Source: a virus | Reading direction: 5' to 3' (one strand) | Virus record (IMG/VR): IMGVR_UViG_3300032294_001472 | Location: 1-48,900 of that record | DNA length: 48,900 nucleotides | Part shown: piece by piece, positions 1-48,900 of the stretch | How positions within the stretch are numbered: position 1 is the first letter of the stretch | Layout of the letters: each line of letters starts with the position of its first letter | Position numbers and translations under genes: made by a program | The notes under the pieces: model-generated | The model's database searches: none | What the model was told of the DNA's origin: nothing | What the model saw: only the letters and a program-made list of their open reading frames with translations

Positions 1-123
1 GTTACCGAGCCCGTTATAGGTCACCGATCCGTTAAACAAAAAGGTGCCATCGTAATACTGCCCCACGCCTTCAAGTATGGTAGAGTCAGAATATCCCGCC
101 CGCTTAATCGCTTCTTTGATCGA
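1..123. repeat. Terminal direct repeat, left copy
   Basis: These 123 bases are identical to 48778-48900. The reading frame of the tail protein I gene continues without a break across the join, so the repeat marks either the overlap of a circular assembly or a short terminal redundancy. A 123-bp exact overlap is typical of an assembly artefact of a circular or circularly permuted phage genome; real direct terminal repeats are an alternative that sequence alone cannot exclude. Confidence 0.95.
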
Positions 124-453
124 CCACGGTGTGCCCTTGAATCGGTGCAGCTCAATGGCCTGCTTCAACAAGTCTCGCTGCTGTGTCTCCGTTTTGGCAA
201 ATCGCCATCCTTTATACCCAAGAATATTAAACTGCTCTGCAAGGTGCGGCAATGCCGCAGCAGGTACCGTATCAATCAGGTATATCATTAGCGGATTTAG
301 GTCGAGGCCTTCAAACCGATTCCTTGCAGCAATATCATACGCCTTGATGTGCTCGCTGTTTTGCAAGCCACTTGCTAATATACTGTCGGTTATCCGAGGT
401 TTCTCGGCTGTTCCTACTGCTAAATTAATGGGTAAAAGATATGGAAATGGCAT
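1..453 (-). CDS. I: Phage tail protein I (P2 gpI-like), N-terminal part
   Basis: Baseplate/tail protein of the P2 gpI family, expected at the periphery of the baseplate beside gpJ. The gene starts with ATG at 453-451 (MPFPYLLPINL) and is open to base 1, 151 codons. A segment with LAEQFNILGYKGWRFAK followed by a run ending in ELHRFKGTPWSIKEAI is the recognisable family core: the LxxQFxxxGY/GW stretch and the 'H.xKGTPxxI' motif. The 3' part is at 48481-48777; joined across the circular break the gene is 750 nt, 249 residues, close to other gpI proteins. It starts 12 nt downstream of the gpJ stop, so it belongs to the same operon. Confidence 0.85.
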   Translation of the reverse strand, partial: MPFPYLLPINLAVGTAEKPRITDSILASGLQNSEHIKAYDIAARNRFEGLDLNPLMIYLIDTVPAAALPHLAEQFNILGYKGWRFAKTETQQRDLLKQAIELHRFKGTPWSIKEAIKRAGYSDSTILEGVGQYYDGTFLFNGSVTYNGLGN

Positions 454-465
454 CGCGTTCTTTTA

Positions 466-1581
466 TTATCCGGCTGTTGTTCCTGTTGTTTGTACTACTA
501 TTGATGTGCACACGGCAAAGGCTGTTGGTGCAACCACAATCGTGTTAAATGGGTTTGCCGAACCATCTTCCAGCACCACATCATACACGCCATCCACAAG
601 GCACTGTTTCTCGGCTTGGTTTCTCACAATGTCCTGTCCAAGCTTCTGCCGCTTTGCCAGCGTAAATGCCTGCAGGTTTGCCAATACCTGAGCCTCTATC
701 GAAGCCTGGTCTGCTGCTGTGTACAGGGTCAGTTTCGCAACCAACGTATAGGTGGTGCGGGTTGGTGCAATTGCCTGAACAGTATCGGTCAACGGCCTAA
801 CTTTCTCCGCGCTGCATGTAGCAAGAACGGAGTTAAGCACCTGCACAGGCGTAACGTTGCCATCCGACATGAGCGGATAAATGGCTACAGTTCCGGGCAC
901 AGGGTTGGTAATAGCCACATCAATGATGTTTGGGTTGGCTGTTTTTGCCCAATAGAAATACGCCCCAATGCTGCCCGCATTCGAGAATGTGGAAGGAGCA
1001 AGCCTGATTCGCTCTCTAAGGTTTTCGTCTGTTTCGGTTTCAGAACCGCCTGCGGTGGTCTGCAGGTTGGTGACTGTTGCTACAAACATGAGCGGGTCAA
1101 CAATTGTAGCCACCTGCCCTGCTGTGTAGCCATTGCCTACCTCTCCATCCACCTCACATGTTGCGTTTATTTCTCCAACGAGCACGCCTGCCGCAATGTT
1201 CAATTCATCGTCTGTCGCAAACAATACGCGTCCATCAACGGAGCTTATTCGCGTTCCTTCTGGAACGGTAACGCCCGAAGGGTTGGCCTGCAGCGTGAAT
1301 CTGATTGTGCATTCTGCCGGAAGTGCGCCAATGCGCCTTACCCCAACGAGCTCGCCCAAATAGTCCAACACGGGTGCACGCGAGAACGCAACCAGGTTCT
1401 GTGTAGCTGCATCCTGAATGGCTTGCCTCAGCAAGCTTTCACGATACGCAATGGCGTTTGTAATTAGCCGCTCAACCTGTGCCGGGTAAATGATTCTACC
1501 CGTCAAAGATTCGTACTCGGCAATAAACTCGTCTACGAGTTTCTGTACATCATTCTCAACGAAAATAGGTGCTTCTGCCAT
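466..1581 (-). CDS. J: Baseplate assembly protein J (gpJ-like)
   Basis: Baseplate wedge protein of the P2 gpJ/Mu gp47 family, 371 residues, forming the outer arm of the baseplate. Family features are the N-terminal helical start (MAEAPIFVENDVQKLVDEF), the AYRESLLRQAIQDAA stretch, the DYLGELVGVRR motif near residue 80, and the GGSETETDENLRERIRLAP motif near residue 185, which is highly typical of the family. The gene follows gpW with 2 nt between stop and start and is followed by gpI, the standard P2 order W-J-I. A shorter C-terminal domain than some Mu-type homologues is normal for P2-type phages. Confidence 0.93.
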   Translation of the reverse strand: MAEAPIFVENDVQKLVDEFIAEYESLTGRIIYPAQVERLITNAIAYRESLLRQAIQDAATQNLVAFSRAPVLDYLGELVGVRRIGALPAECTIRFTLQANPSGVTVPEGTRISSVDGRVLFATDDELNIAAGVLVGEINATCEVDGEVGNGYTAGQVATIVDPLMFVATVTNLQTTAGGSETETDENLRERIRLAPSTFSNAGSIGAYFYWAKTANPNIIDVAITNPVPGTVAIYPLMSDGNVTPVQVLNSVLATCSAEKVRPLTDTVQAIAPTRTTYTLVAKLTLYTAADQASIEAQVLANLQAFTLAKRQKLGQDIVRNQAEKQCLVDGVYDVVLEDGSANPFNTIVVAPTAFAVCTSIVVQTTGTTAG

Positions 1582-1583
1582 GG

Positions 1584-1949
1584 TTACTGTGTTAGGTTAT
1601 ATGTCACTACCGTTGTACCTTCGGTTCCGTCTGCACGCTCCCAGGTTACCCGATAAGTGATCTGTGATACTTCTATTTTATACGCCACCTCACTTACGTT
1701 TATTCTTGGCTCCCACAACTGAATCTGTTCTGCCAACTCTCGCGTAAGATTGACGGCTGCAATATTAATCGGGGCATCTACATAGCTCAGCAAATCAACT
1801 CCGAATGTCGGACGCAAAGGGTCTGTTCCTTGCTGCGTGAGAAGAATCATTAACACGCATTGCGAGATATCATCATCGCTCTGTACGATGTCGCCAAACT
1901 CGCGCGTGCCGAGTGTCCAATCTGCCGATGTTATGTCTACTATCCTCAT
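1584..1949 (-). CDS. W: Baseplate wedge protein W (T4 gp25-like)
   Basis: Small lysozyme-related wedge protein of the P2 gpW/T4 gp25 family, 121 residues, which links the baseplate to the sheath. The family signature is visible in VQSDDDISQCVLMILLTQQGTDPLRPTFG (residues about 22-50), where the invariant 'QGTDPLRPTFG' gives the linker to the conserved core; the middle also carries the E-plus-W helix ELAEQIQLWEPRI. Its ATG at 1949 overlaps the stop of the upstream gene by 4 nt (ATGA), so the two are translationally coupled. Confidence 0.92.
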   Translation of the reverse strand: MRIVDITSADWTLGTREFGDIVQSDDDISQCVLMILLTQQGTDPLRPTFGVDLLSYVDAPINIAAVNLTRELAEQIQLWEPRINVSEVAYKIEVSQITYRVTWERADGTEGTTVVTYNLTQ

Positions 1950-2194
1950 GATAATGTTCCTGTTCCCGGTGCTGTTGTTGCTCCTGTCTGTGCTGCCGCT
2001 GTTCCTGCTGTAGACACCGGTATGCCCGCGCTTACCGTTACCGTTGCTGTTTTCACAAACGCATCCATTGCATCGGCAATAGCTCCGGCCAACGTGTCAA
2101 TCTTCGTGTTCTGCTCACTTGTCGGTGAGCCGCCAAGCGCGTCCAAGAACGCCTGTTTTACCGATGTTTTCAAAGATGTTTTATTCAGTGGCAT
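1946..2194 (-). CDS. Unknown small baseplate-region protein
   Basis: An 82-residue protein I do not recognise. The N-terminal half (about residues 1-50) is predicted helical with a conserved-looking LKTSVKQAFLDALGGS segment; the C-terminal third is low complexity, rich in Ala, Thr, Gly and Pro, with no charged residues, as in tail-associated linkers. It sits between gpV and gpW, with a 4-nt overlap to gpW, so expression and role in baseplate assembly are likely linked. A PAAR or spike-tip function was considered because of the position beside gpV, but no PAAR motif is present. Confidence 0.75.
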   Translation of the reverse strand: MPLNKTSLKTSVKQAFLDALGGSPTSEQNTKIDTLAGAIADAMDAFVKTATVTVSAGIPVSTAGTAAAQTGATTAPGTGTLS

Positions 2195-2197
2195 ATT

Positions 2198-2725
2198 TTA
2201 CGACTTAAAAAAGTTTTGAACCTTCGTTTTGTTGCTAGTCAAGTTAGGCACCTGTACAGGTGGTCCGCTCGGTCCTGTTCCTGTCGGGTGTGTGTGTGCA
2301 ATTAGAATGTCTAAGAGCTCTACCAAAATCGTTTTCAGCGTGTCCGCGCCCTTCTTCAATGTCGGCCCGTCTTGCTCGAGGCTGAACTCAACCGTGTTTA
2401 TCTTCTGCAACAACTTACGCGCTGCACGGTCATAGCTGAACTCGTCTCCGCTCTCGTACTTTGTTCCGAACTTATCCGCGCTGCTGTATGGTGTAGCATC
2501 CTGGCTGTTATACACAGCTCCCAATATCGCACCAGCTTCCGCGTGTTGGTCCATCACACAACACACATGTTCGCCTATGTCGGGCAGGTGATACGCCTTG
2601 TTTTTCAGGCTGCCTGTTTGTGCAACGGGCAACCAGTCTGAAACAATGTTGTCCTCTTCAAACCGCACACGAGCGCGGCCTTTCTGCGCATCTATCTGAT
2701 CAACTATGCCGAACTTCAACATCAC
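2198..2725 (-). CDS. V: Baseplate spike/hub protein V (gpV-like)
   Basis: Central spike protein of the P2 gpV family, 175 residues, forming the cell-puncturing tip under the tail tube. The N-terminal OB-fold has FGIVDQIDAQKGRARVRFEE and DWLPVAQTGSL, both typical of the family, followed by PDIGEHVCCVMD and GAILGAVYN; the C-terminal part is a predicted beta-helix region ending in a His/Gly/Pro-rich segment (IAHTHPTGTGPSGPP), where gpV proteins bind metal and form the apex. Either of the first two Met codons could be used. It is the last baseplate gene before the metallophosphoesterase gene. Confidence 0.9.
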   Translation of the reverse strand: MMLKFGIVDQIDAQKGRARVRFEEDNIVSDWLPVAQTGSLKNKAYHLPDIGEHVCCVMDQHAEAGAILGAVYNSQDATPYSSADKFGTKYESGDEFSYDRAARKLLQKINTVEFSLEQDGPTLKKGADTLKTILVELLDILIAHTHPTGTGPSGPPVQVPNLTSNKTKVQNFFKS

Positions 2726-2738
2726 TCAAATATAACAG

Positions 2739-3881
2739 TTAGTGTTGATATTTCCACTTCGAATAAAATTCTTTATCATAGAACGGAAAGAACTCCGCCC
2801 TGAATCGTTCAATAGCTCCATTCGGGTGTGTGGTAAACTCGATAATCCAACCGCCTAAGTGTGCGGCCAATCTCTTTTTACGCATGAATGGTGACTGATC
2901 CATTGTTGTGCCACCCTGTACCACGTGAACACCCCTGATGAAATCATACGAGGCCTTGTGATAGTGCCCCACCAATAACACATGCGGCTTCTCGTTTCCG
3001 CTGTAGCTCTCCACTATCTTCTGAGGCGCGTACGAAATCGCGTATGCCGAACCTCCACCGGGATGTAGAAGACGGATAATCGTCTGTCCTTTTCCGTCCT
3101 TTGAAGGCAAGATAATATCGTTCTCCATATAGTCAAGGTACTCGAGGTCAGTGCGCCCAAACTTGTACGCGCGTTCCTGCAATAGCCTGCCTGCATCAAT
3201 GCCATGTTTCTGCGTATACCATCCCTCATGGTCGTCTCCTGCAATGTACTTCGTAATAATGCCGTCACGCTTCGGGTATTTCTCGAGCATGTATCTGATT
3301 TGATTATCAAACCCATGCACGTTTAAATCGTGCATGTTAAACCGCGCCTCTCCGTCAATCCAGTTTCCTGTGTTGAATACCGTTGTGATACCTTCGTCTG
3401 CGAATATATCATACAGTTTGTTGAGCACGTCTAACCGCTCATACTTGCTGCCCAGGTGATTGTCTGTAACATACCCGAAGCGATAGAATCCACTCTTGGA
3501 TGTCTGTGCCTGTATCTTCTTAGCTGCCACCTTCTCGGGCTCACCGGAAATGAAGAATACTTCATTGTGCATCACAATGGATAAGCCGTTGTTGCGCGCT
3601 TGTATCAGCCACTCTTTTGCTTTTGTAACCGACAGGTCAAGCATGTCGCTGGCCTGCTCATAAGTGTACTTGATTCCCTTTTTGAACTGGTGTTTTTCTA
3701 CAGCCACTCTCGCAGCGCTTGCTTTTTCGGTTGTTACTTTTGCCCGCCTTTTGGCGTAAAAGACGTACGTTTTCAACGAATTTGGTGAATTAAAACCAAA
3801 CCGTTTGTAGTTCTTTGCTGCAAAGGACCTAATTGATAGGCCAGATGTTTGCAACGCCTTTAAAACTTCCTCGCATTTCAT
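2739..3881 (-). CDS. Calcineurin-like metallophosphoesterase with N-terminal HTH-like region
   Basis: A 380-residue protein with a metal-dependent phosphoesterase domain from about residue 130 on. Motifs seen in order: D140-N-H142 (DxH, motif I), G172-N-W-I-D176 (the GDxxD motif with Asn for the first Asp), G215-D-D-H218-E219 (the GNHD/E motif with Asp for Asn) and G305-H-Y-H308 (GHxH). Residues 1-120 look like a regulatory region with two helix-turn-helix-like segments, the second around TYEQASDMLDLSVTKAKEWL. The gene lies within the tail cluster between gpV and gpD, an unusual position for an enzyme. Substrate (DNA, nucleotide or phosphoprotein) cannot be read from sequence. Confidence 0.82.
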   Translation of the reverse strand: MKCEEVLKALQTSGLSIRSFAAKNYKRFGFNSPNSLKTYVFYAKRRAKVTTEKASAARVAVEKHQFKKGIKYTYEQASDMLDLSVTKAKEWLIQARNNGLSIVMHNEVFFISGEPEKVAAKKIQAQTSKSGFYRFGYVTDNHLGSKYERLDVLNKLYDIFADEGITTVFNTGNWIDGEARFNMHDLNVHGFDNQIRYMLEKYPKRDGIITKYIAGDDHEGWYTQKHGIDAGRLLQERAYKFGRTDLEYLDYMENDIILPSKDGKGQTIIRLLHPGGGSAYAISYAPQKIVESYSGNEKPHVLLVGHYHKASYDFIRGVHVVQGGTTMDQSPFMRKKRLAAHLGGWIIEFTTHPNGAIERFRAEFFPFYDKEFYSKWKYQH

Positions 3882-3893
3882 TATGTATGTGGT

Positions 3894-4973
3894 TTATTCT
3901 ATTACTCGCACGTTGTATTTTGGAGGCTTCCGCTTCCTCGTTGATTTCTTCTTTTCTTTTACAACATATCCAACACGCTTCACTTCCAACGAAGTGATAT
4001 ACCCTCCACTCTTATCCATGTTGTGGCGGCTTTCCATAATGTGGTACCTGCCCGATAGCTCGCCCATGTCGGTCAGTTCAAAGTTGTTTCCTGCCACCAG
4101 GAACGGATTTCCAACCACAGTAAGGCTGCCCTCAACCTGGTTAGAACGCGAGCGATAAAGGGCTACTTTTGCCTTCTGTTCGGCCTGGGCCTTGTCTTCG
4201 GCTTTGGTTCTAATCTCGAGCGTGTCCGCTGCGGTAGGTTCTTTGAAACTCTCGCCACCTGCACCCTGCACCTCTGAGGCCTCCGATTCAACCACCTTCT
4301 TCTCTTTCGGGTCATGGTATTTCACAACCGCTTTCTTGTAGGTCTGCAACGCTTTATCCCGTAGTGTATAGTTCATCAGGTTTGAGCGATCCAACGTCAC
4401 TACCGGCAAGCCTTTTTCTATTTCAAATATGCTCTCAAATACGAGCTTGTTTCCTTTGATAGAGAACTGATAGCCAAACTCGTCAGCCAGCCGTTTCAAA
4501 TATTCCAAATCTGTTTCCCTGTTCTGCGTGCTCCTTGCTATACGCAGTGTAAGGATGCGCCCAACCAGTTGCAGGTTGTGTTTCTTTGCCACCGCTTCGG
4601 CTATCTGTTTCAACGTCTGCCCTTCATATGCCTTGCTCTCTCTCGTACGCATGGCTGTAGTTATCCAAGATGCCACGCCCTTAATCGCAACAATATCAGG
4701 CGGCCCATTCAGTTCTATCTCGTCAATAGAGAAGGTCCCTGCATCGGTCAGCAAGTCATCATAACCAAAATCCAAGTTTAGCTTGTCGCCCTTTGTTGGC
4801 CACCAACCATTGCGCCACAACCCGTCAGGATCGGCCAATAGTATCTGAAGCTCGTCACTTTCTCCGCGTGCCTTATCTGAGTAGTCTACCGATATAAGGT
4901 AGTTGGAAAGGTCGGTTGTAATGTCCTTTCCCTCGTACTTTATTTTAAATTTCGGGCTGCGTGCTGTTGTCAT
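3894..4973 (-). CDS. D: Late control D / tail hub protein (gpD-like)
   Basis: Baseplate hub protein of the P2 gpD family, 359 residues, structurally like T4 gp27 and placed between the tail tube and gpV spike. The N-terminal part contains the typical NYLISVDYSDKARGESDELQ-like strand pattern and the GEFSIDEIE-like turn; TLKQIAEAVAKKHNL and the ETDLEYLKRLADEFGYQFSI segment are characteristic of the hub fold. The C-terminus is strongly basic (KEKKKSTRKRKPPK). Its start overlaps the stop of gpX by 4 nt. Despite the traditional name, a regulatory role is not implied. Confidence 0.9.
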   Translation of the reverse strand: MTTARSPKFKIKYEGKDITTDLSNYLISVDYSDKARGESDELQILLADPDGLWRNGWWPTKGDKLNLDFGYDDLLTDAGTFSIDEIELNGPPDIVAIKGVASWITTAMRTRESKAYEGQTLKQIAEAVAKKHNLQLVGRILTLRIARSTQNRETDLEYLKRLADEFGYQFSIKGNKLVFESIFEIEKGLPVVTLDRSNLMNYTLRDKALQTYKKAVVKYHDPKEKKVVESEASEVQGAGGESFKEPTAADTLEIRTKAEDKAQAEQKAKVALYRSRSNQVEGSLTVVGNPFLVAGNNFELTDMGELSGRYHIMESRHNMDKSGGYITSLEVKRVGYVVKEKKKSTRKRKPPKYNVRVIE

Positions 4974-5185
4974 TGTTTCCAGGGTGGCAATAAGTTCGTG
5001 TCAGTGTCTGCTTCAGGAAGCACAGGAATGAGCAATTCAATGCCCTGCTCCATTACTGCATCCAACGGAATGTCTGGGTTTGCTGCGCATATCTCTGGAA
5101 ATAGCAACGGATTTCCGTATGCTTTCTGAGCTATGGTGTCCCACCGCTCACCGCCAACTGTTGTATATGATGTGAACTCTGCCAT
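4970..5185 (-). CDS. X: Tail protein X (gpX-like, LysM-type)
   Basis: A 71-residue protein of the P2 gpX family, a LysM-like module placed at the hub between tape measure and baseplate. Recognisable elements are YTTVGGERWDTIAQKAYGNP, the usual 'GD-x-W-D-x-IA-x-x-x-YG' pattern of the family, followed by LFPEICAANPDI and the terminal LIPVLP. It lies between gpU and gpD with a 1-nt gap and 4-nt overlap, matching the P2 order. LysM-like folds here serve a structural function rather than peptidoglycan binding. Confidence 0.9.
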   Translation of the reverse strand: MAEFTSYTTVGGERWDTIAQKAYGNPLLFPEICAANPDIPLDAVMEQGIELLIPVLPEADTDTNLLPPWKQ

Positions 5186-5186
5186 G

Positions 5187-6002
5187 TTACTGTCTTGTTG
5201 CTGTATATACTGCTACTTCGGATAGTCCGCCATTCATGGCAGACACCCCGTTCTGTAACTCTCTGTTTGCTTGAATGGCTCCGTTTATGTCGCCTTGTGC
5301 CAACGCATCGGTAGCGTTCTGCACGGCTTGTTGTGTTCTATTGATGTCGTTCACAACGCGGTCTTTGGCGAGGATAACCATCTTCGCTTGGTCGAGTAGC
5401 TGTTGCGTTTTCAACAGGCCATTACGGGCTTTCTTCAGCGCTCGTTGCGCTTTCTTAACAGCGCCTGCTATTCCCTTTGCCGAATCTGCTATGTGGTTTC
5501 CGGCTGAGTATGCATCGGCTGTAACTTGTACCGAAGACTGCATGATAAGCTTACCCTCACCGTTGAATACGCGAGCGGATTTGACACGTCCAGCACGCGA
5601 AGCGAACCCGCTTGCAGCATTCTCTGATATTTCAACGTGCTCTCTCAGCTCCACACTCAGGTTTGCCAACATAACCTGCCCATTGGGGAATGTTTGTTCG
5701 TGCATCTCGTCAATGGTTCGGATGGTAAACTTGCCATAGTTGTTTCCATCACCACTGATAAGCGGCAACACATCACCATTCACACATGCCTGCCGTAGTG
5801 TTTCAACGCCTGCCTGTACGTCAATAAACGAGTGGTGCAGCTGTATATCAAAACGAATGGTGTCGAGCTGATTGCCTATCTTCTGCGAAACAGGTTTACC
5901 TTCAATTACTTCATGATCGGCATAGGATGCCTCAGTCCTTCGACTGAATGCGTTCCAGCCAACCATGTTTTGAAATCGTATGTTGCCTAACTGTCCGTAC
6001 AT
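5187..6002 (-). CDS. U: Tail protein U (gpU-like) with C-terminal coiled coil
   Basis: A 271-residue protein. Residues 1-135 match the P2 gpU family: MYGQLGNIRFQ at the start, TRFDIQLHHSF and the GDVLPLISGDGNNYGKFTI segment, then a strand ending in SVELREHVE. The remainder (about 140-270) is an Ala/Lys/Gln-rich helical extension with a predicted coiled coil, longer than the P2 protein. The gene follows the tape measure by 1 nt, the expected neighbour of this tail-completion component. The extension is a difference from the family model and may contact the hub or the tape measure. Confidence 0.87.
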   Translation of the reverse strand: MYGQLGNIRFQNMVGWNAFSRRTEASYADHEVIEGKPVSQKIGNQLDTIRFDIQLHHSFIDVQAGVETLRQACVNGDVLPLISGDGNNYGKFTIRTIDEMHEQTFPNGQVMLANLSVELREHVEISENAASGFASRAGRVKSARVFNGEGKLIMQSSVQVTADAYSAGNHIADSAKGIAGAVKKAQRALKKARNGLLKTQQLLDQAKMVILAKDRVVNDINRTQQAVQNATDALAQGDINGAIQANRELQNGVSAMNGGLSEVAVYTATRQ

Positions 6003-6003
6003 T

Positions 6004-7932
6004 TTAGTATGCTACACGCGCCCTTCCGCGTTGGTAATCGTCCATTAGTCTTTTAAAATCTTGTTTCAGCTTCTCCGAAATCATGTTGGCATCGCTCTGT
6101 GTGGCAGAGCCACTCAGGTTAATTACAGGCGCGAAGTTAATCGTGCTATTGCCACCGCCTGAACCGCCACGAGTTGCCAGGGCTGGTCCGTTTGCCATTG
6201 CTCCGGCTACTGCTCCAACAGCCTGCATGATTGGCTGTGGCTTGATAGCCATGGCCAGCGTTTCCGCAAATTTGATTTTGTGAATGTCCATCAGCGGTCC
6301 GCGCTTTGCAGGCGAAAACGGGAAGAACTCGCGCACTTTCTGCGTGAGCTCCTTCACTTTGCCATACAGGGCTTCGGCCTTTGCCGTGATGCCGTCCACA
6401 ATGGAGTCAATAATATTTACGCCTGCCTTATATAAGTCCGGCAGGAAGTTCTTTATCAGGGTAATAATCCCCTTGAAGATAATCGGAAACGGATTGATGA
6501 GCGCGAAAAGCGCAATCTTCCAGTTTTCTCTTAGCCAATTGCCAACGTCAACAACAGACTGTTTCAACCAAGTCCAAGCACGTTGCAGCCCTTGCATAAT
6601 CTCTTTACGAAACGTTACCACTACAGCAATAGCAGCAACAACAGCGGCAACAATCAGAACAATAGGATTTGCTGATAACAGCATAATCGCACCACTGACA
6701 ATCTTAATGCCACCGGCTACGATGAGTGCACCTGATCCAAGTGCAACAAACAGACCTATCATCTGAGAAATGCGAGGATTTTCCTTCACGAAATCTGCAA
6801 CTCCGGCAGCAATCGGTTTCATAATTTCGCCAAACGCTTTGAGTGCAGGCAATAGAGCCATGCCGAAGTTTACCTTTAACTCTTGAACGATGTTAGAAAA
6901 CTTCTGCATTTCAGCATTGAAGGTTTGATTACGAATATCAAACTCGCGGCCCATAGAACCTTGAAGCTTTGCATCGTTAAGCAGAGTAAGCTGACGCCTG
7001 TATTCTTCCACGCCCTGAGCGAGTTTCGTAACATCATCCCCATATTCTTTTCCAAATAGTTGTGTTGCTAACGTTAGTCCGTCCTTGCTTGTTTTGATTC
7101 TGTCGAGAACCTGTAAGATTGTTCCTTGTGGGTCAACCTTCATCATCTTCTGCATATTAGCAGCCGACAACCCAAGCTTCTCTAAGCCTGCTTGAAATCT
7201 CGCAGGCTGCATTTCCGCAATAGATAATTCGCGCATCAGCGCATTGATTGCCGTACCTGCCACCTCTGGACGCGTGCCCAACGTCAAAAATGTAGAGGCC
7301 AGCGCAGCCAGGTTCTGGTCAGCAAGGCCTATCTGTTTTGCCGTGCCTGCTGTGCGTAGCATTACCTCCATTATCTCGGAGCCTTTGGCAATCGCGTTGT
7401 CGTCAAGGTAGTTGATGGTGTCGCCCAATCGGCTTATTTGGTTGATAGGGATATCGAACATTTTGGCAATCTTGCCCATGCTCTCACCTACCTCACCTGC
7501 TGCCATATCGAACGCAACAGACATCTTCGACACTTCGCGCACGTACGAAATCAGTTCTTCGCGTGGAACGTCCATACGGCCACCAGCAGCAGCCAGGTCT
7601 ACCAGTTCGTTGGTAGCCATGCCTATTTCGCGCCCGAGCTGTTGAATCTCGCCACCGAATGCAGCCAACGCTTGCGGGTCGTTCAAACCCTGCACCACCT
7701 TGCGCACGTCCGACATCTTTGTTTCAAAGTCGGCAGCAGCTTTCACAGGAACAGACAGCGCAGCGAAACCGGCTACACCGGCCCCTACCATTGCCGCGCC
7801 CTTAAACATTTGGTCTTGCGCCTTTTTCAGACGCTCAACCTCTTTCAAACTCTTATCAGTCGCGCCCTTAACCACCCTCGACATATTATCGACAGCGGAG
7901 AGTATAACAGCGACTTTGAGTAGTTTATCCAT
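6004..7932 (-). CDS. Tail tape measure protein
   Basis: A 642-residue tape measure of the TP901 type, setting tail length and probably leaving through the tube at infection. Seen are an N-terminal coiled-coil region, the typical PVKAAADFETKMSDVRKVV region around residue 65, SKMSVAFDMAAGEVGESMGKI, a hydrophobic central segment (about 385-440) with predicted membrane helices, and a C-terminal FFPFSPAKRGPL motif found near the end of many tape measures. The start ATG at 7932 overlaps the stop of the frameshifted chaperone product (7925-7927). The length predicts a tail of roughly 90-100 nm if the usual 0.15 nm per residue holds (inference). Confidence 0.93.
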   Translation of the reverse strand: MDKLLKVAVILSAVDNMSRVVKGATDKSLKEVERLKKAQDQMFKGAAMVGAGVAGFAALSVPVKAAADFETKMSDVRKVVQGLNDPQALAAFGGEIQQLGREIGMATNELVDLAAAGGRMDVPREELISYVREVSKMSVAFDMAAGEVGESMGKIAKMFDIPINQISRLGDTINYLDDNAIAKGSEIMEVMLRTAGTAKQIGLADQNLAALASTFLTLGTRPEVAGTAINALMRELSIAEMQPARFQAGLEKLGLSAANMQKMMKVDPQGTILQVLDRIKTSKDGLTLATQLFGKEYGDDVTKLAQGVEEYRRQLTLLNDAKLQGSMGREFDIRNQTFNAEMQKFSNIVQELKVNFGMALLPALKAFGEIMKPIAAGVADFVKENPRISQMIGLFVALGSGALIVAGGIKIVSGAIMLLSANPIVLIVAAVVAAIAVVVTFRKEIMQGLQRAWTWLKQSVVDVGNWLRENWKIALFALINPFPIIFKGIITLIKNFLPDLYKAGVNIIDSIVDGITAKAEALYGKVKELTQKVREFFPFSPAKRGPLMDIHKIKFAETLAMAIKPQPIMQAVGAVAGAMANGPALATRGGSGGGNSTINFAPVINLSGSATQSDANMISEKLKQDFKRLMDDYQRGRARVAY

Positions 7933-8304
7933 TCGGTGGTGCGTTTAGCTTATTGTGTACTTTTACTGCTTGTCCGTGCCAGTAGCTAACCTCTCTTGCA
8001 TCCATCTCGTCCAGCACGACTATTGATGTGTTTGAAAAATGGGCGAGGAACATAATGTCCTCGCCTTTTAAAAATTTACGCCACTGAATTCGGCTTGCAG
8101 CTTCAATACGTCCTTTCCGTCCATATTGTCGAGCTCTTCGGCTACAATCTCTTTGCCTTCAATTGTGGTGCACTGCGCTATCAGCGCAAAAATAAACATG
8201 CCTGGCTTGCCGTCTGAAATCTCAGCAGCAAGACGAATGTGTTTACCTTTGAAGTCCGCTATCTCGGCTACCTTGCCGGATGGGAGTGTAATTTGTTTTG
8301 CCAT
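7925..8304 (-). CDS. Tail assembly chaperone, -1 frameshift product (gpE+E')
   Basis: A longer product of the chaperone gene, about 126 residues, made if ribosomes slip -1 at 8077-8071. After the slip the new frame runs open for about 40 codons and ends in TAA at 7927-7925, overlapping the tape measure start. The added segment, including the stretch VLDEMDAREVSYWHGQAVK, resembles the E' part of P2-type chaperones, where a 'LDxMDxxEl..W' pattern is usual. Known in P2, Mu-like and lambda phages: short and long forms are both needed to load the tape measure. Frame, slip site and stem-loop are all seen; in vivo use is inferred. Confidence 0.82.
8042..8077 (-). promoter_or_regulatory. Programmed -1 frameshift signal (slippery heptamer plus stem-loop)
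   Basis: Minus-strand slippery heptamer A-AAT-TTT (8077-8071) lies in frame as the last sense codons before the TAA stop of the short chaperone. After a 5-nt spacer comes a perfect 8-bp GC-rich stem (8065-8058 with 8049-8042) with an 8-nt loop. Slippery site, spacer and stimulator stem are arranged as in known -1 frameshift elements of tail chaperone genes. The stem followed by A/T residues could be mistaken for a terminator. Confidence 0.85.
8068..8304 (-). CDS. Tail assembly chaperone, short form (gpE-like)
   Basis: Zero-frame product of 78 residues located between tail tube and tape measure, the invariable position of the tail assembly chaperone. Sequence begins MAKQITLPSGKVAEIADFKGKHIR; it has a compact alpha/beta pattern with ISDGKPGMFIFALIAQC in the centre, resembling the Mu gp41/P2 gpE type. 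It ends in the slippery sequence so that part of the ribosomes make the longer form. The A/C-rich leader before the ATG (ACAAACACA) substitutes for a Shine-Dalgarno sequence. Confidence 0.85.
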   Translation of the reverse strand: MAKQITLPSGKVAEIADFKGKHIRLAAEISDGKPGMFIFALIAQCTTIEGKEIVAEELDNMDGKDVLKLQAEFSGVNF

Positions 8305-8332
8305 TGTGTTTGTCCTTGTGTTGTGAATTTTG

Positions 8333-8359
8333 ACACGGGCAGCACATGGCCGCCCGCGT
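8333..8359 (-). terminator. GC-rich hairpin after the tail tube gene
   Basis: An 11-bp inverted repeat (8333-8343 with 8349-8359, two G-U pairs in RNA, loop of 5) lies just after the tail tube stop codon. On the minus strand it is followed by CAAAATT rather than a T-run, so it may be an attenuator or RNA-processing/stability element separating abundant tube and sheath mRNA from the tape measure region rather than a full terminator. Confidence 0.55.
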
Positions 8360-8387
8360 TATTTAAATGTGTCCTGAGCCTGCAAAA

Positions 8388-8906
8388 TTATCCGCCAATG
8401 TTGGCGCGGTAGTTCTGCAACATATCTTCGCCATCCACTTTGAACATGTTGGCAAGTACGTCCAGTTCCATTACCGATTCTCCGTCAATCTCTTGACGAA
8501 CATAGGTGCAATTCAAAGTCACCTCTAGCTCTACATTATCGTGCTGCTTGAAGTTGCCCATAGGAGCGTTCTTCGGAGTCACAACAAGGAATACCACGTA
8601 GGGTACCTCTTGCAGTTTGCCTGCAGCAGAATAAGTCTCAAGGTTACCGCGCAATTGCAGGCTTACCGATTTGTATGGGTTAGCCAGTTTGCGTGCCGCA
8701 TCTCTGTACGGAGCATTGAACTTCAACTTTGCTTCGAGCTTATCCACGCCCGAAGGTAGTTCTACCTTACCAACCATGCCCAGGGCTTTGTGCTCTGCGA
8801 ACATGAATTTCACGTCAGGTAAATTGGCTTCCTCGACCTGGCCGAGAAAGTTTACGCCATCCATATATATGTTGGCGTTTGTGAGTCTGTTAACTGATAC
8901 TGCCAT
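8388..8906 (-). CDS. FII: Major tail tube protein (gpFII-like)
   Basis: A 172-residue tail tube protein of the P2 FII family that polymerises into the inner tube. The pattern NRLTNANIYMDGVNFLGQVEEA and the following LPDVKFMFAEHKALGMVGKVELPSG are characteristic; later strands include YKSVSLQLRGNLETY and ELDVLANMFKVDGED, with IDGESVMELD typical of the C-terminal part. It follows the sheath gene with a 2-nt gap, the standard order FI-FII. Strong expression is expected, consistent with a hairpin immediately after the stop. Confidence 0.93.
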   Translation of the reverse strand: MAVSVNRLTNANIYMDGVNFLGQVEEANLPDVKFMFAEHKALGMVGKVELPSGVDKLEAKLKFNAPYRDAARKLANPYKSVSLQLRGNLETYSAAGKLQEVPYVVFLVVTPKNAPMGNFKQHDNVELEVTLNCTYVRQEIDGESVMELDVLANMFKVDGEDMLQNYRANIGG

Positions 8907-8908
8907 GG

Positions 8909-10342
8909 TTATGCAAGGTTTTTAAGAAGGTTGATGTCAATGAATGATTCGAAGGTAATTCTTTCTGCCGGAGTTGGAGGCATGAAAGAAATATCAAACG
9001 TAAGCTGGCCGCTGGCAATAGCTGTGTTTGGATTCTTCGCTTTATCGAAGGTACAGCTACCATCAATGATAGCTCCACGTTGAACGAGTGTGCGAAGGAA
9101 GATGTTTACGCTTTCACGGATGCTGTCAATAGTTGCCTGATCAATCGGCTTGTCGATGAACTGCAACATAGCCAGTTCCAATGATTCGTGAATGATGTCA
9201 GCTGTACGCTGTACGCTCACGAAGTTAGAAGGTGCAGTGCTGGTAGGGAACGCAGCGGAGCGGTTGCCCCAAGTGCGTAAGCCTGTGCCAAAGCTGTTGA
9301 AAATGGTTGTGATGCCCTTCTCATTCAGCAGGTTCACTTCGGTGCTGGCATCGTTTACGGCAGCGGTAAGCTTGCGCTCAACGCCTGTGATGCCTTTGAT
9401 TTCCTTGTTTGAAGGAGAGTACCAGTAGCCGAAGTTCAAGTCAGTGGCAGCAATTACGCCAGCCATGAATTGAGAGTAAGGGCGCAGCTCGTCCGATTCG
9501 GTGGCGGCATCAAACGCCTTCAACCATGGGTACAACAGGTGTGCGCGTTTGCTCGAGGTGTCGAATTTTCCAACACCACCTGAAGGGCCACGGCCTGTAA
9601 TAGCAGCCTGCGGAGTTGTTCCGGTAGGCGCATCCAACAGGGCAATAGCGCGGTACTTGTCCGCTGCACTCAGCATCTCTGTGGCGATAGCCGCAATGTG
9701 CGAGTAGCGAGGCGCAATCAACAATTTTGGCACATAGCCAAGTTGGTTGTAGCACTCCGCAAACAGTTTGAATCCTGTTTTTGCGTTGGTCACACCGTCA
9801 ACAGAACCAATGATTTGGCTGTTGGCAATAGAAGCTCCGTCAAGTTTTTTGTAAGTGGCTTTCAGCACGGTTCCTTCTGGAATCACGGTGAAGTCCAATA
9901 CAGTCACATTTCCGTACGCGTCTACTGAGTAGGCGCTTGAAGCTACGGATGTGTTAGTTCCTTTTACCATGCTCACACCAAGGTTTCCATTGGTGTCAGG
10001 CACGGGAGCAAAGGCGAGTTTAGCTTTGCCGTTAGCAGTGGCTGTCAGTACCTCGTCTGTTACCTGGGCTGTGTTGCCTGTATAGTTGAAAGTGTTTACC
10101 ACCACAACCAATCCGGCACCCTGAGCCAAGATAGCAGAAAGAGCCTGCGGGATGGAGAATCCCGGTACTTCTGCGCCAAACTGAGCGGCATCCTGTGCGT
10201 TTTGCACAATGGTCAGCGTGTTTACCGGTCCCTTCGGTGCAATGCCGACAAGGCCGATAACAGCCGATTTTACGACCGATATAGGAACCGGTCCCTTGTT
10301 GAGTTCAATGGTCTCAACGCCATGTAGGTAATTTGCTGCCAT
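8909..10342 (-). CDS. FI: Tail sheath protein (gpFI-like)
   Basis: Contractile sheath subunit of the P2 FI family, 477 residues. Family features: HGVETIELNKGPVPISVVKSAVIGLVGIAPKGP-like start (N-terminal linker and first strand), an insertion domain at about residues 90-190, the APRYSHIAAIATEM region, YPWLKAFDAATESDELRPYS and a C-terminal handshake region with LNLLNEKGITTIFNSFGTGLRTWGNRSA-like sequence and DIIHESLELAMLQFIDKPI. It establishes the phage as a myovirus. Upstream is a 69-nt gap with a possible promoter-like TATATTTA box at about 10377-10384 on the minus strand; that site is weak. Confidence 0.95.
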   Translation of the reverse strand: MAANYLHGVETIELNKGPVPISVVKSAVIGLVGIAPKGPVNTLTIVQNAQDAAQFGAEVPGFSIPQALSAILAQGAGLVVVVNTFNYTGNTAQVTDEVLTATANGKAKLAFAPVPDTNGNLGVSMVKGTNTSVASSAYSVDAYGNVTVLDFTVIPEGTVLKATYKKLDGASIANSQIIGSVDGVTNAKTGFKLFAECYNQLGYVPKLLIAPRYSHIAAIATEMLSAADKYRAIALLDAPTGTTPQAAITGRGPSGGVGKFDTSSKRAHLLYPWLKAFDAATESDELRPYSQFMAGVIAATDLNFGYWYSPSNKEIKGITGVERKLTAAVNDASTEVNLLNEKGITTIFNSFGTGLRTWGNRSAAFPTSTAPSNFVSVQRTADIIHESLELAMLQFIDKPIDQATIDSIRESVNIFLRTLVQRGAIIDGSCTFDKAKNPNTAIASGQLTFDISFMPPTPAERITFESFIDINLLKNLA

Positions 10343-10411
10343 GTTTTATAAGTTTTCTGTTTTCCGTTGTTGGTGTAAATATAGTGTTTTTTCTCAACAT
10401 ATTGATTCTAG

Positions 10412-11287
10412 TTAGGCAGCTCTTCCCAATACAGCCTGTGCCTGGTTGATGATATTGATAAGAGCAGTACGCTTGGCTATACTTAGTCCACGCGAAAAAC
10501 CGTGAAGGCTCATTGGTTTTGTTGAAATCGAATCTTCATCCATTCGGTTAAACAATATCATCTGGCCATCCGTCACATTAAATGTAGTTTCAGCATCTGA
10601 CGCATTTAAGATGGTGTTGTCTTTTACGATCTCTCGATAGTTAGCTGCGTTTTTCTGCCATAGCCAGGTACCTTTATAACCAGTAGTGCCATAATTAAAA
10701 AATAACAACCATTCTGGAAAACGATTAAGAGCTGCAAATCCGAAATTTTCAATTCTCTTCATGCAAAAACCGTTTTCTGGAATTCCCGCATCACCAGCTA
10801 GGGATGATCCTACCTCTATTTGCGTTGGTTGATTATCGGGCACTACGTCTTGTCTGTTATAGAAAAAACCGCAAAACGAATTGCTGTTAAAGAAACTTGG
10901 ATGCGAAGACGGTATCAGAAATGTTCTAGCGAAACCTGTTGTTGATGGTGGTGTAACACCGTTTGCATCGTGAATAAAGTCATAGAATAAGAAATCAAGC
11001 CTGAATGCATCATCTGCGTCTCGTGGGTCTTTTAAATTCAATGCGTGTGTAGCCTTAGAGCGTCCAACGTAGGGCCAAATGGCAGGTATGTCATCCCAAA
11101 TGTTTAGAGCACTTGGGTTGTAAGACGTATCGTTACCCTTTAGCGATGCAACAAGGAACTGAATGTATTGTTGCTCTGCTACCGTAAGGCGAACACCTGC
11201 TCCTCGGCAAGCATTTACAAACTTGACCGCATCTGGGTCAAGACCTGAAATATACCCCTTTTGTGATGCAATGATTCCTGTGCTCAT
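10412..11287 (-). CDS. Unknown virion-associated or fibre-like protein
   Basis: A 291-residue protein; the ATG at 11287 (MSTGIIASQKGYISG) sits 3 nt after the preceding stop and is preferred to an upstream ATG inside the neighbouring gene. No catalytic motif is visible. The sequence is rich in aromatic residues and Asn, with stretches such as FGFAALNRFPEWLLFFNYGTTGY and a C-terminal helix (AKRTALINIINQAQAVLG). Its place between the sheath and a fibre-like gene suggests a virion component, possibly a receptor-binding or decorating protein. Function is not assigned. Confidence 0.7.
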   Translation of the reverse strand: MSTGIIASQKGYISGLDPDAVKFVNACRGAGVRLTVAEQQYIQFLVASLKGNDTSYNPSALNIWDDIPAIWPYVGRSKATHALNLKDPRDADDAFRLDFLFYDFIHDANGVTPPSTTGFARTFLIPSSHPSFFNSNSFCGFFYNRQDVVPDNQPTQIEVGSSLAGDAGIPENGFCMKRIENFGFAALNRFPEWLLFFNYGTTGYKGTWLWQKNAANYREIVKDNTILNASDAETTFNVTDGQMILFNRMDEDSISTKPMSLHGFSRGLSIAKRTALINIINQAQAVLGRAA

Positions 11288-11289
11288 AA

Positions 11290-12231
11290 TTATGGTGTTA
11301 TGTCCCCGATTGCCCGCCAAGTATTTGCCTCCACATAAATGAAGCGAACAACTGCGTGACGCGCTCTGATTTTGGTCGCGTTATCTGCTGCGTTTACAGT
11401 TGCCCCTGCTCCAGCAACAAAACTAACCTGTCCTGTTCCTGCTTGTGAAACGTCAAACCAGTCCCCTACTTGCAATCCCGCAAGAGATGTTGCTGAAGGA
11501 AGCGTTACAGTACGATTAGCGCTTGACGTGATGCGTCTTTCAGAGTACAACTCATTTAGGTTAGTCAACGTATAGTTAGCATCTATGCTAACAATTGTCA
11601 TCCGGTATGGTGCTTTGCCATTAAGTTCTGATTGTAATCCTGTTACGTCAGAAATACTATGCGAATGAGAGACGTTTGCTTTTGCAGCCAATGCCGCAGC
11701 AAGTGCCGCATTATCATTCGGGCTTCCTGCGAGCTCGCTGAAGGAGCTTGCCCCTCCACCACCGCCACCCGTAGTTTGGATTACCCATTGGTTGTCGGAG
11801 CTATCCCAAAACGCCTTTTGCGGTCCTTGTCCTGAACCAGCATCAATAATTGCCTCCCAGCCTGGCTGTCCGTTTGGATATGCATTTTGTAGTGCGCTCA
11901 AACTAACAAACGTACCAACGTAAGTTATACTTAACGAGGCAAGCTTGGTTTTCTCTGCGTTTGTAAAATTGGCTTGAGACAATCCTTTTCCAACTTCAAC
12001 ATTAACTTTATTTGACAACTCTAAAATGGTGTCGGAAGGCAGGTTTGTAACCTTGTTCTTGTCTGTGTTGTTATAGTCGTTAGTTGACAATCCCTTGCCT
12101 ACCTCAGCATCTTGCTTTGAATTTACAGCAGCTTTTATCTCGTTTGCATCGTCTGCCGTAAAGTTTCTCCGCGGATCGCTCTCTGGTAGATTAGGGTTTT
12201 CTGATTTGTTTAGGTAAGTTATGTTTGCCAT
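11290..12231 (-). CDS. Tail fibre-like structural protein
   Basis: A 313-residue protein with fibre-type features: an N-terminal region with two copies of the motif 'VGKGLS..(N/A)(Y/F)(T/N)N..K' (about residues 43-60 and 77-95), a Gly-rich linker (TTGGGGGGASSFSEL) and the HSHSISDVTGLQSELNGKAPY module, which recurs in the collagen-like fibre (44063-45397). The C-terminal domain is beta-rich. Such 'DVTGLQ..L..KA' modules are common in trimeric phage fibres. Unusually the gene lies between neck and sheath genes instead of after gpI. Confidence 0.72.
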   Translation of the reverse strand: MANITYLNKSENPNLPESDPRRNFTADDANEIKAAVNSKQDAEVGKGLSTNDYNNTDKNKVTNLPSDTILELSNKVNVEVGKGLSQANFTNAEKTKLASLSITYVGTFVSLSALQNAYPNGQPGWEAIIDAGSGQGPQKAFWDSSDNQWVIQTTGGGGGGASSFSELAGSPNDNAALAAALAAKANVSHSHSISDVTGLQSELNGKAPYRMTIVSIDANYTLTNLNELYSERRITSSANRTVTLPSATSLAGLQVGDWFDVSQAGTGQVSFVAGAGATVNAADNATKIRARHAVVRFIYVEANTWRAIGDITP

Positions 12232-12239
12232 ATTCTGTA

Positions 12240-12761
12240 TTATGCTTCCGGTGGTGTAATTGATTCTCCAAGTGGCCCATCTACCACAATCTGTTCAAGC
12301 GTTGGAAGAACTTGCGCGTCCTGTTCCTCTACAATAGTCGTAGTCGTTGATATCAGCAGCTGGTAGATGAACAGGCTTTCTGTGCGTTCAACGAATCCGA
12401 ATTTTAGCACCTGCAGTTTTTGACAGTCGCTCGGTGTAAATCCGAGTAGCGCCTTTTTTGTCTTTGTAAGCACATCGTACAGCCCATTTCTGCCACGGAG
12501 CTTTCTCGACTCCATTGTTATCTCAAACACGATCTGCTCTTCTTGCGAAACGAAACTTCCAAGCGTTCTGCTACTTGCTTTTGACGCTCTTTCTCCTGTT
12601 GGGAAATCGGACATCTTGTAAGATACGGTCACGCGCGGTTTGGCCACAGCAATTTTTCCGTATTCCGCTTCATCTTCGGGCAGTACGCGAGCCTCAACGT
12701 TGCTGCCTAACTTAGCAGCAAGTCTTGTCCGAATCTGTTCTTCTGCGGTTTCGTAGTTCAT
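12240..12761 (-). CDS. Mu gp37-like neck/tail terminator-region protein
   Basis: A 173-residue protein resembling the Gp37/DUF1834 family of Mu-like phages, thought to act at the tail end proximal to the head. Visible family traits: N-terminal helix EEQIRTRLAAKLG, VEARVLPEDEAEYGKIAVAKPRVTVSYK, strand EQIVFEITMESRKLRGRNGLYDV and the helix VLTKTKKALLGFTP followed by CQKLQVLKFGFVER. The start overlaps the upstream stop by 4 nt. The exact function (tail terminator or completion protein) is inferred from family and position upstream of the sheath gene. Confidence 0.68.
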   Translation of the reverse strand: MNYETAEEQIRTRLAAKLGSNVEARVLPEDEAEYGKIAVAKPRVTVSYKMSDFPTGERASKASSRTLGSFVSQEEQIVFEITMESRKLRGRNGLYDVLTKTKKALLGFTPSDCQKLQVLKFGFVERTESLFIYQLLISTTTTIVEEQDAQVLPTLEQIVVDGPLGESITPPEA

Positions 12762-13096
12762 TGTTTTGGTTCAAGTTTTGCCCGGTACGTTTTGCCATCA
12801 TAGACGGCTTTTATATCGCGAACGTAGTAGGATATATGATTCACTACCACTTCTTCCAAAATTCCGTCTCTAACGGCCTCAAATAGCCCATCAAAAAACC
12901 CTCTGCGGTATTCCATCATCATGCCCACAGGGTTGTATTCAACTCCTGCCAGCTCGTGCACCTCAGTCGGGTCTTTTAACAGCACCCTGGCAACCTTTGT
13001 TTGGCCACCTGCCTGCGGAATCCAGCTTGCATCATAGCCCATAGTTGAGCTGATGACGTCAAACGAAGTGTTTTGCAGAGCGTCAAATGGGTTCAT
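12758..13096 (-). CDS. Putative head-tail connector protein
   Basis: A 112-residue protein located between the capsid decoration gene and the neck protein. Architecture (short N-terminal helix, beta-rich core containing KVARVLLKDPTEVHEL and NHISYYVRDIKAVYDGKTYRAKLEP) is reminiscent of lambda FII-type head completion proteins, which bind the portal ring and offer the tail docking face. Similarity is of pattern only, so the function is inferred from length and position. Confidence 0.6.
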   Translation of the reverse strand: MNPFDALQNTSFDVISSTMGYDASWIPQAGGQTKVARVLLKDPTEVHELAGVEYNPVGMMMEYRRGFFDGLFEAVRDGILEEVVVNHISYYVRDIKAVYDGKTYRAKLEPKQ

Positions 13097-13111
13097 ATTA
13101 TTCTATCTCAA

Positions 13112-13136
13112 AAAAGGGGAGACGCGCTCCCCTTTT
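13112..13136. terminator. Strong bidirectional terminator hairpin
   Basis: A perfect 10-bp inverted repeat AAAAGGGGAG/CTCCCCTTTT with a 5-nt loop sits just after the stop of the DUF2190 gene and before the connector gene start. On the minus strand the stem ends in a T-tract. It would end or attenuate the abundant capsid-region transcript before the neck and tail genes. Confidence 0.75.
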
Positions 13137-13160
13137 ACTGATGTTTTGTTTGTTGGTTGA

Positions 13161-13514
13161 TTACGATGTGATCGCGCCAGGGAACGTTGCAAGCATAACT
13201 TTCACGGTACCTGCAGCTGCTAATGCGTCCTCAACTGCATAACCGATGAAAATACCATCAGCATCTGTCTTGGTCACTTCACCTGGTGTGCTGTCCCAAA
13301 ACACTACATCACCAGCGCTAACAGCAAGAGCAGCTTTCTTGGTAAGCAAGAACACTCCTGTTGTTTTGATTTGACCCTTTGCTCCGTTAGCTACTGTGCC
13401 CAAGGCAACGCCAACGATTTTGCCCACGATTACGGGCGAACCTGCGGAAATCGTTCCACCGGTTCCATTGGTGAACTCTAAGTGATCACCTTCTTGAATG
13501 AAATTCTGTGCCAT
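13161..13514 (-). CDS. DUF2190-type capsid decoration protein
   Basis: A 117-residue protein of the DUF2190 family, found next to major capsid genes and shown or proposed in several phages to be a capsid cement/decoration protein. Features: MAQNFIQEGDHLEF start, GGTISAGSPVIVGKIVGVAL, then KGQIKTTGVFLLTKKAALAVSAGDVVFWD, the core motif of the family, and VEDALAAAGTVKVML near the end. Immediate downstream neighbour of the capsid gene, separated from it by a hairpin. The A-rich leader has no Shine-Dalgarno motif. Confidence 0.88.
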   Translation of the reverse strand: MAQNFIQEGDHLEFTNGTGGTISAGSPVIVGKIVGVALGTVANGAKGQIKTTGVFLLTKKAALAVSAGDVVFWDSTPGEVTKTDADGIFIGYAVEDALAAAGTVKVMLATFPGAITS

Positions 13515-13546
13515 GATTCTTTTGTCTTTATTAGTAGTTTATGAAT

Positions 13547-13571
13547 AGGAACGGATAGTGAGTCCGTTCCT
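13547..13571 (-). terminator. Hairpin between capsid and decoration genes
   Basis: Perfect 9-bp inverted repeat AGGAACGGA/TCCGTTCCT with a 7-nt loop, placed right after the capsid stop codon. On the minus strand it is followed by A/T-rich but not T-only sequence, so it may serve as a partial terminator or 3' stabiliser of capsid mRNA. Confidence 0.6.
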
Positions 13572-13580
13572 TATTATTTC

Positions 13581-15701
13581 TTAGCCATTGTTTTTGATTA
13601 CGCCTCTCCAACCGATGGCACCCACACCGTAGTCCTCACGTATTTTCCACTCAACACCGTCAATTGAGAATCCGTTGCGGCTTTCCATGTGTGGAGTTTG
13701 GTTTCCATCAAGGAACACAACCTCGAATACAGGCTCTTCCGAAGGATTAGCAAATGCATAATATGCATTGCCAGACAGACGAGGAGTGTCAACAACTTGC
13801 GAGAACAAGCCATTTACGATGTTCGGACGCTGCAATTTGTTGTTTGCATCAGGATCGTATTGTGAGTTGTTCAAAATGCGAAGAGTTGAACCAAGGCTCA
13901 AAGGAGCCAACGCCAGGTATGGACGAATGTCCAGATAGTCGTTGCCGTCCTTATCCATGTGCTTAGCCATTTGCTGGCGCATTGAGTCGATACGGGTCAC
14001 AGTAGGTGCACCGGTATCTGTGGCAATGTTGTTGTGGTCAACATGGAACAATGCTTTTCCATCCTGCATTGTTGGTCCGTTACCGGAGTTCAATGCGAAC
14101 ATTGCATACACATCGTTCTCAATAGAACGTGCAGCAGCGCGGCCTAACATTGCAGCAAGGCGGGTGAATGCACCAAGGTCATCGTTCACGATCATCTGAC
14201 GAGATACGTTGATGATATTACCTTTGGTTTTCGCGCTGATTTTCTCGAAATCAGCATCGGTGATTTTCTTGTTTTTGAACTCACCGTTTTCTGCAACCTC
14301 TTCCAAGTCGGAGAAGGTGCCCATGCGCAGACGCTTGTACTCGCGGAAGTCGCTTACCGAACCAACGGTAGCAAAGCTTCTCCAAGTGTCAGCGGCAGCG
14401 TTATAGTTGGCCAACAGGATTCTGCGGTTTGTGCCTTCAAGCAACACAGGAAAATCCGATGAGCTCGAGGTGAATGCACGGCCAACAATTTCCATTTTGT
14501 CCATGCCTGCGATGTTTACGCCACCGCGAGTCAGCGCGTCCTTAGCCATGTCCAACAAGGTCATGCCTCTGAACTTTTGTGCTTCTTTCAGCACATCAGT
14601 TGAGTAGCCCTCCTTCTCGGCTTTTGCCAAATCAGGAGCTACACGGAGCACCAGGGCAGCTTCCGTAGCTGTTCTGCGGAACTCCTCTCCTTTGTCAGCT
14701 CCAACACCGATATGAGCAGTGCGGGTGCCGTTAAACGGATCGCCCTTTTCGAACTCTGCAATGATGCGTTCGCGGGCTGCTTCGATGCTTGCGCCTTCTT
14801 CAATCAGCGTACGAGCGAACTCGTCACTCAGTCTTGCTGCTTTTACGGCCTTCTGAATATCAGCGGCACGTTGGCGTTCTGCTTTTGCGCCTTCTTCGCG
14901 AGCCTTTGCAGGATCGTTTGAAATGCGTTCTTTTTCTGCTGAGATAGCTGCGCGGGCAGCTTCAACAGTCATGCTCTCGTTGTCGATTAGACCACGGGCA
15001 AACTCGGCTGAAAGGCCTGCACCGGCCACAGCCTTTGTGATGTCTGCGGCACGTTGACGCTCTGCGTCACGCAATGCCTTTTTTTCTGCTTCTGTCATTT
15101 TATTTTGTTCTATACCTCTATTTTGGGTCTCAATGATTTCGGTATCGAATTGCTCGCTACCTTCTGTGCGCATGCCTGAATTCGGGTCTGCCGGAATAGT
15201 TGCTAAACTGATTTCGGTAGGTTCCCAATCAATGGCTTTGTAAGTGCGAACTGTTTCGCCCTCGGCCAACGGCTGCGATTCGTATTTATATACACGATAA
15301 CCAACACTCACATTTTTGAGAATGCCGTCTTTTACGTCCTGAAAAATTCCGTCTACTTCCGCTCTCTTTGAAAAACGGAGCGTAGCCTTTCCGGTACGCG
15401 TTGCAACGTCAATGGAAGGATTCTCAACAACGCCAAGAATGGTGCGAACACCGCCATATTTGTCGTGGTTATCAAGAACGGGCGCACCATTGTTAAGCCT
15501 GTCCATGCGAACATGCCCTTGGTCGAATGATAACACCTCGTTGAACGGCTCCCAGTTGCTCACACGACCAGCTGTCAACACAGGCGTGTCAGTCGCAAAC
15601 ACTACTTCAACTGTGCGTTTTTCCTCGTTCAGCGTTGCAGGCTGCACGTCCGCACGTATCATGTTGGAGTATGTTTTGATGATTTTGTTTTCCTTTGCCA
15701 T
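13581..15701 (-). CDS. Prohead protease-scaffold-major capsid fusion protein
   Basis: A 706-residue polyprotein. Residues 1-180 are a U35-type prohead protease with H79 (LDNHDKYGG) and S132 (NVSVGYR) as likely catalytic His and Ser. Residues 200-320 are a charged helical scaffold-like region with two homologous copies (about 214-257 and 275-313, each with ERQRAADI..AV and SxEFAR.LI). From 340 to the end is a HK97-fold capsid domain, with the GTFSDLEEVAENGEFKNK segment and a C-terminal NQTPHMESRNGFSIDGVEWKI-like strand set. An in-frame ATG at 15098 (codon 202, after AGAACAAA) could start a nested scaffold-capsid product. Such fusions must be self-cleaved to free the capsid subunit. Confidence 0.88.
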   Translation of the reverse strand: MAKENKIIKTYSNMIRADVQPATLNEEKRTVEVVFATDTPVLTAGRVSNWEPFNEVLSFDQGHVRMDRLNNGAPVLDNHDKYGGVRTILGVVENPSIDVATRTGKATLRFSKRAEVDGIFQDVKDGILKNVSVGYRVYKYESQPLAEGETVRTYKAIDWEPTEISLATIPADPNSGMRTEGSEQFDTEIIETQNRGIEQNKMTEAEKKALRDAERQRAADITKAVAGAGLSAEFARGLIDNESMTVEAARAAISAEKERISNDPAKAREEGAKAERQRAADIQKAVKAARLSDEFARTLIEEGASIEAARERIIAEFEKGDPFNGTRTAHIGVGADKGEEFRRTATEAALVLRVAPDLAKAEKEGYSTDVLKEAQKFRGMTLLDMAKDALTRGGVNIAGMDKMEIVGRAFTSSSSDFPVLLEGTNRRILLANYNAAADTWRSFATVGSVSDFREYKRLRMGTFSDLEEVAENGEFKNKKITDADFEKISAKTKGNIINVSRQMIVNDDLGAFTRLAAMLGRAAARSIENDVYAMFALNSGNGPTMQDGKALFHVDHNNIATDTGAPTVTRIDSMRQQMAKHMDKDGNDYLDIRPYLALAPLSLGSTLRILNNSQYDPDANNKLQRPNIVNGLFSQVVDTPRLSGNAYYAFANPSEEPVFEVVFLDGNQTPHMESRNGFSIDGVEWKIREDYGVGAIGWRGVIKNNG

Positions 15702-15725
15702 ATCGAAAGCAATTGTAAGTTATAA

Positions 15726-17186
15726 TTATGGATTTTCCAAACTTTGTGATTTTGCCAATTTAGACTTGGCATCTATGCGGGCATCCGAGTCTAACATTAT
15801 ATTAGCCGAATCCAGCTTGGCATTGTATTCCTGAATCTCTTTGAGCACTTCATCAGGGTCATATCCTTGTGCTCTTACCGCCTCTGCCCATGACAAGAAC
15901 CCGGCACGAACAGCATCGTTCAGCGCTGGCACTTCTTTTGTCGGGTCTATCATCTCTCTGCGTGGAGTTGTCCACGAGGCCATAATTGGTGAATTAGAAA
16001 TACCATTGATGAACATGGCATCATTAAACCACGACCATATCTTTTGGCAAAACAAAGGAATAAACATCCGCTCCTGCCATTGAACAACCGAGCGTTGGAA
16101 TTCTATCCATGCCATGCGTGCGCTCGAGAAGTTTACCTGCGAATAATCGCCAGTCATTTGCTCGTAGGTTACGCTGTTTCCTGCGGCAATGCTTCTCAGC
16201 TGTGTGCTGGTATATTCGCTGTAGCCCTCCGATGATGGCGGGCTTCCAAATGTAACTGTTTGCCCGGGTGCCAAATACTCAATCATGCCCGGCTCTACTC
16301 TCGATGCCTGCTCCTGTTGTTTGCTGCCTGTTATCATTCCGTCACCTGTTGAGGTAACGAACGCAGCAAAGCACGCTGCAACCTTCTTGCCCATTAACGC
16401 AGCATCTTCGTACTCGTCTAGGTCATACATGCGCATCATGGCAGATACGCCTTGCGGAACGCCTCTTACCTGCCCTGGTCTGTCCACCATATAAATGTGC
16501 GTGAACTCGCTTATTGGTATCCTTTTTGAATCGGTGTTGTAAGTAAACGCATCACCTGGATGGAAGTCGTACATCCAGTACGCTACACGCCTGCCGTTCC
16601 TGTCGAACTCAACGCCCTGAATGATGTAACTACCATCGGTGAGCTGCTGCATTGTTTTGGATGTATCGATAAAATCAGGCTCCACTACCTGCAGTTGAAT
16701 TCCGAACGCTCCACCTCTGCGCTTGCGAACGATAGCTTCTCCACTTTCGGCAATGGTCTTCATAACAAGCCATTGCAGTCCGTAAATGTTGTGCAGTCCG
16801 TCAAAATCACATTCGGTAGTTTCTGCCCAGGCCTTCCACGCTTCCGTAACGCGCCTTAACGAGCGGCCTTCGGCTACAACCTTCGGTCTGATTCCTGTGC
16901 CAACGGTATTGTTTGCAACAATCTCCATGGCGCGTTTCGCGTATGGATTGTTTCTCACCAGGTCGCGGCTTCTATCTCTGAGCTTATGCAATGCATTGGT
17001 GAGCTCGCTATTCGCACTCGTGCCGTAGGCTTGCCAGCCATCGGTGCGCCTGCCGCTTGCAGCAGCATTGTATCTGCGCTCTTGTTGCTCGAGGTAGGCA
17101 TTCACCAGCCTATATCTCTGGCGATCTGCTGCCCACTTCGGGCTTAGCGTGCTGATTGCACGCTCTATAAAATTGTTTCGTGCCAT
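15726..17186 (-). CDS. Portal protein (lambda gpB family)
   Basis: A 486-residue portal of the lambda gpB family; it forms the dodecameric DNA entry ring. Seen are HKLRDRSRDLVRNNPYAKRAMEIVANNTVGTG near residue 70, the KAWAETTECDFDGLHNIYGLQ segment, VVEPDFIDTSK, the 'HIYMVDRPGQVRGVPQGVSAMMRMYDLDEYEDAALMGKKVAACF' region (residues about 235-280) and SYEQMTGDYSQVNFSSARMA-like sequence, all diagnostic. It is downstream of gpW and upstream of the protease-capsid gene as in lambda. Confidence 0.94.
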   Translation of the reverse strand: MARNNFIERAISTLSPKWAADRQRYRLVNAYLEQQERRYNAAASGRRTDGWQAYGTSANSELTNALHKLRDRSRDLVRNNPYAKRAMEIVANNTVGTGIRPKVVAEGRSLRRVTEAWKAWAETTECDFDGLHNIYGLQWLVMKTIAESGEAIVRKRRGGAFGIQLQVVEPDFIDTSKTMQQLTDGSYIIQGVEFDRNGRRVAYWMYDFHPGDAFTYNTDSKRIPISEFTHIYMVDRPGQVRGVPQGVSAMMRMYDLDEYEDAALMGKKVAACFAAFVTSTGDGMITGSKQQEQASRVEPGMIEYLAPGQTVTFGSPPSSEGYSEYTSTQLRSIAAGNSVTYEQMTGDYSQVNFSSARMAWIEFQRSVVQWQERMFIPLFCQKIWSWFNDAMFINGISNSPIMASWTTPRREMIDPTKEVPALNDAVRAGFLSWAEAVRAQGYDPDEVLKEIQEYNAKLDSANIMLDSDARIDAKSKLAKSQSLENP

Positions 17187-17201
17187 ATTATGTGCCGTGT
17201 G

Positions 17202-17411
17202 TTATTCAAATCCTTTATTGAACTGCGCAAATATTCTTGCAGTCCGCTCTTCTTTAAGTCCGAGGTTTTCTTTTATCAGGTCGCGTATTCGAATCATTTC
17301 GTCAAGTGAGCGATATGCAACGCGCTTATCACCGTACCAGCACTCACGAGCACCGGTAGCGATAGCCTGATTGATTGCGTCAAGATTAGCCTGTGTGAAT
17401 TCTGGTACCAT
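17202..17411 (-). CDS. Head-tail joining protein gpW (lambda type)
   Basis: A 69-residue protein matching lambda gpW, which closes the filled head before tail attachment. It has the two-helix pattern with LDAINQAIATGARECWYGDKRVAYRSLDEMIRIRDLIKEN; the 'I..G.....YGdkrV.YRSl.em' core is diagnostic. It precedes the portal gene by 15 nt, the lambda A-W-B order, although two small genes intervene between terminase and gpW. Confidence 0.9.
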   Translation of the reverse strand: MVPEFTQANLDAINQAIATGARECWYGDKRVAYRSLDEMIRIRDLIKENLGLKEERTARIFAQFNKGFE

Positions 17412-17430
17412 GACACAAATGTAACCCTTT

Positions 17431-17694
17431 TTATGGCAATCCCAAACGGCAGACTACTTCGAGCTCCACCAAATCCGTCTTTCCAGCCTGCTCAATAGCC
17501 TTAGCGTCAGCTCGTTTCTTTTTGTCTGTAAAAAGCATGTGGTACCGAAACGAGGCTCTTCGTGCTTCGTCCGTGTCTCCTTTTACAAGAGCATTATCAA
17601 ACTGCATGATCCGAAAGTTGGGTTTACCTGTCTTTCGGTCTTTGCCCTCAGTTGTTATCCGAACTGAACCCCGCGCTCGATAAACCTGTTCCAT
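17431..17694 (-). CDS. Unknown small packaging-region protein
   Basis: An 87-residue basic protein without a recognised domain. It has a central helix TDEARRASFRYHMLFTDKKKRADAKAIEQAG and a beta-like N-terminus. Its start lies 47 nt inside the upstream gene in another frame, which points to translational coupling within the terminase-portal operon. Position suggests a role in packaging or head completion, but nothing in the sequence proves it. Confidence 0.65.
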   Translation of the reverse strand: MEQVYRARGSVRITTEGKDRKTGKPNFRIMQFDNALVKGDTDEARRASFRYHMLFTDKKKRADAKAIEQAGKTDLVELEVVCRLGLP

Positions 17695-17860
17695 ACTCTT
17701 TACCTAATCGTCCTGCCGTGTGCCAGTCAGGATGTATTTTTCTGTTTTTGAATTTTTCGATTACAGCGTTCTCGTCAACATGTGGGAGAACCCAAATCTC
17801 TGCACCTTCAAAATGGATGCGTTTTAACGGCTTGCCGTCTTTTGTGGTTGGTGGTTTCAT
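17648..17860 (-). CDS. Unknown 70-residue protein downstream of terminase
   Basis: The preferred ATG at 17860 overlaps the terminase TAA as TAATG, so it is coupled to the large subunit. The 70 residues contain KRIHFEGAEIWVLPHVDENAVIEKF, with a KxHPDWH motif (KIHPDWHTAGRLGKEYG) rich in His and aromatics that could bind metal, though no known fold is recognised. An alternative ATG lies 4 codons upstream. Confidence 0.65.
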   Translation of the reverse strand: MKPPTTKDGKPLKRIHFEGAEIWVLPHVDENAVIEKFKNRKIHPDWHTAGRLGKEYGTGLSSAGFSSDNN

Positions 17861-19692
17861 TATTTGTTCCAAAATGATGATTTCTTTAAGCGAGGCGCAC
17901 TCTGCTGTTGCTGGTATGCACCCGCAATTGCTTCAAATGCGCTATCAGTAAACCTGTCTATCCCGACCACTGCCGCTGCTGCTCTCGCATACACACGGCA
18001 ATCCAGCGGTTCGTTTCGCTCAAACTTCTTTACCCATTCATACACTTTGAACCCTCTTTTATCTATCTTAAACTGCAACTCTTCCGCGGTTAGCCCCTTG
18101 AAATAGTGCATATCGTATTCAGGAAAATGACAATAACCTGCGGGAATACTGCCGTCTTCTGCAATCTCTTGTTTCAGCCATCCATACAATTCTGACTTCA
18201 ACAGCGACACACCAACCTGAAACACCCCAACCGTTCCTACTTTCTTGCCAGCCCTGGTGATGTCTACTGAACGTGGTGGTGCAACAACGAGCTGCTGCCT
18301 ATCGTTACCCTTCACCGGAATAACGCGTGTTGGATCATACCTTCGGCAAAAGTCATACGCATGTGTGGTGTTGTAACCCGTATCTACAGCCATCATTGTG
18401 AGCGGCAGCATAAGGCCATCCTGTCTTTGCCAGCTCTCATTTACCAGCTTGCTGAGCTCGTTCCATACTTCGGGCTTAGCGGTGTCACCCGATATAACGC
18501 GGTAATCGATTGAGTAGGTGCGCTTGCCTTTGCACCATCCCACTACCTCGAGCTCGAGGCGATCTTTCTGAACGTCCACGCCAGCCGTAATAAAACACAC
18601 GTCCTTGGGTGCCTTGTTCAAATCGTAATTCTCGCGCCTGTTGTACAGATTCATATATGGTGGCGCGTCACCTTTCTCTTTCCATGTCTCTCCAAGCACG
18701 GTGTTTACAAACGTCTTCAGCTTGTTCGTATCACTTTGCGCCTTCTCCCATTCCTCTGCAGCCTGTGCCCATGAGTACCAACCGAATGGCGAGTACAGCG
18801 AGTTGATGTGGTAGCCAACCTTGTTCGGATTCTCATTCTCTGGTTTTTCGGCAATCCACTTGCCGTTTTCCAGCATGATTGTTTTGTAGCGCTCCTCAAT
18901 CGGCTCATCGCAGCCTTCGCATAAATACCTTGCTGTTTGCCATGATCCACGCTCCCAACGCAGACGCGCCCACTTCAATGGCTGCATCAGCCCGCAATGA
19001 GGACAAGGCACGTGATAGTAACGCTGGTCTGTCATCAGGAATTCAGATTCAACAACCGACTTTCCTTCGATGGTTGGTGTGCTCACGATGAAAATCTTCT
19101 TCTTCGCAAACGTGCGCGTACGAGCTCGCGCCAGGTCAATAGGTGATCCCTCACCCTCGAGGTCAATCGGATAGCCGTCTGCCTCGTCCAGAAACAGATA
19201 GCGTACCGGCATGGAGCGAAGCCCAACAGCCGAGTTCGCGCCTGTCATTATCAGCACACCGCCTGGGAATGACTTGCTCCGCGCTGTGTTGTCGCTGTCT
19301 CTCGAGCGGGCAGGAGCAATCTTCTCTCTCAGTCGTGGTGTCGCCTCAATCATAGGGTCGATACGAATCTTGCTGTTTCGCTTTACCGTGTCGTCCGTAG
19401 GCATAACCATCAGCGATGGTGCAGGCGCTACGTCAATGATATATCCAACCCAATTGTTACCAGCCTCAGTGAATCCGAGCTGTGCGCCCTTCATCACTAC
19501 AACCTCTTGTGTTGGGTCTGTTGCGGATAGTTTGTCCATTATTTCGCGAAGGTATGGAGTGCGAGACGTGCGCCACTGCCCTGGCTCTGATGATGCCGTT
19601 GGAGCAAGCATTCTGAATTTGTCCGACCATTCGGAAACAGTCAGCCTTGGTTCTGGTCGTAAGCCATCGAAAAAACCTCTAATAATGTTCAT
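17860..19692 (-). CDS. Terminase large subunit (lambda gpA family)
   Basis: DNA packaging motor, 610 residues, GpA family. The N-terminal ATPase has a Walker A-type loop VVMKGAQLGFTEAGNN at about 65-80 and Walker B YLFLDEAD at about 165-172; SRDSDNTARSKSFPGG and ARSRTF-like segments are usual in this family. A zinc-ribbon-like element with CPHC and CEGC (about 230-265) follows. The C-terminal nuclease domain has AVDTGYNTTHAYDFC and the DVQKDRLELEVVGW strand with acidic residues. gpA-type terminases usually cut at cos or pac sites; the cohesive site was not identified. Confidence 0.95.
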   Translation of the reverse strand: MNIIRGFFDGLRPEPRLTVSEWSDKFRMLAPTASSEPGQWRTSRTPYLREIMDKLSATDPTQEVVVMKGAQLGFTEAGNNWVGYIIDVAPAPSLMVMPTDDTVKRNSKIRIDPMIEATPRLREKIAPARSRDSDNTARSKSFPGGVLIMTGANSAVGLRSMPVRYLFLDEADGYPIDLEGEGSPIDLARARTRTFAKKKIFIVSTPTIEGKSVVESEFLMTDQRYYHVPCPHCGLMQPLKWARLRWERGSWQTARYLCEGCDEPIEERYKTIMLENGKWIAEKPENENPNKVGYHINSLYSPFGWYSWAQAAEEWEKAQSDTNKLKTFVNTVLGETWKEKGDAPPYMNLYNRRENYDLNKAPKDVCFITAGVDVQKDRLELEVVGWCKGKRTYSIDYRVISGDTAKPEVWNELSKLVNESWQRQDGLMLPLTMMAVDTGYNTTHAYDFCRRYDPTRVIPVKGNDRQQLVVAPPRSVDITRAGKKVGTVGVFQVGVSLLKSELYGWLKQEIAEDGSIPAGYCHFPEYDMHYFKGLTAEELQFKIDKRGFKVYEWVKKFERNEPLDCRVYARAAAAVVGIDRFTDSAFEAIAGAYQQQQSAPRLKKSSFWNK

Positions 19693-19694
19693 AC

Positions 19695-20258
19695 CTAACG
19701 TTTGGTGATTAGCTCTTTACTTCCATCTGCCAACTTTTCCAACGCATCAGCAATGGCGTTTGATAATATAGAATGCGCCTCGTTACGTGAACGAGCGGCA
19801 AGTATATTGTCTATAAATCGGTCCGGTACAGCCTGCAGCGCAGAGCGTACTTCTTGCCCGGCAGCAAAAAGAGCCTTATAGACCTGATCTCGGTCCACAA
19901 GGCTCCCTTGCTTTTGTTTCATTTCGAGTTCTAATATCTTCGCCTTGTACACCGCCTGGGCACGTTTCGCAGCAGCCAACGATGTGTCGGTGCGTGGATT
20001 CGTAGCCGTCTCAACAGGTTCGCTCGGTTTCACTTCCTCCTCAAATATCTCCTTCCCGTTTCGAGCCCTTCTCCTGTAGTCAGGGTCTTTAAATGCCGAC
20101 CATTCTTTATCCGCAATATCAGGATTGATTTTCGGGCGCTTTGGATTCGTATAGTCCACTCCCTTTACAATCTTCTCGGCCTTTATGGCCTTGTGCACTG
20201 CGGTATCTGAACAGCCTTTTCTTCGTGCGTACTCGCGTATTGATAGTAGTGTACTCAT
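19695..20258 (-). CDS. Terminase small subunit-like DNA-binding protein
   Basis: A 187-residue protein immediately upstream of the large terminase (2-nt gap). Residues 1-60 form a winged HTH-like domain (LLSIREYARRKGCSDTAVHKAIKAEKIVKG) for DNA recognition; the second half carries LAAAKRAQAVYKAKILELEMKQKQGSLVDRDQV and QEVRSALQAVPDRFIDNILA, the oligomerisation helices typical of Nu1/DUF1441-like small terminases. It presumably recognises the packaging start site. Identification is by pattern and position. Confidence 0.83.
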   Translation of the reverse strand: MSTLLSIREYARRKGCSDTAVHKAIKAEKIVKGVDYTNPKRPKINPDIADKEWSAFKDPDYRRRARNGKEIFEEEVKPSEPVETATNPRTDTSLAAAKRAQAVYKAKILELEMKQKQGSLVDRDQVYKALFAAGQEVRSALQAVPDRFIDNILAARSRNEAHSILSNAIADALEKLADGSKELITKR

Positions 20259-20273
20259 TGTCTTGTTGTCGGA

Positions 20274-20780
20274 TTACCCCGGCACCCAAGACTTTGACCA
20301 CTCTGCATTCACCACAATATCCGTCTTAGGTATGCCTTTTCTGTTCGCCAAGCGAACCACTTCTTCTGATTCCATCTGCAACCTTTGGCAGATTTCCTCC
20401 ATGCATAGCCCGTCCTTAATCATGCTCTCCACAATATCTGCCATCTTCAACACTGCATGAGTTCCACGGGCTCTATTGTGCCGAATAGTAGCCATCATTT
20501 TTGAGGCCGAGTCCTTCGGAGTAAGATACACAACAGGCACATATCCGCCTGTCAGCTTCATTAACTCCTTCGAACCACTCACTGTCCAACGGTGAAATCC
20601 GTCAACAATGGTTCCATCCTCGTTTGCCACTATCGGTTGTGTCCATCCGTCTTCGAGTATGCTAATTTTAAGTAGCCTCAGTTCTGGTGGAGCAACCGCA
20701 TTCGGGTTGTAATTGTTCGGTTTGAGTTCATCCCTGTGAACCCACCGAACTTGATTGATCGGTTGTTTCTCTTTTGCCAT
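20274..20780 (-). CDS. ParB-like nuclease-domain protein (IbrB-like)
   Basis: A 168-residue protein with a ParB/sulfiredoxin-type domain: VHRDELKPNNYNPN (N-terminal strand-loop), EDGWTQPIV and the IVDGFHRW motif (about 58-65), the equivalent of the ParB GxxR box. The C-terminal helices (ILKMADIVESMIKDGLCMEEICQRLQM...VVRLANRKG) include an HTH-like pair. Its start overlaps the 3' end of the PAPS-reductase-like gene by about 50 nt. ParB and PAPS-reductase-like proteins occur as pairs (IbrB/IbrA) in phages and enterobacteria, where they affect gene expression; the chemistry is unknown. Confidence 0.85.
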   Translation of the reverse strand: MAKEKQPINQVRWVHRDELKPNNYNPNAVAPPELRLLKISILEDGWTQPIVANEDGTIVDGFHRWTVSGSKELMKLTGGYVPVVYLTPKDSASKMMATIRHNRARGTHAVLKMADIVESMIKDGLCMEEICQRLQMESEEVVRLANRKGIPKTDIVVNAEWSKSWVPG

Positions 20781-22134
20781 CTTTCTTCACATTTTCATTC
20801 AACACTTGGCGTGTTAGTAATCCGTACCCTTTAATCCTTGGAGCGTTGCGCTCCTTCTTACCGAATTTCTCTCTCGCCTCTTCCAACGTAATTCCCAACC
20901 GCTTTAGGCTTCGGTCTGCCTCGGTTGTCATGCTGCCCGCCTGCCGTCCTTTGAAGTCGCCTTTGATAGCGACCTTAGCCAAGAACTTCCAACTGCATCC
21001 GCTCACCGGATGTGGTTCGCTGTCGTGCAGCGGGTCATCTGTTTTTGAGTAGTGCAGCTTGATCAGGCTGTTCATGTTCTCCCTAATCAAGTCCCGGTAC
21101 TCAGGTTCGCTGTAGGTCTCAATAACCATCTGCGCATACTCACGCCAGGTTAGGTTCTCGGGCTTGTCCCAATTTGAGTACAGCTCCGTGTTGGCATACC
21201 GCCACGCGGTTGCAACACCCTTCACCCGGTGAACCATTTTGTGCCACAGCTCAGGCCAACACTCGGCATACACCCACAAACCCCTCAACGGCTCCTCTCC
21301 AAACGGTGGGCACACGCGCTGCGTCAACAGCCTGTTGTACAGTTGCGTCTTGTTGAAGATGTCGTAAGTATGATTGTAGTCATACCCCTTCAACTGGACC
21401 AACTTCCATACGTCTTCACTACTCCAATCGTAAATAGGAAACGCCCTGTAAGCATTCTTAAACTCTGCCTTTGAGGTCACAAAAGCATCATTCTTCTTGC
21501 TGGCAATTACGCGGTACCTGCGTAAGCTTTCCTGTGTCCGAATTCCCGTCAACACACATACCGTTCCCATCTCGTTCGGGAAAATCTTCGGCATCCACTC
21601 CTGAAAGCTGTCGCCAAACTTGAACGCCTGGTGCTCAGTGATTGCACCTTCGGGAAGTTCCCGCACCCACAAATCGCGATCATCAGGATTCCAACAATAC
21701 CACCACGGCTGCTCGTTGCTGCACGCGTTCCGATGTTTCACCGGAAGGCAATACCACTCGAGCATCACGTCAGGGTGTTGTCTCACTCTCTCCACATACT
21801 CAACGGTTGTCGGATGAATGGCTTCTTCGTCAACGAAGATAGCATGCACCGGCAACCTTCCGAGTTCTCTTGCCACCTCAATAGTGAGGTTCAACACTGC
21901 CGTGCTGTCCTTCCCACCAGAGAAGGAAACGCATAGGTGATCAAAACGTTTGTATAGATAACGGATGCGGTCCTTGGCCGCTTCGTAAACATTTACGTCA
22001 GTAAATTGCTTGTTACCGGCAAGCGTAAGAACCCCACTGCATAGCCATAGCTTCAGCGACACCCTGAAATGTCTTTGAACGTAGTTTTGCACGTTCCGGC
22101 CCAGGTGGCAAATAGTGTAGTCTTTGTGCTTCAT
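20728..22134 (-). CDS. PAPS reductase-like PP-loop protein (IbrA/DUF3440-like)
   Basis: A 468-residue member of the phosphoadenosine-phosphosulfate reductase/PP-loop ATP pyrophosphatase superfamily. The PP-loop is SFSGGKDST (SGGKDS at about 72-77 with this start). Further motifs are FVDEEAIHPTTVEYVERVR, TGIRTQESLRRYRVI and a Cys-containing C-terminal part (VCPPFGEEPLRGLW, SGCSWKFLAK) as in IbrA-type proteins. The conserved region begins near KQFTDVNVYEAAKDR, so the first 40 or so residues, which overlap the upstream methylase-like gene, may not be translated; no ATG lies closer. Adenylation chemistry is expected, the substrate unknown. Confidence 0.85.
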   Translation of the reverse strand: MKHKDYTICHLGRNVQNYVQRHFRVSLKLWLCSGVLTLAGNKQFTDVNVYEAAKDRIRYLYKRFDHLCVSFSGGKDSTAVLNLTIEVARELGRLPVHAIFVDEEAIHPTTVEYVERVRQHPDVMLEWYCLPVKHRNACSNEQPWWYCWNPDDRDLWVRELPEGAITEHQAFKFGDSFQEWMPKIFPNEMGTVCVLTGIRTQESLRRYRVIASKKNDAFVTSKAEFKNAYRAFPIYDWSSEDVWKLVQLKGYDYNHTYDIFNKTQLYNRLLTQRVCPPFGEEPLRGLWVYAECWPELWHKMVHRVKGVATAWRYANTELYSNWDKPENLTWREYAQMVIETYSEPEYRDLIRENMNSLIKLHYSKTDDPLHDSEPHPVSGCSWKFLAKVAIKGDFKGRQAGSMTTEADRSLKRLGITLEEAREKFGKKERNAPRIKGYGLLTRQVLNENVKKDGKRETTDQSSSVGSQG

Positions 22135-22726
22135 TTTTCGGTAATCGTTTCCATTCATCTTTTACATCTTTTGTTGGTTTAAGCTTTGGCAATCCTTTCA
22201 GCCAAAAACAAGTAGCCTTACTTTCTGTGTGTCCAAATTGATAGGGTTGTATTAGTTGGTTATATTTTTGCCCTATCAATTCTACTGCATACTTGTGTGG
22301 TATCGGATTTTCAATAGCTATCAATGGTATCGGGGCATTAAGTAAGGCTTTGAAAAATTCAGCACCTTCTTTTAAGTTTTGCCACCTTTCTTCATTCCGG
22401 CTTCCATCTTTATTCCACAACCAGCATACACCGCTATTTGTAAGGTAAGTGCAAGTTGGGTGTCCTATCATCATATCCCAGCCGTCATTTAACACGTTCA
22501 AAACATCGCCTTTTATATGCCATTCAGGGTGTCCACCGCTACAATCTTGCAAGTCGCAGCTATAAGCATCAAAACCAAGTTTACGCAGTTCTATTGTTGT
22601 GGCCTGACTTTCCTCACAAGCTACAAGAACCCGAACGCCAGCCGGTAACACTGCATACCCGGCAATGGGGGCTGACGTGCTACTTTTGGCATTTGTGCTA
22701 TTATCAAAGTTCAGTTCTAATTTCAT
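22013..22726 (-). CDS. Cytosine-C5 methylase-like protein (Rossmann fold, atypical motif IV)
   Basis: A 237-residue protein. VRVLVACEESQATTIELRKLGFDAYSCDLQ is a SAM-binding motif I region like DNA cytosine-C5 methylases; HIKGDVLNVLNDGWDMMIGHPTCTYLTNSG is the counterpart of the PCQ loop, with HPTC in place of PPC; FWLKGLPKL follows. Usual target-recognition motifs are lacking and the protein is shorter than true C5 methylases. It is a widespread phage family often annotated as DNA methylase, but activity is not established. It lies within a cassette of ParB, PAPS-reductase and cupin genes and its 3' end overlaps the next gene. Confidence 0.72.
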   Translation of the reverse strand: MKLELNFDNSTNAKSSTSAPIAGYAVLPAGVRVLVACEESQATTIELRKLGFDAYSCDLQDCSGGHPEWHIKGDVLNVLNDGWDMMIGHPTCTYLTNSGVCWLWNKDGSRNEERWQNLKEGAEFFKALLNAPIPLIAIENPIPHKYAVELIGQKYNQLIQPYQFGHTESKATCFWLKGLPKLKPTKDVKDEWKRLPKNEAQRLHYLPPGPERAKLRSKTFQGVAEAMAMQWGSYACR

Positions 22727-22786
22727 GGTTTGTGCTTTTAATTCCCCACTGCGGGTATGCTTTTACGTTTCTTGCCTTTCCCATAC

Positions 22787-23551
22787 TCACTTAGTCCTGA
22801 TTTCATCAATGTACTTAGCTGAAACACCATCTACAATCGTTCTGTTAATCATCGGATGGTCCTCATCCGTAGGGCCAAAATCCGAATCGGGATGCCACGC
22901 GATTACATCCATCCCGACTTCATCGGTTCGGAAACAATGGCTGCCTGCAAAATGGTACTCACCGTCCAAGCCAATAACCTTTGTGCCGTTCTCAGGATGG
23001 ATGATGAAAATCATTCCAGGCCTAAGAGGCACGTTTCCGAAAGGCGTCACACACTCTCCGCGCCCATTGGCAACAAGTCCGATGCGAACACTCGGGTGAG
23101 TATGCATCGTCTGGTTGATGCCAGGCGGGAAATGCAGGTGATTTAAACACGGGTCACCCATTTTCACAGGCGGTACCAAAAGGCTGTCCGTGCATCCATC
23201 AATGTAGCGCAGCCTGCCGACTGGCTCCACCGGACCACCGTAATTAGTCATGCCCTTGAAACCGATACGCTCAATAATCACAACCATTGCGTCTTCGTGC
23301 GTCTGAATGAAGCCGTCTGTAAGACTGGCGTACATCCCACGTACGAGCGGAAACGCAGCGTTGTGGTAAGCAATACCCTGATAAACGTAAACGTAATACG
23401 TGCCGTCTTTCTTCAACAGCATCGTTTGCTTGCCTGCCAATGCGTGCAAGCGACACGGGTATTTTGAATCTGCCATATCAGACAGCACCCCGGTCTTAAA
23501 GTTGAACGAACTAAACGATTCGTTCTGCTTCATTTCTCTCTCACTTTCCAT
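22787..23551 (-). CDS. Cupin-domain protein
   Basis: A 254-residue protein with a cupin core in its C-terminal half: CLNHLHFPPGINQTMHTHPSVRIGLVANGRGEC carries the HxH of motif 1 (MHTHPS) and the Gly-rich turn; FIIHPENGTKVIGLDGEYHFAGSHCF provides motif 2 with His. The N-terminal part (about 30-130) forms a second beta-rich domain. Cupins bind a metal and include oxygenases, isomerases and binding proteins. The start overlaps the ParB gene stop by 11 nt, so the gene belongs to the ParB/methylase/PAPS cassette. Substrate unknown. Confidence 0.78.
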   Translation of the reverse strand: MESEREMKQNESFSSFNFKTGVLSDMADSKYPCRLHALAGKQTMLLKKDGTYYVYVYQGIAYHNAAFPLVRGMYASLTDGFIQTHEDAMVVIIERIGFKGMTNYGGPVEPVGRLRYIDGCTDSLLVPPVKMGDPCLNHLHFPPGINQTMHTHPSVRIGLVANGRGECVTPFGNVPLRPGMIFIIHPENGTKVIGLDGEYHFAGSHCFRTDEVGMDVIAWHPDSDFGPTDEDHPMINRTIVDGVSAKYIDEIRTK

Positions 23552-24212
23552 TCTGTTCGTATTTATCGACTAACACCATGAGAGCATCTTCAAGAAGCTG
23601 CAGCGCGTACTCATTTCGGATTCCGCTCAACACCTCAACCAACCTCACTTTGTTCTGATGCTTCATCACCAACTCGAATGTTGAGTGTTCATCATCAGAA
23701 GATCGCGGGCGTACCTGTTGCAGTTCGCCTTGCTGTTTCGTAGGCTCAGCTCTTCCACCTTCGGTATTTAGCAAGTCGCTTTGCCATGATTCAGGCAACA
23801 CGCCAGCGTCTGCCTTCAAGAGCGCATCCAACTCCTGTTCATCGAAACCGGTTATCGACAAATCGAAGTCTTGCTCGGCCAAAGCAGACAGTTCCTCACT
23901 CAACTTCTCCAAATCCCATCCACTATTCAACTGGATGCGGTTGTCTGCTAATACCAGCGCACGCGCCTGGCGTTCGGACAGGTGACTCAGCACTATGCAC
24001 GGAACTTCTTTCATGCCGAGCTTCTGAGCTGCCAGAACTCGACCATGGCCGGCAATAATAGTGAAGTCGCCTTGAACTAACACAGGATTGACAAAGCCAA
24101 ACTCCTCAATGGATCGGGCTATTTGCTCAATCTGTGCTTCAGGATGCGTTTTCGCATTCCTCGCGTATGGTACGAGCCTGTCAGTTCTCTTGTTGACTAT
24201 CTTGATGTCCAT
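23541..24212 (-). CDS. ParB/sulfiredoxin-like nuclease-domain protein
   Basis: A 223-residue protein with a clear ParB domain: MDIKIVNKRTDRLVPYARNAKTHPEAQIEQIARSI, FGFVNPVLVQGDFTIIAGHGRVLAAQKLGM (GHGR box, about 50-56), and LSERQARALVLADNRIQLNSGWD. In many phages this domain precedes a DNA methylase; here the methylase part is absent and the C-terminus is short and charged. The start at 24212 fits family members; an upstream in-frame ATG at 24332 would add 40 unrelated residues that run through an operator-like repeat, so it is not favoured. Confidence 0.87.
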   Translation of the reverse strand: MDIKIVNKRTDRLVPYARNAKTHPEAQIEQIARSIEEFGFVNPVLVQGDFTIIAGHGRVLAAQKLGMKEVPCIVLSHLSERQARALVLADNRIQLNSGWDLEKLSEELSALAEQDFDLSITGFDEQELDALLKADAGVLPESWQSDLLNTEGGRAEPTKQQGELQQVRPRSSDDEHSTFELVMKHQNKVRLVEVLSGIRNEYALQLLEDALMVLVDKYEQNGK

Positions 24213-24239
24213 CGTGCTGCAAAGGAAATATCTTTCTTC

Positions 24240-24275
24240 GAAGTTTGCAAACCTTAAATCGTGAAGTTTGCAAAC
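24240..24275 (-). promoter_or_regulatory. Paired palindromic operator-like sites
   Basis: The 13-mer GAAGTTTGCAAAC occurs at 24240-24252 and 24263-24275. Each contains the perfect palindrome GTTTGCAAAC (centres 23 bp apart); the right copy extends to a 14-bp palindrome. They lie 28-63 nt upstream of the ParB-like start, and the left copy supplies a TTTG that could act as a -33 element of a minus-strand promoter. Two helical turns between centres suits binding of a dimeric regulator. Confidence 0.55.
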
Positions 24276-24504
24276 TTGCGCGTAAGTGCCGTGAACATCA
24301 GGACACAAAAATGATTTTTGCCGTGCCGTCATGGCAGGCGCGGCAGGCAGGATTCAACCCAAGTGCGGGTTCTGCAACTAGCGAAATCTCGGGGTGTTCC
24401 CACCCGCAACGCCTTGTAAGGGGAAGGACCCACGACTTTGTATGGTTTTTTGGACGTTGTTATAATGAAGGTGTGGGCAAACAGGGCGCATTCAAACTCA
24501 ATGG
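24276..24504. other. Gene-free stretch with GC-rich inverted repeats
   Basis: This 229-nt gap between the ParB-like gene leader and minor tail protein Z contains no convincing gene. It is GC-richer than neighbours between 24330 and 24430 and can form a 7-bp stem (24364-24370 with 24402-24408) or a competing small hairpin GGGTG/CACCC near 24392-24405. On the minus strand a segment near 24351-24360 resembles a tRNA T-arm but no cloverleaf can be completed. Could be an untranslated RNA or a remnant. Confidence 0.4.
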
Positions 24505-25125
24505 TTATAGTAGGGGTTGCGTTTTGCTCATGAGAAATTTCAGCTCATGCTCGAGGCGTGATGGAAAGTCTTGTTCGAGTCCGCGCTGAAGGTTGTCGAG
24601 CACGGCATTGTTCTGCATCATCTTAGGTACGGATGATGTAGTGAGCTCGTTAATGACGAGGTCGTTGCCCTGTTTCTTGACACGCTTACCCCTGAAATCA
24701 AAAGTGTACCCGCTGTATTTACCACGTGCGAAAACACCTGTATGGCCAGAAGCCATTGTGGCAATAAACGCGCCACGAATAAGCTTTCGCTGCCCCATTA
24801 CGTCAACGGTCACACCTTTCTTTGTTTGGCGTGCACGAAATGCCATGATTGGTAGCGGGCGTCCTGTGGCAATTAACATGCCCTCGAGCTTGGCGCGACT
24901 TGCCTTGAATAGAGCAAGGGCTGATTTTAGGTCTTTGGCCTTGACGTTGTACTGGCCTCGGATGTCTCGTGATGCACCGGTTTTGGCTTTGGCAACGGAA
25001 TGGTTAATAGCTCTGGCCACAGCCAGGTTAAAACGAGAGCCTGATAGCTCTGAAAACTCAGAGCGCAGTTTTTTGATAACAGGTTCGATGTCTATTCGGA
25101 TATCCATAGTCCGAATATATGCCAT
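24505..25125 (-). CDS. Minor tail protein Z-like (gpZ)
   Basis: A 206-residue basic protein resembling prophage minor tail protein Z. Seen: RFNLAVARAINHSVAKAKTGASRDIRGQYNVKAKDL (residues about 30-65), PIMAFRARQTKKGVTVDVMGQRKLIRGAFIATM and GHTGVFARGKY..GKRVKKQGNDLVINELTTSSVPKMM, a succession common in this family, in which the protein helps finish tail assembly. A second ATG (codon 7) may be the true start. It is the first gene after the 25.1-25.4-kb control region, hence the likely first gene of the late operon, unusually far from other tail genes. Confidence 0.8.
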   Translation of the reverse strand: MAYIRTMDIRIDIEPVIKKLRSEFSELSGSRFNLAVARAINHSVAKAKTGASRDIRGQYNVKAKDLKSALALFKASRAKLEGMLIATGRPLPIMAFRARQTKKGVTVDVMGQRKLIRGAFIATMASGHTGVFARGKYSGYTFDFRGKRVKKQGNDLVINELTTSSVPKMMQNNAVLDNLQRGLEQDFPSRLEHELKFLMSKTQPLL

Positions 25126-25145
25126 ATTGGGCTAAAATGGTCTGT

Positions 25146-25420
25146 GTAAACATAATATTTTTCTGTTTACGCCTCTGTTTACAGGTTTGTTTACACCTAA
25201 AGTGTTGATTTTCCGCATGAATGTATAATATGTAAACAAGTAAACAATATATATATATACACATACGTGCGCATGCGCGTGCGTGTACGTGTGCGCACAC
25301 ACACACATGTGTTGGGGTCTGTATATTTTTTCTGTTTACGTTTACAAATTGCATAAGATATTGATTCTCAAATATGATTTGGTAAACGTGTAAACAAAAA
25401 AAACCCGTAGTCGTGTAAAC
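25146..25420. promoter_or_regulatory. Cluster of eleven GTTTAC/GTAAAC elements (late control region)
   Basis: GTTTAC or its complement begins at 25146, 25165, 25177, 25189, 25232, 25240, 25334, 25340, 25382, 25390 and 25415; a twelfth is at 25471 inside the next gene. Two runs have regular spacing: 25165/25177/25189 (12 bp) and tandem pairs 8 or 6 bp apart. Chance would give about one in this length. The region separates the terminated early operon from the late operon, so these are probably binding sites of a late activator or a replication protein. Confidence 0.7.
25247..25312. repeat. 66-bp perfect alternating purine-pyrimidine tract
   Basis: Every base from 25247 to 25312 alternates purine and pyrimidine: first (AT)n, then a mixed GC/AC/TG stretch containing the palindrome GCGCATGCGC, then (CA)n. 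Such tracts readily adopt Z-DNA and the palindromic middle could extrude as a cruciform under negative supercoiling. No believable gene covers it. It is flanked on both sides by GTTTAC elements. Confidence 0.9.
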
Positions 25421-25427
25421 TACGGGT
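25395..25427 (-). terminator. Rho-independent terminator of the early operon
   Basis: Stem ACCCGTAG/CTACGGGT (25403-25410 with 25420-25427), 8 bp, loop of 9, followed on the minus strand by eight T residues. It lies 22 nt after the stop of the zinc-finger/HTH gene and ends transcription coming from the early region. The loop itself holds a GTAAAC element. Confidence 0.88.
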
Positions 25428-25449
25428 CCGATTTTTTAAAAGCTGGATG

Positions 25450-25821
25450 TTATTCAGGAATGAATTTGATGTAAACAGGTGTTCCGTTGCCAAGGTATTT
25501 TTTGATAATCATTGATATCGTGACCGGGTGAACGTTGTATTTTGCAGCCAGCTCTTTTTGGCTCATGTTGTTTGCTATATAGTCTTCACATACAAGGCCA
25601 TAATATGCGCGCCTATTCTTATTCATCTGCTCTCTCGAGTTTCTGCCCGGCTGCATCATGCGCCAGTTTTTCCTCATGCAGATACGGCAGCGTTTATTGT
25701 AGATGTCAACCTTGCGGCCGTCTCTTACACGCCTCTCTTTCCTGAATCCCGAAAGAGGTTTGTCGTCTCTGCATTGCACACAACGCTTAGTTTCATTTGA
25801 TTTGTTCTGTTCTGTTACCAT
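25450..25821 (-). CDS. Zinc-finger and helix-turn-helix DNA-binding protein
   Basis: A 123-residue basic protein. Residues 14-48 have C14-x2-C17 and C45-x2-C48, a four-cysteine zinc site; residues about 88-109 (QKELAAKYNVHPVTISMIIKKYL) form a clear HTH like those of homing or transcription factors. It is the last gene of the early operon and lies directly beside the GTTTAC cluster, which suggests a transcription activator of late genes or a self-limiting regulator. Homing endonuclease accessory proteins share such layouts, so that alternative stays open. No catalytic motif is seen. Confidence 0.72.
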   Translation of the reverse strand: MVTEQNKSNETKRCVQCRDDKPLSGFRKERRVRDGRKVDIYNKRCRICMRKNWRMMQPGRNSREQMNKNRRAYYGLVCEDYIANNMSQKELAAKYNVHPVTISMIIKKYLGNGTPVYIKFIPE

Positions 25822-26242
25822 TGTATTTGGATTGATAGTGGCACCATTTCATAAATTTGTTTGACTCCATCATAAGCCGTATTTCGTGGCGTACGCCAAC
25901 CTTTTGGTTCAACAATCGGAAGACAGCAAGTGTCAGAGCTCTTAGCCGTGGATTATGCTGATGCTTCGGAAAGGCTTGGTATTTCAGATAGTTGACTGCA
26001 GCCACACAATCTGTGTGCACAATGATGATGTCGCCTTGTTTGATTGGGAAATTCAGGAATAGGCAGTTCACAGCGTGCCCGATGGCCATCATTTCGGCTT
26101 CTGTCGGGCTGTGCGGAATGGTGGTGAATGTGTCGCTGTGTCGGATCAGGTGCCCGCCATACGGACCGACCTGGAAGGCAAATCCGTAATGCGGAATCTT
26201 GATGTTGAATGATGCGTCTGAGACGGTTGTATATTTGGTCAT
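25793..26242 (-). CDS. RNase H-like fold protein
   Basis: A 149-residue protein when started at ATG 26242 (MTKYTTVSDASFN), which overlaps the upstream stop. The acidic pattern of the RNase H superfamily is visible: D in SDASF (about residue 9), E in SPTEAEMMAIGHAV and D in IIIVHTDCVAAVNYL, plus a C-terminal His/Asp-poor region (KFMKWCHYQS). This could remove RNA primers or process junctions in replication. The fourth carboxylate is not evident, so activity is uncertain. The earlier ATG at 26341 would add 33 residues lying within the neighbour gene. Confidence 0.75.
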   Translation of the reverse strand: MTKYTTVSDASFNIKIPHYGFAFQVGPYGGHLIRHSDTFTTIPHSPTEAEMMAIGHAVNCLFLNFPIKQGDIIIVHTDCVAAVNYLKYQAFPKHQHNPRLRALTLAVFRLLNQKVGVRHEIRLMMESNKFMKWCHYQSKYNGNRTEQIK

Positions 26243-26508
26243 ATTCGTTCGATTGAAATGGTTAGACGATATTGTTTGTTGTCGGTTCGCCAGGTGTCCA
26301 GCTTCGGGTTTTGTTTCGGGCCGATGTTCCAGTTTTTCCAACGGCTTCGGAAACGTGAGCGGGTATTATCAGGCTTCGGGTTTTGCTCGAGCGTGAGCTC
26401 TCTGTTGATCTTCATCATTGTCTTGATGAACTTATTTGCGATTTTGTCTGTTTCGGCAACGTGTTCAAAGTCCATGAACACGGATTGCCCGGTGATTTTA
26501 ATTGCCAT
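26239..26508 (-). CDS. Unknown 89-residue protein
   Basis: Basic protein (many Arg, Lys, Asn) with N-terminal MAIKITGQSVFMDFEHVAETDKIANKFIKTM, where a strand is followed by a helix, then a Pro/Asn/Trp-rich tail. No domain recognised. Its end (IERI then stop) overlaps the ATG of the RNase H-like gene. Part of a run of five small overlapping early genes. Confidence 0.65.
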   Translation of the reverse strand: MAIKITGQSVFMDFEHVAETDKIANKFIKTMMKINRELTLEQNPKPDNTRSRFRSRWKNWNIGPKQNPKLDTWRTDNKQYRLTISIERI

Positions 26509-26767
26509 GTGCAGTTATGAATTTGATTAGTAATTGGATTATTTCGTTGCAGTAGTCGTTATCATACTGAAGCGACTTTTTGCGCTCCTGATAGGTAACC
26601 TGCCCATCGTTGAGCGGGTTATTGTCAACCTTGCGAATGTTGCGGTTGTTGTCTGATATCCTGCGTTTGAGTGCAGAGATAAAGGTATTAGCAATTCCGC
26701 GGCTAATACCGATGTACAGCTTTTTGTGCTGTACGAAATAGTCTGTTACGTAGTCTAAGGATTTCAT
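26498..26767 (-). CDS. Unknown 89-residue protein
   Basis: A protein with an aromatic N-terminus (MKSLDYVTDYFVQHKKLYIGISRGIANTF) and a charged Asn-rich middle (ISDNNRNIRKVDNN) ending in a helix. No family recognised. Its 3' end overlaps the next gene by 11 nt and its ATG overlaps the upstream stop by 4 nt. Confidence 0.63.
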   Translation of the reverse strand: MKSLDYVTDYFVQHKKLYIGISRGIANTFISALKRRISDNNRNIRKVDNNPLNDGQVTYQERKKSLQYDNDYCNEIIQLLIKFITAHGN

Positions 26768-27105
26768 ATTCGTTCGATGATTTTAATGAGTTGTGGAATA
26801 ATTGGTTCGTTGATGTTGATGTCCTGACGTGTGGCTGCGAGGTTGTGCAGTTCCACGAGTGTAGACTTAGCCTGCTCAACGAAATAGGCAGGCGAGATGA
26901 GTTTTCGGGATGCGTTGTGAAGCTTGACGAAGCGCACAGCATTGGCTGTGGCTTCTTCGGCTGTGTTTCCGTACATGGCTCCGTATGACTTAGCGCGGTC
27001 GCTGGTGCTTTCAGGTACGATGTAGATTGTTTTCACCCACACGTTGCCACCTTTGGAGCTGAGGCGTGCAGGTTTGTTTGTTACGCGTAGTTTTGGTTGT
27101 GTCAT
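26764..27105 (-). CDS. Unknown 113-residue protein
   Basis: The protein has a beta-rich N-terminal part (VWVKTIYIVPESTSDRAKSYG) and two helices (AEEATANAVRFVKLHNASRK; EQAKSTLVELHNLAATR). No catalytic motif. The ATG follows an A/C-rich leader (CTAACAC). It ends IERI with the same stop/start overlap sequence as the gene two positions downstream. Confidence 0.65.
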   Translation of the reverse strand: MTQPKLRVTNKPARLSSKGGNVWVKTIYIVPESTSDRAKSYGAMYGNTAEEATANAVRFVKLHNASRKLISPAYFVEQAKSTLVELHNLAATRQDININEPIIPQLIKIIERI

Positions 27106-27108
27106 GTG

Positions 27109-27405
27109 TTAGTTGATTAAGTGAGGTATAGGCCATAGGTCGCTGAGTGTGCAGCGGTACACGGTGCCGTTTTTCCAAAATTCGGTGTCGTATTGGCTCT
27201 CCACTGTGCACACGACCTGTTCGCCCTCAATCGAGTTGATGCGCACGGTGTCACCGTAGCAATAGCTTTGTTCCGGCAGGATAACCGAATGCATCTGAGC
27301 CAGGCCACCAACTTCGGGCATCCAGTCGAATATGTCTTGCCAAGGATAAACCGGCTCAAGTGTTGGTTCCTGAGCCGGTTGGAATAGTGATAGTTGTAGT
27401 GTCAT
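27109..27405 (-). CDS. Unknown protein with N-terminal sliding-clamp-binding motif
   Basis: A 98-residue acidic protein that starts MTLQLSLFQ: residues 4-8, QLSLF, equal the consensus bacterial beta-clamp-binding pentapeptide. The rest (PWQDIFDWMPEVGG, a beta-rich middle with DTVRINSIEGEQVVCTVES) resembles a small SH3-like barrel. A peptide at an exposed terminus is the usual placement for clamp ligands. It may recruit or inhibit the host clamp. No homologue is recognised; the overlap with radC is 4 nt. Confidence 0.65.
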   Translation of the reverse strand: MTLQLSLFQPAQEPTLEPVYPWQDIFDWMPEVGGLAQMHSVILPEQSYCYGDTVRINSIEGEQVVCTVESQYDTEFWKNGTVYRCTLSDLWPIPHLIN

Positions 27406-27839
27406 AGTTCTCCGTTGTCTGCGAATGAGTAATAACCATCGTACGTCAATATGATGTGGTCCAGCAGGGACAAATTCAGAAACTCTAATGAGTTCTTTAT
27501 ACGTTTCGTTGCTGCCCGGTCTGATTCGCTTGGTGTCAAATCTCCCGATGGGTGGTTGTGCGAGATAACAATTGACGTGCCATTAGCAAGTAGACAAGCC
27601 TGAGCCATTGAACGGACATCCATTACTGTGTATGCAACGGTTCCGACTGATATCAGGTGAGCTCCAAGCACTCGGTTTGTCCGGTTCAAGATTATTGCCC
27701 AAGAGCATTCTCGTAGCTCCATTTCTGATTCGTATAATGGTCGAAGGATAGACTCGGCATCCCTTGAAGATGTGATTTTTGGTCTGTCTTTGGCCGAAAT
27801 GCGCTCGGACATTACGACTTTAATTATAGGTAGTTTCAT
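27402..27839 (-). CDS. radC: RadC-like JAB/MPN domain protein
   Basis: A 145-residue RadC family protein with the JAMM motif SHNHPSGDLTPSESD (H94, H96 and D107 as likely zinc ligands) and the preceding GAHLISVGTVAYT and ANGTSIV strands. The HhH N-terminal domain of long bacterial RadC proteins is absent, as is usual in mobile elements. Metal-dependent hydrolase or DNA-repair accessory function is suspected for the family but unproven. Its 5' leader carries a GC-rich hairpin with a GCAA loop. Confidence 0.9.
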   Translation of the reverse strand: MKLPIIKVVMSERISAKDRPKITSSRDAESILRPLYESEMELRECSWAIILNRTNRVLGAHLISVGTVAYTVMDVRSMAQACLLANGTSIVISHNHPSGDLTPSESDRAATKRIKNSLEFLNLSLLDHIILTYDGYYSFADNGEL

Positions 27840-27854
27840 TGGTGATGATTTTAT

Positions 27855-27872
27855 GGGCGGATTGCTCCGCCC
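27855..27872 (-). promoter_or_regulatory. GCAA-tetraloop hairpin in the radC leader
   Basis: Minus-strand RNA would form a perfect 7-bp stem GGGCGGA/TCCGCCC capped by GCAA, a GNRA tetraloop, ending 15 nt before the radC ATG. There is no T-run. An equivalent hairpin precedes the lipoprotein gene at 33971. Confidence 0.6.
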
Positions 27873-27882
27873 CAGGTGAATA

Positions 27883-28392
27883 TTACGCTGCGTTATATAG
27901 CTTGGTGAAACGATTGCTGTTCGGCTTGCGTACGCTGCCGTCTTCCAGCGTTACGATAACGATGTTGCCTTCGATGGCTGTCACCTCGCCTTTGCGTTGG
28001 CAGGCTTTGCGGACAACTTTGAAGCCCACTTTTGCGGTTGCAGGCGCGGAATCTGATTGCTTTTTGGCCTTATCGGCTTGTTTGGGAGCCTTATCGGCCT
28101 GTTTCTCGGGCTTCAACCCATTAGGATAGTCCACACCCTCAACCCCGTCTTTGGTAAGGCGTTTTACATACGCCCTGCTGTAGTCGGCTAAGTGGCTGAT
28201 TCCTGATTTTACGATTGGTGTGTTTGCACCCGTAAGATGTGAGCAGATGGCTTGGCGAACGAATCGGTTAGCAGGACCAGCATAGGCGTAGGTCAGGTTA
28301 CCGATTGCTGCGTTGATGTTTTTGGCTTCTGTTGTTTTGAGCAGTTGGTGAACTTGGTTCACATAGTCTGCAATTGATTTTGAGTGTGTCAT
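27883..28392 (-). CDS. Unknown protein with Lys/Gln-rich linker and C-terminal beta domain
   Basis: A 169-residue protein, started at ATG 28392 after the leader AACAAAACAACAC; an upstream ATG lies before the probable promoter. The N-terminal domain (SIADYVNQVHQLLKTTEAKNINAAIGNLTYAYAGPANRFVRQAICSHL) is helical. A linker of repeated KQADKA units (KPEKQADKAPKQADKAKKQ) leads to a small KOW/Tudor-like barrel (KGEVTAIEGNIVIVTLEDGSVR). Such architecture suggests nucleic-acid binding. No family name can be given. Confidence 0.7.
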   Translation of the reverse strand: MTHSKSIADYVNQVHQLLKTTEAKNINAAIGNLTYAYAGPANRFVRQAICSHLTGANTPIVKSGISHLADYSRAYVKRLTKDGVEGVDYPNGLKPEKQADKAPKQADKAKKQSDSAPATAKVGFKVVRKACQRKGEVTAIEGNIVIVTLEDGSVRKPNSNRFTKLYNAA

Positions 28393-28414
28393 GTGTTGTT
28401 TTGTTTTGGTAGGA

Positions 28415-28446
28415 CAAAATAAGTTAGTTTTTGTCTGTTGCGCAAA
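28415..28446 (-). promoter_or_regulatory. Bacteroidota-type promoter
   Basis: Minus strand TTTG (28446-28443), 20-nt spacer, TTATTTTG (28422-28415), one mismatch to TAnnTTTG; predicted start about 16 nt before the ATG at 28392. The -33 box is inside the palindrome GCAAATTTGC (28442-28451), a possible operator. It immediately follows a terminator, as expected for a new transcription unit. Confidence 0.6.
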
Positions 28447-28469
28447 TTTGCACAACCAAAAACAACAAA

Positions 28470-28500
28470 AAACGCCTAACTTGTTGAAAGTCAGGCGTTT
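28470..28500 (-). terminator. Terminator after the spanin-like gene
   Basis: Stem AAACGCCT/AGGCGTTT (28470-28477 with 28493-28500), loop of 15, with A-rich plus-strand flank giving a T-tract on the minus strand (TTTTTTGTTGTT). It ends the 30.9-28.5-kb transcript. Confidence 0.75.
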
Positions 28501-28546
28501 AAATTTCGTCTGAAACGGCTATTTTTTACGAATTCGGAGCGTATCT

Positions 28547-29071
28547 TCAAAAAAGATACACCAGCACCAGTAGAATTATCAAACATATCCAAAACTGCCA
28601 CCCGAATGAAAGGCCTGTGCGCTCAGTCTCTTTTGCTGATTGTTCGGTTTCCGTCTCTGCTTTTAACTCAGACTTGTTCTCTGCACTCGTTTCTGTTGTT
28701 AACATCCGCTCTGATTTAATCGGGATAGTGCGTTCTTGTGTCTCCGCCTCGGCATGCAGATTTCCGGTGCTTGGGTTGAACCATGTTTTTACTTTGGTTC
28801 CGTTGGTTGATGCTGTGAGCGTATCACCTTTCAGGATGGCATCAATTGGCTTAGACGCTTCCGCTTTTTCACCTTTGATTGTTACGTTGGTGTCAACAAC
28901 TTCCTTGGTAGTGGTTTTGGTTTTCTGCACGCTTTCTTCCTTGGCTTCCAGTTTAACGGCCTCTGATTGGCTGTTTTTGATTTTGGATGTTGTGCCGCAT
29001 CCGCCTAATATGGCAGCAATAAAAAGAATAATGAACGCGAGTATTACACGCGCAAAATGGCTATGCTTCAT
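28547..29071 (-). CDS. Putative unimolecular spanin (lipoprotein with C-terminal membrane helix)
   Basis: A 174-residue protein: N-terminal signal with lipobox ILGGC (Cys25), a polar Lys/Glu/Thr-rich periplasmic stretch (about 30-150), and a hydrophobic C-terminal segment (WQFWICLIILLVLVYLF, about 158-174). A lipid anchor in the outer membrane plus a transmembrane helix in the inner membrane is the defining layout of u-spanins, such as T1 gp11, which fuse the two membranes at the end of lysis. The endolysin and holin genes are 17 kb away. A plain lipoprotein is the alternative. Confidence 0.72.
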   Translation of the reverse strand: MKHSHFARVILAFIILFIAAILGGCGTTSKIKNSQSEAVKLEAKEESVQKTKTTTKEVVDTNVTIKGEKAEASKPIDAILKGDTLTASTNGTKVKTWFNPSTGNLHAEAETQERTIPIKSERMLTTETSAENKSELKAETETEQSAKETERTGLSFGWQFWICLIILLVLVYLF

Positions 29072-29073
29072 GG

Positions 29074-29400
29074 CTATTTGAGTTTTGATCTTAGTTCGTC
29101 TATTTCATTCTGCAAATCTTTGTTAGCTTGCTTAAATCGCTCATTGTCCAGTTCGAGTTTCACAACTTCTCTCCGGAGCTGTAAAACCTCTGATTGTAGG
29201 GCTGTGAATTTGCCCTCAAGATCGCTCGCTATTTGTCGCCAAATAGTGACTGCTTTTTCAATATTCTCGAGCTCGGAGTTCTGCGCCTCCGCTTTTAATT
29301 TTCTTTTTCCAAATAACCAACCGAAGAAGGCACCGGCACCTGTGCTAATGGTGGTGCCAATCCACGAAGAATCGAAGTTTTCTAACATTTCTTTGAGCAT
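29074..29400 (-). CDS. Membrane-anchored coiled-coil protein
   Basis: A 108-residue protein with one hydrophobic segment (WIGTTISTGAGAFFGWLFG, about residues 12-30), followed by KRK and a long heptad-pattern coiled coil (about 38-108; ALQSEVLQLRREVVKLELDNE). This is the layout of an inner-membrane Rz-like i-spanin or of an accessory holin/tether. It sits 2 nt upstream of the u-spanin-like gene, so the two probably work together in lysis or membrane remodelling. Family not recognised. Confidence 0.68.
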   Translation of the reverse strand: MLKEMLENFDSSWIGTTISTGAGAFFGWLFGKRKLKAEAQNSELENIEKAVTIWRQIASDLEGKFTALQSEVLQLRREVVKLELDNERFKQANKDLQNEIDELRSKLK

Positions 29401-29444
29401 GATATAGGTGTAACACGAATATACGCGATAATGGCGAAATCGCG

Positions 29445-30248
29445 TTAAAACAGATGAACTTGACCTGTTTTGCTATGTACGATTTTAGGTGTTTTTTCGA
29501 CAGGTTTCGGCTTCGTGTCGACTGCTTCGACAAGTTCCGAACGTGAATGCTCTTCGTTCTCGTTTGCCGATTGCACGAGGAATCCAAGAGCCTGATGCTT
29601 GTTTATGGCCTGAATGCCCATTCCTGTTTCCGGCAAGAAAACACGGTAGCCGCCCCACGTTTCCATACGCAGTGTGTCCATGTGTATCACCGCGCCCTTC
29701 ATGCCGTGCATGAACATGTTGAGCGAGCACATTTTGACGCATCGTCCGTCAATGTCACATGCCGTATAGAACATGCGGAATCGGTTACGCGGATGCAGCC
29801 TGTCCAGGGCCATTAAATTTCTTCCTGAGCCGCAAGAAGGTTCCATAACCGTTTTTGGACTGTCCGAGTCAGAATCAGCAATAGTCACACGAGCCATGAA
29901 GTCGCAAACTGTTTCAGGAGTAAAAAACTGACCTTTGGCGTCCCGACCAAACTTGCCATTGTGCTCTTCGAAGAATGTTCCTAGCACGTCACACCAACCA
30001 CCATCGGTAGTCACGTTTTCCTCGTATGCCTGAAACAGCGCACCGAGCGCATGTCCGAATTTCGGCTGCTCCTCTGGTCTGTAGCGTGCAATGGTGTCCT
30101 TATATAACTGTTCAGCCCTACCGAATGATAGGGCTGAAAGCGTAAGTGTAAGGAAGTCGTCAAATACATCGGCCACTGAGCCGTGTCTGTATGCAATGTT
30201 TTCGAGTATCTTGCTAAACTCTTTATAGTGTACCGTCCGTTGTATCAT
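29445..30248 (-). CDS. Degenerate N6-adenine methylase-like protein
   Basis: A 267-residue protein with the helical pre-domain and SAM-binding half of type I-like N6 methylases: GQFFTPETVCDFMARV and VMEPSCGSGRNLMAL (motif I). The chain after IHMDTLRMETWGGYRVF lacks the catalytic NPPY/F motif, so methyl transfer is doubtful. The extreme C-terminus reads TGQVHLF, matching a Q-x-x-L-F sliding-clamp-binding pentapeptide. It may act as a DNA-binding or clamp-binding decoy. The 3' end is 44 nt before the next gene. Confidence 0.8.
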   Translation of the reverse strand: MIQRTVHYKEFSKILENIAYRHGSVADVFDDFLTLTLSALSFGRAEQLYKDTIARYRPEEQPKFGHALGALFQAYEENVTTDGGWCDVLGTFFEEHNGKFGRDAKGQFFTPETVCDFMARVTIADSDSDSPKTVMEPSCGSGRNLMALDRLHPRNRFRMFYTACDIDGRCVKMCSLNMFMHGMKGAVIHMDTLRMETWGGYRVFLPETGMGIQAINKHQALGFLVQSANENEEHSRSELVEAVDTKPKPVEKTPKIVHSKTGQVHLF

Positions 30249-30876
30249 CTTTCATCATTTGTTCGCGCCTTAGCGCTGCTTTTTCCTGAGATATTTTGAA
30301 CTTTGAAAACATGGGCGTTCCTCCGCTGGCCACGCACAACATTACGCGCTTCCAATGGTTCTTCATCGTGTTTTTGGCCTTTTCCTTGTTGTGGTTCCGC
30401 TTCGCGTTTTCGGCCTTGGTAATCATTCGAAGGTTGGCGAGCTCGCAGTTCATTGAGTTGCCGTCAATGAAGGTAACGATGTTTCCCGATGGAATCGGCC
30501 CGTTGGCTTGCTCCCAAATGTGTCGGTGATACAGAACCCATTTACCCTTGCTCAGCCTGATAAACTGATAGGCGTTGCCGTTGCTGTCCTTCCTGGTGGA
30601 GATTGCTCCATCCTGTTTTGTGTTGTGCGGTTCCTGCCCTGGCCTGAATGATGTTTTGTTCGGCTTCATCTTGCCGCGCGTGTACTTGTTATGCGGCATG
30701 TGGCCTTTTTGGAAATGGCCGGAACGGCCCGTCTTAATCTGATGGCGTTTCATTGCGCTGGCAACAGACTTGACGTCCCGTCCAAGCTCACGGGCAAGTT
30801 TCCTGATAGAAAGCTGCTCACAGTTTGCTCTCAGGAAGTCCAGCTCCCGTAAAGTCCAATTTCGTTTCTTTGCCAT
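30223..30876 (-). CDS. HNH homing endonuclease
   Basis: A 217-residue HNH nuclease. The N-terminus has HTH repeats (RELDFLRANCEQLSIRKLARELGRDVKSVASAMKRH), then a NUMOD-like basic region (GHFQKGHMPHNKYTRGKMKPNKTSFRPG) and the HNH core HRHIWEQANGPIPSGNIVTF..GNSMNCELANLRMITKAEN. Such genes are mobile in phages; here it stands alone without an intron. It overlaps both neighbours, so the reading frames are tightly packed and the gene looks long established. Confidence 0.88.
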   Translation of the reverse strand: MAKKRNWTLRELDFLRANCEQLSIRKLARELGRDVKSVASAMKRHQIKTGRSGHFQKGHMPHNKYTRGKMKPNKTSFRPGQEPHNTKQDGAISTRKDSNGNAYQFIRLSKGKWVLYHRHIWEQANGPIPSGNIVTFIDGNSMNCELANLRMITKAENAKRNHNKEKAKNTMKNHWKRVMLCVASGGTPMFSKFKISQEKAALRREQMMKDDTTDGTL

Positions 30877-31201
30877 ATCGTTCGATAAATTTTTCGAGTT
30901 CGTAAATCGGTATGCCTAGTTTTTTGGCTAAGCTAATCTCTACGTTACAACCCCTCGACATCCACCATTTGTCGAGAAGAACAATAGCTTCTGCCTTTAA
31001 AAGCTCTGTAATGTCGCGCTTCATACACCTGGTCCACAATTCTTCAGGTGATCCTGTGTGCATAGCAACGATGTCTCGGCATATAACATGTGGATTGAGC
31101 GGGTGGTGCCCGGCTTCAAGTAGTTTAGATTGCGCAGCCTCAAAGGCTTCTCTATTCAGGTTTGGAATGCCCGTAATTGGGCCGCAGATGTAGACTATCA
31201 T
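30818..31201 (-). CDS. DUF4406 / nucleoside 2-deoxyribosyltransferase-like protein
   Basis: A 127-residue protein with the family signature VYICGPITGIPNLNREAF at the N-terminus, an internal HPLNPHVICR and the EAIVLLDKWWMSRGCNVEISLAKKLGIPIYE segment that pairs with the nucleoside-binding acidic residue. DUF4406 proteins resemble nucleoside deoxyribosyltransferases and occur in many phages, presumably in nucleotide salvage or modification. The end overlaps the HNH start by about 59 nt. Confidence 0.85.
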   Translation of the reverse strand: MIVYICGPITGIPNLNREAFEAAQSKLLEAGHHPLNPHVICRDIVAMHTGSPEELWTRCMKRDITELLKAEAIVLLDKWWMSRGCNVEISLAKKLGIPIYELEKFIERYGKETKLDFTGAGLPESKL

Positions 31202-31410
31202 AGTGCTGATACTGATTTAGCGTTGTGACTTATTAGCTGATTGAACCTGCGCTGTTGCATTTCAGCGGGGCCCATCAAATTGCGCGCTTGGCATATTTCA
31301 GCGTAAAGCTCCCAGTTAATGCGCAGTCCGTAGGCTACAGGCTGCAGGTTGTAATGTGACCACGCTTCCCGAGCGTGGCCACAAAAGAGTGCTCTAAAAA
31401 GGCAAATCAT
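31198..31410 (-). CDS. Unknown 70-residue protein overlapping ssb
   Basis: Start ATG at 31410 lies in the last codons of ssb (overlap 17 nt, different frame). Sequence MICLFRALFCGHAREAWSHYNLQPVAYGLRINWE shows one amphipathic/hydrophobic helix and a basic Gln-rich C-terminus (AEMQQRRFNQLI). The stop overlaps the DUF4406 ATG by 4 nt, which supports translation. No function known. Confidence 0.6.
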   Translation of the reverse strand: MICLFRALFCGHAREAWSHYNLQPVAYGLRINWELYAEICQARNLMGPAEMQQRRFNQLISHNAKSVSAL

Positions 31411-31819
31411 CTGACTTCTGATTAGATGTTGGATGAAACGAGTGCGGTGTAGGCTGCGGCATCGATGCAGGTGCGACAGGTGCAGCAGGTTGTTGCTGTT
31501 GCTGTCCACCGCCTAATAGCTCGATGTTCTGCACGTTCACTTCGAGCGATGCGCGTGTCTGTCCGTCACGGTCAGTGTAGGCACGTGTAGATACCTTTCC
31601 TTCAACGGCTACTTTGGTGCCGCGTTTCAGGTAGTTAGCAATAGCTGTGCTGCCGCCTGATTGCACCCATTTGGTGCATGAGAACCACTCGGTGTGTTCT
31701 TCTTGTCCGCGTTTTTCAGACACAGCGACAGAAAAAGAAATTGGGGTGTTGCCGTTAGCGGCAGCTTGGCGAACCTGAGCATCCTGCCCAATGTTGCCGA
31801 TAATGATTATTTTATTCAT
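31394..31819 (-). CDS. ssb: Single-stranded DNA-binding protein
   Basis: A 141-residue SSB: OB-fold start MNKIIIIGNIGQDAQVRQ, ISFSVAVSEK, EWFSCTKWVQSGGSTAIANYLKRGTKVAVEGK and a Gln/Pro-rich linker ending in the acidic tip KSDDLPF, which recruits partner proteins. It coats ssDNA in phage replication and recombination and would cooperate with RecT-type annealing. Confidence 0.95.
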   Translation of the reverse strand: MNKIIIIGNIGQDAQVRQAAANGNTPISFSVAVSEKRGQEEHTEWFSCTKWVQSGGSTAIANYLKRGTKVAVEGKVSTRAYTDRDGQTRASLEVNVQNIELLGGGQQQQQPAAPVAPASMPQPTPHSFHPTSNQKSDDLPF

Positions 31820-31847
31820 GGTTGTGCTATGGTATTAGTGGTTTATG

Positions 31848-32768
31848 TTATGGTATAAGTCGTTCTATTTTGTCAATCCACTGAGCGCGTGTAAGCTTCT
31901 CGGACGAGTTCAGAATTTCGAGAATGCGAAGCTTCATTGATGTACCGCCTGCAACATAACCTGAGCGGTAGTCTACTGACATGCCGCCCGGTGCAAATGT
32001 GCTTCTGTTTGCAACAGTTTCAGGCGTGTCAATAATTTGCTGTTCGTGTGGATGATGAAACTTCGTGCTGTCAGATGCAGGAGAGGCGTTTACGTCAACT
32101 GGAACGTTTTGCAGATACGCGCCTGGCGCCTTTGGTTGCAATGTCGGGATATCAAACGGGTTTGTTTTTTGCTCATTCTGCATTGCAGCCATTTCGCGTA
32201 AGCGTTTGAGCTCTGCCTGTTCGGCTTCCATTGCTGCTCTTGAAGCAAGGCCTGCCTTAATATGCCTTTCAAGCTCGTCTTCTTTCGCAGCGTAAACCAT
32301 TTCTGCGCTCAGTATCAGTTTGCCAGCGGTAAATACGCCATGCGCCTTTGTGTAGCCTGCCACACGCATCTGTTCGTCTACCCACGCTCTGCGCTCTGCT
32401 TCGATGCGTGCGTTCTCGGTGTCAATAACCTTGATCTTAGATGATAACGACTCCTCAATAGGTGCTAGCAGTGCGGTGAGGCGTTTGGCTTCCGCATCAA
32501 TAGCCTTGCCAGCTTCAAGAAATGGCTCTTTCAGTTCCTTGCGCTTCGCTTCGATTCCGGTGCGAAACTTTTTGACTTTACTGAGAGCCTGAGTAGCGGT
32601 TTTGTAATTTGCCTTGTCTTCAACGCCTGCAATGTTTACTTTGTTGCAGAAGTCTCTGATTTCGGCAATCTTGGCATCTGGTAGTTCGTAGGCCTTACTA
32701 ATCTCTTCGGGCTTAACTACAACGAGCGGTTGGTGCTCGAGTGGATTGGTTTGTGTTGTGTCTGTCAT
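31848..32768 (-). CDS. Coiled-coil protein of DUF1351-like type
   Basis: A 306-residue protein from ATG 32768 (MTDTTQTNPLEHQPLVV). Residues about 30-200 are a long charged coiled coil (AKIAEIRDFCNKVNIAGVEDKANYKTA, ALSKVKKFRTGIEAKRKELKEPFLEAGKAIDAEAKRL); an IEAKRKELKEPFLEAGKAID-like segment is typical of phage proteins encoded near recombination and ssb genes (DUF1351 and relatives). The C-terminus is Pro/Ser/Thr rich with a final helix. The role is probably structural or recombination related. Confidence 0.75.
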   Translation of the reverse strand: MTDTTQTNPLEHQPLVVVKPEEISKAYELPDAKIAEIRDFCNKVNIAGVEDKANYKTATQALSKVKKFRTGIEAKRKELKEPFLEAGKAIDAEAKRLTALLAPIEESLSSKIKVIDTENARIEAERRAWVDEQMRVAGYTKAHGVFTAGKLILSAEMVYAAKEDELERHIKAGLASRAAMEAEQAELKRLREMAAMQNEQKTNPFDIPTLQPKAPGAYLQNVPVDVNASPASDSTKFHHPHEQQIIDTPETVANRSTFAPGGMSVDYRSGYVAGGTSMKLRILEILNSSEKLTRAQWIDKIERLIP

Positions 32769-32775
32769 ATACCTA

Positions 32776-32883
32776 TTATTTGAAGGTGTCGGAATTGTAT
32801 AATTCATCATTAGTTTCGCGGATCACGCGTGGAATGCGAGTAAGCCACCAAATGAATGTAGCTGTGATAATTACGCTAACCAT
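32776..32883 (-). CDS. 35-residue membrane micropeptide
   Basis: Short gene: ATG at 32883 overlaps the stop of the upstream gene (ATGGTTAG). The product starts MVSVIITATFIWWLTRIP, one hydrophobic helix, then a charged tail ending NSDTFK. It fills the only gap between two genes and ends 7 nt before the next start, arguing for translation. Function unknown. Confidence 0.55.
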   Translation of the reverse strand: MVSVIITATFIWWLTRIPRVIRETNDELYNSDTFK

Positions 32884-33484
32884 TGTTTGTCTCTCCTTTC
32901 GCTTTGGCTATAATGTCAATAATTTTCGCATACCAATCGACTTGTTCTTGTACAGCCAGACTAACTGGGAATTTCTGTGCAATATGGTAAGCTGTTGCGG
33001 CAACTGCAATTCGGTCGGGGTTGGCAAGCAACTTATCGAAAGCATCTAACAGCTTAGTACGTTGTTCTCTTAGTTCCTCAATCATGTGGCGTTGGTTTTC
33101 GTTGCGAGCTTGGAGAGCTTCAATACATCCACGTTGTTCGCTTATGCATTTATCTAAGTGCTCTCGCTCAGATTGCATTGTAGCCATAGCATCGATGTCC
33201 TGAGTGGCGATGCGCTTCAACTGGTCGCGCTCCTCAATCATCGCAGCAACCCCGTTCTCTTGTAGCCAATCGTTCGGTACGTTCTTGCAGGCGTTGACGC
33301 AAGCTACGATGCGGGCTGCGTTGGCGTTACAAACGGATTCGCAAATCAAGTTTCCGCCGTAATACTCTACATTTTCGGGTCCGGTTGCCCCCTTTATGGT
33401 TATACCTTCCGCGCTATCTGCTACTACCGTTCCAGGTATGCCTATTCTCCACGGCTCAGGGGTGTGTTGTGTCTTGTTTTCCAT
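32876..33484 (-). CDS. Unknown phage protein with coiled coil
   Basis: A 202-residue protein, start ATG 33484 (MENKTQHTPEPWRIG). The N-terminal module 'HTPEPWRI..(N)AARIVACVNAC' occurs in many phages of diverse hosts but has no assigned function. A coiled coil spans about 95-160 (EERDQLKRIATQDIDAMATMQSEREHL). The C-terminal part (AVAATAYHIAQKFPVSLAVQEQVDW) is helical. A longer upstream start is unlikely as it would run into the lipoprotein gene. Confidence 0.72.
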   Translation of the reverse strand: MENKTQHTPEPWRIGIPGTVVADSAEGITIKGATGPENVEYYGGNLICESVCNANAARIVACVNACKNVPNDWLQENGVAAMIEERDQLKRIATQDIDAMATMQSEREHLDKCISEQRGCIEALQARNENQRHMIEELREQRTKLLDAFDKLLANPDRIAVAATAYHIAQKFPVSLAVQEQVDWYAKIIDIIAKAKGETNNG

Positions 33485-33488
33485 AGTA

Positions 33489-33971
33489 TTAACGAGATAT
33501 GATGTAAGCGTAAGTGATATATCCACCATCTACAAACCGCAGGCGGATTTTGGTCATGTTCGTTGCGCAAACAGTAATGGCATCATCAATAGCGTTGTGT
33601 CCGCTATCTGCTACAGTGTATGTGCGAGTGTGAACAACTTGATTGTTGTTGTCCATAACCTCGAGCACGGCAGTCTGAGTGCCATTCAGCGTAATCTCGA
33701 TTCCGTATTGGATAGAGCGTGTTGAAGGAAAATTGATTTCAAGCGTAGCGTTTGGTTCTGTTGCATACAGGTCGTAACCAAGTTCCTCGAAACGGCCGTT
33801 GTGTTGGGTGAAATCTTGCCATGATGAGCCGCATGTAACGATGTATGCGGTGTTTTGTTGAACGAGCGCAGCAGTCTCTTGTGTTGTTGCCGGAAATACG
33901 TCCTCGTTTGTTTCTTTGGTGCATGATGCCAGCCCTGCCAGCATTGATGCGAAGATGAATAATTGTTTCAT
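33489..33971 (-). CDS. Small lipoprotein
   Basis: A 160-residue protein from ATG 33971: MKQLFIFASMLAGLASCTKET is a lipoprotein signal with lipobox LASC (Cys17) and acidic residues after the Cys. The mature part is beta-rich (ATLEINFPSTRSIQYGIEITLNG; TKIRLRFVDGGYITYAYI). It would be exported to the cell surface or periplasm; superinfection exclusion is a known job of phage lipoproteins, here only a guess. Its leader carries a GC-rich hairpin with a GCAA loop. Confidence 0.77.
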   Translation of the reverse strand: MKQLFIFASMLAGLASCTKETNEDVFPATTQETAALVQQNTAYIVTCGSSWQDFTQHNGRFEELGYDLYATEPNATLEINFPSTRSIQYGIEITLNGTQTAVLEVMDNNNQVVHTRTYTVADSGHNAIDDAITVCATNMTKIRLRFVDGGYITYAYIISR

Positions 33972-33986
33972 GTTGTTGTGTGTTAT

Positions 33987-34004
33987 GGGGCGGTTGCCCG
34001 CCCC
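33987..34004 (-). promoter_or_regulatory. GCAA-tetraloop hairpin in the lipoprotein leader
   Basis: Minus-strand stem GGGGCGG/CCGCCCC (7 bp) capped by GCAA, ending 15 nt before the ATG at 33971 and followed by ATAACAC. Position and loop match the hairpin before radC. No T-run follows. Confidence 0.6.
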
Positions 34005-34009
34005 GGTGA

Positions 34010-34213
34010 TTATTTTACTCTTGAATATTCGTCTGTTTTCAAAAACTCTTTCCAATCGTTGCCTGTCCAATGTTTAGCCGATCTGAAATCGTCTTTGTCC
34101 ATTTTAAAAGTGCGGTACTTACTTCCGTTTGTGCGCAATGTAAACGTGCGAGATGAGTTGTTGGGTGTAACTCGGATTTCTTGTCCTGTGATTGTTGTTA
34201 CCGTGTGTGTCAT
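34010..34213 (-). CDS. Unknown 67-residue basic protein
   Basis: Starts MTHTVTTITGQEIRVTPNNSSRTFTLR, a small beta-barrel-like pattern, then KYRTFKMDKDDFRSAKHWTGNDWKEFLKT, a helical aromatic tail. No motif of known function. It has its own promoter (34235-34263) and an A/C-rich leader (AACACAACAC). ATG 34213 is favoured over an upstream one within the promoter. Confidence 0.68.
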   Translation of the reverse strand: MTHTVTTITGQEIRVTPNNSSRTFTLRTNGSKYRTFKMDKDDFRSAKHWTGNDWKEFLKTDEYSRVK

Positions 34214-34234
34214 GTGTTGTGTTATTTGATGGGT

Positions 34235-34263
34235 CAAAGATACGCAAATTTTCATATTTCCAA
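34235..34263 (-). promoter_or_regulatory. Bacteroidota-type promoter
   Basis: Minus-strand TTG (34263-34261), 18-nt spacer, TATCTTTG (34242-34235), a full TAnnTTTG match. The spacer end ATGAAAATTTGCG nearly repeats that of the promoter at 38135-38163, pointing to co-regulation. The predicted start is about 15 nt before the ATG at 34213. Confidence 0.68.
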
Positions 34264-34316
34264 CTATTCGACTATTTCGCAGGCAAATATTTTTCTAAAA
34301 CGCTCATAATGAGCCT

Positions 34317-34351
34317 AAAAAAATTAGCCCCGCAGATTGCTCCGCAGGGCT
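34317..34351 (-). terminator. Terminator after the primase-helicase gene
   Basis: An 11-bp stem (34341-34351 with 34326-34336 on the minus strand, two G-U pairs) capped by GCAA and followed by AATTTTTTT. This is a Rho-independent terminator 48 nt after the primase stop, and shares the tetraloop of the leader hairpins at 27855 and 33987. Confidence 0.8.
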
Positions 34352-34399
34352 ACACACAACACACTGTGCCGGTACACGTACCGATACAGCGAATATCGT

Positions 34400-37189
34400 C
34401 TATTTTTCGGTCGTTCCCAAAATGCTTTTTAACGGCAGAGCTACTGCCCTGGTAATTGCGCCACTTGCAAAACGTGCCGTTGTCTTTTCCTTCGCTCCTT
34501 CGTGGCGTAGCAATATGCGGTGATGATTCTTGTTCCATGCCGTATCTCTGAGCATTTTGCGTATCTGTTCGGAGCTGTGCGAAACAACCAGGTGCCCATC
34601 CATTGGAGGGGCGAACTGCTCATTCTCCACTTTTAAGCCAAGTCGTTTCAGCGTGTCGTTGGCCACAACAGGTCCAACAACGGCATCGTGTGACAACCCG
34701 GCTGCGTTCTGCACCAGCTCACCCACGTTGCGCTCAACCGTTCCGTGCTCACCGTTTACCCTTACCATTTGGTCAAGGATGTAAGACACCAGCGACATTT
34801 CGTCCTTGGTCCCGTCCAGTGCACGTTCTTCGCTCCAATCCTTTTCAGACACCCACTTTATTGCTGCCTCGTATGAAACCTCTCTATCGGAAAACAACGA
34901 GTATGCACCCGCCAACAACGCTCCGAGCTGATCACCCTGGCGTTGCTCACCGAGTACCGATGCAGCAGCGTTGGCAAACGTCTGAGCGTTCTTCAATATC
35001 ACCGGAAGCAGCGTAACAGTTCTTGCCTGCAACCGCTGTACAAATTCGTCAGTAAAAAGCTCGTTGTATAGCTCTTGCAGTTTCTGCCAGCGCTCTTTTT
35101 TCAACTTCTCATTGTTTATTGCCCGCATGGACAGAATGGTAATACGGCTGCGGTCTGATTGTTGTGCAGCCTGCACCCCGATAGATGCGAACGCGAAACA
35201 CGAGCGTATGCTGTACGACTTGGCTGCACCCGTGGCAGAGCCTTTAATGAGCAAGCCACCGTCATCCGTTGAGGCCGAACGCATCAAGGTAAGGATGTTT
35301 TGAATCCGCTCTGCGCTGCGCTTGTCGTCTATGTCCGCCTCATCGAAAACAACAGGCAAGGCATCGTGGTTGAGCGTTTGGCGCAAGCCTGCTTCTGATG
35401 TTTCGCCCTGGACTGCAAGCGCGGTTTCTCCCAACAGTCTGCGGACGATGTTTTTGAACACCCACGATTTTCCGGTGCCTGCCGACCCTGTAAGCCAAAT
35501 GTGTGGACGCCATCTAAGCGCACCGCAAAATGGAGCCACAACACACCACCCTGCTAAGAGGTATGTGTTCACGTCACGCTCCCAATTGAGCATGCTCAGC
35601 ACCTCAATCAGTCGGTTGGCTTCTTTCGTTTTCAGAGGGTTGCTCGTTTCAACACCTAAGTCGTCAGACGTTTCATAGACGAACCTGGACTCGAGCGACC
35701 CGAGCTTTTGATTTTGTCCGTCAACAATCAGTTCGCTTCCGGTGTGAATGATTACGCGTTCCTTATCCGTCCATGCACCGCGCCCGCGGATGTAGCGCTC
35801 ATTGAACGGACCAGTTTTGATGCTGGTGCGTATGAGAAATTCCTGAGCGCCTTCGATGCTGATTCCTGCCCTTCCTGATGGGAAATGTGTTTCCCAAAAA
35901 GACAAAGGGGCAAGGGATATGAGCGCAGATTTGCTTATTGCAGATGCCGTGAATGATAGTGTTGCCTTAGCCTCGTGCTGGAAAAAATGGTGGCGTAGTG
36001 AGCCTTCGGCCTTATCCCAACCGAGAAACTTAAAGTGTGCGGAGAAGCCAAGCGGATCATAGCCCTTATGTGGCTCAGTGAAGCCTGGCTCACCTTCGTG
36101 GTCGTATGTCGGTTCAGGATTGATTGGTGGCGGTTCGGGATTGCTTGGTGGTGGTTCGGGCTTCAACTCTTTGAACTGCCAACGTCCGTCCATTGGACCG
36201 AATTCGTAGACCGATTCACGGCCTATCTGAATCATGCGCCACATGTTGCCGTGCGTTGGTGGCACATCGTCCACTAATCGGCTGAGCACGAACTCGCGGA
36301 GCTGCCCAGGTTGCCATTCCGTGTCCGCACAGTCCCAACCCTTCGGCAATGTAGTGTCGAGCGGAACGAGCTTGCTGAGGCTCAGCATGTGATTGGTGAG
36401 GTGGCGAACATGCAGCATGGCGCTGATGCCTTGCACATCGTTATCCGGCCACATAAGCACCTTGCGCCCCCACAGTGGAGCCCAATCCACATGCGCGATA
36501 GCCATCGAACCACCCGGCCATGTAGTTACAACCACACGCGAAGGGTCGAGCTGTGCCTGTGCTGCGTCTGCGGTTTTCTCGCCTTCAACGAGCAGTACGG
36601 TTGCCGATGGGTTGGCTTCGAGTAGGTGCAGGTTGTACAGTGGACGAGGGTTGTCGAACCCTTGCCAACGCCATTCCGAGCGGTTGCCGTCCGTAGCCCA
36701 TACATAGGGCAGAACTTCCTTGCCGTCAGGCGTATCGAACCTGCACACGAAACCATACAGCCTGCCGTCCGCAAGCCGGTACGTCCATGCCTTGGACGGT
36801 AGCCCGTGTCGGTAGTGGCTAACCTCTCCTACCAATTCATCGGGTGGTATTTGCTGCTGCCACGGACGAGCCTGTTTCGGCTTGGCTTGGCGTTTCGGTT
36901 TGTCGCCTGTCTGGTCGCTCACTGCGTGTGCGTATATCTCCTTGCAAGATTCCTGAAATGTTTTTCCGGCATAGTCCATTACAAACGCAATAGCATCACC
37001 GCTCCAACCGCAGGCAAAACACTTCGCCAGGTTTTTAGAAGGCGTGACTGTTAGTGATGCATGGTGGTCGTCATGAAAAGGGCATGTGGCTTTTAAGTGT
37101 GCGCCCTCTTTTTTTAAATGTATATACCGCCCGATAACATCTGCTATCGGGTTATTGTCTATAATACGTTGAGTGTCGATTCGCTGCAT
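34400..37189 (-). CDS. DnaG-type primase fused to helicase (DUF927-like)
   Basis: A 929-residue replication protein. CHC2 zinc finger: C36, H39, C57, C60. Toprim-like domain: E202 in LLVEGEK and D249/D251 in WPDNDVQG. A Pro-rich linker (about 344-368) joins the DUF927-like helicase half, which has Walker A GSAGTGKS (568-575) and Walker B VVFDEAD (613-619), and later NNEKLKKERWQKLQELY helices. It combines primer synthesis and unwinding at the fork, a common arrangement in phages and satellites. A terminator follows; the upstream leader is an A/C-rich run rather than a Shine-Dalgarno site. Confidence 0.92.
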   Translation of the reverse strand: MQRIDTQRIIDNNPIADVIGRYIHLKKEGAHLKATCPFHDDHHASLTVTPSKNLAKCFACGWSGDAIAFVMDYAGKTFQESCKEIYAHAVSDQTGDKPKRQAKPKQARPWQQQIPPDELVGEVSHYRHGLPSKAWTYRLADGRLYGFVCRFDTPDGKEVLPYVWATDGNRSEWRWQGFDNPRPLYNLHLLEANPSATVLLVEGEKTADAAQAQLDPSRVVVTTWPGGSMAIAHVDWAPLWGRKVLMWPDNDVQGISAMLHVRHLTNHMLSLSKLVPLDTTLPKGWDCADTEWQPGQLREFVLSRLVDDVPPTHGNMWRMIQIGRESVYEFGPMDGRWQFKELKPEPPPSNPEPPPINPEPTYDHEGEPGFTEPHKGYDPLGFSAHFKFLGWDKAEGSLRHHFFQHEAKATLSFTASAISKSALISLAPLSFWETHFPSGRAGISIEGAQEFLIRTSIKTGPFNERYIRGRGAWTDKERVIIHTGSELIVDGQNQKLGSLESRFVYETSDDLGVETSNPLKTKEANRLIEVLSMLNWERDVNTYLLAGWCVVAPFCGALRWRPHIWLTGSAGTGKSWVFKNIVRRLLGETALAVQGETSEAGLRQTLNHDALPVVFDEADIDDKRSAERIQNILTLMRSASTDDGGLLIKGSATGAAKSYSIRSCFAFASIGVQAAQQSDRSRITILSMRAINNEKLKKERWQKLQELYNELFTDEFVQRLQARTVTLLPVILKNAQTFANAAASVLGEQRQGDQLGALLAGAYSLFSDREVSYEAAIKWVSEKDWSEERALDGTKDEMSLVSYILDQMVRVNGEHGTVERNVGELVQNAAGLSHDAVVGPVVANDTLKRLGLKVENEQFAPPMDGHLVVSHSSEQIRKMLRDTAWNKNHHRILLRHEGAKEKTTARFASGAITRAVALPLKSILGTTEK

Positions 37190-37224
37190 ACATGATTGTT
37201 GTGTGTTGTGTTGTGTGTGTGTTG

Positions 37225-37620
37225 TTATTTCGCGTGAAACCTGATGATATCGAGAGCGCCTTCTGGTGTGCGGACAATTCCGGCAATGCCACCATTTTCG
37301 GCAACAAAGTTCACAAAATTGAGCTGCTTCGGATTCACGCGCCCGGTTTCAGATTTCACTTCTATGGCCGTGAAAACTGCAACTTTTTTGCCCACCATTT
37401 CGGGCGTAATTTCAACGGCGGTCCAACCAATAAGGTCAGAACTTCCTTCGCATAACCCGGCATGAATCGGACGGGCGTTTTCAATTAGCACGTTGCCTGA
37501 GCCGTTGATGCGTTTGGCGTTGCCAATCCAGCCCATGCCCGTGTTGTTGCGGAAAATTTTGACGTGCGGAAGCTTGCCCAAGGCAAGTTCTATCATCCGC
37601 ATGATGTTAGCTTCTTTCAT
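37225..37620 (-). CDS. VRR-NUC domain nuclease
   Basis: A 131-residue endonuclease of the PD-(D/E)XK VRR-NUC type: GSSDLIGWTAVEITPEM carries the catalytic Asp, FTAIEVKSETGRVNPKQLNFV gives the ExK plus Gln signature, and VAENGGIAGIVRTPEGAL is the last strand. These standalone nucleases cut branched DNA or flaps during phage replication. Start and the upstream stop overlap (TAATG). A second ATG at codon 7 is possible. Confidence 0.88.
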   Translation of the reverse strand: MKEANIMRMIELALGKLPHVKIFRNNTGMGWIGNAKRINGSGNVLIENARPIHAGLCEGSSDLIGWTAVEITPEMVGKKVAVFTAIEVKSETGRVNPKQLNFVNFVAENGGIAGIVRTPEGALDIIRFHAK

Positions 37621-37730
37621 TAGTCTCTCGGAATAATAATGTATAAAATCAGGATAAAAACAATGGCTGATGCCATCAGCGGGTTCTGATGGAATAAGTC
37701 AATAATAACCTGCAAGCCTACTTTATCCAT
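37620..37730 (-). CDS. 36-residue membrane micropeptide
   Basis: A short gene with ATG at 37730 overlapping the upstream stop (ATGGATAA) and its own stop overlapping the nuclease start (TAATG). Product MDKVGLQVIIDLFHQNPLM then SAIVFILILYIIIPRD: a C-terminal single-pass membrane helix with a short positively charged end. Coupling at both ends supports translation. Function unknown; phage micropeptides of this sort often alter host membrane enzymes. Confidence 0.6.
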   Translation of the reverse strand: MDKVGLQVIIDLFHQNPLMASAIVFILILYIIIPRD

Positions 37731-38109
37731 TCTTGGTGTTATTAAACGATGATGTAATAATCGGCCAGTATTTCTTGGCTACAGGTTCGGCACCAATTAG
37801 CATTGTTCCATTGCCGTCCGCTTCAATGCTGTCAACGATGGATTTTGCAAGTTTTGCGCTGTTGAAAACTAATGAGCGGTCATTGTTGTAAGCACGAAGT
37901 ACGAAGCCTTCTTTCTCAACAGTAATGTACCAATCTTTTGGATTTGTTTCGTCTTGGTGCAACAACACCTGGTCGCCCGATTCGAGCCCAAGCAGCTCTT
38001 TTGCTGATTTGTTGAGGTAAATAGCTCCTGTTTCGGAGGACACATGAATTGTTGGTTTGCCTGTACGAACAAATGATGAGTTCTGAGGCGTGAAGGATTT
38101 TAATTTCAT
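37723..38109 (-). CDS. Unknown protein with AbrB-like motif
   Basis: A 128-residue protein with a segment IHVSSETGAIYLNKSAKELLGLESGDQVLLHQDE (residues about 20-55), close to the swapped-hairpin AbrB/MazE DNA-binding motif, followed by KDWYITVEKEGFVLRAYNNDRSLVFNSAKLAKSIVDS. First gene behind the promoter at 38135-38163. Many Bacteroidota phages carry such a gene; a DNA-binding regulatory role is possible. Confidence 0.7.
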   Translation of the reverse strand: MKLKSFTPQNSSFVRTGKPTIHVSSETGAIYLNKSAKELLGLESGDQVLLHQDETNPKDWYITVEKEGFVLRAYNNDRSLVFNSAKLAKSIVDSIEADGNGTMLIGAEPVAKKYWPIITSSFNNTKNG

Positions 38110-38134
38110 TGTATGTTGTGTTTAATTTGGACGC

Positions 38135-38163
38135 GCAATATACGCATATTTTCATAAGTGCAA
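38135..38163 (-). promoter_or_regulatory. Bacteroidota-type promoter
   Basis: Minus-strand TTG (38163-38161), 18-nt spacer, TATATTGC (38142-38135), two mismatches to TAnnTTTG. The spacer end ATGAAAATATGCG matches 12 of 13 bases of the promoter at 34235. Start predicted about 19 nt before the ATG at 38109. Confidence 0.58.
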
Positions 38164-38183
38164 AATTATTTTTCTATTTTCTA

Positions 38184-39590
38184 TTACCGAAACGCCTGTT
38201 TCTTCATCCTATTGTTCCAAACGTTTCTTGCCCAACCTGGCTTATAACCACGTTGTGCTGCTATGCGTTCAAGCTCTTCGAGTGTCTGAGCTCGAGCTTG
38301 CTCTGTTATCTTTTGCCTGCGCAACCTCAATCTCTGATCAGGTGTCAGCTCTACTAGTTCTCCGTCTACTTGTTTTGGTGCGGTATCTTCTACTTTATAT
38401 ACATTGCCACATACAGGGCAGCGTGGCGCAGGCTCATGTATCGCGTAACACTTGTCGCATTGTTTCACCGGAATTGTCTTTTCCTGCTCTCCTTTTTTCT
38501 TTGGCTTGCGCTTCTCTCCTTCGAGGCTCCAATCTCTCGGTTCATCAGGCAGGCCGTGTGTCAGCACATTGCCAACATGGTCGAGAATTACGGCTCTGTC
38601 TTTTCCGGCACAAGGACGCAACGCACGCCCAACCTGCTGCAGATACAGCCCGAGCGATTGTGTCGGACGTAACAGGATAGCCGCACCAATGGCAGGAATG
38701 TCCGTGCCCTCGCTGATCAGGTCGCATGAGGTGACCACATCAACTGTTCCGTTTCCGAGGCCATTCAGAATGCGTTTGCGTACATCATCATCCAAGGAGC
38801 CATCCGCGTGATAGGCGCGATAGCCTGCCCGTCTGAATTCCTCTGCCACATGCTGCGCATGATTCACCGACACGCAGAATGCCACCGCAGGAACGCCAGG
38901 GCACAAACGCTCATAATGGGCCACGGCATCACCGGTAATGGTTGGCTTATCCATGAAAGCTGCCAGCGCGTCCTTCTCATAGTCGCCCATGCGTGTGCGT
39001 AGGCCTGAAAGGTCGAGACGTTGTGCAGGGGCATATATAACGGGTTTCACAAGATAGCCGCGCTGTATGAGCTCCTGCACTTGTGGGCCGAGAATCATAT
39101 CATCGAACACGCCACCCGCTTCAACTCCCAAGCCTGTGCCATCAGCGCGACAAGGTGTGGCGGTTACTCCAAGAATTCGCGCGGTGTTGTAATGATTTGT
39201 GATGGTTCGCCAGGTTGTGGCCAGCGCGTGATGCGCTTCATCAATAACAACCAGGTCAAATGAATTGAATAAGTGCAGCCGTTTTATCATGGTTTGTACC
39301 GATGCCACTTGCACCGGAGCCATAATGTCGGGCGTGTATTGCGGGTTAACGAGGCCGTGCCGCACACTTGCCCGTGTGAGTGCTGCCGATGTTTGCCGTA
39401 ACAGTTCTACTCGGTGAACAAGTATCAGGACGCGTTTTCCGCGCGCTGCGGTAGTTGCTGCAATGTATGAGAAGACAACTGTTTTGCCTCCACCAGTTGG
39501 AAGCACCAAAAGCGGAGCGCGGTTGCCCTGAATGAAAGACTGCCTGATATCCTGCACCGCACGTTCTTGGTAGTCGCGTAATTTTAACAT
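38184..39590 (-). CDS. DEAD/DEAH-box superfamily II helicase
   Basis: A 468-residue helicase with Walker A LVLPTGGGKTVVFSYIA (motif I), DEAHH motif II (VVIDEAHHALA), GVTATPCR motif III and motif VI LGLYLQQVGRALRPCAGK (QxxGRxxR). The C-terminal part has a CxxC...CxxC zinc-like element (CDKCYAIHEPAPRCPVCGN) and basic helices. Related to RecQ/Res subunits of restriction helicases and to UvsW-type phage helicases, used for branch migration or origin remodelling. Its start overlaps the upstream gene's stop. Confidence 0.93.
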   Translation of the reverse strand: MLKLRDYQERAVQDIRQSFIQGNRAPLLVLPTGGGKTVVFSYIAATTAARGKRVLILVHRVELLRQTSAALTRASVRHGLVNPQYTPDIMAPVQVASVQTMIKRLHLFNSFDLVVIDEAHHALATTWRTITNHYNTARILGVTATPCRADGTGLGVEAGGVFDDMILGPQVQELIQRGYLVKPVIYAPAQRLDLSGLRTRMGDYEKDALAAFMDKPTITGDAVAHYERLCPGVPAVAFCVSVNHAQHVAEEFRRAGYRAYHADGSLDDDVRKRILNGLGNGTVDVVTSCDLISEGTDIPAIGAAILLRPTQSLGLYLQQVGRALRPCAGKDRAVILDHVGNVLTHGLPDEPRDWSLEGEKRKPKKKGEQEKTIPVKQCDKCYAIHEPAPRCPVCGNVYKVEDTAPKQVDGELVELTPDQRLRLRRQKITEQARAQTLEELERIAAQRGYKPGWARNVWNNRMKKQAFR

Positions 39591-39778
39591 AAGCCATCGA
39601 GCGGGTTATAGTTTGCAACAGCCCAATCCAATCTCAGTGACCTGCGTACGCGCTTTTTCTTCTTGCGCGGATAGTTGCGCGACTTACGCCACTCAGCTTT
39701 AATTTCTTCCTTCCATTTTTCCATGCCAAGTTCGGCATTTGCCAAAACAATGGCTGATGCAATCAGGTATCCAATCAT
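39584..39778 (-). CDS. Unknown 64-residue basic protein
   Basis: A protein with a short hydrophobic start (MIGYLIASAIVLANAELGM) and a strongly basic middle (KAEWRKSRNYPRKKKKRVRRS). The N-terminus could be a signal anchor. Overlaps the helicase start by 7 nt. No family recognised. Confidence 0.62.
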   Translation of the reverse strand: MIGYLIASAIVLANAELGMEKWKEEIKAEWRKSRNYPRKKKKRVRRSLRLDWAVANYNPLDGLC

Positions 39779-39805
39779 ATTCGTGTGTGTGTTGTGTGTG
39801 TGGTT

Positions 39806-40015
39806 CTACTTCCGTTTCTTCGCTATTACCCGGTACAGCTTGCGCAGCTCCAATACCGTTTTCGGTTCCTGATGTTTCCAGCGCTCAACCGTTGAGCGCG
39901 ATACGCCAGCCTCCCTGCACACAGCAGTAAGGTCGGTGCCTGCATCCGCGCACGCAGATTGCAGTGAGGAAAATATATTCCCCGTGATGTTCAATGATGA
40001 ATCGTGTTGTGCCAT
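39806..40015 (-). CDS. Cro/CI-like HTH regulator
   Basis: A 69-residue protein with a clear HTH (DLTAVCREAGVSRSTVERWKHQ, residues about 28-49) and no dimerisation extension beyond the basic end, as in small Cro-type repressors. It is the first gene leftwards of the divergent promoters at 40037-40074 and most likely binds the inverted repeat AAAATATTGC/GCAATATTTT there. It would govern the choice between the leftward early operon and the rightward recombination operon. Confidence 0.8.
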   Translation of the reverse strand: MAQHDSSLNITGNIFSSLQSACADAGTDLTAVCREAGVSRSTVERWKHQEPKTVLELRKLYRVIAKKRK

Positions 40016-40036
40016 GTATTGTTATGAATTTTTGAG

Positions 40037-40074
40037 CAAAAATATTGCATTTATCGAGAATAGCAATATTTTCG
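40037..40074. promoter_or_regulatory. Completely overlapping divergent promoters with operator
   Basis: The inverted repeat AAAATATTGC (40039-40048)/GCAATATTTT (40063-40072) carries two promoters. Minus: -33 TTG (40066-40064), 19-nt spacer, -7 TATTTTTG (40044-40037), an exact TAnnTTTG. Plus: TTG (40045-40047), 19-nt spacer, TATTTTCG (40067-40074). Each half-repeat supplies the -33 box of one promoter and the -7 box of the other, so only one polymerase can bind at a time. Confidence 0.8.
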
Positions 40075-40103
40075 CAAACTAAATCACAAACACACTGATT
40101 CAC

Positions 40104-40982
40104 ATGAACACAACAGACAACGACAAGTATCACGCAGATACGTCACGTATCGGCAAATCTGGACTGGATTACATTCACCAGTCACCCGCTCACTATTATG
40201 CCGCGTATTTGGACCCTAACCGCATACGCGAGAAACAAACACCTGCACTTATTATGGGCAGCGCTGTTCACATGGCCGTATTCGAGCCCGAAGACTTCAC
40301 CAAGAAATTTGCCGTGCTGGATGATTCCGAAATCTGCGCTCAAATTGGTGGCAAGTCTCCGAAGCAAACAAACAGATATAAGGAGTGGCTTTCCGATTTT
40401 GGCTCAACCAATAGAGGCAAAACCTTTTTATCAACTGATGATTTTGCTACGTGCTTGAAAATTAGGGACGCAGTATTTAATCACCGGGCAGCAAATCTTC
40501 TTCTTGATTCTGGTGTAGCTGAACAACGCGTAGACTGGTCATGGCAAGGCGATGATGAAAACTTCAACCCCATCCAGGTGCACTGCAAATCTAAAATGGA
40601 TTGGCAGAGCACCGGAGGTGCCGCTTCTGGCTTTATTGTTGATTTGAAAACTACCGAAGATGCAGGCAAGTCGGGATTTGGCAAGTCGGTATGGAACTAT
40701 CGATATCATGTACAAGCTGCATTCTACCTTGATGCGTATCGATATCAGTACGGCCAAGATGCTCGAGGTTTTATATTCATAGCCGTGGAAAAGAAACCAC
40801 CCTTTGCTGTGGCTCTGTATTATGCAACGCCTGAAATGATTGATATAGGCAGGCGCGAATATGAGCGCGACCTAAGAATATACCACCGCTGCCTGCTTAC
40901 AAATGAATGGCCTGCGTATGGTGATGGTATCGAACCGATTGAACTACCTGCATGGGCATACAAACAAGCAAACAACTCATAA
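40104..40982 (+). CDS. RecE-like exonuclease (PD-(D/E)XK, DUF3799)
   Basis: A 292-residue nuclease of the RecE/PDDEXK_12 group, first gene of the plus-strand operon. Motifs: SGLDYIHQSPAHYYAAYLDP (early helix), PALIMGSAVHMAVFEPEDF, GFIVDLKTTEDAGKSGFGKSVWNYRYHVQAAFYLDAYRY (DxK core and the Q of the exonuclease), and FIAVEKKPPFAVALYYATPEMI. It degrades one strand to create 3' overhangs for the RecT partner encoded 16 nt downstream. The leader is A/C-rich (AAACACACTGATTCAC). Confidence 0.92.
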   Translation: MNTTDNDKYHADTSRIGKSGLDYIHQSPAHYYAAYLDPNRIREKQTPALIMGSAVHMAVFEPEDFTKKFAVLDDSEICAQIGGKSPKQTNRYKEWLSDFGSTNRGKTFLSTDDFATCLKIRDAVFNHRAANLLLDSGVAEQRVDWSWQGDDENFNPIQVHCKSKMDWQSTGGAASGFIVDLKTTEDAGKSGFGKSVWNYRYHVQAAFYLDAYRYQYGQDARGFIFIAVEKKPPFAVALYYATPEMIDIGRREYERDLRIYHRCLLTNEWPAYGDGIEPIELPAWAYKQANNS

Positions 40983-40998
40983 CACAACATACACGAAC

Positions 40999-41772
40999 AT
41001 GACAGAACAAACAACACAGCTCGTTGTTAGCAAGGCTAACGAACAGCAAGCACTATCTGTGTTTTCAAACACAGGTGCATTCGAACAAGCACAGCGATTT
41101 GCACAGGCATTGTGCAAGTCCGACATTGTTCCGCAGACCTATCGGAACAACCTTCCCAACACACTCGTTGCGCTCGAGATGGCAAACCGAATGGGCGAAA
41201 GCCCGCTTATGGTTATGCAGAACCTGGACATCATCCACGGAAAGCCTGCATTTAACGGGAAGTTCACAATCAGCCGCATCAACACATGCGGACGGTTCTC
41301 TCCGCTTCGATTCCGATACACAGGCGAAGGCGACCACCGCAGCTGTGTTGCATACGCAAAGGATGCTGCCACAGGCGAGATGCTCGAGGGACCACCCGTG
41401 AGCATCTCTATGGCGAAGAAGGAAGGTTGGTTCACGCGCAACGGAAGCAAATGGCCGACTATGCCGGACATGATGCTCATGTACCGCGCGGGTACATTCT
41501 TTCAGCGCATGTACGCGCCCGAGCTCACGATGGGAATGCAGACCACAGAGGAGCTGCATGACATCGGCTTTGAGACCACATCAGCAGCAGCTCCCGCAGC
41601 CAATCCGATTGCTGCGCTGAACAGCGAAGCAGCAGCCAAGCCGACACGCAGGCCGCGAGCTTCGAGGCCTGCCGCTCCCGAGATTATCGACACGCCTTCC
41701 GAAGAGATGAGCAGCACACCCGCAACCGCAGAGCCACCCGCTCCCAATCCATCAGAAGAAGAGTTGATGTAA
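40999..41772 (+). CDS. recT: RecT-family single-strand annealing protein
   Basis: A 257-residue RecT: QRFAQALCKSDIVPQTYRNNLPNTLVALEMANRMGESPLMVMQNLDIIHGKPAF (residues about 30-85), SPLRFRYTGEGDHRSCVAYAKD, and TMPDMMLMYRAGTFFQRMYAPELTMGMQTTEEL are diagnostic. A Pro/Ala/Glu-rich tail follows (about 215-257), which is usual for SSB-interacting recombinases. ATG 40999 is preferred to upstream codons inside the exonuclease gene. RecE-like and RecT form the phage recombination pair. Confidence 0.95.
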   Translation: MTEQTTQLVVSKANEQQALSVFSNTGAFEQAQRFAQALCKSDIVPQTYRNNLPNTLVALEMANRMGESPLMVMQNLDIIHGKPAFNGKFTISRINTCGRFSPLRFRYTGEGDHRSCVAYAKDAATGEMLEGPPVSISMAKKEGWFTRNGSKWPTMPDMMLMYRAGTFFQRMYAPELTMGMQTTEELHDIGFETTSAAAPAANPIAALNSEAAAKPTRRPRASRPAAPEIIDTPSEEMSSTPATAEPPAPNPSEEELM

Positions 41773-41780
41773 GTCAAACG

Positions 41781-41805
41781 CAGCCGTTACCACAAGTAGC
41801 GGCTG
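41781..41805 (+). terminator. Weak terminator after recT
   Basis: A hairpin with stem CAGCCG/CGGCTG plus an inner TAC/GTA, followed by TTTTATTT on the plus strand, 8 nt behind the recT stop. Readthrough would be needed for the small gene at 41830. Confidence 0.6.
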
Positions 41806-41829
41806 TTTTATTTCTGAAAGGAATTCAAC

Positions 41830-41940
41830 ATGGACCCGCTGTCGATACTACTTGGCATATGGATTGGTAGCTGCCTTGGCTTCGCTGCCGCAGCCATGAA
41901 GCGGTGGAGTGAGTGGTTTGCCTCAGAGATTGAGGCGTAA
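41830..41940 (+). CDS. 36-residue membrane micropeptide downstream of recT
   Basis: Start ATG at 41830 is preceded by GAAAGGAATTCAAC, with an AAAGGA Shine-Dalgarno-like site. The product MDPLSILLGIWIGSCLGFA continues with AAAMKRWSEWFASEIEA: one hydrophobic helix, then a basic-aromatic tail. It is the last possible gene of the plus-strand operon, just before a strong terminator. Function unknown. Confidence 0.55.
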   Translation: MDPLSILLGIWIGSCLGFAAAAMKRWSEWFASEIEA

Positions 41941-41943
41941 AAA

Positions 41944-41979
41944 CGCAAAGCCCGAAACAGTTCTTGCTGTTCGGGCTTT
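41944..41979. terminator. Strong terminator between converging operons
   Basis: Stem AAAGCCCGAA/TTCGGGCTTT (10 bp) with a further CAG/CTG pairing and one bulged A. On the minus strand the stem is followed by GCGTTTTTACG, so it ends the leftward 43.9-42.0-kb transcript; on the plus strand it also caps the recT operon. Confidence 0.8.
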
Positions 41980-42173
41980 GAAGCACATCGTTCCGATTGG
42001 GAACGTGCGCAATAGGTTGCTGATTACAATCTCATAAAAACTACCTCCTTTCTGTGAAACAGCCCCACCGTGAGGCGAGGCTGTTAAATCCGTCTGACTG
42101 CGCGAGCAAATAAATAGTAGACGGGGTTGCTCCGTTTACGTTTAGCGCATAGATAATTACAACGTCAACGGGA
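41980..42173 (-). other. Gene-free structured stretch with perfect Shine-Dalgarno and 3-codon frame
   Basis: This 194-nt stretch contains no normal gene. On the minus strand a hairpin (42058-42086, 10 of 12 pairs, loop GTGA on the plus strand) precedes AAAGGAGGTAG (42051-42041), then ATG at 42035 and TAA after three codons (MRL). A weaker GCAA-loop hairpin lies at 42121-42135. It may be a small RNA or a leader; see findings. Confidence 0.5.
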
Positions 42174-42467
42174 TTATTGTATGTAGTGACCGATTATTTT
42201 CGGCTTACCATTCTTGTCGAGTTCGCCCTGCCAACGCCTTACGAACTTACCGAAATACGGACGGTTCTGTTTGGTTCGTAAAGCCTGCCTGCGCTGCTTT
42301 CTGTTTGGTGCGAAATGGTTCTTAAATTCCCCTGTGCCATGGTCTTTGAAGTAGCCGTGATAGTACGCAGTTGGGTTGAATCCCATATGCAGTACTGTTT
42401 GTTTTCCGTTTAGCTCATACACGGCCTTGCCGTTGTTGGTTCCGAGTTTGCGAATTGGTTCGTTCAT
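42174..42467 (-). CDS. Unknown 97-residue basic protein
   Basis: A basic protein with aromatic clusters: GFNPTAYYHGYFKDHGTGEFKNHFAP, then NRKQRRQALRTKQNRPYFGKFVRRWQGELDKNGKPK. It starts after an A/C-rich leader (ATCAAACACACAC). No motif of known function. The 'NRKQRRQ' segment is a frequent feature of small phage proteins of unknown role. Confidence 0.65.
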   Translation of the reverse strand: MNEPIRKLGTNNGKAVYELNGKQTVLHMGFNPTAYYHGYFKDHGTGEFKNHFAPNRKQRRQALRTKQNRPYFGKFVRRWQGELDKNGKPKIIGHYIQ

Positions 42468-42479
42468 GTGTGTGTTTGA

Positions 42480-42716
42480 TTAGTGTGTGTAATAAATAGT
42501 GTACGAAGTGTCTTTGCCCTCAATATACATACCTACTGATGTATCTTGGTTCACAATTGCAGTAGTTGCGCTGTCGAGCATATCCTTAGCTTCGGTCATT
42601 GCCTTAGAGTAACCATCATCCCGAGCCTTCTCTATTTTGCGAGGAGTCCAATATACCATATCGAAAATAAGCAGCCCGATAAGTATTAAGTTTAGAATAT
42701 TATGTATTTTGTTCAT
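42480..42716 (-). CDS. Unknown single-pass membrane protein
   Basis: A 78-residue protein with one N-terminal transmembrane helix (ILNLILIGLLIFDMVYW, residues about 7-23) followed by basic residues (PRKIEKAR) and a soluble C-terminal part. Predicted topology is N-out or N-in with cytoplasmic tail by the positive-inside rule. Function unknown. Confidence 0.68.
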   Translation of the reverse strand: MNKIHNILNLILIGLLIFDMVYWTPRKIEKARDDGYSKAMTEAKDMLDSATTAIVNQDTSVGMYIEGKDTSYTIYYTH

Positions 42717-42741
42717 CTGTGTTTGTGCCGTCTATGGCTGT

Positions 42742-42999
42742 TTAGTGTGTTACTGTTTGGATTTCATAACTCACTCTGTTGTTCTTTCCTTCTTGAACAT
42801 CCCAAGATAATGACGATTTATTCGGACCAACAACAAAATATCGGTACCCGTTGTCATAAAATCGATAAACCTTGCATCCATCATGTTCAAACAACAAGTT
42901 AACCTCATACTCTGTATTGTTCGTTTGCTGTTTGCTCAAAGGTTCTTTGCAGGATGCAATCAGCGCAATCAAGGCAATAGCAGTTATTATTCTTTTCAT
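42742..42999 (-). CDS. Small lipoprotein (DUF4884-like)
   Basis: An 85-residue protein, lipoprotein signal MKRIITAIALIALIASCKEP with lipobox IASC (Cys17). The mature part EYEVNLLFEHDGCKVYRFYDNGYRYFVV resembles the DUF4884 family, widespread in Bacteroidota and their phages. It overlaps the upstream gene by 4 nt. Membrane-associated; its role in infection is unknown. Confidence 0.78.
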   Translation of the reverse strand: MKRIITAIALIALIASCKEPLSKQQTNNTEYEVNLLFEHDGCKVYRFYDNGYRYFVVGPNKSSLSWDVQEGKNNRVSYEIQTVTH

Positions 43000-43280
43000 G
43001 TGTGTGTTGTGCTGATACCGTCAGCTCGGGTTAGTTCTTTGAGTGCCTCAGTCAACGGGGCAATGCTTTCCAGCGACACAAACCTGTTCAGCGCAAAGTG
43101 CGTATACGGGAACAAGTCATCGTTATTCAGTTCCTCGAGCTTGCAGCCATACGAACCGCCTTGCATGTTCATGCGCTCTACCAACGTAATGTGATAGATT
43201 TCATTCTCCTTCACCCAACGGCTTGCAGGCACTTCCGCAGGCTTATGTTTGTCATTGATACAGACTACTTCAATTCTCAT
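42996..43280 (-). CDS. Unknown 94-residue protein
   Basis: The ATG at 43280 (MRIEVVCINDKHKPAEVPASRWVKE) lies 2 nt beyond the 3' end of a tRNA-like RNA; an ATG further upstream would lie within that RNA, so is not used. A beta-rich small protein with YHITLVERMNMQGG and NNDDLFPYTHFALNRFVSL. No recognised family. The end overlaps the lipoprotein gene ATG. Confidence 0.65.
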   Translation of the reverse strand: MRIEVVCINDKHKPAEVPASRWVKENEIYHITLVERMNMQGGSYGCKLEELNNDDLFPYTHFALNRFVSLESIAPLTEALKELTRADGISTTHT

Positions 43281-43282
43281 TG

Positions 43283-43372
43283 TGGAGAGGGTGGGTATCG
43301 AACCCACACGGCTGCATATCGAAGCGAACTACTAGCGAGCTACTACATGCCTCCGTTCCAAACTAACTCCCC
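43283..43372 (-). ncRNA. tRNA-like RNA 1 (normal 3' half, abnormal 5' half)
   Basis: The 3' part is tRNA-like: T-arm GTGGG-TTCGATA-CCCAC and acceptor CCTCTCC-A pairing 6 of 7 with GGGGAGT at the 5' end, including a G3-U70-like wobble and A73, as in alanine-accepting RNAs. In place of D and anticodon arms there is GTTTGGAAC and a long broken helix (ACGG..GCAT with ATGC..CCGT) that abuts the T-arm without variable loop. Layout recalls the tRNA-like domain of tmRNA. A degraded class II tRNA is the alternative. Confidence 0.45.
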
Positions 43373-43445
43373 ATATTGCCACCGTACCGCGTGGCGCGTG
43401 CCGTCTGTCGTCATCGTCTTGATGGCTAACTCTGCCTTGACGTTG

Positions 43446-43557
43446 TGGGGATGGAAGGAGTCGAACCTTCGCGGTACTATGGTGGCTACTAACATGCTCG
43501 ACAAGGTGTATACGCCTCCGCTGATTGTTTCGCTACAGTACCACTTCCAAATTCCCC
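43446..43557 (-). ncRNA. tRNA-like RNA 2 (normal 3' half, abnormal 5' half)
   Basis: T-arm GAAGG-TTCGACT-CCTTC and acceptor CATCCCC-A, pairing 5 of 7 with GGGGAAT at the 5' end. A TTTGGAA segment replaces the D-arm, and an 8-bp helix GTGGTACT/AGTACCGC abuts the T-arm, enclosing 57 nt. It shares GGGGA, TTTGGAA, CGGAGGC and ATGT(T)AGTAGC in the same order with RNA 1. No anticodon arm could be placed. May be a tmRNA-like or decayed tRNA gene. Confidence 0.45.
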
Positions 43558-43686
43558 ATTTGCTCGGTTCCTCGCACCGCTCACGGTATAGTTTCAACCG
43601 CGTATGCACTTGCCACCGAGCAGGCCGCACGTCACTCCGTGCTTGATGAACGTTGCTTACCTTCTTGATTCTAGGCAACGGTTTGG

Positions 43687-43758
43687 TTGCGGGAGTGGGA
43701 TTCGAACCCACCGTCTTTGGCTTATGAGGCCAACGAGTAACCAATTCTCTGTCCCGCA
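43687..43758 (-). tRNA. tRNA-Met/Ile2 (anticodon CAT)
   Basis: Acceptor TGCGGGA/TCCCGCA (7 bp), short D-arm GAG..CTC with GGTT in the loop, anticodon arm TTGGC-CTCATAA-GCCAA with anticodon CAT, T-arm GTGGG-TTCGAAT-CCCAC and discriminator A. CCA is not encoded. Could be elongator Met or an Ile tRNA modified at C34; position 1 T rather than mispaired C argues against an initiator. Confidence 0.88.
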
Positions 43759-43847
43759 ATGTTGCCGTCACAGCAGGGAGTGACGGCTCATGTGCGTCCA
43801 CCGTTTTTTAAAGACTTTTCCAAGCGCACAACCTGATTATGTCTTCG

Positions 43848-43938
43848 TTCCCGAGAGCGGAATCGAACCGCTGACACTAAGCACTGCACCCTTTTTAATA
43901 GTTATGTGCCTACGCTCTGCCAACTGAGCTACTCGGGA
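43848..43938 (-). tRNA. tRNA with enlarged anticodon region (identity unassigned)
   Basis: Acceptor TCCCGAG/CTCGGGA, D-arm GCTC-AGTTGGCA-GAGC and T-arm AGCGG-TTCGATT-CCGCT are all perfect, with A73. The segment between D- and T-arms is about 18 nt longer than in a class I tRNA: the anticodon stem TAGGC/GCTTA encloses a 25-nt loop instead of 7. An intron-like insert, a class II variable arm or a decayed gene are possible. Anticodon cannot be stated. Confidence 0.65.
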
Positions 43939-43982
43939 ACCAACCCGAGTCTTACCTCGGAGATGGGATAGCGAAATAACAA

Positions 43983-44028
43983 AACCCCGAACATATACGC
44001 AAATTTTCGCACGTATATTTTTGGGGTT
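43983..44028 (-). terminator. Terminator after the collagen-like fibre gene
   Basis: AACCCC/GGGGTT (6 bp) and ATATACG/CGTATAT (7 bp) form one long interrupted hairpin; on the minus strand it is followed by TTGTTATTT. It lies 34 nt after the fibre gene stop and separates it from the tRNA cluster. Confidence 0.7.
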
Positions 44029-44062
44029 GTTTTATATGTGCCTGACTGTCAGAGAAATAAAA

Positions 44063-45397
44063 TTATCTTACTAAGTTTCTTCCTATCTCAAGGCGCAAAT
44101 AATCTAAGCGAATAATGCCTGCTGCTGCATCTGTTGTGCTTTCTCCTACGTAAACACCCGCTCCTGTTTCCCTTCCTACTGCTTTTGGCACATTAGAAGC
44201 AACACTTGATTGCCATTGCTGAACACCTGCTTCATTGAATATCGTAAACGTGGCCGCTGTTGCATCGCTGTTTAATTCGACAGTACACGTGTACCAAGTA
44301 TTGTTCGCTACTGCAAACGTTTCCGTTGTAGCGGTTTCCACATTGTTCTGCCTTGCCCTACCTGTTGCGGTTAGCGCTGTTCCATTACCTACAATATCAA
44401 TATACACACCATCCACAGGTGCCGTTGCTGATGTAGCATCTAAAAATCCTAACCTACATACCGCAGTTGCTCTTACGCCTCTCATCTGAAACACACATAC
44501 GAACTTCTCACTGCCTGATAAACGGAAAGCCAATACATCCGTCATAATTCGATAGCCACCATTAGCCGTTGTGCTATCCCTTAATTCTACGATTCCTGGA
44601 TGATTCGGCTCTGCTGCAACTTGAACAATAGTTCCACCCGATATAGCCGTTCCGGCTAATCCTTGGGCAAATGGAGTTGTCACGGCCAAAAATTCTGTTT
44701 CAATAACCGCCATTTGAAGCCTTGTGGCAACATCTGCTTTAGCATCTAATGCCGACTGAAGGCCTGTAACATCCGCTATTGCGTGTGAGTGAGCTGATGG
44801 AGGAAACGATGTTGGCTTTCCTGTAATATCAGCCCAATCAGATGAACCTGTTGGCCCTGTCGGTCCCGCAGGACCTGTTTCGCCTTGCGGACCCTGTGGA
44901 CCCGTTGGACCAACGTCTCCCTGCGGACCTGTTGGTCCTGTATCGCCTGTATCTCCCTTGTCGCCTTTCGGCCCTTGCGGACCTGTCTGTCCTTGGACTC
45001 CTTGCGGACCCTGTGGACCTTGTGGACCAACGTCTCCCTGCGGACCTGTTGGTCCTGTATCGCCTGTATCTCCCTTGTCGCCTTTCGGCCCTTGCGGACC
45101 TGTCTGTCCTTGGACTCCTTGCGGACCTGTCTGTCCTTGGACTCCTTGCGGACCCTGTGGACCTTGTGGACCAATCGGACCTTGCGGACCTCTGAGCATC
45201 TCGATTTGTTCGGGCGTAAGGTCGTTGAAATCGACCTCTCCCATCGGGCCTTGCGGACCTGTTGGACCAGGTGGACCTTGCTGACCTGGTATGTAGATAA
45301 GTGGATACGAAGTGCCATCAAACACAACAACAGGCTTGAATTCATCGCCCATTATCTCGATTGGTGTACTTGTTGTATTCAGCTCTACTACTATCAT
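44063..45397 (-). CDS. Collagen-like tail fibre protein
   Basis: A 444-residue fibre. Residues about 40-185 are Gly-X-Y collagen repeats ([19 protein letters not shown] type, units with [14 protein letters not shown]), expected to form a triple helix. An adjoining [21 protein letters not shown] module, shared with the fibre-like gene at 11290, links to a C-terminal beta-rich domain (about 220-444) that ends in LDYLRLEIG and may bind the receptor. The collagen part is encoded by a 117-bp tandem unit, suggesting length variation. Confidence 0.85.
44906..45127. repeat. 117-bp-period direct repeat in the collagen-like region
   Basis: 105 bp at 44906-45010 are repeated without change at 45023-45127, 117 bp (39 codons) apart; a third partial copy of the last 37 bp follows. 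The perfect identity at DNA level, not only protein, shows recent duplication. Confidence 0.92.
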
Positions 45398-45735
45398 AGC
45401 TTCTCAAATTTCGCTATTGTTCCAAAATATTTGTCGTTGCGTCCGCTCGGGAACGCAGCATCGTTCGTCTTAACTGTTATGGCTGCGCGAACATATCCGC
45501 TAACCATTGCCGCCACTTCTCCAACGAACACGCGAACCAATGCCCGCGTAGGTTGACCCGACACTGCAAGTATCTGTTTGAGCGGGTCGGTTTCAGTTTT
45601 CTTCAAGGTCTTAATAATCGTGTCGTTATTATACACATCAACAGTTATATCCGCAGCATTCGCGAACGTAACCGTTTTCATGTCGATAGTGAACACAATG
45701 TCTTGGCCTGTATAGTATGTCGCAAACTCGCTCAT
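45394..45735 (-). CDS. Unknown 113-residue protein in the lysis-fibre block
   Basis: The protein starts [34 protein letters not shown] with alternating strands, giving an Ig-like or fibre-base appearance (about residues 1-105). It overlaps the fibre gene by 4 nt and the holin-like gene by 4 nt. Probably a fibre-associated virion component; family not recognised. Confidence 0.68.
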
Positions 45736-45941
45736 GGCTGCACCTCCGAATCTTCACCGAATAACCGAGGGGCAAACTTGTCGATACCGCCTGCAACGAA
45801 TAACAGGATTGTACTCGTTACCGTGTTGTCTTGCATGAACGAGAAGCCTGCAACGCCCGCAAGCGTGTAGCTAATCATTTCTATAAACACCTGCACTTTC
45901 TTTGGCGCAGGTTTGTGCCATTGTCCTATTCCAAATTTCAT
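45732..45941 (-). CDS. Holin-like two-helix membrane protein
   Basis: A 69-residue protein with two hydrophobic segments (FIEMISYTLAGVAGFSFM, about 19-36, and STILLFVAGGIDKFAP, about 44-59), short basic N-terminus and acidic tail. It overlaps the lysozyme gene start region by 4 nt, the usual holin-endolysin arrangement. It would form the membrane lesions that release the endolysin. Identification is from topology and position. Confidence 0.78.
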   Translation of the reverse strand: MKFGIGQWHKPAPKKVQVFIEMISYTLAGVAGFSFMQDNTVTSTILLFVAGGIDKFAPRLFGEDSEVQP

Positions 45942-46429
45942 ACGCCTTTAAAATATAAGTCTGCTTCTGCTTTGCGCCTGCGAGTAAGTCCGTTAAGAAC
46001 TCTGCCGCCTGCCTTGTTCCACTTCATGAACTCGGCACGGATTGAATGGTTGTTAGGGTTGGCGTTTACCAATCTCAACAATGTGCTGTCTCCAAGCCCT
46101 TCGGCTTTCGTGTCCGCGTCAATGTCAAGTCCGACATTGAAAGAGAAAGACAATAGTGCAGCCAACTGAAAATCGTTACACTTTGACTTCACGAGGGAGC
46201 GCACGCCCTTTTCAAATGAAGCCGCTACAAAAAGCAGCAATGTTTCAGCACGCAAGTCTGTAATCTTGTCGCCCTTTTTTACAGGCGTTCCGTCCTCGTA
46301 AAACGTACTACCGTAACCAATAGTCCATTTGCCTGCCGGGCACAGATAAGCCGTAAGTTTCTTGCCCTCAAATTCTTTGATAATGGGCGAAGCCAATTCA
46401 ATTACCCTGCTCATGGTTTCTCCGGCCAA
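45938..46429 (-). CDS. GH24 phage lysozyme (endolysin)
   Basis: A 163-residue T4-type lysozyme. The catalytic pattern E-x8-C/D-x5-T is seen as E21, C30, T36 (FEGKKLTAYLCPAGKWTIGYG), with Cys in place of the Asp, as in other GH24 endolysins. Further features: ETLLLFVAASFEKGVRSLV, FQLAALLSFSFNVG and GGRVLNGLTRRRKAEADLYF, typical of the C-terminal helices. No signal peptide is present, so it needs the holin. The true start may be M6 (46414). Confidence 0.94.
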   Translation of the reverse strand: MAGETMSRVIELASPIIKEFEGKKLTAYLCPAGKWTIGYGSTFYEDGTPVKKGDKITDLRAETLLLFVAASFEKGVRSLVKSKCNDFQLAALLSFSFNVGLDIDADTKAEGLGDSTLLRLVNANPNNHSIRAEFMKWNKAGGRVLNGLTRRRKAEADLYFKGV

Positions 46430-46872
46430 ATTATTGTTGTTGGAAAATCCTCTTGCTGCGGTACGTCACGCAAAGATTGGCGGTACTCTACCCAATCTGC
46501 TTTCACTTCCGCGCTCAGCGGCACGTCAGGTAGCTGAGTCCAATCGCAGGCAAGCAATAACCCGTTGCGTTGTGCCCTGGCTTCGGCTGCTTTTTGTTCT
46601 TCCGTTGGCTCAGGTGCAGGCTCAGGCTCTATCACAGGGATAGGCTCCTTCACCCATTCGCTACCGTTCCAACGCACGAGCTCGCCCTCACCTGGTGTCG
46701 GTGGTTCGATTGGTGTTGCGCTCGCAGGGATGAGGTATTCACCCGGTGTCAACGGATCGGTAAACGCCACGTCCGTTCCTACATACAACCCGGTCGCTGG
46801 ATGATATGAGTAGACTTGCAAGGTTCCGTCCTCGAGTATAACAGGTTTGGTTGTTTTTTTCTTGCGTGCCAT
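46411..46872 (-). CDS. Tail fibre assembly protein/chaperone-like
   Basis: A 153-residue protein with a fibre-assembly domain at the C-terminus: AQRNGLLLACDWTQLPDVPLSAEVKADWVEYRQSLRDVPQQEDFPTTIIWPEKP, where 'R..LL..cDWTqLpD..l....ka.Wa.YRqaLRdvp' is diagnostic. The N-terminus is a Pro/Glu-rich linker region. It is 3 nt after the collar-domain fibre gene, its likely client. Overlaps the lysozyme gene by 19 nt. Confidence 0.85.
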   Translation of the reverse strand: MARKKKTTKPVILEDGTLQVYSYHPATGLYVGTDVAFTDPLTPGEYLIPASATPIEPPTPGEGELVRWNGSEWVKEPIPVIEPEPAPEPTEEQKAAEARAQRNGLLLACDWTQLPDVPLSAEVKADWVEYRQSLRDVPQQEDFPTTIIWPEKP

Positions 46873-46875
46873 AGA

Positions 46876-47988
46876 TTAGAATTTTATGCAGTACAATAAT
46901 GCAACGTTTCGTGGGCGTGTTTCGGTACCGCCTGTTGAATTGGTTGTGTCGATGCCGCCAATATTAGAACCGTCAGAGGCCTTTGTTCCGTTCCCTGTAC
47001 CGGCTATTGGATCAACACCATAACTGTGGGTGTGCGCCTTCAATTCATCAGCCTGCGAAGTACCGATTCCACGACCAAACGTGATACTCTGAAAACCAGC
47101 GGTTGTTGCAGGAGCACTGATGGTTATGTTAAACGAAGAGTCTATACTTACAATAGTAGTGCCAGGCTGAATTCCTGTGCCACTAACTGCCATGCCAACA
47201 CTCAATCCTGTTGTATTAGGAGACACTGACACGTTTGTTGATGCGTTAATGAGCGTACAAGTAAGAACAATGCTGTTATCAAGACCACGCCCGTTATCCC
47301 AACCGCGAATAAACTCGCCTCGCAAATCAGGTAGCGCAAATGTTGTTGCTCCGTCTCCGCGGCCAAACTTACCAGGGTTGTTTGTTTTATCTGTTGCATT
47401 TGCAGCTAACATACCGCTTGCCTGAGCATGCGCCCACAGTCTGCGATATGTGTTACGATTTAGAGTAGCGCCATTCATGGCCAAATACCCGGCTGGCGGT
47501 GTGTTTCCTGCCATAAGAAGAACAGAGCCAATAGGGTTGATAGTGTCAAACTCGTTAGCACGAGTGATATTCGTCACTATTGTTGTGTTAGCAGCGGTAT
47601 ACAGGAACTCAACGAGGTCGCCAATATTTAATGTTACGCCACCCACAATGGCTGTATTACCTGGCACTGCTGACGAATTATAATAGAACCCGATTGTGTT
47701 TCCTGCTACTCCGCTTGGCAAGTCAACATCAAGGTCGCTGATATCGTCATTGTTTAGAATGACTATCTTGTTCAGGCTTTCCACAGGTATTGCGAATGGA
47801 TTACCATCGCTCGTAAGAGTAGATATTCCATCATATCCACCAATCTTTGATTTCAGCCAGCTTGTACGATTGGCAAGCTGCTTCGCTTGCTGGTTTGCTA
47901 TTCCAGTAGGGCCGCCCTGTACCGGGTCGGTTGTTTCAAGCTGGTATATACCGGCTTCCCATGTAGTTGATTCAGATAAGTTTGCCAT
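46876..47988 (-). CDS. Tail fibre protein with tail collar domain
   Basis: A 370-residue fibre. N-terminal ANLSESTTWEAGIYQLETTDPVQGGPTGIANQQAKQLANRT gives a typical attachment start. Residues about 195-270 are a Phage_Collar domain (GSVLLMAGNTPPAGYLAMNGATLNR, YRRLWAHAQ, KFGRGDGATTFALPDLRGEFIRGWDNGRG). The C-terminus (HTHSYGVDPIAGTGNGT...TRPRNVALLYCIKF) is a classic P2/Mu-like fibre tip. Receptor-binding part of the tail, with the assembly protein encoded next. Confidence 0.9.
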   Translation of the reverse strand: MANLSESTTWEAGIYQLETTDPVQGGPTGIANQQAKQLANRTSWLKSKIGGYDGISTLTSDGNPFAIPVESLNKIVILNNDDISDLDVDLPSGVAGNTIGFYYNSSAVPGNTAIVGGVTLNIGDLVEFLYTAANTTIVTNITRANEFDTINPIGSVLLMAGNTPPAGYLAMNGATLNRNTYRRLWAHAQASGMLAANATDKTNNPGKFGRGDGATTFALPDLRGEFIRGWDNGRGLDNSIVLTCTLINASTNVSVSPNTTGLSVGMAVSGTGIQPGTTIVSIDSSFNITISAPATTAGFQSITFGRGIGTSQADELKAHTHSYGVDPIAGTGNGTKASDGSNIGGIDTTNSTGGTETRPRNVALLYCIKF

Positions 47989-48001
47989 GTGCTATGTTTT
48001 G

Positions 48002-48448
48002 TTAAAATGTAATTTTCCAAGTTCCTTCGAGGCGCAACGCGCTTGTCTTCGCAATAGGTTCTGAAACAATGCGCGAAAACAAAACAGGCGTTCCTGTACG
48101 ATCTACAATCAGGCCAAACTCACGGATGGTCATTCCGTTGTTTTCGTTGTATTCCAGCGCCCAATTGAACTGTGCAGAGTTAACGGTTGGGTTGCTCGAG
48201 CTGTTGATAACTTTCGTAAACGCTCCCGTGAGAGCCGTATCTGCAAGTGTTGCCACAGCTCCGCTTGTGCCAAACGCAATGCCATTCACAATCTGCGTAG
48301 TAGTTCCGTTGCGAAGAACGGCAGCCAATACGCCTTTGCCTGCGTTTACAACGAGGTTCTTTTTGTTCCATTCAAGAACCAGTTCGTTTTTCTCGTTGTA
48401 TCCTCTTAGCGAAACTTCGCCTTTGATTGTAATTGTTTCGTCTTTCAT
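48002..48448 (-). CDS. Unknown tail-associated protein
   Basis: A 148-residue beta-rich protein (GEVSLRGYNEKNELVLEWNKKNLVVNAGKGVLAAVLRNG; IREFGLIVDRTGTPVLFSRIV) with a pattern known from phage proteins encoded upstream of fibres. It lies between tail protein I and the collar fibre gene in the standard place of the P2 gpH N-terminal region, so a fibre adaptor role is plausible. Confidence 0.68.
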   Translation of the reverse strand: MKDETITIKGEVSLRGYNEKNELVLEWNKKNLVVNAGKGVLAAVLRNGTTTQIVNGIAFGTSGAVATLADTALTGAFTKVINSSSNPTVNSAQFNWALEYNENNGMTIREFGLIVDRTGTPVLFSRIVSEPIAKTSALRLEGTWKITF

Positions 48449-48480
48449 ACTACAATTATAAAGAATTTATCTATTACTGC

Positions 48481-48900
48481 CTACTGAAATCCCGTGATAT
48501 CCTCGCCATAAGAATTATATTTTTGCGTGCCATTAAACGTATACACTGCGTTGTATGTGATTCCCGAGAACTCTTCGTCTAATCCCGCAACAGTAACTGT
48601 TATTTTCAAATCCTCAGTTATATCTATGTTGTCTTCAAGACCTTTAATGAAACTGATATCCACCAGCGTAGAGCGAGCATTCTTGTACTCTTTTACAAGT
48701 TCCTGAATGTCGATTGTTTCCTGTGAGCTGATACCTTTGTCATTTCCCAGGTTAAATATCACACGGAAACATGCCCAGTTACCGAGCCCGTTATAGGTCA
48801 CCGATCCGTTAAACAAAAAGGTGCCATCGTAATACTGCCCCACGCCTTCAAGTATGGTAGAGTCAGAATATCCCGCCCGCTTAATCGCTTCTTTGATCGA
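48481..48900 (-). CDS. I: Phage tail protein I, C-terminal part (continues at 123-453)
   Basis: The reading frame enters from the right edge without a start codon; bases 48778-48900 duplicate 1-123, so the unique part is 48481-48777. Sequence after the gpI core contains GVGQYYDGTFLFNGSVTYNG and repeated strands ending FNGTQKYNSYGEDITGFQ, where 'FNGSxxYN' type repeats look like a beta-rich extension not present in P2 gpI. A GTG at 48843 is not the real start. See the N-terminal part at 1-453. Confidence 0.85.
   Translation of the reverse strand, partial: SIKEAIKRAGYSDSTILEGVGQYYDGTFLFNGSVTYNGLGNWACFRVIFNLGNDKGISSQETIDIQELVKEYKNARSTLVDISFIKGLEDNIDITEDLKITVTVAGLDEEFSGITYNAVYTFNGTQKYNSYGEDITGFQ
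48778..48900. repeat. Terminal direct repeat, right copy
   Basis: These 123 bases are identical to 1-123. The tail protein I coding sequence runs through this join in a single frame, showing that the window is a circular or circularly permuted genome of 48,777 bp cut inside that gene. Confidence 0.95.

Follow-up and report, generated by a model that had tools for sequence, protein, structure and literature searches.

Predicted overlapping divergent promoters between a small HTH regulator gene and recE in a viral genome, and the same locus in its relatives

The divergent locus and its predicted promoters

We analysed a stretch of viral DNA of 48,900 nt (IMG/VR record IMGVR_UViG_3300032294_001472, positions 1 to 48,900), here called the window, in which two gene blocks diverge from an 88-bp intergenic region (40016-40103; 72 % A+T). 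The leftward block begins with the gene of a small Cro/C1-type helix-turn-helix (HTH) protein of 69 aa (39806-40015, minus strand), which matches HTH_26 above the Pfam cut-off and is a candidate regulator of both promoters described below. The second main leftward gene encodes a ResIII/DEAD helicase (38184-39590, minus strand; 69 % identical in the relative L184), and the rest of this replication block (34400-38109, minus strand) encodes a 128-aa protein, a VRR-NUC nuclease and a CHC2 primase-like protein of 929 aa. The order of the block resembles that in Pseudomonas phage Dolphis and Aeromonas phage ST4. Rightward, the gene of a recE-like exonuclease VIII (40104-40982, plus strand; DUF3799/phrog_412) is followed by that of a recT-like annealing protein (40999-41772, plus strand; phrog_561, E 9.7e-73). 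These Pfam and PHROG matches agree with the first-pass annotation, which had named a Cro-like HTH gene and recE as the flanking genes.

Several other features of the window were recorded. The 706-aa protein encoded at 13581-15701 matches a family of combined head protease and major head protein (phrog_4523), which suggests a fused protease-capsid gene product. A phosphoadenosine phosphosulfate reductase-like protein is encoded beside DNA methyltransferase and ParB-like nuclease genes (20728-24332), possibly a DNA-modification cluster. A tRNA-Met gene and another tRNA-like gene, whose anticodon call is incomplete, lie at 43684-43938, and a collagen-like protein with G-P-Q repeats is encoded at 44063-45397, where the DNA carries tandem repeats of 117, 27 and 9 bp. 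The window gave no match to Phage_integrase or Resolvase, though the record may be incomplete.

We read the intergenic region against the consensus of the primary sigma factor of Bacteroidota, TTG-N19-TAnnTTTG, a phylum to which the host itself is only predicted to belong. Promoters with a −33 box and variable spacing have been described in Bacteroidota (PMC7366714), and the TAnnTTTG box lies at −12 to −5 in F. psychrophilum (PMC9723704), from which we predicted the transcription starts. The putative promoter of the HTH-helicase operon (40037-40066, minus strand) reads TTG-N19-TATTTTTG and matches the consensus in full, with the −33 TTG at 40066-40064, the −7 box TATTTTTG at 40044-40037 and a start at about 40032. 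The putative recE-recT promoter (40045-40074, plus strand) reads TTG-N19-TATTTTCG, with the −33 TTG at 40045-40047, the −7 box TATTTTCG at 40067-40074 and a start at about 40079. Thus, TTG stands at N19 on both strands, and the −7 box is perfect on the HTH side and carries one mismatch to TAnnTTTG on the recE side. The cores overlap by 22 bp and the predicted starts are ~47 bp apart; leaders of 21 nt (HTH) and 29 nt (recE) separate the boxes from the starts of the genes. The two −7 boxes are separate and stand back to back with 22 bp between them, so that each −33 element lies directly beside the opposite −7 box. The first-pass annotation had described two completely overlapping divergent promoters at 40037-40074, and on our reading of the sequence their coordinates, spacing and orientation are all right. 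Its promoter match was exact for the HTH box; the mismatch in the recE box had gone unmentioned.

Translation signals bear on the choice of consensus. Shine-Dalgarno-like signals (8 %) do not exceed the random level, and the leaders are A-rich (40 % A vs 22 % genome-wide); the translation starts resemble those of Cellulophaga phage phiST, unlike those of the Pseudomonas and Aeromonas phage loci. Together with the TAnnTTTG pairs, the missing Shine-Dalgarno signals and the A-rich leaders indicate a Bacteroidota host, and to judge from these signals the host very probably uses a Bacteroidota primary sigma factor. Against certainty on this point, the terminase finds its best matches in Wolbachia WO and Rhodobacter phages, and the contig of one relative, L274, was binned as Phycisphaerales. 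Either this phage contig was misbinned or the host range is wider. A search of public genome contigs returned three loci, none from Bacteroidota.

The promoter elements coincide with an inverted repeat, AAAATATTGC (40039-40048) and GCAATATTTT (40063-40072), with 10-bp arms, a 14-nt loop and centres 24 bp apart, within a wider dyad (40022-40089) that is 71 % complementary. Most of the 10-bp repeat is explained by each −33 TTG abutting the opposite −7 TAnnTTTG. The consensus leaves 11 dyad pairs free, and 8 of these are symmetric (binomial p 0.004, post hoc). When the 88-bp region was simulated with a Markov model, 55 of 5000 sequences contained an inverted repeat with arms of at least 10, and none of 20000 showed the two-way interleave (18 consensus positions, one mismatch allowed). 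Across the window, TTG-N17-21-TAnnTTTG was not enriched (6 found vs 4 in the reversed control), which also weighs against certainty about the host. As read from the sequence, the promoter layout is more than chance; the consensus was picked after the sequence had been seen, so that relatives provide the better test.

The HTH protein likely binds DNA. HTH_26 was matched by 10 of 15 family members, and the homologues sit at the same place in relatives, next to the helicase gene. The structure model consists of four helices (mean pLDDT 79; the N-terminal 10 residues are unreliable), and the solved folds closest to it are those of HipB, SinR and the 434 repressor, all with E above 0.2. Other family members match transcriptional regulators and repressors; the best PHROG of the window copy is CII-like, and the protein could instead be an activator. 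GCAA-N5-TTGC (40036-40048), which has a right-hand counterpart with one mismatch at 40063-40075, was considered as a candidate operator half and rejected: the window shows no enrichment of it (5 found vs 2.6 expected), and wherever a −33 box abuts a −7 box, CAA-N5-TTG results of itself.

The same locus in relatives

Searches of viral contigs with recE, with the helicase and with both combined yielded many loci with the same divergent order, and 13 lineages of recE/HTH phage relatives, the window included, were compared. Among annotated phages, no close DNA relatives were found beyond recT matches of ~100 bp. Two perfect back-to-back TAnnTTTG boxes are present in 12 of the 13 lineages; the window, with its one mismatch, is the thirteenth. 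In simulations, the chance of a perfect pair with a gap of between 0 and 50 was 0.0007-0.01 per intergenic region tested. The paired −7 boxes have been kept although recE is only ~40-68 % identical, and both promoters are therefore probably real. The HTH −7 box is perfect in all relatives compared. AT-richness does not account for the boxes, as three of the loci (L550, L559 and L547) have 54-59 % G+C.

In L184, whose proteins are 69 % (helicase), 46 % (recE) and 39 % (HTH) identical to those of the window, the region reads CAAATATA-N22-TATATTTG: both boxes are perfect, the gap is 22 bp as in the window, and the HTH box lies 21 nt from the ATG in both. The −33 elements are less constant. For recE, TTG-N19 is retained in L184/L525, L526, L195/L527, L550, L559, L019 and L033 (L525 is the same locus as L184, and L527 the same as L195); in the L019 and L033 groups, the TTG stands on the other side of the HTH box. 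The composite CAAAnnTA-TTG-N19-TAnnTTTG, that is, the HTH −7 box, the abutting recE −33, N19 and the recE −7 box, occurs in five relatives from three lineages (L525, L526, L527, L550 and L559), and for each of them, none of 10000 simulated sequences contained it. On the HTH promoter, a TTG −33 is present in the window and absent from all relatives compared. As only the window has TTG −33 on both promoters, its perfect symmetry is a local elaboration. That each half serves as −33 of one promoter and −7 of the other, with N19 spacers, as the first reading had it, thus holds in full in the window and not in its relatives.

The distance between the boxes falls into classes of 11-13, 22-23 and 47-48 bp. 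It is 11 bp in the L007-L058 group, 12 bp in the L059-L067 group and 13 bp in the L528 group and L542; 22 bp in the window, L184/L526/L195, L550 and L559, and 23 bp in L274 and L547; and 47 bp in L197 and 48 bp in L194/L558 and L196. The cores overlap in 10 of the 13 lineages compared; in the three lineages with boxes 47-48 bp apart they are adjacent, so overlap is not obligatory. The interleaving had been called perfect and rare, which is right for the exact symmetric form, found only in the window, and overstated for the overlap as such. On the recE tree, on which several deep forks are unsettled, the 22-bp class requires at least two changes. The 13 gap values cluster near multiples of ~11 bp (simulation p 0.02 for a period of 10.5 bp and 0.0008 for 11), which we take as a lead only, because the lineages share ancestry, no period was set in advance and 47-48 bp fits 10.5 poorly.

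The inverted repeat varies as well. In L184 it has 10-bp arms and a 22-bp loop, with 32 bp between centres. The motif comparison across related phages that had been proposed as a check came out in part: the two −7 boxes are kept, and neither the full two-way symmetry nor the 24-bp spacing is. With the spacing not conserved, the suggestion that the 24 bp between centres would suit a repressor dimer is not supported; a spacing of 24 bp is better suited to two adjacent dimer sites than to one small Cro-type dimer. In L274 (JAESRA010000064.1), a perfect 14-bp inverted repeat, TTTATGCAAATATA and TATATTTGCATAAA, extends across both −7 boxes.

In L034, L035, L039, L044, L051, L052 and L057, a DNA-methyltransferase-like gene separates the HTH gene from the shared promoter region. 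The promoter pair is unchanged in these relatives (group A phages, e.g. L034 and L051). With this insertion, the leftward promoter reads the methyltransferase gene first, and the HTH gene need not be first. In most lineages, the HTH gene is retained at the same place.

We also searched viral contigs for similar box pairs at other genes. The pattern for the two-way geometry, CAAANNTATTGN{8,30}CAATANNTTTG, matched at least 98 stretches, and the 80 of them that were listed were analysed. Among the matches listed, the exact geometry (gap 16) occurred 7 times, compared with 11 for gap 11 and 8 for gap 13, and none lay in a divergent intergenic region by the ORF test. We rejected the full two-way form as a recurrent class, since gap 16 was not above other gaps among the matches listed. 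With the general back-to-back pattern, TGCAAANNTAN{8,38}TANNTTTGCA, 10 of the 81 matches listed were in divergent intergenic DNA, compared with 75 of ~3200 random positions; a reversed control pattern gave 4 of the 80 matches listed (Fisher p 0.16). The enrichment is not significant against this matched control, and the other box pairs serve as examples only. One is the divergent pair of ssb and a 54-aa gene, in which the boxes are 12 bp apart with leaders of ~15 nt on each side (L300, L328, L336, L363 and L364; for L336, the ssb side only), a candidate for another shared promoter. Another, in other viral contigs, is a groEL-like gene opposite an 82-aa gene, with back-to-back boxes at gap 16.

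Shared control, compaction or switch

We propose that the region is probably a compact control region shared by two divergent early operons, with graded, autoregulated allocation and not a self-sustaining two-state switch. The leftward operon (HTH-helicase-VRR-NUC-primase) and the rightward operon (recE-recT) would be served by one region in which a single polymerase footprint would span both promoters. If one promoter is occupied at a time, the operons would share initiation events, in a ratio set by relative promoter strength. The HTH protein, as first leftward product, would most likely bind in or near the region, repress its own promoter and adjust recE-recT expression. The presence of two boxes on both promoters makes competition between polymerases plausible. 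Against this reading speak the recE −7 box, which has a mismatch in the window and is perfect in relatives, the consensus not being enriched across the window, the three lineages with boxes 47-48 bp apart, the uncertain host and the CII-like match of the HTH protein, which would fit an activator. We favour graded, autoregulated sharing over both pure compaction and a two-state switch; the weights given to these three are judgements, not computed values.

Simple compaction is less probable, though the likeliest of the alternatives. Here, two promoters were squeezed into ~90 bp, their competition is not regulatory and the HTH protein may act elsewhere. Given leaders of 21 and 29 nt, 88 bp leave room for only a 22-bp box gap; close back-to-back boxes also occur at regulator-less pairs (ssb/54-aa and groEL-like/82-aa), and the family includes gaps of 47-48 bp. 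The dyad symmetry beyond the consensus in the window hints at more than compaction, as do the retention of the HTH gene in most lineages and gaps that form classes and no continuum. A further reading, which we put forward tentatively and hold to be rather unlikely, is that in a group of Bacteroidota-type phages the HTH/recE region is a selected composite in which −7 abuts −33 and the gaps lie mainly near one or two DNA turns (11-13 and 22-23 bp), polymerase orientation and the HTH protein jointly setting the ratio of the operons.

A genuine two-state switch, in which polymerase exclusion and the HTH repressor lock one side and so separate two phage programmes, is improbable. With −33 and −7 elements on both promoters, competition could exceed that at weak promoters, and in E. 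coli a strengthened −35 created competition (PMC12825309). The Bacillus subtilis plasmid pLS20 offers a precedent of overlapping promoters with an Xre-family regulator (PMC4207663). However, exclusion alone amounts to competition without memory: overlapping promoters exclude a second polymerase, yet this by itself makes no switch (PMC12825309, PMC4207663). In E. coli, none of the five promoters tested was strong enough for competition before one of its directions had been strengthened (PMC12825309), and in pLS20 overlap yields a switch only when the promoters are unequal and the regulator affects them differently (PMC4207663). The published work thus does not support the earlier claim that mutual exclusion of polymerase would by itself make a two-state switch. 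Moreover, the window yielded no integrase or resolvase (in a record that may be incomplete), the genes of both operons serve replication and recombination and not opposite programmes, and the HTH promoter has no TTG −33 in the relatives.

It is very unlikely that the promoter match is a chance feature of AT-rich intergenic DNA with one or both promoters unused. This was a post hoc reading of one A+T-rich stretch, and the exact two-way geometry was not enriched among the viral-contig matches listed, but the paired boxes are conserved in distant lineages, including the G+C-richer loci L550, L559 and L547. We rejected an RNA hairpin or terminator as scarcely credible on position, for although the repeat, read on the plus strand, gives a more stable fold than its shuffled versions (−12.7 kcal/mol, z −3.3), the repeat lies upstream of both predicted starts and so in neither transcript, the site has no terminator call and both genes point away from it.

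Known systems and meaning

The closest counterpart is the Pc/Pr pair of pLS20, regulated by RcoLS20: as in the window, divergent promoter cores overlap, one promoter drives an Xre-family HTH gene (HTH_26 in the window) and the other a DNA-handling operon, comparable to the recE side (PMC4207663). The two differ in sigma consensus and replicon, and operators, looping and regulator effects were measured in pLS20, whereas the window is known from sequence. In the window, unlike pLS20, each −33 element lies immediately next to the −7 box of the opposing promoter.

Bidirectional promoters of E. coli and Salmonella likewise consist of near-symmetric DNA and should take one polymerase at a time, but they share the −10 and their starts are mostly 18 bp (also 10 or 23 bp) apart (PMC12825309, PMC10268837). 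The window lies outside this class as delimited by Warman and Grainger (shared −10, starts 10-23 bp apart). At acrR/acrA of E. coli, a regulator gene also diverges from its target operon with a shared promoter; there the regulator is of the TetR family, the −10 is shared and competition is driven by an activator on one side (PMC12825309). A lambda-type switch fits poorly, as an integration function was not found in the window and the gene opposite the HTH gene is recE, not a repressor gene. In Dolphis, ST4, Bordetella phage PHB04 and Enterobacter phage phiT5282EW, an HTH gene (or small ORF) with the helicase gene also stands opposite a recE-like exonuclease gene, but the intergenic regions are 128-233 bp long and no comparable promoter overlap was found in them. 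The gene order, present in Pseudomonas, Aeromonas, Bordetella and Enterobacter phages, is thus wider than the promoter overlap. In kind, these are overlapping divergent promoters, already known, in a variant with abutting −7 and −33 boxes.

The claim of a switch would be of little importance without regulator data. If both promoters are used as predicted, the family would provide a natural comparative test set for overlapping promoters with sigma boxes unlike those of E. coli. The same gene pair with gaps of 11-13, 22-23 and 47-48 bp would then represent overlapping and non-overlapping versions of one circuit, and the region would be a compact two-direction promoter for Bacteroidota. Should the composite reading be true, it would be a shared-promoter design distinct from the shared −10 type.

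Follow-up and report, generated by a model that had tools for sequence, protein, structure and literature searches.

What kind of gene ends like a tRNA on both sides and yet has no D-arm and no anticodon arm between those ends? The question is raised by two genes, here called RNA1 and RNA2, on the minus strand of positions 1 to 48,900 of IMG/VR record IMGVR_UViG_3300032294_001472. This stretch of phage DNA was analyzed as a whole and is referred to below as the window. It is that of a 48.9-kb myovirus, with genes for the large terminase, portal, tail sheath, baseplate, primase and helicase, and its first 123 bases are identical to its last 123, which suggests, from sequence, a complete circular assembly. 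We put at about even (roughly 0.5) the chance that RNA1 and RNA2 encode tRNA-like RNAs that take no part in decoding, lie at the 3' end of a phage tRNA operon and are built like the T4 species 1 RNA (rnaC), i.e., an acceptor stem and T-arm, a GGA-containing stretch in place of the D-arm and an irregular stem-loop domain in place of the anticodon arm.

The last two genes of a four-gene cluster

Read 5' to 3' on the minus strand, the cluster consists of tRNA-X, a CAU tRNA, RNA2 and RNA1, and is followed by an ORF (Table 1); RNA2 and RNA1 are thus its final two genes. ARAGORN at default settings and Rfam at its cut-off detected only tRNA-X and the CAU tRNA. In tRNA-X, the acceptor, D-arm and T-arm are normal and approximately 25 nt replace the 7-nt anticodon loop; forced to a 7-nt loop, this gene scored slightly better than its shuffles in a cloverleaf parser (34 of 300 as good). 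Its counterpart in a collinear relative, G002 (terminase 80% and helicase 81% identical), is a normal tRNA-Ile(TAT) at L055:3757-3833, and a tRNA-Cys occupies the place in G002 that corresponds to RNA1. Given the oversized loop of tRNA-X, a normal decoding arm is missing from three of the four genes in the cluster of this phage.

Two further elements were observed near these tRNA genes. A long AT-rich hairpin (43978-44034), in sequence that is 78% identical in G002, separates the tail-fibre gene from the RNA cluster. It is probably a terminator, albeit one absent from the output of a simple terminator scan; the scan for sigma-70 promoters and terminators returned one promoter-like site and no terminators, which was not above shuffles. 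In the tRNA cluster spacer of G002, a 98-nt element between two tRNAs (L055:3655-3752) is closed by a 16-bp inverted repeat, GGTATCACAGGGCTGA.

Table 1. Coordinates of the RNA genes, their parts and the compared phage RNAs (unprefixed positions are those of the window).
Feature	Position	Strand	Basis or remark
RNA1, 90 nt, tRNA-like, without canonical D and anticodon arms	43283-43372	minus	descriptor scan
RNA1 acceptor 5' strand GGGGAGT	43366-43372	minus	pairs with 43284-43290
RNA1 TTTGGAA block at the place of the D-arm	43356-43362	minus	sequence; cloverleaf parser
RNA1 T-arm GTGGG-TTCGATA-CCCAC	43291-43307	minus	5/5 pairs
RNA1 acceptor 3' strand CCTCTCC	43284-43290	minus	followed by A73 at 43283
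RNA2, 112 nt, tRNA-like, without canonical D and anticodon arms	43446-43557	minus	descriptor scan
RNA2 acceptor 5' strand GGGGAAT	43551-43557	minus	pairs with 43447-43453
RNA2 TTTGGAA block	43545-43551	minus	sequence
RNA2 T-arm GAAGG-TTCGACT-CCTTC	43454-43470	minus	5/5 pairs
RNA2 acceptor 3' strand CATCCCC	43447-43453	minus	followed by A73 at 43446
CAU tRNA, ordinary	43687-43758	minus	ARAGORN; Rfam 58 bits; 0/300 shuffles parse as well
tRNA-X	43848-43938	minus	Rfam 46.6 bits; no identity assigned by ARAGORN
ORF, function unassigned	42996-43280	minus	likely ATG 43280-43278; alternative GTG start 43307 listed
T4 rnaC, 139 nt	L271:1409-1547		homologues in L272-L283
CBA120 152-nt RNA	L287:13263-13414		homologues in L289-L295

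To describe the tRNA-like ends, we used a descriptor composed of a 5-bp T-stem, a 7-nt loop starting TTCRA, and a following strand that pairs with an upstream 7-mer. Five such acceptor plus T-arm units were found in the window, as compared with a mean of 0.35 per window in 20 first-order Markov resamplings. Four of the five fall within 43283-43938 on the minus strand (656 bases) and are exactly tRNA-X, the CAU tRNA, RNA2 and RNA1. As the count is far above that of the resampled windows, the units in RNA1 and RNA2 can be taken as real. In both RNAs, five to six of seven acceptor positions and all five T-stem positions are paired. The acceptor of RNA1 has five Watson-Crick pairs, one G-U pair and one mismatch, and that of RNA2 has five Watson-Crick pairs and two mismatches adjoining the T-arm. 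The T-arm and the acceptor strand ending in A73, which the initial annotation had reported for both RNAs, were therefore confirmed, with the two mismatches of RNA2 to be added. Also confirmed was the G-U pair of RNA1 at the position used for alanine charging (3:70), where RNA2 has G-C, and the ordered blocks TTTGGAA, CGGAGGC and ATGT(T)AGTAGC occur in both RNAs as claimed. The flanks of the two genes are alike (ATGGGGA...CCACAA, with CAA after each element), and a spacer of 73 bases separates RNA2 from RNA1. Predicted folding energies were -35.1 kcal/mol (z -2.5) for RNA1 (43283-43374) and -34.6 kcal/mol (z -1.4) for RNA2 (43444-43559).

No canonical cloverleaf was found between these ends. 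Neither RNA was called by ARAGORN at default settings; with the threshold lowered to 50%, RNA1 was forced into a tRNA-Ser(GCT). The Rfam tRNA model (RF00005) matched RNA1 with 17.1 bits (E 2.1), below its cut-off of 29, and listed no match to RNA2 at E<=5. We also considered and rejected both as canonical class II tRNAs: an exhaustive parse of RNA1 was no better than that of its shuffles (130 of 300 as good), and RNA2, which exceeds the length permitted by the parser, gave no admissible parse. The same parser recognized the CAU tRNA and the two tRNAs of G002, for each of which no more than 1 of 300 shuffles did as well. By ARAGORN at default, Rfam and the parser, then, a D-arm and an anticodon arm with a 7-nt loop are missing from RNA1 and RNA2, as had been proposed.

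Middle parts, relatives and alternative origins

RNA1 and RNA2 had been described as homologous. Judging from their common ends, flanks and blocks, it is plausible that they are related; the shared ends are suggestive in this respect, whereas the alignment of their middles is borderline. Dinucleotide-shuffled middles aligned as well in 103 of 2000 local and 62 of 2000 global comparisons, and random pieces of the window did so in 63 and 28 of 2000, respectively. Over their full length, similarity was matched in 0 of 2000 global and 14 of 2000 local comparisons; these include the acceptor and T-arm, which any tRNA shares, and are for that reason limited as evidence. The long helix abutting the T-arm was indeed predicted in both RNAs, to no greater extent than shuffled middles give: these folded at least as well in 55 of 500 (RNA1) and 139 of 500 (RNA2) cases, and matched the number of end-to-end pairs in 66 and 18 of 500, respectively. 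Since the middle blocks and the T-arm-adjacent helix beat chance only marginally, homology of the two RNAs is not proven.

Searches for relatives of the two RNAs gave none. Exact-pattern scans of IMG/VR, from which very near records were possibly omitted, yielded 0, 31, 0 and 0 stretches. We judged all 31 contigs of the second scan to be unrelated or to hold ordinary tRNA genes; a T-arm with no more than one mismatch is present in 15 of them, and most of these 15 are, by eye, tRNA-Ser-type genes. Against 269 loci, no homologue was detected by blastn (E<=0.05) or nhmmer (E<=1), and a further search produced two 20-base matches (E 0.07 and 0.10), which we took as chance. Scans of IMG/VR with the neighbour protein, helicase and terminase returned relatives of the phage or of its helicase, as did a helicase scan of GTDB genomes among the matches listed, and no RNA1 or RNA2 homologue was among them; one of the IMG/VR scans and the GTDB scan gave at least 80 loci each. 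In the closest relatives, the region around the cluster position contains ordinary tRNAs or no tRNA, except for an odd 68-nt unit beyond the helicase gene of G001. For the structure-aware comparison in related phages that the initial annotation had called for, these scans (269 loci and the IMG/VR patterns) thus supplied no homologue of RNA1 or RNA2 with which covariation could be assessed.

The chief alternative is that RNA1 and RNA2 are wrecked tRNA genes of a rapidly changing phage tRNA cluster, in which insertions, deletions and recombination replaced the D and anticodon arms and left the ends as functionless remnants. Both RNAs are orphans, their middles fold no better than shuffles, the acceptor of RNA2 has two mismatches, and the neighbouring tRNA-X looks like a damaged form of the tRNA whose G002 counterpart is normal. 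Moreover, phage tRNA pseudogenes or degenerate tRNAs are reported in the accessible parts of PMC1524935, PMC5852040 and PMC3184105. Decay does not readily account for a perfect 5-bp T-arm, a canonical loop and the same flanks being kept though the rest of the tRNA is gone, nor for the same pattern arising twice within one cluster. Because there are no known relatives and the middles fold at chance level, we nevertheless regard decay as a real possibility, at less than even odds.

A cis-acting role is improbable. Here RNA1, and perhaps RNA2, would serve as a tRNA-like 5' leader, or as a site of processing, and would fix the mRNA 5' end of the downstream ORF. By our reading of the sequence, two bases separate A73 of RNA1 from the likely ATG, and in a relative from L002 that is 62% identical the start aligns, by eye, at the same ATG. 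A Shine-Dalgarno-like 4-mer was found within 20 bases upstream of just 8 of the 65 ORFs taken as genes, so a leaderless or leader-poor start would be tolerable; scarce Shine-Dalgarno signals are also typical for phages of Bacteroidota. However, no start codon lies immediately 3' of RNA2, which is followed by the 73-base spacer, and in G002 the tRNA-Cys is approximately 25 bases (by eye) from a possible start, so the tight spacing is not conserved there.

It is more improbable still that the two RNAs are mini tmRNAs, i.e., alanine-charged RNAs with a short tag frame that ends in tandem TAG and serves ribosome rescue. Alanyl-tRNA synthetase recognizes G3:U70 with A73, and RNA1 carries both of these alanine identity elements. 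TTTGGAA resembles the unpaired D-loop stretch of tmRNA. The tandem stops that had been noted inside both RNAs are present and over-represented: three of the nine minus-strand TAGTAG copies in the window, at 43334 and 43345 in RNA1 and 43491 in RNA2, fall within these 202 bases, against 0.02-0.06 expected, in what is an after-the-fact test of one motif already flagged. tmRNAs are encoded by phages, with 402 of 18,146 genomes given in the accessible part of PMC9004378. Against a mini-tmRNA, the checks with tmRNA covariance models and ARAGORN that had been suggested, the latter run with -m, gave nothing significant in the region. The best Rfam match, and the only tmRNA-model match listed there, was to RF04321 (13.4 bits, E 3.5, cut-off 47) and rests on the T-arm and acceptor of RNA1. 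ARAGORN -m found none at default and, at 60%, made seven scattered calls on both strands of an 801-base stretch, which we took as noise. Position 3:70 of RNA2 is G-C, no pseudoknot was seen by inspection, and the stops lie, by eye, in differing frames relative to the shared blocks; the candidate tag frames were likewise read by eye. The mini-tmRNA part of the initial proposal is accordingly unsupported.

Finally, functional tRNAs with unusual introns or inserts removed by splicing can practically be dismissed: at 80%, the intron mode of ARAGORN did give a tRNA-Thr within RNA2 (22-nt intron) and a tRNA-Tyr in RNA1 (16-nt intron), but this setting calls freely, as it also calls an antisense tRNA-Arg across the CAU tRNA, the inserts are far below the size of self-splicing introns, and no splicing motif was seen by inspection.

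The idea of an attP tRNA remnant was also tried. It was weakened by the lack of any integrase or site-specific recombinase in PHROGs or Pfam scans, for which 43 of the 65 minus-strand ORFs regarded as genes and two plus-strand ORFs were used, most of them against one library; in the relative L003, an integrase-like ORF adjoins its tRNA (by eye).

tRNA-like RNAs in the clusters of other phages

In T4, the last tRNA of the operon is followed by two stable RNAs, rnaD (species 2) and then rnaC (species 1). The accessible part of PMC3014915 gives no known role for the species 1 RNA, and that of PMC9697503 describes its detection on a Northern blot. The 3' end of rnaC is a perfect T-arm, CCGGG-TTCGAAT-CCCGG, followed by CGTTTCG, which pairs with 5' CGATTCG except at two central U-U positions. 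Using rnaC as a blastn query, we found matches in 720 of 50,697 phage records, 692 of which cover at least 80% of the query. We aligned 13 loci that were picked for diversity and include Tequatrovirus, Kanagawavirus, Karamvirus, Gelderlandvirus, Winklervirus, Kagamiyamavirus and Marfavirus; rnaC lies at the end of the operon in T4 and between tRNA genes in several of the other loci. With no structure supplied, RNAalifold returned a consensus that contains the acceptor and the T-arm, the latter immediately preceded by a helix, and has both-sided changes at 21 of 39 pairs; no D-arm or anticodon arm was seen. When we counted a structure of our own naming, pairing held in 98.5% of 325 cells and both-sided changes appeared at 10 of 25 pairs, counts that are inflated by related rows in the alignment; neither value was reached by any of 500 shuffles, and versions slid along the alignment paired in 30-43%.

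This structure includes a 6-bp loop-loop helix, TTGACG:CGTCAA, which reads TTGGCG:CGCCAA in two of the 13 loci and whose outer columns (54, 59) also pair mutually in the RNAalifold consensus. For the acceptor, we counted the outer pairing minus the two central U-U positions; among the five pairs counted, one changes, from G-C to A-U in two loci. All 13 loci can form the outer pairing, which is the one chosen by RNAalifold. An alternative internal pairing with CGGAACG (T4) or CGAAACG is possible in the T4- and Karamvirus-like subset, and the analysis script chose internal pairing in most loci. rnaC has no Rfam match at cut-off, and the annotation of Karamvirus KKP_3262 gives the 3' two thirds of this RNA as a 96-nt tRNA-Phe. 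Searches of the open-access literature found no description of rnaC-like RNAs as tRNA-like; older T4 work lies outside that literature and may well have recorded that rnaC ends like a tRNA.

A second conserved RNA, of 147-152 nt, closes the tRNA clusters of Ackermannviridae (CBA120, Vi01 and Taipeivirus). In CBA120, an 86-nt and a 152-nt acceptor plus T-arm unit lie downstream of tRNA-Ser, the latter being the last RNA. A query of the two genes matched 258 phage records, 126 of them over at least 80% of its length. Of nine loci considered, eight were aligned, L296 being left out because part of its element reads N. The 7-bp acceptor and the T-arm were paired in 100% of cells, with compensatory changes, and the consensus has no visible D or anticodon arm. 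Both-sided changes occurred at eight pairs of the 32-pair structure, a number reached by 2 of 500 shuffles; a further count, of pair types, goes against the structure (14 versus a shuffled mean of 17.3, with 500 of 500 shuffles at least as high). The stretch TGTGCATG is invariant in the eight aligned loci, as is a helix, ACTTCCT/AGGAAGT, directly after the acceptor, which for this reason falls outside the covariation test. There was no Rfam match at cut-off. At E<=5, four of the loci gave three partial sub-cut-off overlaps, with snoR639 (18.7 bits), sX4 (16.6 bits) and tmRNA (10.9 bits over 13 T-arm bases). No description of this RNA was found in the open-access literature.

Like rnaC, RNA1 and RNA2 are located in a tRNA cluster, have an acceptor and T-arm and have no D or anticodon arm. 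They were not recognized by covariance models of either family. The rnaC model, which scores 173 bits on its own members, gave T-arm-only matches of 3.7 and 2.9 bits to RNA1 and RNA2 with filters off, and none listed at E<=10 with default filters. The Ackermannviridae model (169 bits on its own members) also matched the T-arms only, with 9.0 and 6.3 bits, as compared with 12.2 and 11.3 bits for the two tRNAs of the window. RNA1 and RNA2 therefore share layout and operon place with these RNAs, not family membership.

Units of this kind were also counted in six sources picked for their tRNA clusters, i.e., the window, G015, Aeh1, CBA120, XacN1 and T4. Twenty acceptor plus T-arm units were not covered by ARAGORN, against a total of 1.4 for the resampled means, and 15 of these units have a same-strand tRNA within 1 kb; as the sources were chosen and not sampled, this is no estimate of prevalence. 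Some of the missed units are ordinary or nearly ordinary tRNAs. Of the 17 found outside the window and T4 (in L284, L286, L287 and L288), four are linked to an Rfam tRNA match above cut-off, three of them by reaching or overlapping it and one via a near-identical homologue, with none for the remaining 13. In control sets, the missed units were split into those up to 1 kb from a tRNA and those beyond: there were two and 11 in 80 GTDB loci (15 tRNAs), none and four in 80 viral helicase loci (3 tRNAs), and 31 and four in 31 pattern-picked viral loci (138 tRNAs), several units of this last set being repeated across near-identical contigs and some surely being ordinary tRNAs.

Several individual loci were recorded along the way. 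In Aeh1, three consecutive tRNA-like genes of 113-119 nt (L286:11388-11506, 11526-11638 and 11656-11772) have a D-arm (by eye) and an expanded anticodon domain; one has two T-arms, and one is annotated (tRNA-Val, 122 nt). Unannotated acceptor plus T-arm units lie in the Aeh1 tRNA cluster (L286:22649-22749) and in the XacN1 clusters (L288:36856-36977, 36988-37052 and 45297-45441), two of those in XacN1 being just upstream of its tmRNA, with a GOLLD RNA nearby. An oversized anticodon region was seen in tRNA-like genes of 107 nt (G008:26414-26520, in L057/L069) and 147 nt (G015:17722-17868, in L059), and hardly any anticodon region in one of 68 nt (G001:31383-31450, in L058). On a Streptococcus vicugnae contig, a 114-nt unit missed by ARAGORN (L135:18135-18248) lies two bases from a tRNA.

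Putative role and comparison with known systems

The acceptor plus T-arm units, the place in the cluster, the absence of a cloverleaf and the conservation of the layout in two other phage lineages are established. Against the rnaC-type reading stand the orphan status of RNA1 and RNA2, the chance-level folds of their middles, the model matches confined to the T-arm, the two acceptor mismatches of RNA2 and the ordinary tRNAs that G002 has in the region. The initial suggestion of a tRNA mimic without D and anticodon arms holds as far as the build is concerned, with well-conserved counterparts among T4-like phages and in Ackermannviridae.

RNase P, the CCA enzyme and EF-Tu grip the acceptor and T-arm portion of tRNA. 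If RNA1 and RNA2 are non-decoding tRNA-like genes, the four genes of the cluster would be transcribed together, and the two RNAs would be released by the host enzymes that act on tRNA ends (RNase P, 3' processing and CCA addition) and persist as stable RNAs. They might then act via proteins that grip the tRNA acceptor or elbow, while being unable to enter decoding. If they occupied such proteins in this way, they would sequester, as a sponge or decoy, host factors that bind tRNA ends or defences that target tRNAs. We consider this putative decoy role unlikely, and the claim about layout is much firmer than this step.

More broadly, and tentatively, unrelated phages (T4-like phages, Ackermannviridae, Aeh1, XacN1 and the present myovirus) may maintain, in their tRNA clusters, a functional class of tRNA-like RNAs that do not decode, with a conserved acceptor/T-arm end and lineage-specific domains in place of the decoding half. 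RNA1 and RNA2 would be two members of this class and the T4 species 1 RNA its oldest case, and its members would act on host tRNA-end-binding factors or on tRNA-targeting immunity. If phage tRNA clusters regularly carry such RNAs, they have been overlooked by tRNA callers and counted as tRNAs by some annotators. It would then become testable whether these RNAs help in translation takeover or counter tRNA-targeting defences, and the T4 and Ackermannviridae families offer conserved, culturable systems for such tests.

Of the known systems, the tRNA-like domain of tmRNA (RF00023, RF04321) resembles RNA1 and RNA2 in having an acceptor and T-arm, a long helix and no D-arm. In RNA1 and RNA2, however, no mRNA-like domain or pseudoknots were found and no tmRNA model matched significantly, and a usual tmRNA is three to four times as long, the two RNAs being a quarter to a third of its length. 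Phage tRNAs that evade tRNA-targeting defences are likewise phage-encoded and of tRNA build; in the accessible parts of PMC10264068 and PMC11555353 they are described as tRNAs, whereas the absence of an anticodon arm should keep RNA1 and RNA2 from decoding. The Ackermannviridae RNA shares the acceptor and T-arm, the missing D and anticodon arms and the cluster-end position, and differs in its greater length and in the ACTTCCT/AGGAAGT helix. rnaC differs in its 139 nt, its covariation-supported helices and its 6-bp loop-loop contact. Its likeness to RNA1 and RNA2 extends to being a small RNA in a phage tRNA operon, with a perfect T-arm directly before the acceptor strand, a 7-position acceptor with two mismatches, a GGA-containing stretch following the acceptor, a helix immediately before the T-arm, and neither a D nor an anticodon arm.
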